Shown here piece by piece: positions 1 through 38,817 of a stretch of DNA of 38,817 nt. The translations under genes were made by a program, and so were the position numbers. Each line of letters opens with the position of its first letter. Within the stretch, counting starts at the first letter, position 1. The notes under the pieces were generated by a model that was not told the origin of the DNA, made no database searches, and saw only the letters and a list, made by a program, of their open reading frames with translations. Origin of the DNA: Ignavibacteria bacterium (GTDB lineage: Bacteria; Bacteroidota; Ignavibacteria; Tepidaquicellales; Tepidaquicellaceae); contig JAFGII010000048.1 of assembly GCA_016929695.1 (NCBI GenBank), forward strand, positions 1 through 38,817, written 5' to 3'.

Positions 1-83
1 ACAAGGCAAACATTACGAATTTCGCACGCTGATGACACAGATTAGACAGATAGGCGCAGATTTAAAAAGATTAAGGAATTTAT

Positions 84-115
84 ACTCGTCCGATGAACAA
101 GTTCATCGGATGAGT
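84..115. repeat. Near-perfect 15-bp inverted repeat (hairpin)
   Basis: Two 15-base arms, ACTCGTCCGATGAAC and GTTCATCGGATGAGT, pair with a single G-T wobble and only two bases between them. There is no T-run on either strand immediately after the stem, so it is not a canonical Rho-independent terminator for era, whose stop lies about 175 bases away. The words catccgatgaa (about 2617) and gttcatgggat (about 261) look like weak relatives. It is best read as a palindromic intergenic repeat. Confidence 0.6.
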
Positions 116-138
116 AAAAAAAGAAATAAAATAATTTC

Positions 139-169
139 GGTTCCGGCTTGACCGGGTTATGAATTATGA
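139..169. repeat. Dispersed repeat with CCGG-spacer-CCGG core, copy 1
   Basis: The core TTCCGGCTTGACCGGGTTAT is followed by GAATTA. Close copies occur at 1697-1727 and 20412-20439, all outside clearly conserved coding sequence. The CCGG arms can form a short GC-rich hairpin in an AT-rich setting. Confidence 0.6.
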
Positions 170-289
170 AATAAGGATATTATTTTTTACTAAGCGCACG
201 AAAATTTGTATTAAGAAACGCTAAAAAAAAATATTAATTATTCCGGTTTGATGGACGGAGTTCATGGGATTAGAGGAATGCTTTTATAG

Positions 290-1171
290 TTAGAAGTTAG
301 ATTTGAGGAAGGTGGGGTTGTTGCGCCAGTCTTTACGGATTTTGACAAAGAGTTTAAGGAAGATACCTTTGCCGAGGAATTTTTCAATTTCCATGCGGGA
401 AGATTCACCGATTTTTTTCAGAGATGCTCCTTTTCTGCCGATGATGATTATTTTCTGTGATTCGCGCTCAACAATTATTTCCGCGTGTATATATATTTTA
501 CCTTTTTCACGCTCTTTATATTCGATTACATTTACAAAAACGCTGTAGGGAATTTCTTCGCGAAACTGTTCGAGTATATTTTTACGAATTATTTCGGAGA
601 CGAAAAATTTTTCAGGTTTGTCCGTCAGATGTTCTTCGTCAAAGAGAAATTCAGATTCAGGAAGTTTTTCCACGATTGTATTTTTCAGTAAATCAATATT
701 TTTTCCCGTCAGAGCGGAAACAGGAATAATTTCAAATCCCGGGAATTCTTTCTCATACAACGAAATAAAATTTTTTAATTTTTCCTCTTCAAGAAGGTCG
801 GATTTTGTGAACAGGGGAATATATGCTTTTGTTCCGATTGACTTCCGTATTTTTGAAAATATATCTATCTGCACATTCATATCAAAGGCGGTTGCATCTA
901 TGAGATTCAGAATAACGTCTGCATCTTCCAGAGATGAGTTTAATTCTTTCAGCATAAATTTCTGGAGTTCGTATTTAGGAGCAAGAAATCCCGGAGTATC
1001 GAGAAATATAATCTGGTAATTATTTTCAGTGAGAACACCCGAAATTTTATTTCTTGTAGTCTGTACTTTGCGGGTTACAATTGACAGGTTATAGTTAAGC
1101 AGTCTGTTAAGCAGGGTTGACTTACCCGAGTTCGGTTTACCAAATAATGTAACGTATCCGCATTTTTTCAT
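290..1171 (-). CDS. era: GTPase Era
   Basis: Era is a Ras-like GTPase that binds the 3' end of 16S rRNA through a C-terminal KH domain and acts in 30S maturation. The 293-residue product has the usual length. The G1 loop GKPNSGKST is at residues 11-19, followed by TTRNK (switch I), DTPG (G3), TKSD (G4, where NKxD is more common) and SALTG (G5). The KH domain at about 200-290 shows GRKGASLKKIG. The start codon overlaps the stop of the upstream lipoprotein gene as ATGA, so the TPR, lipoprotein and era genes look translationally coupled. It is the last gene of that run. Identification is secure. Confidence 0.96.
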   Translation of the reverse strand: MKKCGYVTLFGKPNSGKSTLLNRLLNYNLSIVTRKVQTTRNKISGVLTENNYQIIFLDTPGFLAPKYELQKFMLKELNSSLEDADVILNLIDATAFDMNVQIDIFSKIRKSIGTKAYIPLFTKSDLLEEEKLKNFISLYEKEFPGFEIIPVSALTGKNIDLLKNTIVEKLPESEFLFDEEHLTDKPEKFFVSEIIRKNILEQFREEIPYSVFVNVIEYKEREKGKIYIHAEIIVERESQKIIIIGRKGASLKKIGESSRMEIEKFLGKGIFLKLFVKIRKDWRNNPTFLKSNF

Positions 1172-1731
1172 TTGACAATGTTAATTTGGTCAGGCGAATT
1201 AACAATTATCTGAGGCTTGCCTTTGTATAATTCTATTTTTCCTTTTACACGGACATTTTTATTTTTAAACATATTTAAATCATCAAAGTTTTCTGCATCT
1301 TTCGGGAATATAACTGCAGTAAAAGTATGTTTCGGGAATTTATTGTCGAAATTAAGATAATTAACTTTTGGTCTTGTTACCACATCCGCTATATATCCTT
1401 CTACCGTAAGGGTTTTACCAATATAATCACTTACATCTTTCGTGGAAATTATTTCATTCAATTCTTCAACATTTTTCTGCGCCTCTTCCTCCTGTTGTTT
1501 CGTAACAGGGGCATCTTCCACAAATTTTTGTTTTTCGGTCTTTTCCGGTTTTGTAATCGTAATTTCATCGGATTTATCTTTACCGCAGGAAAATAAAATA
1601 AGAGATACAAAAAATAAAATTAATCCTTTAATTATCAAATTCTGCGTGAAATGGCAAAGAATTTGGGTTGCTACGCCGGAGCGTAGTAACCAGAGGGGGT
1701 CCCGGCTTGACCGGGTTATGAATTTATTCAT
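1168..1731 (-). CDS. OB-fold lipoprotein, start uncertain
   Basis: The conserved part, roughly residues 95-187, has the pattern of a small OB-fold domain (GKTLTVEGYIADVV, then a KNVRVKGKIELYKGKPQII-type strand pair). OB folds of this kind bind nucleic acid or oligosaccharide, but no ligand can be assigned. A lipoprotein signal with lipobox LFSC lies at about residues 32-49, unusually far from the annotated ATG. The first ~30 residues are encoded by a dispersed CCGG repeat (1697-1727) and a strong hairpin (1666-1691), so they may not be translated. An in-frame TTG at 1636-1638 would give a 156-residue protein beginning right at the signal peptide, though no ribosome-binding site is obvious there. 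Against that, the ATG at 1731 overlaps the TPR gene's stop as ATGA, and its own stop overlaps the era start in the same way. Confidence 0.75.
   Translation of the reverse strand: MNKFITRSSRDPLWLLRSGVATQILCHFTQNLIIKGLILFFVSLILFSCGKDKSDEITITKPEKTEKQKFVEDAPVTKQQEEEAQKNVEELNEIISTKDVSDYIGKTLTVEGYIADVVTRPKVNYLNFDNKFPKHTFTAVIFPKDAENFDDLNMFKNKNVRVKGKIELYKGKPQIIVNSPDQINIVK
1666..1691. repeat. Strong 11-bp hairpin inside a gene's 5' part
   Basis: Arms GGTTGCTACGC and GCGTAGTAACC pair with one wobble around the loop CGGA. On the minus strand it lies between the TPR gene's stop and the likely signal peptide of the OB-fold lipoprotein. It could slow translation or stabilise RNA, or simply be part of the adjacent dispersed repeat. 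Confidence 0.6.
1697..1727. repeat. Dispersed CCGG-spacer-CCGG repeat, copy 2
   Basis: This copy shares the run CCGGCTTGACCGGGTTATGA and the following ATT with the copy at 139-169. It sits directly at the junction of the TPR and lipoprotein genes and encodes the first residues of the longest lipoprotein frame. Confidence 0.6.
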
Positions 1732-2561
1732 TTCTGTTCGTTGTAATTATTTAATGCTTCGTTGTAAAAATTTTGTGTTTGTTCTTTCAGGGACGAATCT
1801 AATTTATAGCCGTGTTCCATATCCTCTATTGCCTCTTTATATTTTCCGATATTCAGAAGGAGTATCCCCCTGCGGACGTAAGCCTCGCCGTCATCGGGAG
1901 CGAGTTCAACCGCCTTGTTAAAATCGAGCATTGCATCATCGAAATTTTCCATATACCTGTAAACCGTTCCTCTGAAATAAAATCCTTTTGCATAATCAGG
2001 GGCTAATTCAATGAGTTTATTTACATCTTTTAAAGTTCTTTCGTAATTGTCCATTGAAAAATAAAGTGCACCACGGTTGTAATAAACATCAAGAGATTTA
2101 GGATTGATTTCGAGAGCTTTATCATAAATGTAAAATGCCGAATCCTGTTTACCGGTCATTATATAATATGTTGCAAGAGTTGTATAGGTGAGCATTGATT
2201 CCGGCTCGAGTTCCAATGCTCTTATTAAATCCTTATATGCGAGGTCGGTTTGATTATACATCAGGTAAATTGCTCCGCGGCTTGAAATTCCGGGAGCATA
2301 ATTTGAATCTTTTTCAACCGAGAGATTATAGTAATAAAAGGCAGAATCAAGATATTTAAGTTCGCTGTAGGCAGTTCCAAGAGACAGATATCCGCGCGGG
2401 TCGTTCGGCTCAAGTGCTATGTACTGTTTATAATATTCAATTGCTTCGTAATGTTTCTTTTTCTTTAATGCCTCACCTCCTTTTTCGTATATTTCATCGG
2501 CGGACTGGGAGTATGCCCGTACAGAGAGGATTAATATAATTAATGTAATTATTTTTTTCAT
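1728..2561 (-). CDS. Secreted tetratricopeptide repeat protein
   Basis: The 277-residue product starts with a signal peptide (MKKIITLIILILSVRAYSQ) and then consists almost wholly of about seven TPR units of 34 residues. Each shows the usual spacing of small residues, for example YYNRGALYFSMDNYERTLKD and AYVRRGILLLNIGKYKEAIE. TPR arrays are protein-binding scaffolds, and the signal peptide places this one in the periplasm or on the outer membrane. No enzymatic domain follows. It is the first gene of the TPR-lipoprotein-era run, with a 4-bp ATGA overlap at its stop. The partner protein cannot be inferred from the sequence. Confidence 0.88.
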   Translation of the reverse strand: MKKIITLIILILSVRAYSQSADEIYEKGGEALKKKKHYEAIEYYKQYIALEPNDPRGYLSLGTAYSELKYLDSAFYYYNLSVEKDSNYAPGISSRGAIYLMYNQTDLAYKDLIRALELEPESMLTYTTLATYYIMTGKQDSAFYIYDKALEINPKSLDVYYNRGALYFSMDNYERTLKDVNKLIELAPDYAKGFYFRGTVYRYMENFDDAMLDFNKAVELAPDDGEAYVRRGILLLNIGKYKEAIEDMEHGYKLDSSLKEQTQNFYNEALNNYNEQK

Positions 2562-2651
2562 ATTGTTTAGCCGATTATTCTTTTCGAATCAGAATTAATG
2601 ACGTTTATTTTTCTTCATCCGATGAAAGGGATTCATTGAACGAGGTATTTG

Positions 2652-3110
2652 TTACTGTATGGCGAGTAAATATCTTTCAATTCTTTCGAGCCATTTTTGT
2701 TCTGCAACCGCATATAATCCGGAGTCATTATAATCACCCGACTTTTCATTCCGGTAGCAAATCAGTTTATCTTCATTGAAATAATAATAATTTCTATAGA
2801 ATTCATTTCCCTCACGTACGTCTTCGGATATATGTCTGACGAATCCGTCTCTGAAAAACAATTCAGCCGAAATATAAGGTTCCTGCATTTCAACAGATAT
2901 TTTAATCATTTGACCGTCAACGTAAAACACAATTAAATTTTCGCCTGTTTCAAGCGCAACATCCATTGTAGTTGCATTTACAAGCATAGTTTCTATTTCC
3001 TGCTTAATATTATCTATTTCGAAAGTCATACTTTCATCACAGGTTTGAGCAGGTAAAAAAGAATATAATGCAATAAAAAGCAAAAACAGAACAGCAGTAA
3101 TTTTTTTCAT
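2652..3110 (-). CDS. Small secreted hypothetical protein
   Basis: I do not recognise this 152-residue protein. It has a clear N-terminal signal peptide (hydrophobic to about residue 20, cleavage probable after LPAQ), then a short helical stretch and a run of alternating hydrophobic and polar residues that suggest beta strands (for example NLIVFYVDGQMIKISVEM). Two cysteines remain after cleavage (TCDES and LICYR). It lies 90 bp upstream of the TPR gene on the same strand and downstream of another small secreted protein, so the three may share a transcript. Function unknown. Confidence 0.7.
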   Translation of the reverse strand: MKKITAVLFLLFIALYSFLPAQTCDESMTFEIDNIKQEIETMLVNATTMDVALETGENLIVFYVDGQMIKISVEMQEPYISAELFFRDGFVRHISEDVREGNEFYRNYYYFNEDKLICYRNEKSGDYNDSGLYAVAEQKWLERIERYLLAIQ

Positions 3111-3232
3111 TGTAATATAATAATTTATTAAAATTAATTTTTTTGTTTCTGAAATACTATCCGTTTATTTAACCGATTAAATCCGCAAATTGTTTCTCGA
3201 AAAATTGTTTTACGGGTATTTATATAAAAATC

Positions 3233-3808
3233 TTATTTTCCTTTTATATATCTGATTTCCGTTTCAGAAGGCACTTCGAAAATTTTATCATTTATTAAAG
3301 CGTTCGGTACAAATTCAAAGGCAACTGTTTCCCTGTTCCGGAGAACATCCACGGCTTTCAATACATAAGTATCGTTATAAACCCAGATTTTATTTCCCTC
3401 TGGACTTTCATATATTTTACACAAGTATCCGATTACAGGTTCACTTCCGACAAGTTCTGTGTATTCTTTACAATTACTTAGGTTCAGGAATTCGATACCG
3501 TTTTTAATTTCATTGTGAGGCTGCTCCAGAGTTATACTTGTAGCAGTTTTTGACCTTTCATCTTCGGTGATAACGATTAATTCCTGTCCCAGCAGAAATG
3601 TTATTTTTTCCCTGTAGGCGTAGTCTTCATTGAGGCATTCTACAATTTTAAACTTGCCGGGTTTGGAGTATATAAGCATACTGTCGCAAACCAGAGCCGA
3701 GCCCGAATACTTTACGATAAAACTGTCAAGCGGTTCCTGAGCACAGGAGTAAGAACTAAAAACTGATACAACCGAAGTAATCAGGATTAAGAATATTATT
3801 TTTTTCAT
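3233..3808 (-). CDS. Secreted protein, possibly LolA/DUF4412-like
   Basis: The 191-residue protein has a signal peptide ending near CAQE. It then shows an alternating strand pattern with a late segment GYLCKIYESPEGNKIWVYND followed by VLKAVDVLRN and VAFEFVPN. That succession (a cofactor-independent beta-rich fold, then a line about an imposed value in a given form) resembles periplasmic LolA-like half-barrels or DUF4412 proteins, but the match is by general shape only. An SCAQ sequence near residue 22 could also be read as a lipobox. It sits between the BNR-type T9SS substrate and the small secreted protein, all on the minus strand. Function not assignable with confidence. Confidence 0.65.
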   Translation of the reverse strand: MKKIIFLILITSVVSVFSSYSCAQEPLDSFIVKYSGSALVCDSMLIYSKPGKFKIVECLNEDYAYREKITFLLGQELIVITEDERSKTATSITLEQPHNEIKNGIEFLNLSNCKEYTELVGSEPVIGYLCKIYESPEGNKIWVYNDTYVLKAVDVLRNRETVAFEFVPNALINDKIFEVPSETEIRYIKGK

Positions 3809-3865
3809 ATATATGATTTAGTTTGATTAATACTTACACTTTTTATTTCATATTTAATAAACTTC

Positions 3866-3889
3866 CTTCCCGAGCCGGAGTCCGGGAAG
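3866..3889. repeat. GC-rich hairpin between two minus-strand genes
   Basis: Arms CTTCCCG and CGGGAAG (7 bp) enclose about ten bases. A six-T run follows on the plus strand, where no gene ends, while the minus-strand side has only short T stretches. It may terminate the upstream minus-strand T9SS gene weakly, or be one of the dispersed GC-rich intergenic hairpins. Confidence 0.4.
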
Positions 3890-3927
3890 AAAGATTTTTT
3901 ATTAATAATTTCCGGTTTTATTATTCA

Positions 3928-5148
3928 TTATTTTATTAATAACAATTTTTTTGTTTCGGAAAAACCATCTGTTTTCAGTCTGTAAAAATACACTCCGCTT
4001 GATAAATTCTCCGCATTGAAATTAGCCTGATAAGTTCCCGGCTGTAATTTTTCATCCACGAGTGTACTTACTTCTCTGCCGAGCAAATCAAATACTTTCA
4101 ACGAAACATTACCTGCATTTGCAATTTTAAATTTAACATTTGTCATTGAATTAAACGGGTTCGGATAGTTCTGTTCAAGTCCAAACTTATTCGGAATTTG
4201 ATTTGAATTTTCAGAATAGAAAGTCAATCCGCCGTTAGTAGTTTTCAGAACAACATTACTGCCTATTGCATAACCGACAGAATCGGAAGCAAAATCAACA
4301 GCCCATAATTCTACTGAAGAGCTCGTTGATATTACACTCCAGTTATCGCCGCCGTTTGTAGTTGCAATTATTTTTCCGCCCTGACCAACCGCAACGGCTT
4401 TCAGGGAATCTATAACATAACAGTCTCTTAAATATCTCGTATCACCGCTTGACTGACTGAACCAGTTAATTCCGCCGTTAGTCGTTTTGATAATTGTTTC
4501 GCCACCGAGATAACCTGCAACAGCCCAACCGGTATTTTCGTTTGCGAACATAACCGAATATAAAGGAGTTGAAATAGTTGTGGATTGCATAAACCAGTTT
4601 TGTCCGCCGTTTGTTGTCTTGATTATTTTCGGTGAACTCGGACCTCCGACAGACCATCCCGTATTCTCGTTTATAAAATATACGGAAAATAATTTGTTCG
4701 CGGTACCACTTGTTTGAGTTGTCCAGTTTATTCCTCCGTTCGTGGTTTTAAAGATTACTTCATTAGAAAAATCTCCGCCTACTACCCAGCCTGTATTTTC
4801 GTTAATGAAAAATACTTCATTAAGTCTGTCCTGTATCCCTGTAGGCTGCTGAGTGAAAGAGCTGCCGTTTATTGTTTTGCCGATGTATCCCGGATACCCA
4901 ACAACCCAGCCTGTTAAATTATTAATAAAAAATATTCCTGTCAGGTTGCCGCCCGAAAGTGAAGACCAGTTGTATCCTCCGTTAGTAGTTTTTTTTGTGA
5001 TTCCGTTCGCAGTTGAAAAGCCGGTGTTTTCGGAAGGGAATGATACAGCGGTATTGCCCTGTGTGGAAATTACAGTCCACTGGCAAATACAATCTTCAAT
5101 ATTCAATGTAAAATGTACAATTAACAGCATTATGAAAACATTTTTCAT
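3928..5148 (-). CDS. T9SS substrate with BNR/Ycf48-like repeats
   Basis: The 406-residue protein begins at the ATG at 5146-5148, which gives a signal peptide (MKNVFIMLLIVHFTLNIEDC). A longer upstream in-frame ATG would only add residues read out of frame from the neighbouring relic gene. The body contains about six copies of a roughly 45-residue repeat with the signature NTGWxVGxxxxxxKTTNGGxNW, typical of beta-propellers of the BNR/Ycf48 type. The C-terminus is a T9SS type A sorting domain (NYPNPFN, then VFDLLGREVSTLVDE, then SSGVYFYR), so the protein should be exported and attached at the cell surface. Its start overlaps the stop of the 54-codon relic as ATGA. The ligand is unknown. Confidence 0.88.
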   Translation of the reverse strand: MKNVFIMLLIVHFTLNIEDCICQWTVISTQGNTAVSFPSENTGFSTANGITKKTTNGGYNWSSLSGGNLTGIFFINNLTGWVVGYPGYIGKTINGSSFTQQPTGIQDRLNEVFFINENTGWVVGGDFSNEVIFKTTNGGINWTTQTSGTANKLFSVYFINENTGWSVGGPSSPKIIKTTNGGQNWFMQSTTISTPLYSVMFANENTGWAVAGYLGGETIIKTTNGGINWFSQSSGDTRYLRDCYVIDSLKAVAVGQGGKIIATTNGGDNWSVISTSSSVELWAVDFASDSVGYAIGSNVVLKTTNGGLTFYSENSNQIPNKFGLEQNYPNPFNSMTNVKFKIANAGNVSLKVFDLLGREVSTLVDEKLQPGTYQANFNAENLSSGVYFYRLKTDGFSETKKLLLIK

Positions 5149-5309
5149 TTCAACAAAATTAATTTTTTCGTTTCGGAAAAACCATCCGTTTTCAATCTGT
5201 AGAAATATATTCCGCTTGACAGATTCTCTGTCCATAGACCTGACTTAGCAAATACATTTGAAGAAGCAGTAGCAATTATAATTATAAAAAATAATATATA
5301 CTTTTTCAA
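5145..5309 (-). CDS. Miniature gene: signal peptide joined directly to a T9SS tail
   Basis: A 54-codon frame starts at TTG (5307-5309) with a textbook signal peptide (KKYILFFIIIIATASSNVFA). After only about ten residues it continues into the last ~27 residues of a T9SS sorting domain (ENLSSGIYFYRLKTDGFSE onward), ending at TGA 5145-5147. That tail matches the tail of the following gene at about 24 of 27 residues and is also close at DNA level. An in-frame TAA lies five codons before the TTG. This looks like the remnant of a T9SS substrate that lost its whole middle by deletion, or a tiny exported peptide. The stop overlaps the next start as ATGA. No ribosome-binding site is obvious. Confidence 0.6.
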   Translation of the reverse strand: MKKYILFFIIIIATASSNVFAKSGLWTENLSSGIYFYRLKTDGFSETKKLILLK

Positions 5310-5429
5310 AACAAATGTATTTTACGTTTAGAAAATTGAATTAATGAATGCCGGTTAAAGAAAAAATCAATCTCTACACACACTTTATTCGATAAGGTAA
5401 TTCTCCCTGTCTCCGTACACATGATAATT

Positions 5430-5852
5430 TTATTGTTTTATGCTATTAAATTTAATTTTTAACAGATTTAAACCTTCATTACTTAATTTTTTTGAAAACG
5501 CTCTGCCCCGCAAAGTTAATACTATATGCCTGCACTCCGGATTTAAATTAAATTCAGTACTTATAATTGTTTTACCTTTGCTGAAAAACTCAAGCAGCCC
5601 GGTATAACCACATTTGTTCTGCGGAACCTCTTCATCGGTGAAAAGGTCTTTGTACTTTTCAATTTCTTCTTTGTTTTCTATAGTGAATATTCTGTCCGGG
5701 CTGCCGATTTTCCCCGTTGTGCTGTCATAGAAATAAATCTTAATTTTATCTGCATCTTTAACTTCTTTTTGAAATATTTCAATCTCTGTATCGGCGCAGG
5801 AGAACAAAATCACAAAACAAATTGCTAAAAGTATAGAGATAGAATGTTTCAT
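5430..5852 (-). CDS. Hypothetical lipoprotein
   Basis: The 140-residue product has a lipoprotein signal peptide with a cysteine at about residue 19 (CFVILFSCAD), so it should be lipid-anchored in an envelope membrane. The mature part alternates charged helical segments with short strands (for example DKIKIYFYDS and IISTEFNLNPECRHIVLTLRG) and has two more cysteines. I recognise no family. Its position upstream of the T9SS relic and BNR gene, all minus strand, is compatible with a cell-surface gene neighbourhood but does not reveal a role. Confidence 0.7.
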   Translation of the reverse strand: MKHSISILLAICFVILFSCADTEIEIFQKEVKDADKIKIYFYDSTTGKIGSPDRIFTIENKEEIEKYKDLFTDEEVPQNKCGYTGLLEFFSKGKTIISTEFNLNPECRHIVLTLRGRAFSKKLSNEGLNLLKIKFNSIKQ

Positions 5853-5910
5853 AGCATCTTATAAATGTATAAAAATATCTTTTCAAATACAATGTATGAT
5901 TTTGAAATCT

Positions 5911-6159
5911 CCCCCCGGCTTCGCCGGGGGTTACTGAAGTTGAACATGCTTCGCAGGTTCTTAAAGCATGATGACAGAGAATGAGTTTGCTTTGCAGGTT
6001 CTGCAAGTATGATGACAGAGAATGAGTCTGCTCCGCAGGTTCTTAAAGTATGATGACAGAGAATGAGTCTGCTCCGCAGGTTTTACAAAGTGGAGGGGGT
6101 GTTCTTTATCCCCCGGCTTCGCCGGGGGGTACTGAAGTTGAACCTGCTTCGCAGGTTCT
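5911..6159. repeat. Composite intergenic repeat: two hairpin modules flanking 41-bp units
   Basis: A module of about 50 bp, made of a CCCCGGCTTCGCCGGGG hairpin then TACTGAAGTTGAAC and TGCTTCGCAGGTTC, occurs in the same orientation at both ends (5911-5961 and 6110-6159). In the second copy GAACCTGC-TTC-GCAGGTTC is a perfect palindrome (6140-6158). Between them lie three full 41-bp tandem units and part of a fourth. The block fills the gap between the lipoprotein and methyltransferase genes. Short open frames across it are by-products of the periodicity. Confidence 0.8.
5948..6090. repeat. 41-bp tandem repeat, three units plus a partial fourth
   Basis: Units begin at 5948, 5989 and 6030, with a partial one at 6071. 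Each starts GCTYYGCAGGTTCT and contains ATGATGACAGAGAATGAGT. Units 2 and 3 are nearly identical and unit 1 is more diverged. There are no unique spacers between units, so this is not a CRISPR array. Confidence 0.8.
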
Positions 6160-6175
6160 AATTGAAAAATTACTA

Positions 6176-6991
6176 CTATTTTTCGCAATCAAAGCAGGTA
6201 TAAGGGATAGTAAGTGTTATTGTATCGTATTTATCATTTAATCTTTTTGAAATTTCCGTAAAAACCTTTTCTCTGTTGTCTTCTTTTAATATTTCAAGCC
6301 AGACAGGGAGAAATGAGTTTTTAATAATAAAATAATTAAACATTGATTCCGCATCAGTAAATTTATATCCAAAAGAATAACTCAGAGATGAGTTTACAAC
6401 AAATTTATGTTTGCATAACAGGTCGAACATTTGTTTCGGGGGTTTTCTTTTTTCCTGAATATGTAAATCAACTTTTATTAATTCATCTTTCATATTATTT
6501 TCTTTCAGAATCTGCTTGAATTCATTATAAAATTCGTACATTGTATCGGGAAGATTGAATGTTAATGTGAACTGTCCGCCGGGTTTGAGAGTTCTGTAAC
6601 ATTCGGAGAGTACTTTTTCGACATCTTCAACATTATTCAATCCGTTATTGGAAATTATAAGACCGAAATACTCATCTTCAAACGGCAGTTCTTCTGCGTC
6701 GCCGTGACTTATTTCAGCATTAGATAAATTTAAAGCAGTTATTTTTTCCCTGATTCTATTTACACCTGCTTCCCATAATTCTATTCCGTAAACTTTACAG
6801 GAAGAGCCGAATCTCATTGCAACATCCAGCATAGGAAATCCGCAACCGCTACAAACATCAAGAATATTAATGTTCTTTTTGTATTTAATTGTGTCAAGTA
6901 AAGTCAAACCGAACGGAGCAGACCACAGGGGAGTATCGTCGTAAACTTTAAGAAGTTGTTCGTCGGGAACGGGTATTGTTCTTTTAAACAT
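6176..6991 (-). CDS. Class I SAM-dependent methyltransferase
   Basis: The 271-residue protein carries a Methyltransf_11-type Rossmann core in its first ~150 residues. Motif I is ILDVCSGCGFPMLD (about 42-55), an acidic residue follows in VYGIELWEAG, then GDAEELPFEDEYFGLIISNN (motif II/III) and LKPGGQFTLTF. The remaining ~120 residues are probably substrate-recognition. Such enzymes methylate small molecules, lipids or quinones, and the substrate cannot be told from this. It lies 3 bp downstream of the aldehyde dehydrogenase gene on the same strand, so the two are co-transcribed. Its stop codon is followed by the composite repeat block. Confidence 0.85.
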   Translation of the reverse strand: MFKRTIPVPDEQLLKVYDDTPLWSAPFGLTLLDTIKYKKNINILDVCSGCGFPMLDVAMRFGSSCKVYGIELWEAGVNRIREKITALNLSNAEISHGDAEELPFEDEYFGLIISNNGLNNVEDVEKVLSECYRTLKPGGQFTLTFNLPDTMYEFYNEFKQILKENNMKDELIKVDLHIQEKRKPPKQMFDLLCKHKFVVNSSLSYSFGYKFTDAESMFNYFIIKNSFLPVWLEILKEDNREKVFTEISKRLNDKYDTITLTIPYTCFDCEK

Positions 6992-6994
6992 AAA

Positions 6995-8506
6995 TCAGTA
7001 GTTATCAATCTGTGCACGCTGTAACTTACCGGAGTAGTCTATGTAAACTGCTTTCCATTCAGTATAAAAATCATATACCGTCCAGCCGCCTTCTCTGTGA
7101 CCGTTGCCAGTTCCCTTCACACCACCGAAAGGCATATGTGCTTCGGCTCCGATTGTAGCGCCGTTTATATAGGTAATGCCTGCCTGAATATCCCTTACAG
7201 CAGTGAATGCGTCATTTACGTTATTCGTAAATATGCTTGACGACAGTCCGTATTCTGTATCATTAAGTATATCAATTGCCTCTTCAAGATTATTGCATTT
7301 AATAACGGCAAGCACAGGTCCGAAGATTTCTTCTTTTGCAATCCGCATATTTCTTGTAACATTTGTGAATATTGTCGGTTTATAGAACCATCCTTTGGAA
7401 AGATTTCCTTCTGCTGAAAATTCTCCGCCTGTCAAGAGAGTTGCCCTGTCCTCGTTTTTCCCGATTTCGACATAAGAGTGAACAGTATTTCTCTGTGCTT
7501 CGCTTATGCAGGGACCTACATCAACGCCTTTGTCATTTCCGTAGCCGAGTTTTAATTTTTTCACGCGTTCAAGGAGTTTATCAATAAATTTATCGTGAAT
7601 GTCTTTATGAAGAATCAAACGTGAAGTTGCAGTACATCTTTGTCCGGTTGTCCCGAATGCACCCCACAAAACCGCATCGAGTGCAAGGTCAATATTAGCG
7701 TCGTTCATTACTATTTGAGCATTTTTTCCGCCGAGTTCAAGAGAAACCCTTTTAAGCATTTTTCCGCCTACTTCATTAATTCTTCTTCCGACTTCGGTAG
7801 AACCCGTAAATGAAATCAAATCAATACCGGGATTTGCCAGAAATTCTTCGCCCACTACACGACCTTTTCCGTGAACAAGATTTAGAACACCCGGGATATA
7901 TTCATTACCGAGAACCTGTTTCATTGCCTCGTCAATAATTTCAACCAATGTAGTTGCCGTTTTTGGAGTAAGTTCGGCAGGTTTGAAAACAACCGTATTT
8001 CCGCAAACGAGCGCAGGAAAAATTTTCCAGGTCGGAATAGCCATCGGAAAATTCCACGGAGTAATTATACCTGCCACGCCAATCGGAATTCTGAAACTCA
8101 GATTCATTTTGTTTTTCAGTTCACTCGGAGCGTTATAACCAAACAGTCTTCTACCTTCGGATGCCGCATAATAGGCGGTATCTATACCTTCCTGCGTATC
8201 GCCCTTTGTTTCCGCGAATACTTTTCCCATTTCACGTGTCATTTCAAATGCAATTTCATCTTTTTTTTCGAGCATAATATCACCAACCACTTTCAATACG
8301 TCGCCTCTTTTAGGTGCGGGAATAAGTCTCCATTTTTTAAATGCTTCGCGTGCCGCCGCAACTGCTTCCCTGACATCGTTTTCATCTGAACTTGGGAACA
8401 ATCCGATTAAATCATCTTTATCCGCGGGATTTCTGTTTTCCGAGAACTTTCCCGTTGATGCATCTTTCCATACACCGTTAATAAAATTTTGATATTTCTT
8501 TGCCAT
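6995..8506 (-). CDS. NAD(P)-dependent aldehyde dehydrogenase
   Basis: A full-length (503-residue) ALDH superfamily enzyme that oxidises an aldehyde to the acid. Visible catalytic features are Asn152 in TPWNFP, Lys175 in VVFKPAE, the coenzyme loop FTGSTEVG (233-240), Glu257 in LELGGKN and the nucleophile Cys291 in GQRCTATSR. The C-terminal [15 protein letters not shown] block is typical. The overall style resembles bacterial 2-oxoglutarate semialdehyde or similar semialdehyde dehydrogenases, but the true substrate is not determined. It is followed after 3 bp by the methyltransferase and preceded by the 8-bp minisatellite and the SDR gene, all minus strand. Confidence 0.93.
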
Positions 8507-8588
8507 AATTATTAGGGTTAAATTTTAGATTATTTCTTTAAGTTAAATATTACGGGTGATTTAAGAAATTCAAAAAACACGGAAAATT

Positions 8589-8772
8589 AAGGTGACAAGG
8601 TGACGAAGTGACAAGGTGACAAGGTGACGAGGTGACGAGGTGACGAGGTGACAAGGTGACGAGGTGACGAGGTGACGAGGCGACAAGGTGACAAAGTGAC
8701 AAGGTGACGAGGTGACAAGGTGACGAGGTTACAAGATGACAAAGTGACAAGGTGACAAGGTGACAAGGTGTC
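8589..8772. repeat. Minisatellite: 23 perfect-period 8-bp units
   Basis: The plus strand reads as 23 consecutive 8-mers of consensus RAGGTGAC with no insertion or deletion. Variation is by substitution only, chiefly A/G at the first base. The final unit, AAGGTGTC (8765-8772), supplies two bases of the SDR stop codon (TGA, complement at 8771-8773). The other end stops 82 bp before the aldehyde dehydrogenase start. Open frames across it (LVTLSPCHL-type peptides) reflect the absence of stops in the unit rather than a gene. Confidence 0.95.
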
Positions 8773-9532
8773 AGAAACCATAAACAGAAAAGCCGCCGTC
8801 AACGGTGACGCACTGACCGGTGAGGTATGAAGCGGCAGGCATACAGAGAAAAGCGGCAACTGTTCCGATTTCTTCCGGTTTGCAGATTCGTTTCATCGGA
8901 GTTCGCATCATAACCCTATCATAGTATTTTTTATCTTTTAAAAGTTTTTCGACGAGTGGTGTGTCGGTGTACCAAGGAGCGATTGCATTCACACGAATTG
9001 CCGGAGCCCATTCAACGGCAAGATTTTTTGTAAGTTGATTTATTGCCGCTTTTGTCATTCCATATGGTGAACCGGTACTTGTATTTATCAATCCTGAGAC
9101 AGATGAAATATTTACTATTGATGCATCACGAGAATTTTTTAAAAAATCATACGATAATTTGCACATTTCAAATGTATTAAATAAATTTGTATGCATAATT
9201 TTTTCGAATTCGTCCTCCGTATATTCAGTTGTTTTTTTTCTTATATTTGTTCCAACGTTATTTATGAGAATATCAAATTTATCCCAGATTAAAGGCAGGT
9301 AATCAAATAATTTTTTTCGTTCTTCTTTTATGCCTAAATCCGCGGAAAATCCTTTTACATTATATCCTTTTTCCGACAATAATATTTCCAGAGATTTAAT
9401 ATCTTCACTGTTTCTTGCAATAAATATTATTTCCGCACCGAGCAGAGCAAGTTCTTCCACGATTGACTTTCCTATTCCCTTTGTTCCGCCTGTAACAAGA
9501 GCACGTTTATTTTTTAATGTCCATTTTTCCAT
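8771..9532 (-). CDS. Short-chain dehydrogenase/reductase (SDR)
   Basis: A 253-residue classical SDR using NAD(P)H to interconvert an alcohol and a ketone. The coenzyme motif TGGTKGIG is at residues 14-21, NNVG at 91-94, and the catalytic Ser144, Tyr157 and Lys161 are in ISSVSG and YGMTK. The C-terminal LTGQCVTVDGGFSVYGF is typical of the family. The Arg40 following strand 2 (IIFIAR) favours NADP(H). Tropinone-reductase-like or 3-oxoacyl reductase-like roles are possible and the substrate is open. It is transcribed away from the DUF4153 gene. Its stop codon runs straight into the 8-bp minisatellite. Confidence 0.92.
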   Translation of the reverse strand: MEKWTLKNKRALVTGGTKGIGKSIVEELALLGAEIIFIARNSEDIKSLEILLSEKGYNVKGFSADLGIKEERKKLFDYLPLIWDKFDILINNVGTNIRKKTTEYTEDEFEKIMHTNLFNTFEMCKLSYDFLKNSRDASIVNISSVSGLINTSTGSPYGMTKAAINQLTKNLAVEWAPAIRVNAIAPWYTDTPLVEKLLKDKKYYDRVMMRTPMKRICKPEEIGTVAAFLCMPAASYLTGQCVTVDGGFSVYGF

Positions 9533-9601
9533 ATATGTATTTTTTTGTTTAATTTATGATTTATTTAGTTTAACTTAAATTCAAATTATCGGAATACATT
9601 C

Positions 9602-9650
9602 CCCTACCCCCTCCAAAGGGGACAGTGTATCCCTCTTTGGAGGGGCAGGG
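9602..9650. repeat. Long C/G-rich inverted repeat in a divergent promoter region
   Basis: Arms of about 20 bases (CCCTACCCCCTCCAAAGGGG and, on the other side, CCCTCTTTGGAGGGGCAGGG) pair with small offsets around about nine bases. It lies between the divergent SDR and DUF4153 genes and ends 17 bp before the DUF4153 ATG, so it could fold in that gene's leader. It looks like a dispersed intergenic palindrome rather than a dedicated operator. Confidence 0.6.
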
Positions 9651-9667
9651 AAACATAAACAAACAAT

Positions 9668-11476
9668 ATGAAACTACAGTCATTATCAAATCTATATAAC
9701 GAGTCCGTAAATACATTTAAGAGATTCCCCTTTGTAATACTTAATGCAGTACTACTTACCTTAATAATGATATATTTTGCGGAATTTGATACCGAGCAAA
9801 ACATTACATATTTTCGCCTGATGAACGGAGCCATGGCAGCATCAATCGGGATACCTGTTTTATTTGCACTCGCTATTTTTTCCGAAAGTTACAATCATTC
9901 AAGAAAAATATCATATTTATTACAGGCAGCAGGGATAATTCTGCTTGCAGTATTTTATTATTCAATGTCCCGTGAGGAGAATTTTTATGACGGTTCACGT
10001 TATATGATGTATTTTACGGCGGCTCATTTACTTGTATCCTTTTCTATGTTTAAAAAGGATGAAGGAAAATACATATTCTCGAATTTCTGGGACTTTAACC
10101 TTAAATTATTTCTCAGAATTCTGATTTCGGCATTTTACTCTTTGGTGTTGTTTGCCGGTCTGGCGATAGCGCTGGTATCTTTTGATAAATTATTTAACAT
10201 GGATATTAAAGAAGAAAGATACCTGCAGTTATTTTTTCTCATAGCGGGAATTTTTAACACCTGGTTTTTTCTATCGGGTGTTCCTAAAAAAGAGGATGAA
10301 ATTACGGCCTACCCCAATGCACTGAAAATTTTCACACAGTATGTAGCAATTCCGATTGTCGTTGTTTATCTTATTATTCTTTATTTATACACAGGTAAAA
10401 TAATTCTTGCGTGGCAACTGCCTGTCGGATGGGTTTCAAATCTCATTATTGGATTTTCCATTGCAGGAATTTTTGCATTACTGCTTGTTCATCCGATAAA
10501 AAATACAGAAAACAACAAATGGATTTTAATTTTCGGGAAAGTATTCTACTTCATATTAATCCCTTTAATCATTCTGCTTTATACGGCTATTCTCAGACGT
10601 ATATCGGAATACGGTATTACTGAAAACCGTTATTATATTTTCGTTGCGGCTTTATGGCTCACGGGGATTGCATTATATTTTATATTCAGTAAAGAAAAAA
10701 ATATCAAGATAATTCCAATTTCATTATTTATTATTATACTGTTTGCCTCATTTGGACCGTGGGGAGCGTTCTCGGTTTCTTTGAATAATCAACTTGGAAG
10801 GTTTGAGCATCTGTTAACAAAAAACAATATTCTCGTTGACGGTAAAATCACAAAAACAAATACAACAGTCAGTCCGGAAGATAACGATAATATATTCTCT
10901 ATTCTTGGTTTTCTTGAAATGCGAAAACAGTATTCCGAAATTCAGCCGTGGTTTGATATTTCGCTTGATTCAATCGCTAAAGAAGATAATTATATAAGAT
11001 TTGTTTTTAATTCCGAAACAGCCATAATGAAATACATGGGACTGGAATATAATCCGAACAAAATCAGAGTATTTGACAACAATTATGAATACAGGTCAAA
11101 AGACTTATCCCGGATTGATGTGAGCGGATACAATTATGTTTATTATTTCAGAAATTATGAATCTTCTGACACAGTAAAAACAATTTCATATTTTAATTAC
11201 GATGTGTTTAAAGTTCAGAAGGACACCGGGAAAAAGCAGATAAATGTTTCATTTTCAAACGATTCGGGTAAAACTTATTCTGATACAATAAAAATAGATA
11301 TGCCTGAAATATTTGAGAATTTAAAAACAAGTACTTCTTCCGAATATTTTTATCTGGATAAAGAGGGAAAACGGTTTAAATTCCGTATGTACATCACATA
11401 TTATACAGGTGAGATGAAAAATAATATATTTTATCCGGATATTCTGAACTGTGTTTTTCTTTTTGGAAAACTGTGA
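9668..11476 (+). CDS. DUF4153-type integral membrane protein
   Basis: The 602-residue protein has about eleven hydrophobic segments in the first ~370 residues, then a soluble C-terminal part of about 230 residues rich in beta-type sequence. The membrane part, including LFFLIAGIFNTWFFLSGVPK and YLIILYLYTGKIILAWQLP, has the character of the DUF4153 family, whose biochemical role is not established. It is monocistronic here, divergent from the SDR gene. Its stop codon is followed after seven bases by a G-rich 8-bp minisatellite and then by a bidirectional terminator. Confidence 0.82.
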   Translation: MKLQSLSNLYNESVNTFKRFPFVILNAVLLTLIMIYFAEFDTEQNITYFRLMNGAMAASIGIPVLFALAIFSESYNHSRKISYLLQAAGIILLAVFYYSMSREENFYDGSRYMMYFTAAHLLVSFSMFKKDEGKYIFSNFWDFNLKLFLRILISAFYSLVLFAGLAIALVSFDKLFNMDIKEERYLQLFFLIAGIFNTWFFLSGVPKKEDEITAYPNALKIFTQYVAIPIVVVYLIILYLYTGKIILAWQLPVGWVSNLIIGFSIAGIFALLLVHPIKNTENNKWILIFGKVFYFILIPLIILLYTAILRRISEYGITENRYYIFVAALWLTGIALYFIFSKEKNIKIIPISLFIIILFASFGPWGAFSVSLNNQLGRFEHLLTKNNILVDGKITKTNTTVSPEDNDNIFSILGFLEMRKQYSEIQPWFDISLDSIAKEDNYIRFVFNSETAIMKYMGLEYNPNKIRVFDNNYEYRSKDLSRIDVSGYNYVYYFRNYESSDTVKTISYFNYDVFKVQKDTGKKQINVSFSNDSGKTYSDTIKIDMPEIFENLKTSTSSEYFYLDKEGKRFKFRMYITYYTGEMKNNIFYPDILNCVFLFGKL

Positions 11477-11483
11477 TTAAAAA

Positions 11484-11715
11484 GTGGATGGCTAAATGGG
11501 TGGATGGGAAGATGGGTGGATGGGAAGATGGGGAGATGGGTAAATGGGTGGATGGGTGGACGGGTGGATGGGGAGATGGGTGGATGGGGAGATGGGTGGA
11601 AGGGAAGATGAGTGGATGGGAAGATGGGTAAATGGGGGGATGGGTGGATGGGAAGATGGGTGGAAGGGAAGATGGGTGGAAGGGAAGATGGGTAAATGGG
11701 TGGATGGGTAAATGA
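11484..11715. repeat. G-rich minisatellite: 29 perfect-period 8-bp units
   Basis: The plus strand consists of 29 consecutive 8-mers related to GTGGATGG, GAAGATGG and GTAAATGG, without a single insertion or deletion, starting seven bases after the DUF4153 stop. Units often alternate between types. The strand carries many GGG runs spaced by five bases, the usual G-quadruplex-forming pattern, so the mRNA 3' end could fold. The array ends 11 bp before the terminator stem. Confidence 0.95.
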
Positions 11716-11718
11716 GTG

Positions 11719-11756
11719 AAAAAAAAGCCCGGTACTTTCCGGTGCCGGGCTTTTTT
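11719..11756. terminator. Bidirectional Rho-independent terminator
   Basis: A GC-rich 9-bp stem (GCCCGGTAC / GTGCCGGGC, one wobble, 11727-11750) with a six-base loop is flanked by A8 on the left and T6 on the right. It can therefore end transcripts from either side. It serves the convergent DUF4153 (plus) and LamG/T9SS (minus) genes. Confidence 0.92.
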
Positions 11757-11786
11757 ATATTACTATTTTTTATTAATAACTTCCGT

Positions 11787-14111
11787 TTATTTCAGGACGA
11801 CCATTTTCTTAATATCAATAAAATCACCTGCCTGCATTCTATAAAAATATGTACCGCTTGCGAGAGTTGATGCATCGAACGTAATATCATAAGTTCCCGA
11901 TTTCATAAAGCCGTTCATTATGACGGACACTTCTCTTCCGAGCATATCAAATACTTTAATACTGACATCACCTTCTTTCGGTAACTGCACTCTGATTGTT
12001 GTTGTCGGGTTAAACGGATTCGGATAATTTTGGCTGAGACTGTAAGTTTCAGGATTACCGGCAACAGGTTCTATTCCTGTTGTAATATTATTATATCTTA
12101 TTCCCCAGCCGAGTAATGTACCAGTAAACCCACCGAGGTCATCAGTAACTTCAAGTATCCAGTTTCCGTGGACATTTGTTCCGCCGAAATTACCCATTGT
12201 AACTTCAGGTCCAGCGATATGTGAGAACGGACAGAAAAAGTTTGCAGTATTAACATTAGTTCCGCCATCAATAAAGAAAGTCCGGTAACCGCCCTGTGAA
12301 CTTCCGCCGTTATCAGTTGACAATTCCCGCGTTGTACCATTTGGTGCTCTTAAAACAATATCAAGGTCGGCAGCATAAGTATGCTGTATTGCAACGAATA
12401 CTTCGAGAGAAGTCAATGCAGCCGAAGGAGAAACATACACTGTATCTTTAGTTGTTGTATTATCCAGAATTGTTTTATTTGATGTTCTAAGATAAAAACT
12501 TTGCGGGAAAGGATTGGTTGCCAAATTTCTATTAATTACGGTAGCGTGGGCATCGAAGGAAGTTGAGGGTGTTCCACTTGAAGTTTCATTGGAATAGCCG
12601 CTGAATCTGCAATTATTAGTACCGCCTGTATTAAAGGAGCCGTCAATTCCCGTAGAAGAGCTGCGATTTAGTAAATTACCGTCAAAATTCCATGCCGCTA
12701 CCATTGTAGAAGGCATTGATGATGCCCGGCAGGAATTAAACATATAACGTTGTATTTGTGCCTGAGTTAAAGCAGTACTCCATAGCCTGACTTCATCAAT
12801 ATATCCTTTAAACATACCAGTACTTGTATAATATTTACCTATTGTAGCGGGGTCGGTATTTGTCGGCATTGCAAGATTATAAGTTGATTCATAATCCAAT
12901 TGACCGTTAACATAGAGTCGCACTGTAAAATTAGGACCTCCTGACCACATTGCCGCAACATGATACCATTTACCTGTTGTAAATACGACAGGTCCGTTAC
13001 TGATATAATTGTGCGCACCTATGTTTAAACCAATTTTATTACCTGCGGAAATGTAAAAAGCAAAATTATGATTTGCAAAAGTTGTACCTTTTGAAATAAT
13101 TGTATTTAAAGTACTTGCTGTTGTTAAGTAAATCCAAGCGTCCAATCCTCCTGATGCAGTCTGGTTAAATATTGTAGAATGAGGAATTGTAACAAAATCA
13201 GTGGTACCTCCTTCCAGTTTCAGTGCAAAATTATAGGGTATAGGTATTCCGTATATTGAGACATACTGTCCTTCTGCACCAAATCTGCCATACATTGTAA
13301 TATTTCCAAATGCATCCGAGAAAGGTGAGCCTGTATTAAAATTCCAGGAATTATTAATACTTGCATAATTTATTGCAGATGTGATAGCATTACCGGTATT
13401 AGCTCCACTGCCGTCTCCCAATCCAACAAAACGATTGTTACGAATTTCCGCAAGTGTTCTAACATCGTCCCAGTACCGTACCTCGTCAATTTTGCCGAGA
13501 AATTGTCCTGAACTGAAAAATGCTTTTGAATTTCCTATTGTTGCGGAATCTGAGGTGATATTCCAGGAACCAGTATTTGTTGATGTTGAACCGCTCTGTG
13601 CACCATTCACATAAAATGTGACAGTGTAATTTCCCGCACCTCCAGACCAAGTTGCAGCAACATGTGTCCACACATTCTGGGATATAGTAGCACCGCTTGT
13701 ATTGGTTGTTGGGGCAGTTCCGAATCTGATAAACAAATGATTACTTGCTATTCCAAAATAAATTCCAACATTTGTTGCGTCTCCTTTCGCAAATATTGTT
13801 GGAACTGAGCCGCCTCCTGTCCAATAAATCCATGCTTCAATACTACCATCAACATTTTCATTTGTTACACCTCCTGCTGCAGCATACTGACCCGCAGCAA
13901 GAGATAAGTTGGCATTAACATTAAACCAGCCGTACTCGTCGGTTTGTACTTTTGAAGTACTGTTGTTTATTTTTAATGCAGGATTTTTTGTTTCGACAGA
14001 GGAATAATTTCCCTTCACGTCGAATGGTCCCGGCATGTCTGCTCTGTATTCCTGTGCATATATATTAGCAAAGGCAAACAGAGCAATTAAAGAAATAATG
14101 AACTTTTTCAT
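11787..14111 (-). CDS. T9SS substrate with two LamG-like domains and a P-domain
   Basis: A 774-residue surface protein. After a signal peptide (MKKFIISLIALFAFANIYAQ) come two concanavalin-A/LamG-like domains at about 60-230 and 300-460, each with the signatures WTHVAATWSGG or WYHVAAMWSGG and GKIDEVRYW or GYIDEVRLW. Next is a proprotein-convertase P-domain-like region (about 565-680: VFVAIQHTYAADLDIVLRAP, GNWILEVTDD). A T9SS type A sorting domain follows (NYPNPFNPTT, VFDMLGREVS, SGTYFYR). LamG modules usually bind carbohydrate or protein. No protease domain is present despite the P-domain. It is the only gene between the terminator and the helicase gene, and is likely to be its own transcript. 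Confidence 0.9.
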   Translation of the reverse strand: MKKFIISLIALFAFANIYAQEYRADMPGPFDVKGNYSSVETKNPALKINNSTSKVQTDEYGWFNVNANLSLAAGQYAAAGGVTNENVDGSIEAWIYWTGGGSVPTIFAKGDATNVGIYFGIASNHLFIRFGTAPTTNTSGATISQNVWTHVAATWSGGAGNYTVTFYVNGAQSGSTSTNTGSWNITSDSATIGNSKAFFSSGQFLGKIDEVRYWDDVRTLAEIRNNRFVGLGDGSGANTGNAITSAINYASINNSWNFNTGSPFSDAFGNITMYGRFGAEGQYVSIYGIPIPYNFALKLEGGTTDFVTIPHSTIFNQTASGGLDAWIYLTTASTLNTIISKGTTFANHNFAFYISAGNKIGLNIGAHNYISNGPVVFTTGKWYHVAAMWSGGPNFTVRLYVNGQLDYESTYNLAMPTNTDPATIGKYYTSTGMFKGYIDEVRLWSTALTQAQIQRYMFNSCRASSMPSTMVAAWNFDGNLLNRSSSTGIDGSFNTGGTNNCRFSGYSNETSSGTPSTSFDAHATVINRNLATNPFPQSFYLRTSNKTILDNTTTKDTVYVSPSAALTSLEVFVAIQHTYAADLDIVLRAPNGTTRELSTDNGGSSQGGYRTFFIDGGTNVNTANFFCPFSHIAGPEVTMGNFGGTNVHGNWILEVTDDLGGFTGTLLGWGIRYNNITTGIEPVAGNPETYSLSQNYPNPFNPTTTIRVQLPKEGDVSIKVFDMLGREVSVIMNGFMKSGTYDITFDASTLASGTYFYRMQAGDFIDIKKMVVLK

Positions 14112-14317
14112 TTTTACCCTTTCTAATTGTTTTAATTTTATGTGAATTTGCTCTATATGTTTTTAGCATTATTTTTATTCTTTTTTATAACGAAACTTAT
14201 ATTTATTTAATATTCAAGGGGAAAATCAGTACATATTTTTATGATTTTATTAGATGACGCTGTAATTATATTTACACAACACATATTTTCGCGGGAGGTG
14301 AACAGTAAAAGATTAAT

Positions 14318-17300
14318 TTAAAATTGAGTCACATATCCGTTTTTCTCTTTTATAATTTCGATTACGCGGGAATAATGGGGGGAGCAGGAGAGAACTTCTT
14401 CGCAGCCGAGAATTATAAGATGTTCTTTTGCTCTAGAAAGAGCAACGTTTAATTTTCTATCAACTGTTTTATCGAGATTCAGCGACTGAAGATTTGCAAT
14501 CTGGGCGCGGTTATATACGGCAAGAGATATAATAATTATATCCCGTTCGGAGCCCTGAAACCTTTCGACAGTATCAACAGTAACTTTATCAATTATTTCT
14601 TCATCATTGATGCTATTTTTTATTTTACTAATCTGCATCCGCCAGGGAGTAATTACCCCGACACATTTTTCATTAAATTTTTTACCGTATCCTTTTTTTA
14701 TTCTTTCAAGCAGAAGATTAACTCTGTCTGCTTCTTCCGAGTTATATTTATTTTCTTTAATTACTCTTGACGGGAAAAAAAGTACACGTGATGCTGCCAG
14801 AATTTTTTCAATATTGTCAGGAGAATTTATATTAAACAATTTCTGAGACGAAGATTGTGATTCATTTCCGCTGAACAGACTCACCTGATAATTACCCCTG
14901 ATTAAATCAGCAATATCACTGTGCATCCGGTAATGGGTTTCGAGTGTATCACAGGAATCCTTCCATCCTTTTTTTATACAGTGAGTAAAAAATCTTTCAA
15001 AGAGTGAATTACCGAGAGAATATATACCTGCCGCATTCAGCAATTTTTCTTCCACGGTGCAATATTTTTCATCCTGCAGGACAACGGCAGGCAGCTGAAG
15101 ATGGTCACCTATTAAAATGAATTTTTTGCACTTCGCAAGAATTCCTATCAACTGCGGTTCAACAATCTGACTTGCCTCATCAACAAATACTATATCAAAG
15201 TTTTTCAGATGCTCGAGGTCTTTATGCTTGCCGAGAAATGAATGAACAGTTGAAACAATTATTCTTTTCTCTTTAATCAGTTTCTTAATGACTTCGGGAT
15301 TTTTATTTTCAGGAAGGTTCTGGAAAAGGTTTTCATCATCAACATTATCACTTCCTAAACGGAGATAATTTCTCATTACCGATTTAATATTCTCATTGTT
15401 AATATAAGAGATTCCTTTTCTGAGATTATTACATATTTCATCAACTGCTCTGTTTGTATAGGCAAGGATTGTAATATCTGAACCCGGGTTATCCTTTATT
15501 GCTTCAGCAACCATAAGCATCAACGCCACGGAAGTCTTGCCGGTTCCGGGCGGACCCTGCAGGATAAAATAGTCCTTTGCACATTTTGATTTTGAAATTA
15601 TTCGATTCAGATTTTCATTCAGTCCGGGATGTCTGAAATTCTTCTTAATCGTTTCAGGTTTAATTTTACACAGCAGAAGTTCTTTTCTTTTTTTATCTGC
15701 TTTAAGAAAGGTAAAAAGCGACTGAGTCTGATTTTTATAATTTGCTTCAAAAATATCATGTTCAATTGCCCACAGTGTTTCACCCGAAAAAATATTTTCC
15801 TTTACCTGTTTATTTCTTAACTTAATATGCACTTTTTCTTTAGTAATATTCGTGATTGTACATTTCAGAATCTGTGATTTAACAGGTGAAGGAGCGGACG
15901 GATTTTTCGGATAAATAATTCCTATATCGCCTTCCCTAAAATTTGTAATACCGTCAGGAACTATACGATTAAACCGGTATTCATCTTTTTTTGCCGAGTA
16001 TTTATCATAAGTCAGATTATCAAGTATTCCCGAATTTTCTTCTTTATCAAGAAAAGATTCCAGCCACAACGAAGCGAAACCGTTATAAGCTCCTTCATAA
16101 TATTTATCAGTACCTGTTTTTGCCGTCTTTAGTTCATTTGTAACAAAAGAAGTGAAATATTTAAAATACAATTTTTCTGTCTCGGAAGAGTTTTTAATAA
16201 CGGCAGCAAACTCTGAAAATTTAGAGATGATGAAAGACGGATAATCTTTGTTATTGAATTTTATGAGTTCATTTAAAACCGAGTAATCCTTTTGAGAAAG
16301 TTTCAATTCCGCATCAACAATTCTGTTCCGCAAATTAAGCAGGTTATTGTACAAAGTTTTGTCTTTAGGAACATTCCGCAGATAATTTTTGGCTGCTTTT
16401 GAATAGAAAATCGAACTTGACCCCAGACGATTTTTAAAGACAGAATCAATAATTAAATTATATGCAATCACCTGCATTTTATGATTCAGCCAGGTATCAT
16501 AATTCGGGAAACTACCTGATTTAAGTTCCACGATTTCCTTATCGTTAATTCCGCTTTCCAGCATAACATCAAGTCTTCCCTGAAGTCCGAATTCCGGCGC
16601 AATAAAAGTCGGTTCTATAATTTTATTTTTATTTTTTACATATCCGCTGAAATGCTTTATGTTATTAAGGTGAAGAGTTTTTATTTCTTTTTTTATTTCC
16701 CCAAGTTCATTTTTTGTCAGTTTCAGGGACTGAAGCACATCATAGGAATTATCAAATTCTTCATCAAAATCACTTTTTGGATTAACGGTAAAAATATCGA
16801 GAATATTATTTACTATATTTCCCTTCAGCATAAAGGGCGACGAATCATTTGAAATGAACTTGTCAATAAAATACAACAAATGAGTAGAGCCCCTTAGCTG
16901 GAAGCACTCAGCAACCGCACGTGCTTCAAGAAGATAATCCGGCTCGAGTATCAGCAGAGTATCCTGTGCAGTGTTGTATAAATCTATATTATTTTTCGTC
17001 TGTATAACATTAAAAATATTCAGATTAGACAGATATTTTAACGCACTTTTCAGATATAAAAACGGCGGATAAATATTCAGAAAAAATTGTTCCGTTTCAT
17101 CTTCACTTTCGAGTTTAACCGTGAAGAAAGACATTCCTGTTGAAGTTTTTTTTTCATCGGATACATTGAGAACAACTGTACGAAGGAAAAGGATTTTTTT
17201 TCTTAAAGATTTTTTAACTTCTTCAAATCCGGGAACACCTGAATTTTTATACAGATAAATAATTTCATCGGGGATTGCGGTTCCCGAGAAACAGTTAATT

Positions 17301-17632
17301 ATTTCGGAAAGCGCTTTAATGCATTTAAGTTCATCCTCAAGAGCATTTATTGAATGATAATTATCCGAATGAACAATTGTGTTTGCAAATTTTCTGAATC
17401 CGTGAATTAAATTATTTATTTCATTTGAGGTATTATATTTTTCGGTAACATAGAGAATCCTACTAAAAACACCCGAGAAAGCCTGTTTCTCATTTTTTGT
17501 AAGTTCCCTGAAGAATGATTCGAGAATCAATCTGTACCTTGTAATTTTCGAAAATAAATCCGCATTGCTGTTTTTCAACGCGAATATCTTATCATAGTAC
17601 AGACCTGCCGAGTCAGGGCTTATTAAATTCAT
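14318..17632 (-). CDS. Dna2-like nuclease-helicase (PD-(D/E)xK plus SF1 helicase)
   Basis: A 1104-residue protein with two catalytic modules. Residues ~240-400 match the Dna2/Cas4/RecB nuclease pattern: a GNIVNNILD helix, Asp355 in GRLDVM, Glu369 and Lys371 in VELKSG, and a Q387/Y391 helix. Residues ~640-1090 form an SF1B helicase: Walker A GPPGTGKT (693-700), Walker B VFVDEASQ, motif III GDHLQLP, THYRMHSDI, TVDTVERFQGSERD and LNVALSRAKEHL. By homology it would unwind and trim DNA ends or flaps. Dna2 and Cas4 nucleases normally have four cysteines holding an Fe-S cluster; here only Cys243 is in place, and no cysteine occurs from 244 to 590. The N-terminal ~200 residues are unassigned. Confidence 0.88.
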   Translation of the reverse strand: MNLISPDSAGLYYDKIFALKNSNADLFSKITRYRLILESFFRELTKNEKQAFSGVFSRILYVTEKYNTSNEINNLIHGFRKFANTIVHSDNYHSINALEDELKCIKALSEIINCFSGTAIPDEIIYLYKNSGVPGFEEVKKSLRKKILFLRTVVLNVSDEKKTSTGMSFFTVKLESEDETEQFFLNIYPPFLYLKSALKYLSNLNIFNVIQTKNNIDLYNTAQDTLLILEPDYLLEARAVAECFQLRGSTHLLYFIDKFISNDSSPFMLKGNIVNNILDIFTVNPKSDFDEEFDNSYDVLQSLKLTKNELGEIKKEIKTLHLNNIKHFSGYVKNKNKIIEPTFIAPEFGLQGRLDVMLESGINDKEIVELKSGSFPNYDTWLNHKMQVIAYNLIIDSVFKNRLGSSSIFYSKAAKNYLRNVPKDKTLYNNLLNLRNRIVDAELKLSQKDYSVLNELIKFNNKDYPSFIISKFSEFAAVIKNSSETEKLYFKYFTSFVTNELKTAKTGTDKYYEGAYNGFASLWLESFLDKEENSGILDNLTYDKYSAKKDEYRFNRIVPDGITNFREGDIGIIYPKNPSAPSPVKSQILKCTITNITKEKVHIKLRNKQVKENIFSGETLWAIEHDIFEANYKNQTQSLFTFLKADKKRKELLLCKIKPETIKKNFRHPGLNENLNRIISKSKCAKDYFILQGPPGTGKTSVALMLMVAEAIKDNPGSDITILAYTNRAVDEICNNLRKGISYINNENIKSVMRNYLRLGSDNVDDENLFQNLPENKNPEVIKKLIKEKRIIVSTVHSFLGKHKDLEHLKNFDIVFVDEASQIVEPQLIGILAKCKKFILIGDHLQLPAVVLQDEKYCTVEEKLLNAAGIYSLGNSLFERFFTHCIKKGWKDSCDTLETHYRMHSDIADLIRGNYQVSLFSGNESQSSSQKLFNINSPDNIEKILAASRVLFFPSRVIKENKYNSEEADRVNLLLERIKKGYGKKFNEKCVGVITPWRMQISKIKNSINDEEIIDKVTVDTVERFQGSERDIIIISLAVYNRAQIANLQSLNLDKTVDRKLNVALSRAKEHLIILGCEEVLSCSPHYSRVIEIIKEKNGYVTQF

Positions 17633-17771
17633 ATCTAAATTTACAAATAAAAATCAGGATAAGAAATTCGTAAATTAATAATAAGATTCTTACAAGACAT
17701 TTTTCCGGACCCCGGCAGACGAAGTACTAAGGTAACTTCGAATTTACAGAGATTGCCGAGTTACATAAATT

Positions 17772-18194
17772 TTATTCATCACGCAATAATTTTTCCGTTT
17801 TTACAATAATATAATAAACCACACCTCCCGTCAGATATGCAGGAATATCTTTTACATCACTCACAGCATCGGCATTATACAGCGGCGTGACATATTCCCA
17901 GAACAGACCGGCTGCAAGCAGAAAAATCATCATTAAATAAAATTTTTTCATAACAAAATCTTTCTTTGAATAAAACGAAAGCAAAACATTACTAATACTT
18001 AACAGCAGGATACCGGCGAGAACATCATTGAAATGGTTATCGGTAAAAAATGAACTGCAATAAGGTTTGATAAGGTAATTATTTACAAGGTACAAAGCAA
18101 AGCACACCCCAAGCAGAAAGAAATTCAGAATATAGAAATTATGATTACTGCTAATACTATACCTAAGGCGATAATAATGATTGACGAACAGCAT
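17772..18194 (-). CDS. Small integral membrane protein
   Basis: A 140-residue protein with about four hydrophobic helices. The start at 18194 is the only early ATG. The C-terminal half carries GLFWEYVTPLY and DVKDIPAYLTGGVVYYIIVK, with conserved-looking acidic residues near the membrane, and NDVLAGILLLSIS in the middle. Proteins of this type (VanZ/YjdF-like size and style) are common but I cannot name the family. It lies between the phosphatase and helicase genes on the same strand. Function unknown. Confidence 0.7.
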   Translation of the reverse strand: MLFVNHYYRLRYSISSNHNFYILNFFLLGVCFALYLVNNYLIKPYCSSFFTDNHFNDVLAGILLLSISNVLLSFYSKKDFVMKKFYLMMIFLLAAGLFWEYVTPLYNADAVSDVKDIPAYLTGGVVYYIIVKTEKLLRDE

Positions 18195-18334
18195 CCTCTA
18201 TCGTTACTCATAATTAATAATTTTTATAAAATAGTAATTTTTACAAATAATTTATATAAATATAACCGGTTTCCATTCAAACATTTCCAGAAAAGGCATA
18301 CTAATATTTTCATTACGACGGTAATAACAAACCA

Positions 18335-19624
18335 CTACCTGCTGACTACAACAATTGTATAATCATCATTATAAAATTCATCCTTGCAAAACTCTTTTGT
18401 TTCAAGTTCAATTTTTTTAATAAGAGAATTTGGGGATTCCTGCGGATATTTTTTAATTACATTAACGAGTCTATCAAGACCAAACTCTTCACTATTCTTA
18501 TTAAAAATTTCAATTACACCATCAGTATATAGAATCATTTTATCACCTTTATTCAGATATATTTCAGACGTATTAAAATTTGCATTATCAACAAGGCACA
18601 GGGAAGGACCATCCGTTTTCAGTTCAATAACTTCACCATTATTCCTGAAAAGAAGGGGCGCTATATGTCCACAATTTGTATAAGACATACGGTTTTGCGA
18701 GATATTTATTATTCCGTAGAAAGCAGTGATAAAATCTCTTTTTCTTGTATATTCGGATAAATGATTGTTAATCAGAGCCATCAGTTCGGACGGATTTCCG
18801 AGAGTTTTCGAGTGAGAATGAAGAAGAGCTCTGAAAGCCGCCATAACAAGTGCAGCGGGAATACCATTACCCGAAACGTCCGCGATAGCAACAGCAACAT
18901 TATCCTTATCAAGTATAAAATAATCAAAATAATCTCCGCCTATTTCATAAGTAGGAGTACAAATACCGGCAAATTCATAACCGGGGACAGAAGGGGGAGA
19001 TGCCGGCAAAAGGCTTGACTGAACTTCACCTGCAATCTGCAATTGTTCTTCAATTATTTTTTTCTGCAGAATCTGGTGATGGAGCATTGCCTTATCAATT
19101 GATATTGCTGCCGAGTCAGCAAAAAACCTAAGAACATCAAGGTCAATATCAGCAAATGCATTTGTCCTGTCACTTTCAACATCAAATGCTCCTATAGGTC
19201 TGCCGTTTTTCAAAATAGGAACAACCATTTCGGAAAGAGTTTTCTCCCTGCCAATGATATACCTTTTATCAAATCTTACATCAGGAACGAGCAGGCTTTC
19301 ACCCGTTTTGATTACATACCCCACAAGACCTTTTCCTTCCATCAACATTGCATCCGATTCCGGAGGACGTTTATCATACCCGCGATGTGCAATACCTGCT
19401 ATAAACTGCTGAGGAAAGTGATAACGCGGGTGAATAATATCCTGACTTAAAACAAAAACACCTGCCGCATCATATTGCATAACAGGTTCAAGCAAATCAA
19501 GCAGTTGATTCAGAATAACATCAAGGTCGAGAGTATCCCTGATTTTATAAGAAATGGTTTTCAACAGTTCATACTTTTCTTCTGCGGTCAGACTTTTTTT
19601 TCTATTTAAATTTTCTTCTGTCAA
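18335..19624 (-). CDS. GAF-domain SpoIIE/RsbU-type serine phosphatase
   Basis: A 429-residue signalling protein, probably cytosolic. A GAF sensor domain spans about 30-175, a coiled-coil linker about 175-205 (LHHQILQKKIIEEQLQIAGE), and a PP2C-like SpoIIE phosphatase 205-428. Metal-binding motifs are all present: GGDYFDYF, ADVSGNGIPAAL, YTDGVIE and NDDYTIVV. Family members dephosphorylate STAS-domain anti-anti-sigma factors in partner-switching pathways. A candidate partner, the STAS gene at 22769-23083, is in the same window, but no kinase/anti-sigma gene is seen. The start is a TTG (19622-19624); the next in-frame Met comes too late, inside the GAF domain. Confidence 0.92.
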   Translation of the reverse strand: MTEENLNRKKSLTAEEKYELLKTISYKIRDTLDLDVILNQLLDLLEPVMQYDAAGVFVLSQDIIHPRYHFPQQFIAGIAHRGYDKRPPESDAMLMEGKGLVGYVIKTGESLLVPDVRFDKRYIIGREKTLSEMVVPILKNGRPIGAFDVESDRTNAFADIDLDVLRFFADSAAISIDKAMLHHQILQKKIIEEQLQIAGEVQSSLLPASPPSVPGYEFAGICTPTYEIGGDYFDYFILDKDNVAVAIADVSGNGIPAALVMAAFRALLHSHSKTLGNPSELMALINNHLSEYTRKRDFITAFYGIINISQNRMSYTNCGHIAPLLFRNNGEVIELKTDGPSLCLVDNANFNTSEIYLNKGDKMILYTDGVIEIFNKNSEEFGLDRLVNVIKKYPQESPNSLIKKIELETKEFCKDEFYNDDYTIVVVSR

Positions 19625-19676
19625 AATTATTCTTTTTTAAAAATAAACTACATATATAAATATAAAAACCCACTAA

Positions 19677-20156
19677 CTACTGACCACTAATTACTAATTC
19701 CATCCTGAAAGTCTCTCTCTCGTACCCGGTTTCTTCATATTCTTTATTACCACATTTTATGAATCCGAGTTTAACATACAGAGACACTGCAACCGTCAAA
19801 CTCCTGTTAGTATCGAGAATTATTTTTTTTGCTCCCATATTTTTTGCCCGCTCAATTGCCTCAAGGGCAAGTTTTTCACCGATTTTCTTACCTCTGAATT
19901 TTTTCAGCACAGCCATCTTTGCAAGTTCAAAAACATCATTATTGTGTTTTATCATTGCAACAGTTCCGCATACAGCACCATCGTGTATGGCAAAAAGAAT
20001 AAATCCGCCTTTATCAAGAATATATTTTTCCGGATTTGAAAGTATCTCTTCATCCCTTTTCTCAATCGTGAAATATTTTTCAAGCCATTCATAATTGATA
20101 ATTTTAAAAAAGATTTTTAAAGACGGATGATAATTTATTATTTCTGTATTTTCCAT
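19677..20156 (-). CDS. GNAT-family N-acetyltransferase
   Basis: A 159-residue Gcn5-related acetyltransferase that would transfer acetyl from acetyl-CoA to an amine. The acetyl-CoA pyrophosphate loop is FRGKKIGEKL (an R-x-x-G-x-G/A-like motif), preceded by a strand FELAKMAVLK and followed by KIILDTNRSLTVAVSLYVKLGFIK, the usual C-terminal strand-helix unit. Substrate unknown. It lies 52 bp upstream of the phosphatase gene on the minus strand and is divergent from the DUF1330 gene. Confidence 0.85.
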   Translation of the reverse strand: MENTEIINYHPSLKIFFKIINYEWLEKYFTIEKRDEEILSNPEKYILDKGGFILFAIHDGAVCGTVAMIKHNNDVFELAKMAVLKKFRGKKIGEKLALEAIERAKNMGAKKIILDTNRSLTVAVSLYVKLGFIKCGNKEYEETGYERETFRMELVISGQ

Positions 20157-20348
20157 ATTTACATCATTATTCTTTCATTTTATATAACGTATTTACTATT
20201 ACTATTGTTGCGAAATCTTTTTCAGGACAGTATTCAGTTGAACAATAATTATTTCAGGCAATTTACTTTTAACCATAAATTAATCCATCAGTTCTTGAAA
20301 ACCGGACTTAACGGCAAAGAAAATTATAAGTAAAAATTTGTAAGAGAC

Positions 20349-20379
20349 AATTCTAACCCCCGCAAAGCGGGACAGAATT
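20349..20379. repeat. Interrupted GC-core hairpin
   Basis: Outer arms AATTCT and AGAATT and inner arms CCCGC and GCGGG surround an AAA loop. It is in the leader region of the plus-strand DUF1330 gene, about 110 bp before its ATG, with no T-run after it. It may be another dispersed palindrome. Confidence 0.5.
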
Positions 20380-20411
20380 AACTCAAATGTTTGTAATTAA
20401 AAAGATATTTT

Positions 20412-20439
20412 GGTTCCGGTTTAACCGGGTTATCAATTA
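20412..20439. repeat. Dispersed CCGG-spacer-CCGG repeat, copy 3
   Basis: The segment GGTTCCGGTTTAACCGGGTT, followed by ATCAATTA, matches the copies at 139 and 1697 with compensating changes, so that CCGGTTTAACCGG is here a perfect palindrome. Compensating arm changes suggest that the hairpin, not the exact sequence, is what is kept. Confidence 0.55.
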
Positions 20440-20490
20440 GCAAACAACTAACAACAAATTACTAAATTTATTATATTACAAAAAAAGTCT

Positions 20491-20820
20491 ATGTCATACT
20501 ATTTTGTTGCAAACATTAAAGTCAACGATGAGACCGGATACAGAGAATACATAAAACAATCCGGCGAAATATTTTCAAAATACAACGGCGAATATCTTGC
20601 TGTTGATGACAATCCTGAAGTTCTTGAAGGTAAATGGCAATATACGCGTACTATAATTATAAAATTTGAAACAAAAGGCGATTTTGAGAGCTGGTACAAT
20701 TCACGCGAATATCAGGAAATTCTGAAATACAGACTATCCGCCGCAGACTGTGACACAATTCTTGTTAAGGGACTATGGGATACAATAACAAGCAAAAGAG
20801 AACAAATTACTGAAATTTGA
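20491..20820 (+). CDS. DUF1330-like small protein
   Basis: A 109-residue protein of the ferredoxin-like dimeric alpha-beta barrel type, close to DUF1330. It has a strand MSYYFVANIKVND, a helix YREYIKQSGEIFSKYNGEYL, then RTIIIKFETKGDFESWYNSR and YQEILKYRLS. Members are small, cytosolic and of unproven function, perhaps in small-molecule oxidation. Its TGA is followed without any gap by the ATG of the metallo-hydrolase gene, so the two are surely co-transcribed and probably functionally linked. Confidence 0.82.
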   Translation: MSYYFVANIKVNDETGYREYIKQSGEIFSKYNGEYLAVDDNPEVLEGKWQYTRTIIIKFETKGDFESWYNSREYQEILKYRLSAADCDTILVKGLWDTITSKREQITEI

Positions 20821-21525
20821 ATGAGGAAATGGATATCAAAAAACGGATACGAACTTTACAAAGTTCTTGGATTAAGATGCAATACATTTCTACTAACCTG
20901 TAAAAACGGAAACATACTGATTGATACCGGCAGAAAAAACAGGAGAAAAAAATTATTTAAAAATATTGAATCTGTAAATTTAAAGAAACCCGGAATCGAT
21001 TTTCTGATATTAACACACAGTCATTTCGACCATTGCGAAAACGCTGCATATTTGCAATTGCAAAAAGGATGCAAAATAATTTTAAGTGAAAAAGAAAAAG
21101 ATTATGCAATTCACGGAACATTATTAGCACCCGGGAACATGAAATTTCTTGCAGATACGGCAGCCGTACTTTTTAAAAATTTCGGTCAATATGAATCATT
21201 CATCCCTGATATAATGATTAGAGAGGATACAGATTTAAAACAACACGGATTTGATGTGGAAATAATAGAAACACCCGGTCATTCACCCGGTTCAGTCAGC
21301 GTGATTATTAATAACGAAATTGCAATCGCAGGAGATACACTATACGGAGTATTTCCGCTTAATGTTTGCCCGCTCTTAAGGGATGATATGAATCAATTGA
21401 TTAACAGCTGGAAAAAACTTCTCGATACCGGTTGCGAATTATATCTTCCTGCCCACGGTTTTTCCATAAAAAGAAAACTTCTGCAGCAGCAATATGATAA
21501 ATATTGTTCGAAGAACAACCATTGA
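20821..21525 (+). CDS. MBL-fold metallo-hydrolase
   Basis: A 234-residue metallo-beta-lactamase-fold hydrolase with the complete dinuclear metal site: HSHFDH (about residue 63), a second His in ETPGHSPGS, Asp in AIAGDTLYG and a final His in LPAHGFS. The fold hydrolyses thioesters, lactones, phosphodiesters or persulfides depending on subfamily, and the subfamily cannot be told here. It is directly attached to the DUF1330 gene. Its stop codon lies inside one arm of an inverted repeat that could form in the convergent intergenic space before queG. Confidence 0.9.
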   Translation: MRKWISKNGYELYKVLGLRCNTFLLTCKNGNILIDTGRKNRRKKLFKNIESVNLKKPGIDFLILTHSHFDHCENAAYLQLQKGCKIILSEKEKDYAIHGTLLAPGNMKFLADTAAVLFKNFGQYESFIPDIMIREDTDLKQHGFDVEIIETPGHSPGSVSVIINNEIAIAGDTLYGVFPLNVCPLLRDDMNQLINSWKKLLDTGCELYLPAHGFSIKRKLLQQQYDKYCSKNNH

Positions 21526-21598
21526 TAAATTTTCTTGCTTTAAAATCAGACAAAATCAATATAGATTAATTTATCAATACGGCAAATTTATAATTTGC
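21521..21598. terminator. AT-rich inverted repeats between convergent genes
   Basis: An 11-bp perfect inverted repeat (ATTGATAAATT at 21521-21531, AATTTATCAAT at 21568-21578) overlaps the metallo-hydrolase stop codon. A second hairpin, GCAAATT-TAT-AATTTGC (21582-21598), covers the queG stop region. Lack of GC pairs makes strong intrinsic termination doubtful, but the placement between convergent genes fits such a role. Confidence 0.35.
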
Positions 21599-22502
21599 TT
21601 AGATTACGTTTAAAGTTTGAGTACTTCAGTCGTTTTACCGGGGAAGTTGAAAATAACGTATTAAATTCGTTTTCTGTTATTGATGTATATGTTGAAAGCG
21701 GTTTATTGAAAAGTTCCGGCAGGGGATGGAAATCCTGCTCGGATGTAAAATATTTATGTTTGTTATACGGGCAGACATTCTGACAAATATCGCAGCCGTA
21801 AATCCAGCCATTCAAGTTTATTTTATCAGGAATTTTATTTTTATTCTCGATATTGTGATAGGAGATGCAGAGGTTTATATTTAATTTGTATTCATCATTT
21901 AGTGCTCCGGTCGGACAAGCTTCCGAGCAAATGCTGCAACTTCCGCAGAGGTCTTCCATAGGAGCGTCGGGTTCAAGTTCAATGTTCGTGAGAATTTCAC
22001 AAAGAAAGAAGAAAGTTCCAAATTCCGGATTAATTACGAGCGTGTTCTTCCCCTGCCAGCCTATTCCGGATTTTACAGCAAATGATTTCTCCGCAACCGG
22101 TCCATCGTCAACAAAATAGAATAATTTTATATCAGGGAAATCATTTTTTAATTCGGACTTAATATTGCCGCAGAGTTTTTTTAATTTCTTTTTCAGGAAT
22201 TTGTGGTAATCAATTTTACCCCATGCATAGCGGGAAATTTTAGGAATATTATCATTGTATTCGAACGGAGTGTCGTATACATATGCGAGGGATATGATTG
22301 ATTTTACATCAGGCAATATTAATGAGGGATTTATGCGTTTTTCTTTTTGCATTTCAAACCAGTACATATCCGAATACCCACCCTCCTTCATCCAATGTTC
22401 AAACTGAAGTATATCTTTTTCGGGAAGCACAGGTGCGGAGATGCCTGTTTTATTAAAGTCATTTAAAATGCAGAGTTTTTTTATTTTTTCCGTTAGTGTC
22501 AT
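21588..22502 (-). CDS. queG: Epoxyqueuosine reductase QueG
   Basis: QueG carries out the last step of queuosine synthesis, reducing epoxyqueuosine in tRNA with a cobalamin and two 4Fe-4S clusters. The 304-residue protein is short but complete. Cluster ligands are visible in CGSCSICSEACPTGAL (about residues 187-202) and in CDICQNVCPYNK, with CISYHNIENK between them. The catalytic-region segment FVDDGPVAEKSFAVKSGIGW is clear. It is monocistronic on the minus strand. The folE2 gene elsewhere in the window could feed the same pathway at its first step. Confidence 0.94.
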   Translation of the reverse strand: MTLTEKIKKLCILNDFNKTGISAPVLPEKDILQFEHWMKEGGYSDMYWFEMQKEKRINPSLILPDVKSIISLAYVYDTPFEYNDNIPKISRYAWGKIDYHKFLKKKLKKLCGNIKSELKNDFPDIKLFYFVDDGPVAEKSFAVKSGIGWQGKNTLVINPEFGTFFFLCEILTNIELEPDAPMEDLCGSCSICSEACPTGALNDEYKLNINLCISYHNIENKNKIPDKINLNGWIYGCDICQNVCPYNKHKYFTSEQDFHPLPELFNKPLSTYTSITENEFNTLFSTSPVKRLKYSNFKRNLSKL

Positions 22503-22768
22503 TTTACAAAAAAATAGTATACAAATGATACAGATTCAACAGATTTGCACAGGTTATAAATTTGTCGCAAAGCAAGGATAAAATTTTTAAATTTGGACAT
22601 ATAGATTAGCATATGAGGGGAGAGCATAAAGAAAAAGATATTTCTTATTGAAAATAATCTTTCCAGAGTTAATACTACAGGAGAAATAAAATTTTCTTGA
22701 GTTAATAATAAGAAACAATCCGGCTTGCAGGATAAGTTAACAAAATAAAGACACAATAAATTACATTT
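22503..22768. other. Gap with a cagatt-type dispersed repeat
   Basis: No supported gene. At about 22523-22555 the plus strand reads as cagatt-rich words followed by GCACAGG, like the segment at 28-66. An 85-codon minus-strand frame covers most of the gap but has no recognisable domain and overlaps the queG start. Confidence 0.5.
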
Positions 22769-23083
22769 TCACCCGGAATCATCGAGGTTAAAGACGCGAT
22801 CGAGACGGGCAATTTTCAGAAGGTCCAGGACATTTTTATTAAGGTTCTGAATTATGAGTTTTTTACCTTTTTCCCTTTCAATACGTTCCGATAAAAGGAG
22901 ACAAGATAATCCCGAACTGTCACATTGCATTACATCTCCAAGATCAATTATGAACTGGTTCCTGATTTCCTTCTGCAAGAAAATAATTTCCGTTTTTAAA
23001 TCTGCCGATATTGTTGCGTCTAATCTCTTTTCCTTAATTTTGAAAATTGTAATGTCTTTCTGCTTGTCTATTTCATATTTCAT
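22769..23083 (-). CDS. STAS-domain anti-anti-sigma factor-like protein
   Basis: A 104-residue stand-alone STAS domain. The conserved loop MQCDSSGLSCLLL is at about residues 52-64, and Ser57 corresponds to the phosphorylated serine of SpoIIAA and RsbV. Strand 1 (DITIFKIKE) and the helix after the loop (SERIEREKGKKLIIQNL) fit the fold. Unphosphorylated family members capture anti-sigma kinases, and a SpoIIE-type phosphatase such as that at 18335-19624 would reactivate them. It lies only 11 bp after pnp on the same strand, so its expression is tied to the ribF-rpsO-pnp transcript. Confidence 0.88.
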   Translation of the reverse strand: MKYEIDKQKDITIFKIKEKRLDATISADLKTEIIFLQKEIRNQFIIDLGDVMQCDSSGLSCLLLSERIEREKGKKLIIQNLNKNVLDLLKIARLDRVFNLDDSG

Positions 23084-23094
23084 TATAATATAAT

Positions 23095-25260
23095 TTATTT
23101 TTTGTGCGGCCTGTGCCTGTCACCGGAAGGTCTGCGCCTATCACCTGACTGTGTTCTTTCTCCTTCTTTTCTTTCAGGTTTCGGAAGAAGCACTTTCCGG
23201 CTGAGTTTCAATTTTCCCATTTCATCAACGCCCATCAGTTTAACTTCTACTTTGTCACCGAATTTCAATATGTCCGACACCTTGTCGATTTTTCTGTGTT
23301 CAATTTCGGAAATATGAAGCAGCCCTTCCTTACCGGGAAGTATTTCAACAAATGCGCCAAAATCTTTTATTCCCTTTACAGTGCCCTGATAAATTTTTCC
23401 GATTTCGGGTTTTTCGGTTAATGCTTCTATCATATTTTTTGCTATGTCTGCACTTTCTTTTGAAACTGCTGCAATAGTAACTTTTCCGTCGTCTTCGATG
23501 TCAATTTCAGTTTTACTTTCCGATATGATATGCCTTATTGTTTTTCCACCGGGTCCGATTACAAGTCCTATCATATCGGTCGGGACATATATAGAATAAA
23601 GTTGCGGGGCGTATTTTGAAATTGATTCTCTTGGTTGAGGCAGTGCCTGTTCCATTATTTCCAATATATGAAGTCTGCCTTCACGTGCCTGAGTAAGTGC
23701 CTGTTCCATTATATCGAATGAAATGCCCCTAATTTTTATATCCATCTGTATTGCGGTAATTCCGTCTTTTGTTCCTGCTACTTTGAAATCCATATCACCG
23801 AAATGGTCTTCGTCACCGAGTATATCGGATAATATAGCAACTTTATCATCTTCTTTAATCAACCCCATTGCGATTCCTGCAACAGGTTTTTTTAATTGTA
23901 CGCCGCCGTCCATTAATGCAAGTGTGCCCGCACAGACGGTAGCCATTGAAGATGAGCCGTTTGATTCAAGCACATCCGATACAATTCTGATTGTATAAGG
24001 GAATTCTTCTTCAGTTGGCAGGAGATTTTTCAATGAACGTTCTGCGAGATTGCCATGCCCAGTTTCCCTTCTGCTTACACCCGGTCTGCCGCCTACTTCA
24101 CCGGTACTGAATGAAGGAAAGTTGTAATGAAGCATAAATCTTTTATTTATTTCTTCAGGGTCAAGGCCTTCAATAATTTGCTGGTCGCTTTTTGTGCCGA
24201 GTGTAAGAGTTGTTAAACTCTGCGTCTCGCCGCGTGTAAAAAGTGCAGAACCGTGTGTTCTCGGTAATACAGGTACTTCGCAGGTGATAGGTCTTATTTC
24301 GGTTAATCCTCTGCCGTCAATACGCTTATTTTCTGTAATGATTAATTCTCTTAAATCTTTGTGCTGGATTTCATCTATTATATCGTTAATGATATTCTCT
24401 TTTTCGGGGTATTTATCTGCAAGTGCTGTCTTAATATTTTCCTTAATTTCCTTTATTTTATCGCGTCTTTCTGTTTTTGTCCCGAATGTCCTGTGAAGAG
24501 TCTTTATTTCTTCTTCGCACATCGAAACGATTTCGTTTGTCATTTCTGTTAAGTCTTCGGCAGGTTCAAGCGGATTTTTTTGCTTGCCTGCTTCTTTAGC
24601 AAATTCTTTCTGGAATTCACAAAGTTGTGCTATATGTTTGTGTGCAAATTTAATAGCTTCTATCATATCGGATTCGGACATTTCCCTTGCTTCTCCTTCA
24701 ACCATAACAACCGAATCAACCGTACCTGCAACCGTTATATCAAAATCGCTTTCGTCAAGTTGTTTAAACGACGGATTAATTATAAATTCGCCGTTTGTTC
24801 TTGCCACGCGGACTTCTGAAACCGGTTCTTCAAACGGAATTTCGGAAATTAACAATGCCGTTGATGTGCCAACAGCGGCTATTACATCGGGGTCATATTC
24901 GCCGTCTGACGAATATATAGTGCAGATGACCTGTGTCTCGTTCATAAATCCTTCCTTGAACATTGGTCGTATCGGCCTGTCTATTAACCTTGCCGACAGA
25001 ATTTCTTTATCTGAAGGTCTTCCTTCCCTTTTGAAAAATCCGCCCGGGATTTTTCCCACAGATGCTGATTTTTCCCTGTAGTCAACTGACAGGGGGAAAA
25101 AATCCTGTCCTTCAGTCGGTTTGTCTTTTGCTACGGCAGTACATAATACAACCGTGTCTCCGTAACATGCAAGTATTGCTCCGTTTGCCTGTTTCGCTAC
25201 TTTTCCTGTTTCGAGTGTAAGAGTTTTTGCTCCCAGCTCGATACTTTTTGATACTATCAT
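23095..25260 (-). CDS. pnp: Polyribonucleotide nucleotidyltransferase (PNPase)
   Basis: A phosphorolytic 3'-to-5' exoribonuclease that forms a trimer and takes part in mRNA decay. The 721-residue protein has two RNase PH domains (about 10-230 and 310-540), a KH domain with VIGPGGKTIRHI (about 560) and an S1 domain (GTVKGIKDFGAFVEILPGKE, about 625). A basic tail rich in Arg, Gly and Asp ends in HRPHKK. It follows rpsO by 123 bp, the classic order. The leader is AT-rich with no obvious strong hairpin; in many bacteria it is autoregulated there. Confidence 0.97.
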   Translation of the reverse strand: MIVSKSIELGAKTLTLETGKVAKQANGAILACYGDTVVLCTAVAKDKPTEGQDFFPLSVDYREKSASVGKIPGGFFKREGRPSDKEILSARLIDRPIRPMFKEGFMNETQVICTIYSSDGEYDPDVIAAVGTSTALLISEIPFEEPVSEVRVARTNGEFIINPSFKQLDESDFDITVAGTVDSVVMVEGEAREMSESDMIEAIKFAHKHIAQLCEFQKEFAKEAGKQKNPLEPAEDLTEMTNEIVSMCEEEIKTLHRTFGTKTERRDKIKEIKENIKTALADKYPEKENIINDIIDEIQHKDLRELIITENKRIDGRGLTEIRPITCEVPVLPRTHGSALFTRGETQSLTTLTLGTKSDQQIIEGLDPEEINKRFMLHYNFPSFSTGEVGGRPGVSRRETGHGNLAERSLKNLLPTEEEFPYTIRIVSDVLESNGSSSMATVCAGTLALMDGGVQLKKPVAGIAMGLIKEDDKVAILSDILGDEDHFGDMDFKVAGTKDGITAIQMDIKIRGISFDIMEQALTQAREGRLHILEIMEQALPQPRESISKYAPQLYSIYVPTDMIGLVIGPGGKTIRHIISESKTEIDIEDDGKVTIAAVSKESADIAKNMIEALTEKPEIGKIYQGTVKGIKDFGAFVEILPGKEGLLHISEIEHRKIDKVSDILKFGDKVEVKLMGVDEMGKLKLSRKVLLPKPERKEGERTQSGDRRRPSGDRHRPHKK

Positions 25261-25383
25261 TTTTTAAGTCTTTATGTTTTATTTTCTACAAAGGTTCTGC
25301 TTCTGCACGGTTTAATACATTTAATTTCTAAACTATAAAAAGATTTCGCCGCTGAATGGCTTAACACTTTGAATTTTAAATTT

Positions 25384-25656
25384 TTACTTTCTAAGTTCTA
25401 AATCTTTGACAATCTGTCTGTATCTGGTTATATCTTTTTTTTCAAGGTATCTCAACAGTTTTCGTCTTTTTCCTACCATTTTCAATAAACCGGTTTTTGA
25501 ATGATTGTCTTTTTTATTTTTGTTGAAATGTGTTGCGGACAGTTCATTTATCCTTTTGGTTAAGATTGCTATCTGTACTTCAGGTCTTCCGCTGTCTTTT
25601 TCGGTTGAACCGAATCTTTTTACGATTTCATTTTTTTCTTCTTTTGTTAATCCCAT
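25384..25656 (-). CDS. rpsO: 30S ribosomal protein S15
   Basis: The 90-residue product is full length and shows the S15 pattern: [20 protein letters not shown] near residues 17-36, then [22 protein letters not shown]. It binds the central domain of 16S rRNA early in 30S assembly. It lies 10 bp downstream of ribF and upstream of pnp. Confidence 0.98.
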
Positions 25657-25666
25657 TTTAAATTTG

Positions 25667-26638
25667 TTAATTTTGTTTTATTAATAATGTTTTTTCCAAA
25701 ACAGTTTGTTTGTCTTTGTTTAACTGTATTTTCAGTTCTTCGAGTGAACTAAATTTTTTTTCATTTCTTATAAAATCGATGAATTCAACTGTTATTATCT
25801 CTCCGTAAATGTTATTGCTGAAATCCAGAATATGAATTTCAAGAAAAATATTCTTATCGTCTGTTACTGTAGGTCTGCTGCCTATATTCATCATACCAAA
25901 ATAATAATTATTATTAATATAAACTTTAACTAAATAGACACCATTTCCGGGGATTAGTTTATTTTTGTCAGAAGTTTCTATATTAGCAGTAGGGAAGCCG
26001 ATTATACTACCTCGCTTGTCTCCGTAAGATATTTTTCCCGTGAAGGTATAATTCCGCCCGAGCAGTCCGGCTGCTTCTTTCACTTTTGTTTCAAGAAGAA
26101 GTCTTCTGATTAACGTACTGCTGACAATGTGGTTGTTTAGTTTGAATTCATCCACTTTCCATAGGTCGAATTTGTATTCTTCTGAAAGTGATTTAATTGT
26201 TACTATACTACCTTCGCGGTTTTTTCCGAACATATGGTCATATCCGACCACATAATGCGAAAAACCGATTTTGTTAATAAGATATTTCAAGAAAAATTCC
26301 GTTGCGGGTGTAGCAGCAAACTCCTTTGTAAAATTAATCACAAAAATTGTATCTATCCCCTGTGATTCAAAATTTAAAATTTTTTCATCAAAAGTAGTTA
26401 ATATTTTTACTTCACCATACTTGCCATTTTTTTTAAGTATGAGTCGAGGATGGGGCTCGAATGTAACAACTGTCTTGCGAAGATTTTTTTCATCTCCGGT
26501 TTGTACAAGTGTATCTAATATTTTTTTGTGCCCCAGATGAAGCCCGTCAAAAGTCCCGACCGTAACTATACTGTTTGGGTTGAAATATTTCCTGTCGTGT
26601 TTATCCGTGTCTGTGTTTAAGTCTCTGACTATGTTCAT
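25667..26638 (-). CDS. ribF: Bifunctional riboflavin kinase / FAD synthetase
   Basis: RibF makes FMN and then FAD from riboflavin and ATP. The N-terminal adenylyltransferase half has [16 protein letters not shown] near residue 27 and an ISTLIRR-like [12 protein letters not shown]. The C-terminal kinase half has [20 protein letters not shown] followed by GFPTANI, then the [15 protein letters not shown] segment. At 323 residues it is of normal size. It begins the ribF-rpsO-pnp-STAS run, and no FMN riboswitch is apparent in the 64 bp between it and the peroxiredoxin gene. Confidence 0.96.
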
Positions 26639-26702
26639 ATTTTATCCTGACTGATACTATGGAACTCTTTTCCGGGACGGTGCTCGCTAAGGAAATCTGC
26701 TG

Positions 26703-27185
26703 TTATCCTAATGTTTTCAGACATTCTTTAATTTTATCAAAATTCGGAAGTTGTCCGGGATCATCATTGACTTCAACATATCGGATAATGCCGTCTTTAT
26801 CTATAACGAATGCTGACCTTTTTGCGACACCTTTCATACCGAGTACGAATTCATCATAAAATGCATCGTATTTTGGTGCTACTTCTTTATTGAAATCACT
26901 TAAAAGAGGTATTCTGATGCCACTTGCTTTTGCCCATGCCTCCTGTGTGAATAAAGTATCAACTCCAATTGCTATAACATCGGCATTCAAACTGGTATAT
27001 TCATTGAGACCGTTTGTAATCGAGCACATTTCATTTGTGCAATTGTCCGTAAATGCAAGCGGATGAAATAATAATACCAAATTTTTACCTTTATAATCGG
27101 AAAGTGATATAGGTTTTGGCTCGCCTGTCATATTTTTTGACAATAATGTAAATTCGGGTGCTTTGTCACCAACTTTAATTGCCAT
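26703..27185 (-). CDS. Peroxiredoxin, PrxQ/BCP-like
   Basis: A 160-residue AhpC/TSA-family thiol peroxidase that reduces hydrogen or organic peroxides. The active-site motif PLAFTDNC (P42-x3-T46-x2-C49) is intact. A second cysteine, Cys54, lies five residues later, the arrangement of BCP/PrxQ enzymes with the resolving cysteine in the same helix, although the rest of the protein also resembles the AhpE type. A good Shine-Dalgarno stretch (AAAGGA, about 27192-27197 in complement) precedes the ATG at 27183-27185. A 12-bp palindrome lies just upstream. Monocistronic or read into ribF. Confidence 0.9.
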   Translation of the reverse strand: MAIKVGDKAPEFTLLSKNMTGEPKPISLSDYKGKNLVLLFHPLAFTDNCTNEMCSITNGLNEYTSLNADVIAIGVDTLFTQEAWAKASGIRIPLLSDFNKEVAPKYDAFYDEFVLGMKGVAKRSAFVIDKDGIIRYVEVNDDPGQLPNFDKIKECLKTLG

Positions 27186-27202
27186 TTTTGTATTCCTTTT
27201 CT

Positions 27203-27214
27203 CCGCATATGCGG
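27203..27214. promoter_or_regulatory. Perfect 12-bp palindrome upstream of the peroxiredoxin
   Basis: CCGCATATGCGG is a perfect palindrome about 18 bases before the peroxiredoxin start on the minus strand, just beyond its ribosome-binding site. It could be an operator half-site pair or a small leader hairpin. No second copy was noticed in this window. Confidence 0.35.
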
Positions 27215-27498
27215 GTTTATATCTTTAAAAAATAGAACTTTAAATATAATTATTCATATATTCATTAACAATTCGATTATTTATTCAGTTGCAAACTTTT
27301 GATATTAATTACCGGCCGCTTATTATTGTGGAAACATATATCTCTATTTTTGAAGATTTTAAATAATACACAAATTCAGTAAATGAATACTTTTATATTA
27401 ATATAACAAAACAAGGGCAGGGACGAAAAAGAGAGTAATATTTTTATAAAAAAATCGGTATATTAACAATTCTTTAAAAATTTAAGAAATAAGCAAAA
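27215..27498. other. AT-rich divergent promoter region
   Basis: This stretch separates the minus-strand peroxiredoxin from plus-strand rpmG. It contains no gene and no obvious repeat. Promoters for both should lie here, but no box could be placed with confidence. Confidence 0.5.
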
Positions 27499-27678
27499 AT
27501 GGCAAAAAAGAAAGAAGGAGCCAGAATAAACATAAAATTGGTAAGCGTTGAAGGACCTCACAAAGGTAAATCTGTTTATGTTACACAAAAAAACAGAAAC
27601 AACACTAAAGACAGGCTCGAAGTAAAAAAATACTGTAAGTTCACGAAAAAACACATACTTCACAAAGAGGCAAAGTAA
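27499..27678 (+). CDS. rpmG: 50S ribosomal protein L33
   Basis: A 59-codon frame from ATG 27499 to TAA 27676-27678. The protein begins [19 protein letters not shown] and ends with [16 protein letters not shown], the L33 signature. Zinc-binding L33 has two CxxC pairs; here only one cysteine (KYC) remains, so this is the zinc-independent form with a vestigial residue. It is a protein of the large ribosomal subunit near the E site. The Nudix gene starts 19 bp downstream, so they probably share a transcript. Confidence 0.93.
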
Positions 27679-27697
27679 TATTAAGTAATACTTAATT

Positions 27698-28171
27698 TTG
27701 AAAATTGCAACCCTCCTTTATATAAGAAATTCCAGTAACGAATATCTGTTAATAGAGCGTAATAATGAACCTAACAAGGGATTATTATCTCCTCCCGGCG
27801 GTAAAGTAAAAAAAAATCTGGCAGAATCGCCTGCCGGTTGTGCAGTAAGAGAAGCGAAGGAAGAATGCGGACTAATTACATTAACTTCAGACTGGAGATT
27901 AAGAGGAATTGTAACGGAAAAAAATTATCCGGGGATAGGAAATATAATGATATTCTGTTATCTGTATAAAAAACCAACTGATAAACTACCTTCCTCAATG
28001 CGAGAAGGGAAGTTTCGATTTATACCGCTTTCAAAAATTTATGATTATAAACTACCTGAAACAGATAAACTTTATATCTGGAAATTTGTTTTAGATGAAA
28101 AAATTGATTTATTCAGTATTAGAATAGATTGTTCAGATTTAAACAATTTAACCTGTGTAATTGAACACTAA
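27698..28171 (+). CDS. Nudix hydrolase, possibly for dihydroneopterin triphosphate
   Basis: A 157-residue Nudix protein that would cleave a nucleoside-diphosphate-linked compound. The Nudix box runs from GGKVKKNLAESPAGCAVREA to KEECGL. The RE-x2-EE-x-G core (51-58) is intact, but the spacing between the box glycine and the first glutamate is two residues longer than in MutT. The start is TTG at 27698-27700, giving MKIATLLYIR. Its gene precedes folE2 closely. In folate synthesis a Nudix enzyme removes pyrophosphate from the GTP cyclohydrolase product, so this gene is a candidate for that step; MutT-like or other nucleotide clean-up remains possible. Confidence 0.88.
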   Translation: MKIATLLYIRNSSNEYLLIERNNEPNKGLLSPPGGKVKKNLAESPAGCAVREAKEECGLITLTSDWRLRGIVTEKNYPGIGNIMIFCYLYKKPTDKLPSSMREGKFRFIPLSKIYDYKLPETDKLYIWKFVLDEKIDLFSIRIDCSDLNNLTCVIEH

Positions 28172-28223
28172 CAAAAGAAATAATAAGTCAAAGCCGAGGA
28201 ATGAAAAGAAAGGAAAATCGAAA

Positions 28224-29084
28224 ATGTTTGAACCAAAGACAAATTCAAAAAACATAAAAACCATATTACCTGACACTCAAAACAAAAAAGATAACCGCAA
28301 AACATCAATAAACAAAGTAGGTGTACGGAACTTAAAGTATCCTATAGTGTTAAAAGAAAAAGAAGCAGATACTCAGCATACTATTGCCACAATTTCGATG
28401 ACAGTAGATTTACCGAAGCATTTTAAAGGTACACATATGAGCAGGTTCCTTGAAATAATAGAAAGCAAAGGAAATGAAATACACGTTAATTCCCTGTATG
28501 AGATACTCGAGGAGATGCAGAAAAAACTTAATGCAAACGCAGCGCACATAGAGATGGAATTTCCTTACTTCAAAACAAAGAGTGCACCCGTATCAAAGAA
28601 GAAGTCGTTACTTGATTACACAGTGAGATTTCACGGGGTTATGTATTCGGATAAAAAGGATTTTATAATGACTGTTAAAATTCCGGTTACTACATTATGT
28701 CCGTGTTCAAAAAGCATATCAAGTTTCGGAGCCCACAATCAGAGAGGTGAAGTAACAGTGTCAATCAGATTTAAAGATATGGTATGGATAGAAGATATTA
28801 TTCAAGTAGTTGAAAGCAGTGCAAGTTCAGAACTATTTGCCCTGCTGAAACGTGATGACGAGAAGTATGTAACTGAAAAAGCGTACGAGAATCCCGTATT
28901 TGTAGAAGACCTTGTGAGAAATGTAGTCGTAAAACTTCGGAAGAATAAATCTATAACTTGGTACACAGTTGAAGCGGAAAATTTTGAAAGCATTCATAAT
29001 CATAATGCTTATGCTATGATAGAATCCGACAGTAAGTTTAACAACGGTAATGAAAAATATTTTATAATAAAAAGATATCGTTGA
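28224..29084 (+). CDS. folE2: GTP cyclohydrolase FolE2 (type IB)
   Basis: FolE2 converts GTP to 7,8-dihydroneopterin triphosphate, the entry point to folate and to queuosine precursors, and is metal-flexible compared with zinc-bound FolE1. Diagnostic motifs are NKVGVRNLKYPI, FKGTHMSRF, TTLCPCSKSISSFGAHNQRG (with the metal and substrate Cys and His) and NHNAYAM near the end. I chose ATG 28224 (286 residues), preceded by AAAGGA about nine bases upstream. The longer frame from TTG 28161 would overlap the Nudix gene by 11 bp and add only a Lys/Asn-rich leader. Confidence 0.94.
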   Translation: MFEPKTNSKNIKTILPDTQNKKDNRKTSINKVGVRNLKYPIVLKEKEADTQHTIATISMTVDLPKHFKGTHMSRFLEIIESKGNEIHVNSLYEILEEMQKKLNANAAHIEMEFPYFKTKSAPVSKKKSLLDYTVRFHGVMYSDKKDFIMTVKIPVTTLCPCSKSISSFGAHNQRGEVTVSIRFKDMVWIEDIIQVVESSASSELFALLKRDDEKYVTEKAYENPVFVEDLVRNVVVKLRKNKSITWYTVEAENFESIHNHNAYAMIESDSKFNNGNEKYFIIKRYR

Positions 29085-29174
29085 GAAAAAGATTTGATTA
29101 CGCACTGGAACAAAAATTGATTTTTTGAATTAATAAAATAGAATAAAATTTATATATTAAATAAAAATTAAATT

Positions 29175-29606
29175 ATGAAGAGAATAACACTTTTGGTTTT
29201 TCTGATAGCGACAGCGTTTGTATTTGCATCCGTTGCGGATTCATACAGTCAGGCAACTCCGACTTTATCGGTAAAATTAAACAAGAAATCATATAAACCC
29301 GGTGATTCAGGTTTTATAACAATAAAATTTAAAACCGCAAAAACGGTAAAAATATCGAAAGAACCGGAACCTGAAGTAACACTTAGCGGTCAGAATATAG
29401 AGAGCATAGGACTTCAGCCCATAAATTCAAGCGGCGAATATATCATTCCTGCGCGGATAAAATATAAATTCAAAGTTTCGGGAAATGCTTCCGCAGGAAC
29501 AAGTATAAGCGTAACCGGGGCAGTAAAATTCGGATATTGCAATGCAGATTCCGGTATCTGTAAAATAGCCACGAAAAACATTTCATTTACCGTTAAAGTG
29601 AAGTAA
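29175..29606 (+). CDS. Secreted stand-alone DsbD-alpha-like domain
   Basis: A 143-residue protein with a signal peptide ending near SYSQA. Its mature part looks like the N-terminal immunoglobulin-type domain of DsbD: an early SYKPGDSGFITIKFKTA strand pair and a late GYCNADSGICKIATKNISF hairpin carrying two cysteines. In DsbD these two cysteines pass electrons to periplasmic partners. Here the domain is alone, without the membrane part, as in some Bacteroidota redox proteins. The cysteine spacing is six residues, one more than in E. coli DsbD. Function in thiol redox is an inference. No partner gene is adjacent. Confidence 0.7.
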   Translation: MKRITLLVFLIATAFVFASVADSYSQATPTLSVKLNKKSYKPGDSGFITIKFKTAKTVKISKEPEPEVTLSGQNIESIGLQPINSSGEYIIPARIKYKFKVSGNASAGTSISVTGAVKFGYCNADSGICKIATKNISFTVKVK

Positions 29607-29630
29607 CTTACTTGCTTTGAATATATATAA

Positions 29631-30395
29631 ATGAATTCCGGATATTATTTTATCTCAGATGTTCATCTAAATTTAAAAGGATTTGAAGCCGAAAAAATTC
29701 AGGAGCAAATCCTTATTGATTTTTTTGATTACATAAAAAACGATGCAGCTGAAATTTTCATAGTAGGAGATTTATTCGATTTCTGGATAGAGTATAAATA
29801 CGTTGTCCCGAAAGGGAACTACAGACTGTTCAGTAAATTATCCGAGATAATGAACAAGAATATAAAAATTACGTATCTTGCAGGGAATCACGATTTTTGG
29901 CGCGGGACATATTTCAGGGATGAATTCGGAATTACTATAATAGACAGGAATCTGGAAAGAGAGATTAACGGAAAGAAATTTTTCATAAGTCACGGAGACG
30001 GACTTGCATATAGAGATACAGGTTACAGAATTTTGAAAAAAATACTGAGAAACAAAGTTGCACAGAAATTATATTCATTAATTCATCCGGATATAGGAAT
30101 CTGGCTGGCAAAACGGACATCATCAACTTCAAGAACATATACCGGACAAAAAGATTATTCAAAACGCGATGGACTAAAGGACTATGCAATTAAAAAGATA
30201 AGAAGCGGTTTCGATTATGTAATTATGGGCCACCGTCACAAACCCTTAAAAGTAGAAAACAACGGTTCTTTTTATATAAACCTAGGTGACTGGATTGATG
30301 ATTTTTCATACGGATTATTCAGAGGCGAGGAGTTTAAATTAATGAAATTTTTTGATATAAAAAGAAAACAAGTTGTCAACGAGGAAATAATATGA
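29631..30395 (+). CDS. lpxH: LpxH-like UDP-2,3-diacylglucosamine hydrolase
   Basis: A calcineurin-like metallophosphoesterase of 254 residues. The metal-ligand motifs are in order: ISDVHL, GDLFDFWIEY, GNHDFWRG, ISHGDG and GHRHKP. The LpxH family cleaves UDP-2,3-diacylglucosamine in lipid A synthesis at the inner membrane face, and the DFWIEY and YRDTGYRIL segments favour that family over generic phosphoesterases. Its last four bases overlap the start of the penicillin-binding protein gene (ATGA), so the two envelope genes are translationally coupled. Confidence 0.87.
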   Translation: MNSGYYFISDVHLNLKGFEAEKIQEQILIDFFDYIKNDAAEIFIVGDLFDFWIEYKYVVPKGNYRLFSKLSEIMNKNIKITYLAGNHDFWRGTYFRDEFGITIIDRNLEREINGKKFFISHGDGLAYRDTGYRILKKILRNKVAQKLYSLIHPDIGIWLAKRTSSTSRTYTGQKDYSKRDGLKDYAIKKIRSGFDYVIMGHRHKPLKVENNGSFYINLGDWIDDFSYGLFRGEEFKLMKFFDIKRKQVVNEEII

Positions 30396-32674
30396 CAAAA
30401 AAAAAGGGAAAAGAATTAGAAAAATATTTCAAGGACAAAAAATACAGAAATAAAGTTTCTAAGAAGATAAGAAAACGGAATTTTTATTTTACCGTAGCGA
30501 TTTATGCACTCGTTATTACAGTGGTCTTGTTTATCGGATGGCTGATTTATCTTTCCCAGACCTTGCCTTCGTTATCCGACCTTGAGAACCCGAGACTTGA
30601 GGAAGCGACCAAAATATATTCCGATAACGGCGAACTAATTGATAAATTCTACTTAAAAAACCGTACACGTATTACATACGACGATTTACCGCAGGATTTA
30701 ATAAATGCCCTAATCGCAACAGAAGACAGAAAATTTTTTGACCACTGGGGCGTGGATATACAGAGAATTGTACAGGCATTTTTTAAGAATCTTGTCAGAT
30801 TCAGTCTGACACGTGAAGGTGCATCAACAATAACACAGCAATTAGCACGTAATTTATATCTGGATTCAAAAGAGACCACATTAAACAGAAAATTGCGTGA
30901 AGCAATGACTGCAGTTCAGATTGAAAAAACTTATACTAAGCAGGAAATACTGGTGTATTATGTTAACACTGTTTATTTCGGGAAAGGTGCTTACGGAGTT
31001 GAAGCGGCATCGCAGACATTTTACAATAAGACAGTACGGGATTTAACATTGAACGAGTGTGCCACACTTGTAGGACTGCTGAAATCTCCTGCAAACTATG
31101 ACCCTATTGATAAACCCGAGGCGGCAATAAACAGAAGGAATACCGTATTGAACTCTATGTATGAATGCGGTTTTATTACAAATGATGTTCTTGCATCGGT
31201 ATCGGAAGAAACGATAAAAATTTCACCAAGACAGGAAGAGAGAAGAGAAGAATCCGAATATTCAGATTTTACGGAATATGTCCGTCAGTTACTTCAGATA
31301 AAAGCGGAAAAATATGGATTTGACTTATACCGTGACGGTTTAAAAGTATATACAACATTAGATACAAGGATGCAAAATCATGCGGAGAATTCCGTAAAAG
31401 AGCAACTGAAGCCGTATCAAAGTTCATTTAATTCATATTGGAACTGGAAGAATAATAAAAACATTCTGAATTCTAATATAGATAAATTCATTAAGCAATC
31501 TGAAGAATATAAAAAATGCAGAACTAATGAAGAGAAGAGCAAGGTGTATGAAGCAATGAAAAGCAATAATACTGTAATTGATTCCGTGAAAAAACTTGCT
31601 TCAACTATACAGGTAGGTTTTGTAGTTATGGACGTCAAGACAGGGTACATAAGAGCACTGGTGGGTTCTAATCCTTACACACGTATTAAATACGGATTGA
31701 ATCATGTAACCCAGATTAAACGTCAGCCGGGTTCGGCATTTAAGCCCTTTGTCTATGCGGTAGCTATTAATAAAGGCTATTCACCAGCATATTCCATCTC
31801 GAATGACCCATTAACCGTAAATATTGAAGGAAAAAACTGGACACCAAAGGGAGGAGGGACAGGCGGTCTTGTGACAATGCGGAGGGCGATAGAACGTTCA
31901 ATCAATGTAGTTGCAGTTCGTACAGCACTTGACATAGCACCAATCAGCGAGGTTATTGCTCTTGCAAATGAGATGGGAATTAAATCAAGTCTTCCTAATT
32001 ATCCTTCTCTGGCACTTGGAGTCGGCGAAGTATCACCTCTTGAAATCACAAATGCATTCGGAACATTTGCCAACGGCGGCATTTGGGTAGAACCTGTTGC
32101 AATAACAAAAATTGAAGACCGGAACGGCAGAATAATCGAAGATATTTCTTTCATAACTGTTCACAAAGAAGTATTGAGTGAAGGAGCGGCATATATTATG
32201 TGCGATATGATGGAGGGAGTTATAGATAACGGGACAGCGACATCAGTAAGACAATTTTTCCACAGACCTGCAGCCGGGAAGACAGGGACTTCTCAAAGTT
32301 ATACAGATGCCTGGTTTGTCGGATTTACTCCTCAGTTTGTAGCGGGATGCTGGCTCGGATTTGATGATGCGAGAATCAAGTTCGGCGGTGCTTACGGTCA
32401 GGGCGGTAAAGCAGCGGCTCCGATATGGGGGCGATTTATGAAGAAATTATATTCGGACGATGATTTTGATTTTCCTGTTGAATATTTTCTTCTTCCTGAC
32501 GATGTTGAAGAACTCGAAATATGCATGGTTACCGGCTTGCTTGCCAACAGCACATGTCCTTCACAGTTAGATGTTGTATTAAAGAAATTTATGCCGAGAA
32601 AGTGCAATATGACACATTACTCTGTACCTTCTTATGATTCAACTTCAACGGCACAATCACCTCTTAGCAATTAA
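30392..32674 (+). CDS. Class A penicillin-binding protein (PBP1a)
   Basis: A bifunctional peptidoglycan synthase of 760 residues anchored by one N-terminal membrane helix (about 29-50). The glycosyltransferase domain (GT51) shows IATEDRKFFDHWGVD with the catalytic Glu and REGASTITQQLARNLY. The transpeptidase domain shows PGSAFKPF (the SxxK serine), RSINVVA (SxN) and AGKTGTSQSY (KTG). It builds and cross-links cell-wall glycan in the periplasm. It starts inside the end of the lpxH-like gene and is followed 24 bp later by ndk. The C-terminus is Cys-containing (KFMPRKCNM) with no extra domain. Confidence 0.95.
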   Translation: MTKKKGKELEKYFKDKKYRNKVSKKIRKRNFYFTVAIYALVITVVLFIGWLIYLSQTLPSLSDLENPRLEEATKIYSDNGELIDKFYLKNRTRITYDDLPQDLINALIATEDRKFFDHWGVDIQRIVQAFFKNLVRFSLTREGASTITQQLARNLYLDSKETTLNRKLREAMTAVQIEKTYTKQEILVYYVNTVYFGKGAYGVEAASQTFYNKTVRDLTLNECATLVGLLKSPANYDPIDKPEAAINRRNTVLNSMYECGFITNDVLASVSEETIKISPRQEERREESEYSDFTEYVRQLLQIKAEKYGFDLYRDGLKVYTTLDTRMQNHAENSVKEQLKPYQSSFNSYWNWKNNKNILNSNIDKFIKQSEEYKKCRTNEEKSKVYEAMKSNNTVIDSVKKLASTIQVGFVVMDVKTGYIRALVGSNPYTRIKYGLNHVTQIKRQPGSAFKPFVYAVAINKGYSPAYSISNDPLTVNIEGKNWTPKGGGTGGLVTMRRAIERSINVVAVRTALDIAPISEVIALANEMGIKSSLPNYPSLALGVGEVSPLEITNAFGTFANGGIWVEPVAITKIEDRNGRIIEDISFITVHKEVLSEGAAYIMCDMMEGVIDNGTATSVRQFFHRPAAGKTGTSQSYTDAWFVGFTPQFVAGCWLGFDDARIKFGGAYGQGGKAAAPIWGRFMKKLYSDDDFDFPVEYFLLPDDVEELEICMVTGLLANSTCPSQLDVVLKKFMPRKCNMTHYSVPSYDSTSTAQSPLSN

Positions 32675-32698
32675 TAATACAAGTTAAACTCAAAAATT

Positions 32699-33112
32699 AT
32701 GGAAAGAACACTCTGTATAATTAAACCGGACGCTGTAAAAAAGAAAGTTCAGGGTAATATAATTCAAAAAATTTTAGATTCCGGTTTTACCGTTAAAGGA
32801 ATTAAATTGATTAAACTTACCGAACAGCAGGCAAAAAAATTTTATGAAATACATAAAGAAAAACCTTTTTATAATGACCTTGTGAAATTTATGACTTCAG
32901 GAGAATGTATCGCAATTGCACTTGAAAAAGAAAATGCAATTTCAGACTACAGAAAATTAATAGGTTCAACTGACCCGGCTGAAGCGGATGAAGGCACTGT
33001 CAGAAAACTCTATGCAGATTCAAAACAGGAGAATGCGGTACACGGTTCTGATTCCGTAGAAAACGGTATTAAAGAAGTCGCCTTTTTCTTTTCCGAAAGT
33101 GAACTGATTTAA
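32699..33112 (+). CDS. ndk: Nucleoside diphosphate kinase
   Basis: Ndk balances nucleoside triphosphate pools by moving phosphate between NTPs and NDPs. The 137-residue protein has the family start ERTLCIIKPDAVKKK, the EADEGTVRKLYAD segment and the catalytic histidine in NAVHGSDS, ending in EVAFFFSESEL. It is the last gene of the plus-strand run that begins with rpmG. The region beyond its stop codon has no strong terminator hairpin. Confidence 0.97.
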   Translation: MERTLCIIKPDAVKKKVQGNIIQKILDSGFTVKGIKLIKLTEQQAKKFYEIHKEKPFYNDLVKFMTSGECIAIALEKENAISDYRKLIGSTDPAEADEGTVRKLYADSKQENAVHGSDSVENGIKEVAFFFSESELI

Positions 33113-33435
33113 GATTAAATATTGTAATTTTAAAGATGTGGGAAAAAATAACATACAGTTAAGAAAAAAATAAGTTATACAATCAATCGTACAATTACCC
33201 CCCTAATTCCTAACCCGTCAGAGCCGGAAGCAAACATTATTCATTTTACTCAAAGAGCGCAAAGAGGCATAAACCGTAAAGAAAAATATTACTTAAAATA
33301 CTTTCGCGGATTAAATGTAAATTTTATTAATTTTAGTGATAAAAATGAGTAATGCAGATTAATTTAATATAGTATAATTTTCTTTGCTCCATTGTGTACA
33401 AGAGACGAAGAATTTGAGAGAAAAGGAATAATTTC
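33113..33435. other. Convergent gap with dispersed filler sequence
   Basis: Nothing coding was found in these 323 bp between convergent genes. Around 33247-33280 there is a purine-rich segment (CAAAGAGCGCAAAGAGGCAT) of a sort common as intergenic filler in this group, and around 33200-33230 a C-rich stretch. I saw no clear intrinsic terminator. Confidence 0.5.
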
Positions 33436-35265
33436 TTATTCAGGAATTTCCGGTAAGTAAATATAATATATTAACGAATCTACTTTTGCGAAATACTCAG
33501 GCTTATATTCTTTTTTATATTCAACTTTAATTGTAACAGCATATGAATTACTGCTGTTTGATATTCTGTACATATATTCAATCTGGTTGGAGATAATTTC
33601 TTCTCTGGGTTCACATTTAAAAGCTTTATATGCAGCCATTCTCACTGGAAAATCCCTTAAATTCTTTCCGCAGGAAAACTCGGTTCCTTTAATATCCTGA
33701 ATAACGAACATTTTAAAATCCGACACTTTACCGATTTCAGAAGGGTCTTTGATTACCTGTGAAGTATCACTGCTGAATTTAAATTTTCTGCCTCCATAAT
33801 CCAGACTGTCGATCAATGTCCAACCGTATTTATCGAACGGAATTGATACCACATTTGTATTAATAGTATCTGTTGAATTAATACCCGAAAAAGAATTTCC
33901 CACACTTGTTGAATCACCTCTTCTTAATTTATCAAGATCTTCATTGTTCTTAGCTATTTCAGTTGAATCAGATTTTAAAGTAGTATCTTTCTTTGTTACT
34001 TCTATTCTTGGAGTTCTGATTGGATTTCTTCTAATATTGATTCTCGGGGTTACGATAGGTTTATCTTCTCCGCTGTCTTCTTTTTTCTCTTCCAGAGGGA
34101 TATCAACTTTCATTTCAGGAATATCCTGAATCACAATCAGACGCTGAGTCTTTTGTTCTTCACTTGTTTCCTCTGTCATCGTAATACCGGAATAAATAGA
34201 CATTGAAAACATCAAAACAATCAATGAACAAACCATACCAATTTTTAAGTTTTTTTCAACTATTCTCCGGTTGATGGCATATTTATTTTTACCCGGTTTT
34301 AATTTTTCTTCATAATATTCTTCACGAGTTTTTGGTTTGTATTGTTCAAGGATTTCCTTCTTTGCGGCTTCATCAACAACTAAATCCCTTACTGAGGGGT
34401 CAATTAAAAATTTTTTTGTTTGTTTTTCGCCGGATTCTTCGGTAGTATCAGTTAAACTTTCTTCTGTCGTTCTTGTTTTAAATAGATGCACCTGTTCATC
34501 TATTTTTTCGGTGCTTTCTTTTTTATTTATTGATACTATTATTTCAACTTCCTGAGACTTGCCTTCTTCTTTCGGATGAACAAGAATTCTGTTTGATTGA
34601 GTCTGCTTTAAATCATCTTCATCAGGTTTTTTACTTTTTACAAAACAATCGACACCGACAGCTTTATCTGTTTCAACGACTATCCTTAATAAATTTTCAT
34701 TTATCAGACTGATTTGATAGTTACTTTTTGGAAAAACAACTTCGGGCTTATTAATATTTTCCTGTTCATTTGTAGTTTCTTCAGCCGGTTCTCTTTCGTT
34801 AATTTTATCTTCAGCCGGTTCAGTAGTTATTTCTTCAACCGGTTCGGGAATTATTTCATCGGGTTTTTCGCCTGGTATATCATTGACAATTTCAGGAATA
34901 GTTTCATCGATTTTTTCGGATGTTAAGTCATCGACAATCTCAGGAGTTATTTCTTGCATCTTTTCGGGGAGTATTTCTTCAAATTCATTCTGAATTTTTT
35001 CTCCTGTTTCACCATTAACAGGTTGATTTAAAACAGCATCCTTGTTTTTCTCATCAGTTTTCTTGGGATGTAATATATTTTTATGATGTGAATCTTGAAC
35101 TTTTTTAGTTGTCGAAAAATTCTCACTCTGAACTTCATTTGCTTTATCAGAGGAAAGTTTTTCTTTAGTATGTTTCTTTATATTCGGAGAAGAACCTGCT
35201 TTTGACTTTCCGGTCTTTTTTTCTTTTCCCGCGTTATCTTCTTTATTTATATTCTTTTTTGCCAT
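33436..35265 (-). CDS. Membrane-anchored acidic protein with long cytosolic tail
   Basis: I do not recognise this 609-residue protein. Residues 1-80 are Lys- and Asn-rich. About 85-165 is a degenerate acidic repeat built on IPEIVDDI/EKIDETIPE units. About 175-265 looks like a beta-sandwich (YQISLINENLLRIVVETDKA). A single membrane helix lies at about 340-363 (IGMVCSLIVLMFSMSIYSG). The ~246 residues beyond it begin with RLIVIQDIPEMKVDIP and a proline-arginine stretch (TPRINIRRNPIRTPRI), then a folded end with two cysteines. There is no signal peptide, so the N-terminal 340 residues should be cytosolic. The layout recalls TonB/TolA-like spanning proteins, but no TonB C-terminal domain is evident. 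It is alone on its strand. Confidence 0.75.
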   Translation of the reverse strand: MAKKNINKEDNAGKEKKTGKSKAGSSPNIKKHTKEKLSSDKANEVQSENFSTTKKVQDSHHKNILHPKKTDEKNKDAVLNQPVNGETGEKIQNEFEEILPEKMQEITPEIVDDLTSEKIDETIPEIVNDIPGEKPDEIIPEPVEEITTEPAEDKINEREPAEETTNEQENINKPEVVFPKSNYQISLINENLLRIVVETDKAVGVDCFVKSKKPDEDDLKQTQSNRILVHPKEEGKSQEVEIIVSINKKESTEKIDEQVHLFKTRTTEESLTDTTEESGEKQTKKFLIDPSVRDLVVDEAAKKEILEQYKPKTREEYYEEKLKPGKNKYAINRRIVEKNLKIGMVCSLIVLMFSMSIYSGITMTEETSEEQKTQRLIVIQDIPEMKVDIPLEEKKEDSGEDKPIVTPRINIRRNPIRTPRIEVTKKDTTLKSDSTEIAKNNEDLDKLRRGDSTSVGNSFSGINSTDTINTNVVSIPFDKYGWTLIDSLDYGGRKFKFSSDTSQVIKDPSEIGKVSDFKMFVIQDIKGTEFSCGKNLRDFPVRMAAYKAFKCEPREEIISNQIEYMYRISNSSNSYAVTIKVEYKKEYKPEYFAKVDSLIYYIYLPEIPE

Positions 35266-35770
35266 ATTAAAAATAAATTTAACTATATTGCCATAAATAA
35301 TAAATCCATAAACATTTTCATACTAATATATACTAAAAAAACATCGAATAAGTTCATAAAAAAGCAAATTTAAAATATTAATAATGATTAAAATTAAAAT
35401 TCACTAATTGCATAAACCATTTTTTATATTTTTTAGTATTATGAAGAAGTAGTTTCATAGAGAGAAAAGTTAAAATTTATAAGATACAGAGCATAATGTA
35501 ATATTTATATTAAAATTTCGGTACAATTTTGGTATTGTAAGTCTATGACAAAAGAAATTGAATATCAGAATATTTTTCTCAATTAACATAAAATCCGACG
35601 GAGTAAAAATCATTATTAAACATTCTTTTTTATATAATAACGGAGCTAAATTCAATATTTATAAATATTTATACATACTTTTCTGAAAAAACAGTATTTT
35701 ATTTTAATAATGAATTTTATTTTCCAAAAATAAATGTTAAATTTATTTAAAACTTAAAAAGGAGCAAGAA
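35266..35770. other. Long AT-rich divergent promoter region
   Basis: Just over 500 bp separate the minus-strand acidic protein from the plus-strand T9SS substrate. It is extremely AT-rich. A 61-codon minus frame at 35470-35655 has no recognisable features. No repeat was found. Promoters for both neighbours should lie here. The plus-strand gene has a clear Shine-Dalgarno sequence at 35759-35764. Confidence 0.5.
35759..35764 (+). promoter_or_regulatory. Strong Shine-Dalgarno site
   Basis: AAGGAG lies six bases before the ATG at 35771. Most genes in this window lack so good a match, so this T9SS substrate is probably translated efficiently, and the start is well fixed. Confidence 0.75.
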
Positions 35771-37294
35771 ATGAAAAAAATCCTAACACTGACAGTTCTG
35801 ATATTGCTGGTTAGTATTTCTTTTTCTCAGGAAGTTAAACTTGAAAAAGCAATTCTTTCCGGTAATAATCAGCAAACCGGTCCGACATGGGGAACTGAAA
35901 TTGTAGTTTCGCCTTACGAGCCAATCGGTCCAATTGCTGCGGCTCAACTTGGCGGTGATATATACATTGCCGTGAATGATACATTAGCGACGACCAATCT
36001 TGGATTGATTATATTTAAATCATCCAATAATGGTGCTAACTGGACTTTAGGACCAACAGGCATTACTTACAGGGGGAAATTTGACAGATTAGTTTTTGTC
36101 ACCACGGGAATAGGACCTGATTCTCTGAATTTGTTTATGCTTGCACAAAATACTATCTACAGATGGAATGTCGTGACAAATTCATTTAATCAGGTATTAA
36201 CGGCAGGTCTTTACAGGACATTTGATGTAACAGGTTCATCAACCGGTGGTTTATATATATTTCTGGATGTACTTACATCTAACAGCATTCCGAGAAATGC
36301 TTCAACAGACGGGGGTTTTACCTGGCCGATATCTGCAACCGTTACATCGTCAGGAGCTATTCCCCGTGTAACTCCTATGATTGGCGGCGACTCCACCATT
36401 CTGAATTATTACAATACAGCAACAATAGTCGGAGGCGATACATCCACTGCTGCGATTCGTTCTGCCAGATACAGACAGACAGCAAACGGTACTCTTTCAT
36501 CAGGAAATTTTTTAGATGCTGCGACGGAAAATGTTCCGAAACACGAATATAAAAGCGCCAAGATTAACAATAACATCTGGCTGATATACACTACCGGAAC
36601 GACAGGAAACATAGATATACTTGGAAGAAAGAGTGATAATTCAGGAGTAAGTTACGGTTCTCCTGTAAATATAGCTGCTAATCCTAATGTTGACGAGTAC
36701 TGGTTTGATATAAAAGTATATACAGGAGCCCCGACAGGATTTGATTTTATATATTATTCGGACAGTTTGCAATCAGGAGTTCCTACTAACAGCACGGATA
36801 AACTGATGTACACATACGCAACATCGTCAATGACAAATTTTGCAGCACCCGTTCAGATTAGTCAGTATCCACCCGGATGGTCGGAAGCCGATTATGTACC
36901 CGTAATTGCATCGTTACCTCCGCTTGACCTTGGTGCAGTTTGGGTCGGTCTTGACGGGACATCAAAGAAAGTATATTGGGACAGATATGATTTAATTTCG
37001 AAGATAAAAAATCAAAACAACGAAATTCCTGCACAATACAGTCTTTCACAAAATTATCCGAATCCGTTCAATCCTGCAACAAAAATTCAGTTTGAAATAC
37101 CGAACAGCAGTTTTGTAACACTGAAAGTATATGATATGCTTGGCAGGGAAGTAACCGATATAGTATCTCAGGATTTAACAGCGGGAAAATACATTGTTGA
37201 TTTTGACGCTTCGCAGTTAACGAGCGGCGTATATTTTTATAAGATTACGGCAGGAAATTTCAGTGAAACCAAAAAGATGTTATTAGTTAAATGA
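35771..37294 (+). CDS. T9SS substrate, sialidase-like beta-propeller body
   Basis: A 507-residue exported protein. A signal peptide (MKKILTLTVLILLVSISFSQ) is followed by a ~380-residue beta-rich body with segments such as FKSSNNGANWTLGPTG, NASTDGGFTWPIS and DILGRKSDNSGVSYGSPVNI. These resemble the Asp-box motifs of BNR/exo-sialidase-like propellers. It ends with a T9SS type A sorting domain (NYPNPFNPATK, VYDMLGREVT, SGVYFYKITAG). No catalytic residues could be identified, so an enzymatic role is not claimed. It should be surface-attached or released. A terminator hairpin follows 45 bp after the stop. Confidence 0.86.
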   Translation: MKKILTLTVLILLVSISFSQEVKLEKAILSGNNQQTGPTWGTEIVVSPYEPIGPIAAAQLGGDIYIAVNDTLATTNLGLIIFKSSNNGANWTLGPTGITYRGKFDRLVFVTTGIGPDSLNLFMLAQNTIYRWNVVTNSFNQVLTAGLYRTFDVTGSSTGGLYIFLDVLTSNSIPRNASTDGGFTWPISATVTSSGAIPRVTPMIGGDSTILNYYNTATIVGGDTSTAAIRSARYRQTANGTLSSGNFLDAATENVPKHEYKSAKINNNIWLIYTTGTTGNIDILGRKSDNSGVSYGSPVNIAANPNVDEYWFDIKVYTGAPTGFDFIYYSDSLQSGVPTNSTDKLMYTYATSSMTNFAAPVQISQYPPGWSEADYVPVIASLPPLDLGAVWVGLDGTSKKVYWDRYDLISKIKNQNNEIPAQYSLSQNYPNPFNPATKIQFEIPNSSFVTLKVYDMLGREVTDIVSQDLTAGKYIVDFDASQLTSGVYFYKITAGNFSETKKMLLVK

Positions 37295-37339
37295 TCCCGT
37301 TAAAAAACGAAAATTTAAGTAAATAACAAATTACAAAAT

Positions 37340-37383
37340 AACCGCAGAGTAATAATATATGCGAGATTTTACTCTGCGGTTTT
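37340..37383 (+). terminator. Rho-independent terminator
   Basis: A perfect 13-bp stem (AACCGCAGAGTAA / TTACTCTGCGGTT) with a 16-base loop is followed by a short T-run. It ends the T9SS-substrate transcript on the plus strand. Confidence 0.85.
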
Positions 37384-37597
37384 AAAAACACTTCTTCCAA
37401 GAAACCTTCTTTATAAAATTTTTTAATTTTCTAATAATCCCGCACTATTCGGCAATTACTGAATAAAGATTTTATATTTGTTTTTGTGTGAGGTTCTGAT
37501 TAAATCATCAGTCACCGGTACAGATAAGTTGTCTGTAAAATAAAATCCGAAATGAAAAAACAATTATAACTTTATTTAAATTTGTTTATTTTTGAAT
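37384..37597. other. AT-rich upstream region of the NlpC/P60 gene
   Basis: There is no gene here and no repeat recognised. The promoter for the NlpC/P60 lipoprotein should be in this stretch. Confidence 0.4.
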
Positions 37598-38455
37598 ATG
37601 AAATATCTGAAAATAGTTTTTTTCTTCCTTTTACCGTTAATAATTCTAGCAGGCTGTTCCTCTTCCGAAAAAACAGATATTAATTACACGGGAATTAAAT
37701 ATGTTAGTGCCAGAACTTATACACCTGTTTTCAATATTCCCGATATATATAAATTTCTTTCGGAGATAGAAGAGGAAATAAAAACCGATAAAAAAGGACT
37801 TATTCCGGAAATAAGTTATATTGCACCTCCCGGGGAAGAGTTTGAAATTATAGGAATAACCAAACAAAATGATCACACAATTTTTAAAATAAAACCTGCC
37901 AATTCCGAAAAAACTTACTATATAGACAGCAGATTTACCGAGCGGTCAGACGGTAAAAAAAATCAGGGCGAGAAGTTATCGAAAGAAGAAATAATTCGAA
38001 ATCTGAAAGCGATGGAAGGATATCCCTATGAATACGGCGGCGCGACAGCAAACGGAGTATATAAATTTGAATCAATGTATGAAATAAAAGGACTAAGAGA
38101 AAAATGGAAACCAAAGGGACTGGATTGCTCGGGACTGATATATCAGGCAACGAACGGCGCAATTCCGAGGAGTTCAAGTGAAATAGTGAAGTACGGAGAA
38201 GGACTTGACATCGAAGGGAAAAAACTTGATGACATTATTGATATGCTTGAGCCGCTGGACATTATAGGATATCCCGGTCACGTATTAATCGTGATAGACA
38301 AAAACAGCGTGATGGAAAGTTCTCCGAAAAAAGGAGTGAGAATACTTCAGACGGAAACACGTATAAAACAACTGATGAAAGACAGGAAGCCGGTTAACGA
38401 TGCTGAAGGCAAAGATAAAAATAAAATTTTCGTAGTGAGAAGGTGGTATAAGTGA
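37598..38455 (+). CDS. NlpC/P60-family lipoprotein (putative peptidoglycan hydrolase)
   Basis: A 285-residue lipid-anchored cell-wall hydrolase candidate. The ATG at 37598 gives a lipoprotein signal with lipobox LAGC (residue 20); the TTG two codons earlier is less likely. Residues ~30-125 are a spacer with a possible SH3-like segment (PPGEEFEIIGITKQNDHTIF). The NlpC/P60 domain follows with the catalytic cysteine in GLDCSGLIYQA, the histidine in YPGHVLIVID and a polar third position in ESSPKKGV. Such enzymes cut the peptide stems of peptidoglycan. The stop codon TGA is itself part of the first unit of the 7-bp minisatellite. Confidence 0.87.
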   Translation: MKYLKIVFFFLLPLIILAGCSSSEKTDINYTGIKYVSARTYTPVFNIPDIYKFLSEIEEEIKTDKKGLIPEISYIAPPGEEFEIIGITKQNDHTIFKIKPANSEKTYYIDSRFTERSDGKKNQGEKLSKEEIIRNLKAMEGYPYEYGGATANGVYKFESMYEIKGLREKWKPKGLDCSGLIYQATNGAIPRSSSEIVKYGEGLDIEGKKLDDIIDMLEPLDIIGYPGHVLIVIDKNSVMESSPKKGVRILQTETRIKQLMKDRKPVNDAEGKDKNKIFVVRRWYK

Positions 38456-38546
38456 CAAGTGGCAAGTGGCAAGTGACAAGTGGCAAGTGGCAAGTGACAA
38501 GTGACAAGTGACAAGTGGCAAGTGACAAGTGGCAAGTGACAAGTGA
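38452..38546. repeat. Minisatellite: 13 perfect-period 7-bp units
   Basis: Thirteen consecutive units of GTGACAA or GTGGCAA (A/G at one position, no insertions or deletions), then a partial GTGA. The first unit contains the TGA stop of the NlpC/P60 gene. The array ends 68 bp before the ATG of the next gene, a probable restriction-modification enzyme. Long minus-strand frames across it are by-products. Confidence 0.95.
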
Positions 38547-38614
38547 TTAGCTGTGGTAATTGTCTTAAAATGTTCCAATGAAATTTATATATTAGCACAG
38601 AAAGCACATCATCA

Positions 38615-38817
38615 ATGAAAAATTTCGAAAACGCATACAAAGAAATTTGTAAACTTACGGAAGATTTCAAAAAGAATGAAAGTTCTTACCTTTCTCCGTC
38701 TTATATGGAAGCAGAAGTCCGCAGGGATTACATAGACAAGTTTTTCGAAGCACTCGGATGGGACGTATATCACAGACAGCAGAAAAATCCTTATGAGCAG
38801 GAAGTCAAAGTTGAAAA
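38615..38817 (+). CDS. N-terminus of a probable restriction-modification enzyme (cut by window edge)
   Basis: The frame from ATG 38615 runs open to the window end, 67 complete codons. The segment YMEAEVRRDYIDKFFEALGW, followed by DV and then YEQEVKVE, is the N-terminal pattern found in type I R subunits and, more often, in large type IIG/Eco57I-like restriction-methylase fusions. There, a short helix is followed by a PD-(D/E)xK nuclease fold. The catalytic and methylase parts are not in the window, so the type cannot be fixed. It is directly downstream of the 7-bp minisatellite. Confidence 0.7.
   Translation, partial: MKNFENAYKEICKLTEDFKKNESSYLSPSYMEAEVRRDYIDKFFEALGWDVYHRQQKNPYEQEVKVE

Follow-up and report, generated by a model that had tools for sequence, protein, structure and literature searches.

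Type A cargo proteins of the T9SS (TIGR04183/PF18962) combine a signal peptide, a cargo domain and a C-terminal sorting tail that closes with an invariant lysine, and in HBP35 22 residues of the tail were sufficient for a GFP fusion (PMC4804311, PMC11285876). Codirectional bacterial genes that meet in the 4-base stop/start overlap ATGA represent a second relevant system, such overlaps being able to couple translation by termination-reinitiation (PMC6728339). The 54-codon frame analyzed here, located in a window (the whole stretch of DNA under study) of 38,817 nucleotides, resembles the cargo proteins in its signal-peptide-like start, type A tail end and final lysine, but lacks a cargo, and of the tail only roughly the final third is present. 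With the coupled gene pairs it shares the overlap and codirectionality, whereas its own overlap follows from the sequence AAA-TGA. It is also comparable to remnants of deleted genes and to orphan tails, exemplified by a frame on another contig of the same genome (C25) and by one in a distant relative (G242:C44), in which a tail end stands isolated without cargo; the frame differs from these in retaining a signal-peptide start and an open frame beside a T9SS gene, the C25 remnant having no such start. A literature search for pseudogenes of T9SS cargo or for minimal T9SS peptides occurring in nature gave nothing useful.

Anatomy of the 54-codon frame

The frame, which the initial annotation had recognized as a signal peptide fused to a sorting tail, is open throughout, and its sole possible start is a TTG at position 5309, in-frame ATG and GTG codons being absent (Table 1). 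Its translation, MKKYILFFIIIIATASSNVFAKSGLWTENLSSGIYFYRLKTDGFSETKKLILLK, is divisible into MKKYILFFIIIIATASSNVFA-KSGLWT-ENLSSGIYFYRLKTDGFSETKKLILLK (21 + 6 + 27 residues). By eye, the N-terminus displays lysines (KK), a hydrophobic core and a likely cleavage site, VFA. The distance from this site to the tail homology is 6 residues rather than about 10. The linker has some likeness to the beginning of the mature product of certain BNR genes (AQSAWFELQSG, AQTGWFSV), which is not significant alone.

The remaining claims of the initial annotation on the anatomy were borne out, namely, that the last third of a type A tail is present, that it is close to the tail of the neighboring BNR gene in both residues and DNA, and that the stop overlaps the ATG of that gene. 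TIGR04183 matched the 54-mer at 29 bits (cut-off 23) across profile positions 37-70 of 72, whereas PF18962 scored 20.9, below its cut-off of 27. Measured against type A cargo proteins, the frame has no cargo domain, with only 6 residues between signal peptide and tail, and its sorting domain is incomplete; by analogy with HBP35, the tail would represent about the last two strands of that domain. Between the two tails, 24/27 residues and 67/81 bases (83%) are identical, rising to 88% across the best 68 bases, and the DNA match (E 3e-18 in a search of the own genome) is far beyond chance. Among the tails compared, the two are reciprocally nearest at the DNA level (runner-up 61/81) and have in common the uncommon stretch KTDG, and the homology begins abruptly at the Glu-Asn codons of the frame. 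The tail terminates in the invariant lysine, as type A tails do, and the BNR start at 5148 is backed by the start of an orthologue. If translated, the frame would yield a cargo-free peptide of ~33 residues after signal-peptide cleavage.

Table 1. Features of the minus-strand frame and its surroundings (window positions).
Feature	Position	Strand	Remarks
54-codon frame	5145..5309	-	TTG start; signal-peptide-like start fused to T9SS tail end
Signal-peptide-like stretch MKKYILFFIIIIATASSNVFA	5247..5309	-	21 codons; AxA-type site VFA; read from sequence
KSGLWT	5229..5246	-	Six leftover codons between signal peptide and tail
T9SS type A tail end	5148..5228	-	27 codons; TIGR04183, 29 bits; 24/27 aa and 67/81 nt vs BNR tail
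ATGA stop/start overlap with BNR gene	5145..5148	-	
BNR/YCF48-like T9SS gene, 406 aa	3928..5148	-	Downstream neighbor; PF14870 + TIGR04183
BNR tail segment matching the frame	3931..4011	-	
Lineage-specific block	2562..5429		Contains the 54-codon frame, the BNR gene, 3233-3808 and 2652-3110

Several further features of the window and of the BNR gene were recorded. The stretch coding for the BNR signal peptide (attgtacattttacattgaatattgaagattg, window 5090-5121) is, by eye, similar to the reverse complement of a stretch on contig C94 (L027:6840-6975), a likeness seen twice in apparently noncoding DNA, and signal peptides like attgtacattttacattgaatattgaagattg recur in C55, C108 and G010. The window also contains tandem repeats with units of 8 (8589-8770), 7 (38450-38546), 16 (11484-11709) and 41 bases (5947-6082), of which the 8- and 7-base units are alike (AAGGTGAC and AAGTGAC).

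The locus in relatives and searches for similar frames

Several genomes of the family preserve the order of the genes for ALDH, a TPR protein, a short lipoprotein-like protein and Era, and the ALDH and TPR genes lie at most 32 bases apart in both genomes of the same genus. In the window, the block in Table 1 is flanked by the lipoprotein gene (5430-5852) on one side and by the TPR gene (1728-2561) on the other. Since in relatives these flanking genes are adjacent, the TPR gene lying close behind the lipoprotein gene wherever the latter exists, the block is specific to this lineage, and the locus of the frame is a lineage-specific insertion.

Orthologues of the BNR gene (76-84% over a 116-residue query) were found in 3 MAGs of Chlorobiota/Ignavibacteria, at sites other than that of the flanking genes. 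In one of them (L102, on the same contig as G010:C272), the orthologue (77-81%) has an intact, full-length T9SS BNR gene directly upstream, which is interrupted in the record by undetermined bases, ends in a TAA stop and is separated from the orthologue by a 55-base gap. This gene occupies a nonsyntenic place on another contig and is a counterpart only by its position upstream of the BNR orthologue. The full-length version for which the initial annotation had suggested looking in related genomes was thus encountered next to an orthologue, but not at the exact locus. In the other 2 genomes, the orthologue overlaps an unrelated upstream gene, encoding a 177-residue protein and overlapping by ATGA in L101, and encoding a transporter in L103.

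No second match spanning both halves of the fusion was obtained by DNA search in 44 genomes of the order, and a conserved leader was likewise not seen, there being no frame orthologous to the 54-codon frame in those genomes or at the 3 BNR orthologues. A pattern scan for MKK-like starts located 64-94 bases before a G-x-Y-F-Y tail, a design that other start forms and spacings escape, revealed no further fusion of the same kind in the own genome or the order. When the scan was extended to 391 genomes of the class, most matches were, by the printed sequence, chance NEK/DEE stretches inside tails; of the 4 signal-peptide- or membrane-like matches that were opened, 3 were other proteins and 1 was a fusion. 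The latter (G242:C44, L181:1767-1943) is an unrelated 54-residue frame combining a signal-peptide-like start and a T9SS tail in a distant relative from another family; its tail scores 17.9 bits, below the TIGR04183 cut-off, its neighbors are unrelated and a downstream T9SS gene is absent. By eye, the frame is followed by an apparent hairpin terminator. Within the own genome, contig C25 carries an orphan T9SS tail frame (47 aa, L098:1644-1787) adjoining a truncated DDE transposase (PF01609, 1865-2182), likely a remnant made by an insertion sequence. Together, the C25 and G242 frames suggest that such remnants arise independently and do not represent a conserved minigene.

DNA searches of the own genome, the genus and the order did not reveal a source for the signal-peptide half, nor did a search of the family with the 54-mer. 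Only 2 weak matches touched this half in other genomes (G002:C42 and G034:C181), the former being rejected as AT-rich noncoding DNA. The start of a TPR gene at the locus was considered as well, and no clear match to the TPR signal peptides was apparent by eye.

ATGA junctions and T9SS arrays in the genome

The genome is a draft of 2.78 Mb in 124 contigs, in which a TIGR04183 profile search detected at least 150 T9SS tails. On two contigs, C55 and C108, BNR-type T9SS genes form tandem arrays; there, a tail leads via ATGA to the signal peptide of the following gene, the same type of junction as that between the frame and the BNR gene. Among 46 distinct full-length tails, a nonrandom sample for which the array contigs were fetched deliberately, 21 end in TGA; ATGA is present in 20 of the 21, and 10 open directly onto the next gene. 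The motif arises at these ends because the invariant last lysine codon, AAA, precedes TGA, so that a tail ending in TGA produces the overlap by default. ATGA overlap with the next gene is routine in this genome.

The similarity between the window junction and the array junctions (~73% over ~150 bases for C55 and over ~130 bases for C108) crosses the stop/start boundary, which favors the reading that an existing gene lost its cargo rather than that a stray tail was inserted. For the frame to stay open across the join, a chance of one in three is all that is required. In one BNR/T9SS gene of C55 (L024:7749-9129), the tail resumes in another frame past a stop, reflecting either a frameshift or an assembly error.

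Origin of the frame

The frame is probably a relic left when a T9SS-secreted gene was stripped of its cargo in frame, a reading that the initial annotation had put forward as the simplest and that, with a full-length T9SS gene upstream of the L102 orthologue, albeit not syntenic, is the best supported. We infer the following history, including how the cargo was deleted and whatever expression the frame may have. An ancestral T9SS gene would have been the immediate upstream neighbor of the BNR gene, an arrangement seen in the tandem arrays; an internal deletion would have fused its signal-peptide start and 6 further codons, with the frame preserved, to the final 27 codons of the tail; and the junction from tail through ATGA to the next gene would have been inherited unchanged. 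If translated, the relic may by default still pass ribosomes to the BNR start. Counting against the loss of cargo, the undeleted gene was seen at the exact locus in no genome, the signal-peptide half has no traced origin and the tail is undecayed.

The random decay that had been named as the mark of a plain relic was not observed: every one of the 27 residues of the tail is also present in intact tails of the genome, there is no stop, and where the frame departs from the BNR tail, at 3 positions, its residue is among the two most frequent. Decay of the sequence would be expected if a relic were old, but not if it were recent. Given the undecayed tail, either the loss of cargo was recent or the frame has been kept, and the deletion may simply be recent. 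The proposed check by synonymous and nonsynonymous change gave a pN/pS of 0.14 against the BNR tail, a value expected mostly to reflect time spent in an intact gene and speaking neither way on the short frame itself.

The main rival, which we nevertheless consider unlikely, is a chimeric join, whereby the BNR gene and the tail end of its former neighbor were inserted beside an unrelated signal-peptide start with no internal deletion. The absence of the whole block between the flanking genes of relatives, whose BNR orthologue is sited elsewhere, is consistent with such an insertion; against it are the likeness of KSGLWT to the mature start of some BNR genes and the lack of a signal-peptide donor, by eye, among the TPR genes of the locus.

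The initial annotation had further held that the intact frame and the overlap leave room for a short exported peptide or for a leader coupling translation to the next gene. Both features are weak in this respect, an open frame having a one-in-three chance and ATGA arising from any AAA-TGA tail, but the tail is undecayed, and coupling or export is conceivable. A retained minigene of either kind, in which the cargo is gone and the signal peptide, tail end and ATGA are kept so as to feed ribosomes onward or export a bare sorting tail, is rather improbable. The same holds for a retained leader in particular, in which ribosomes that finish translating the frame at ATGA would reach the BNR start by termination-reinitiation, the peptide being irrelevant. 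The stop/start overlap is of the kind able to couple genes (PMC6728339), the orthologues in L101 and L103 also overlap unrelated upstream genes, and the undecayed tail fits retention; yet the ATGA is what any such tail end yields, the L102 orthologue starts beyond a gap without overlap, the start codon is TTG and no orthologue of the frame was found in the 44 genomes of the order.

A functional exported mini-peptide, passing through Sec and then recognized by the T9SS through its tail end, is very unlikely: the frame exceeds both the TIGR04183 cut-off and, with 27 tail residues, the HBP35 length, but the cargo is absent, the frame was found in a single genome, and the sole similar frame found, that of G242, has a poorer tail and unrelated neighbors. 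Equally remote is an assembly artefact, that is, the collapse of two tandem-repeat genes in a draft rich in repeated tails, given that the two tails share no exact match longer than 17 bases, which is short for collapse, and that the frame has its own sequence throughout.

Should the frame be both expressed and retained, it would offer a natural means of probing how small an exportable T9SS signal can be, a question addressed to date with an engineered GFP fusion. As a relic of a gene that lost its cargo, it would instead show how members are gained and lost where a genome holds well over 100 T9SS cargo genes, and would explain why no special function is required for ATGA overlaps at T9SS tails. 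The genes of tandem arrays have nearly uniform bookends in common, such that a cargo can drop out and the gene junction survive.
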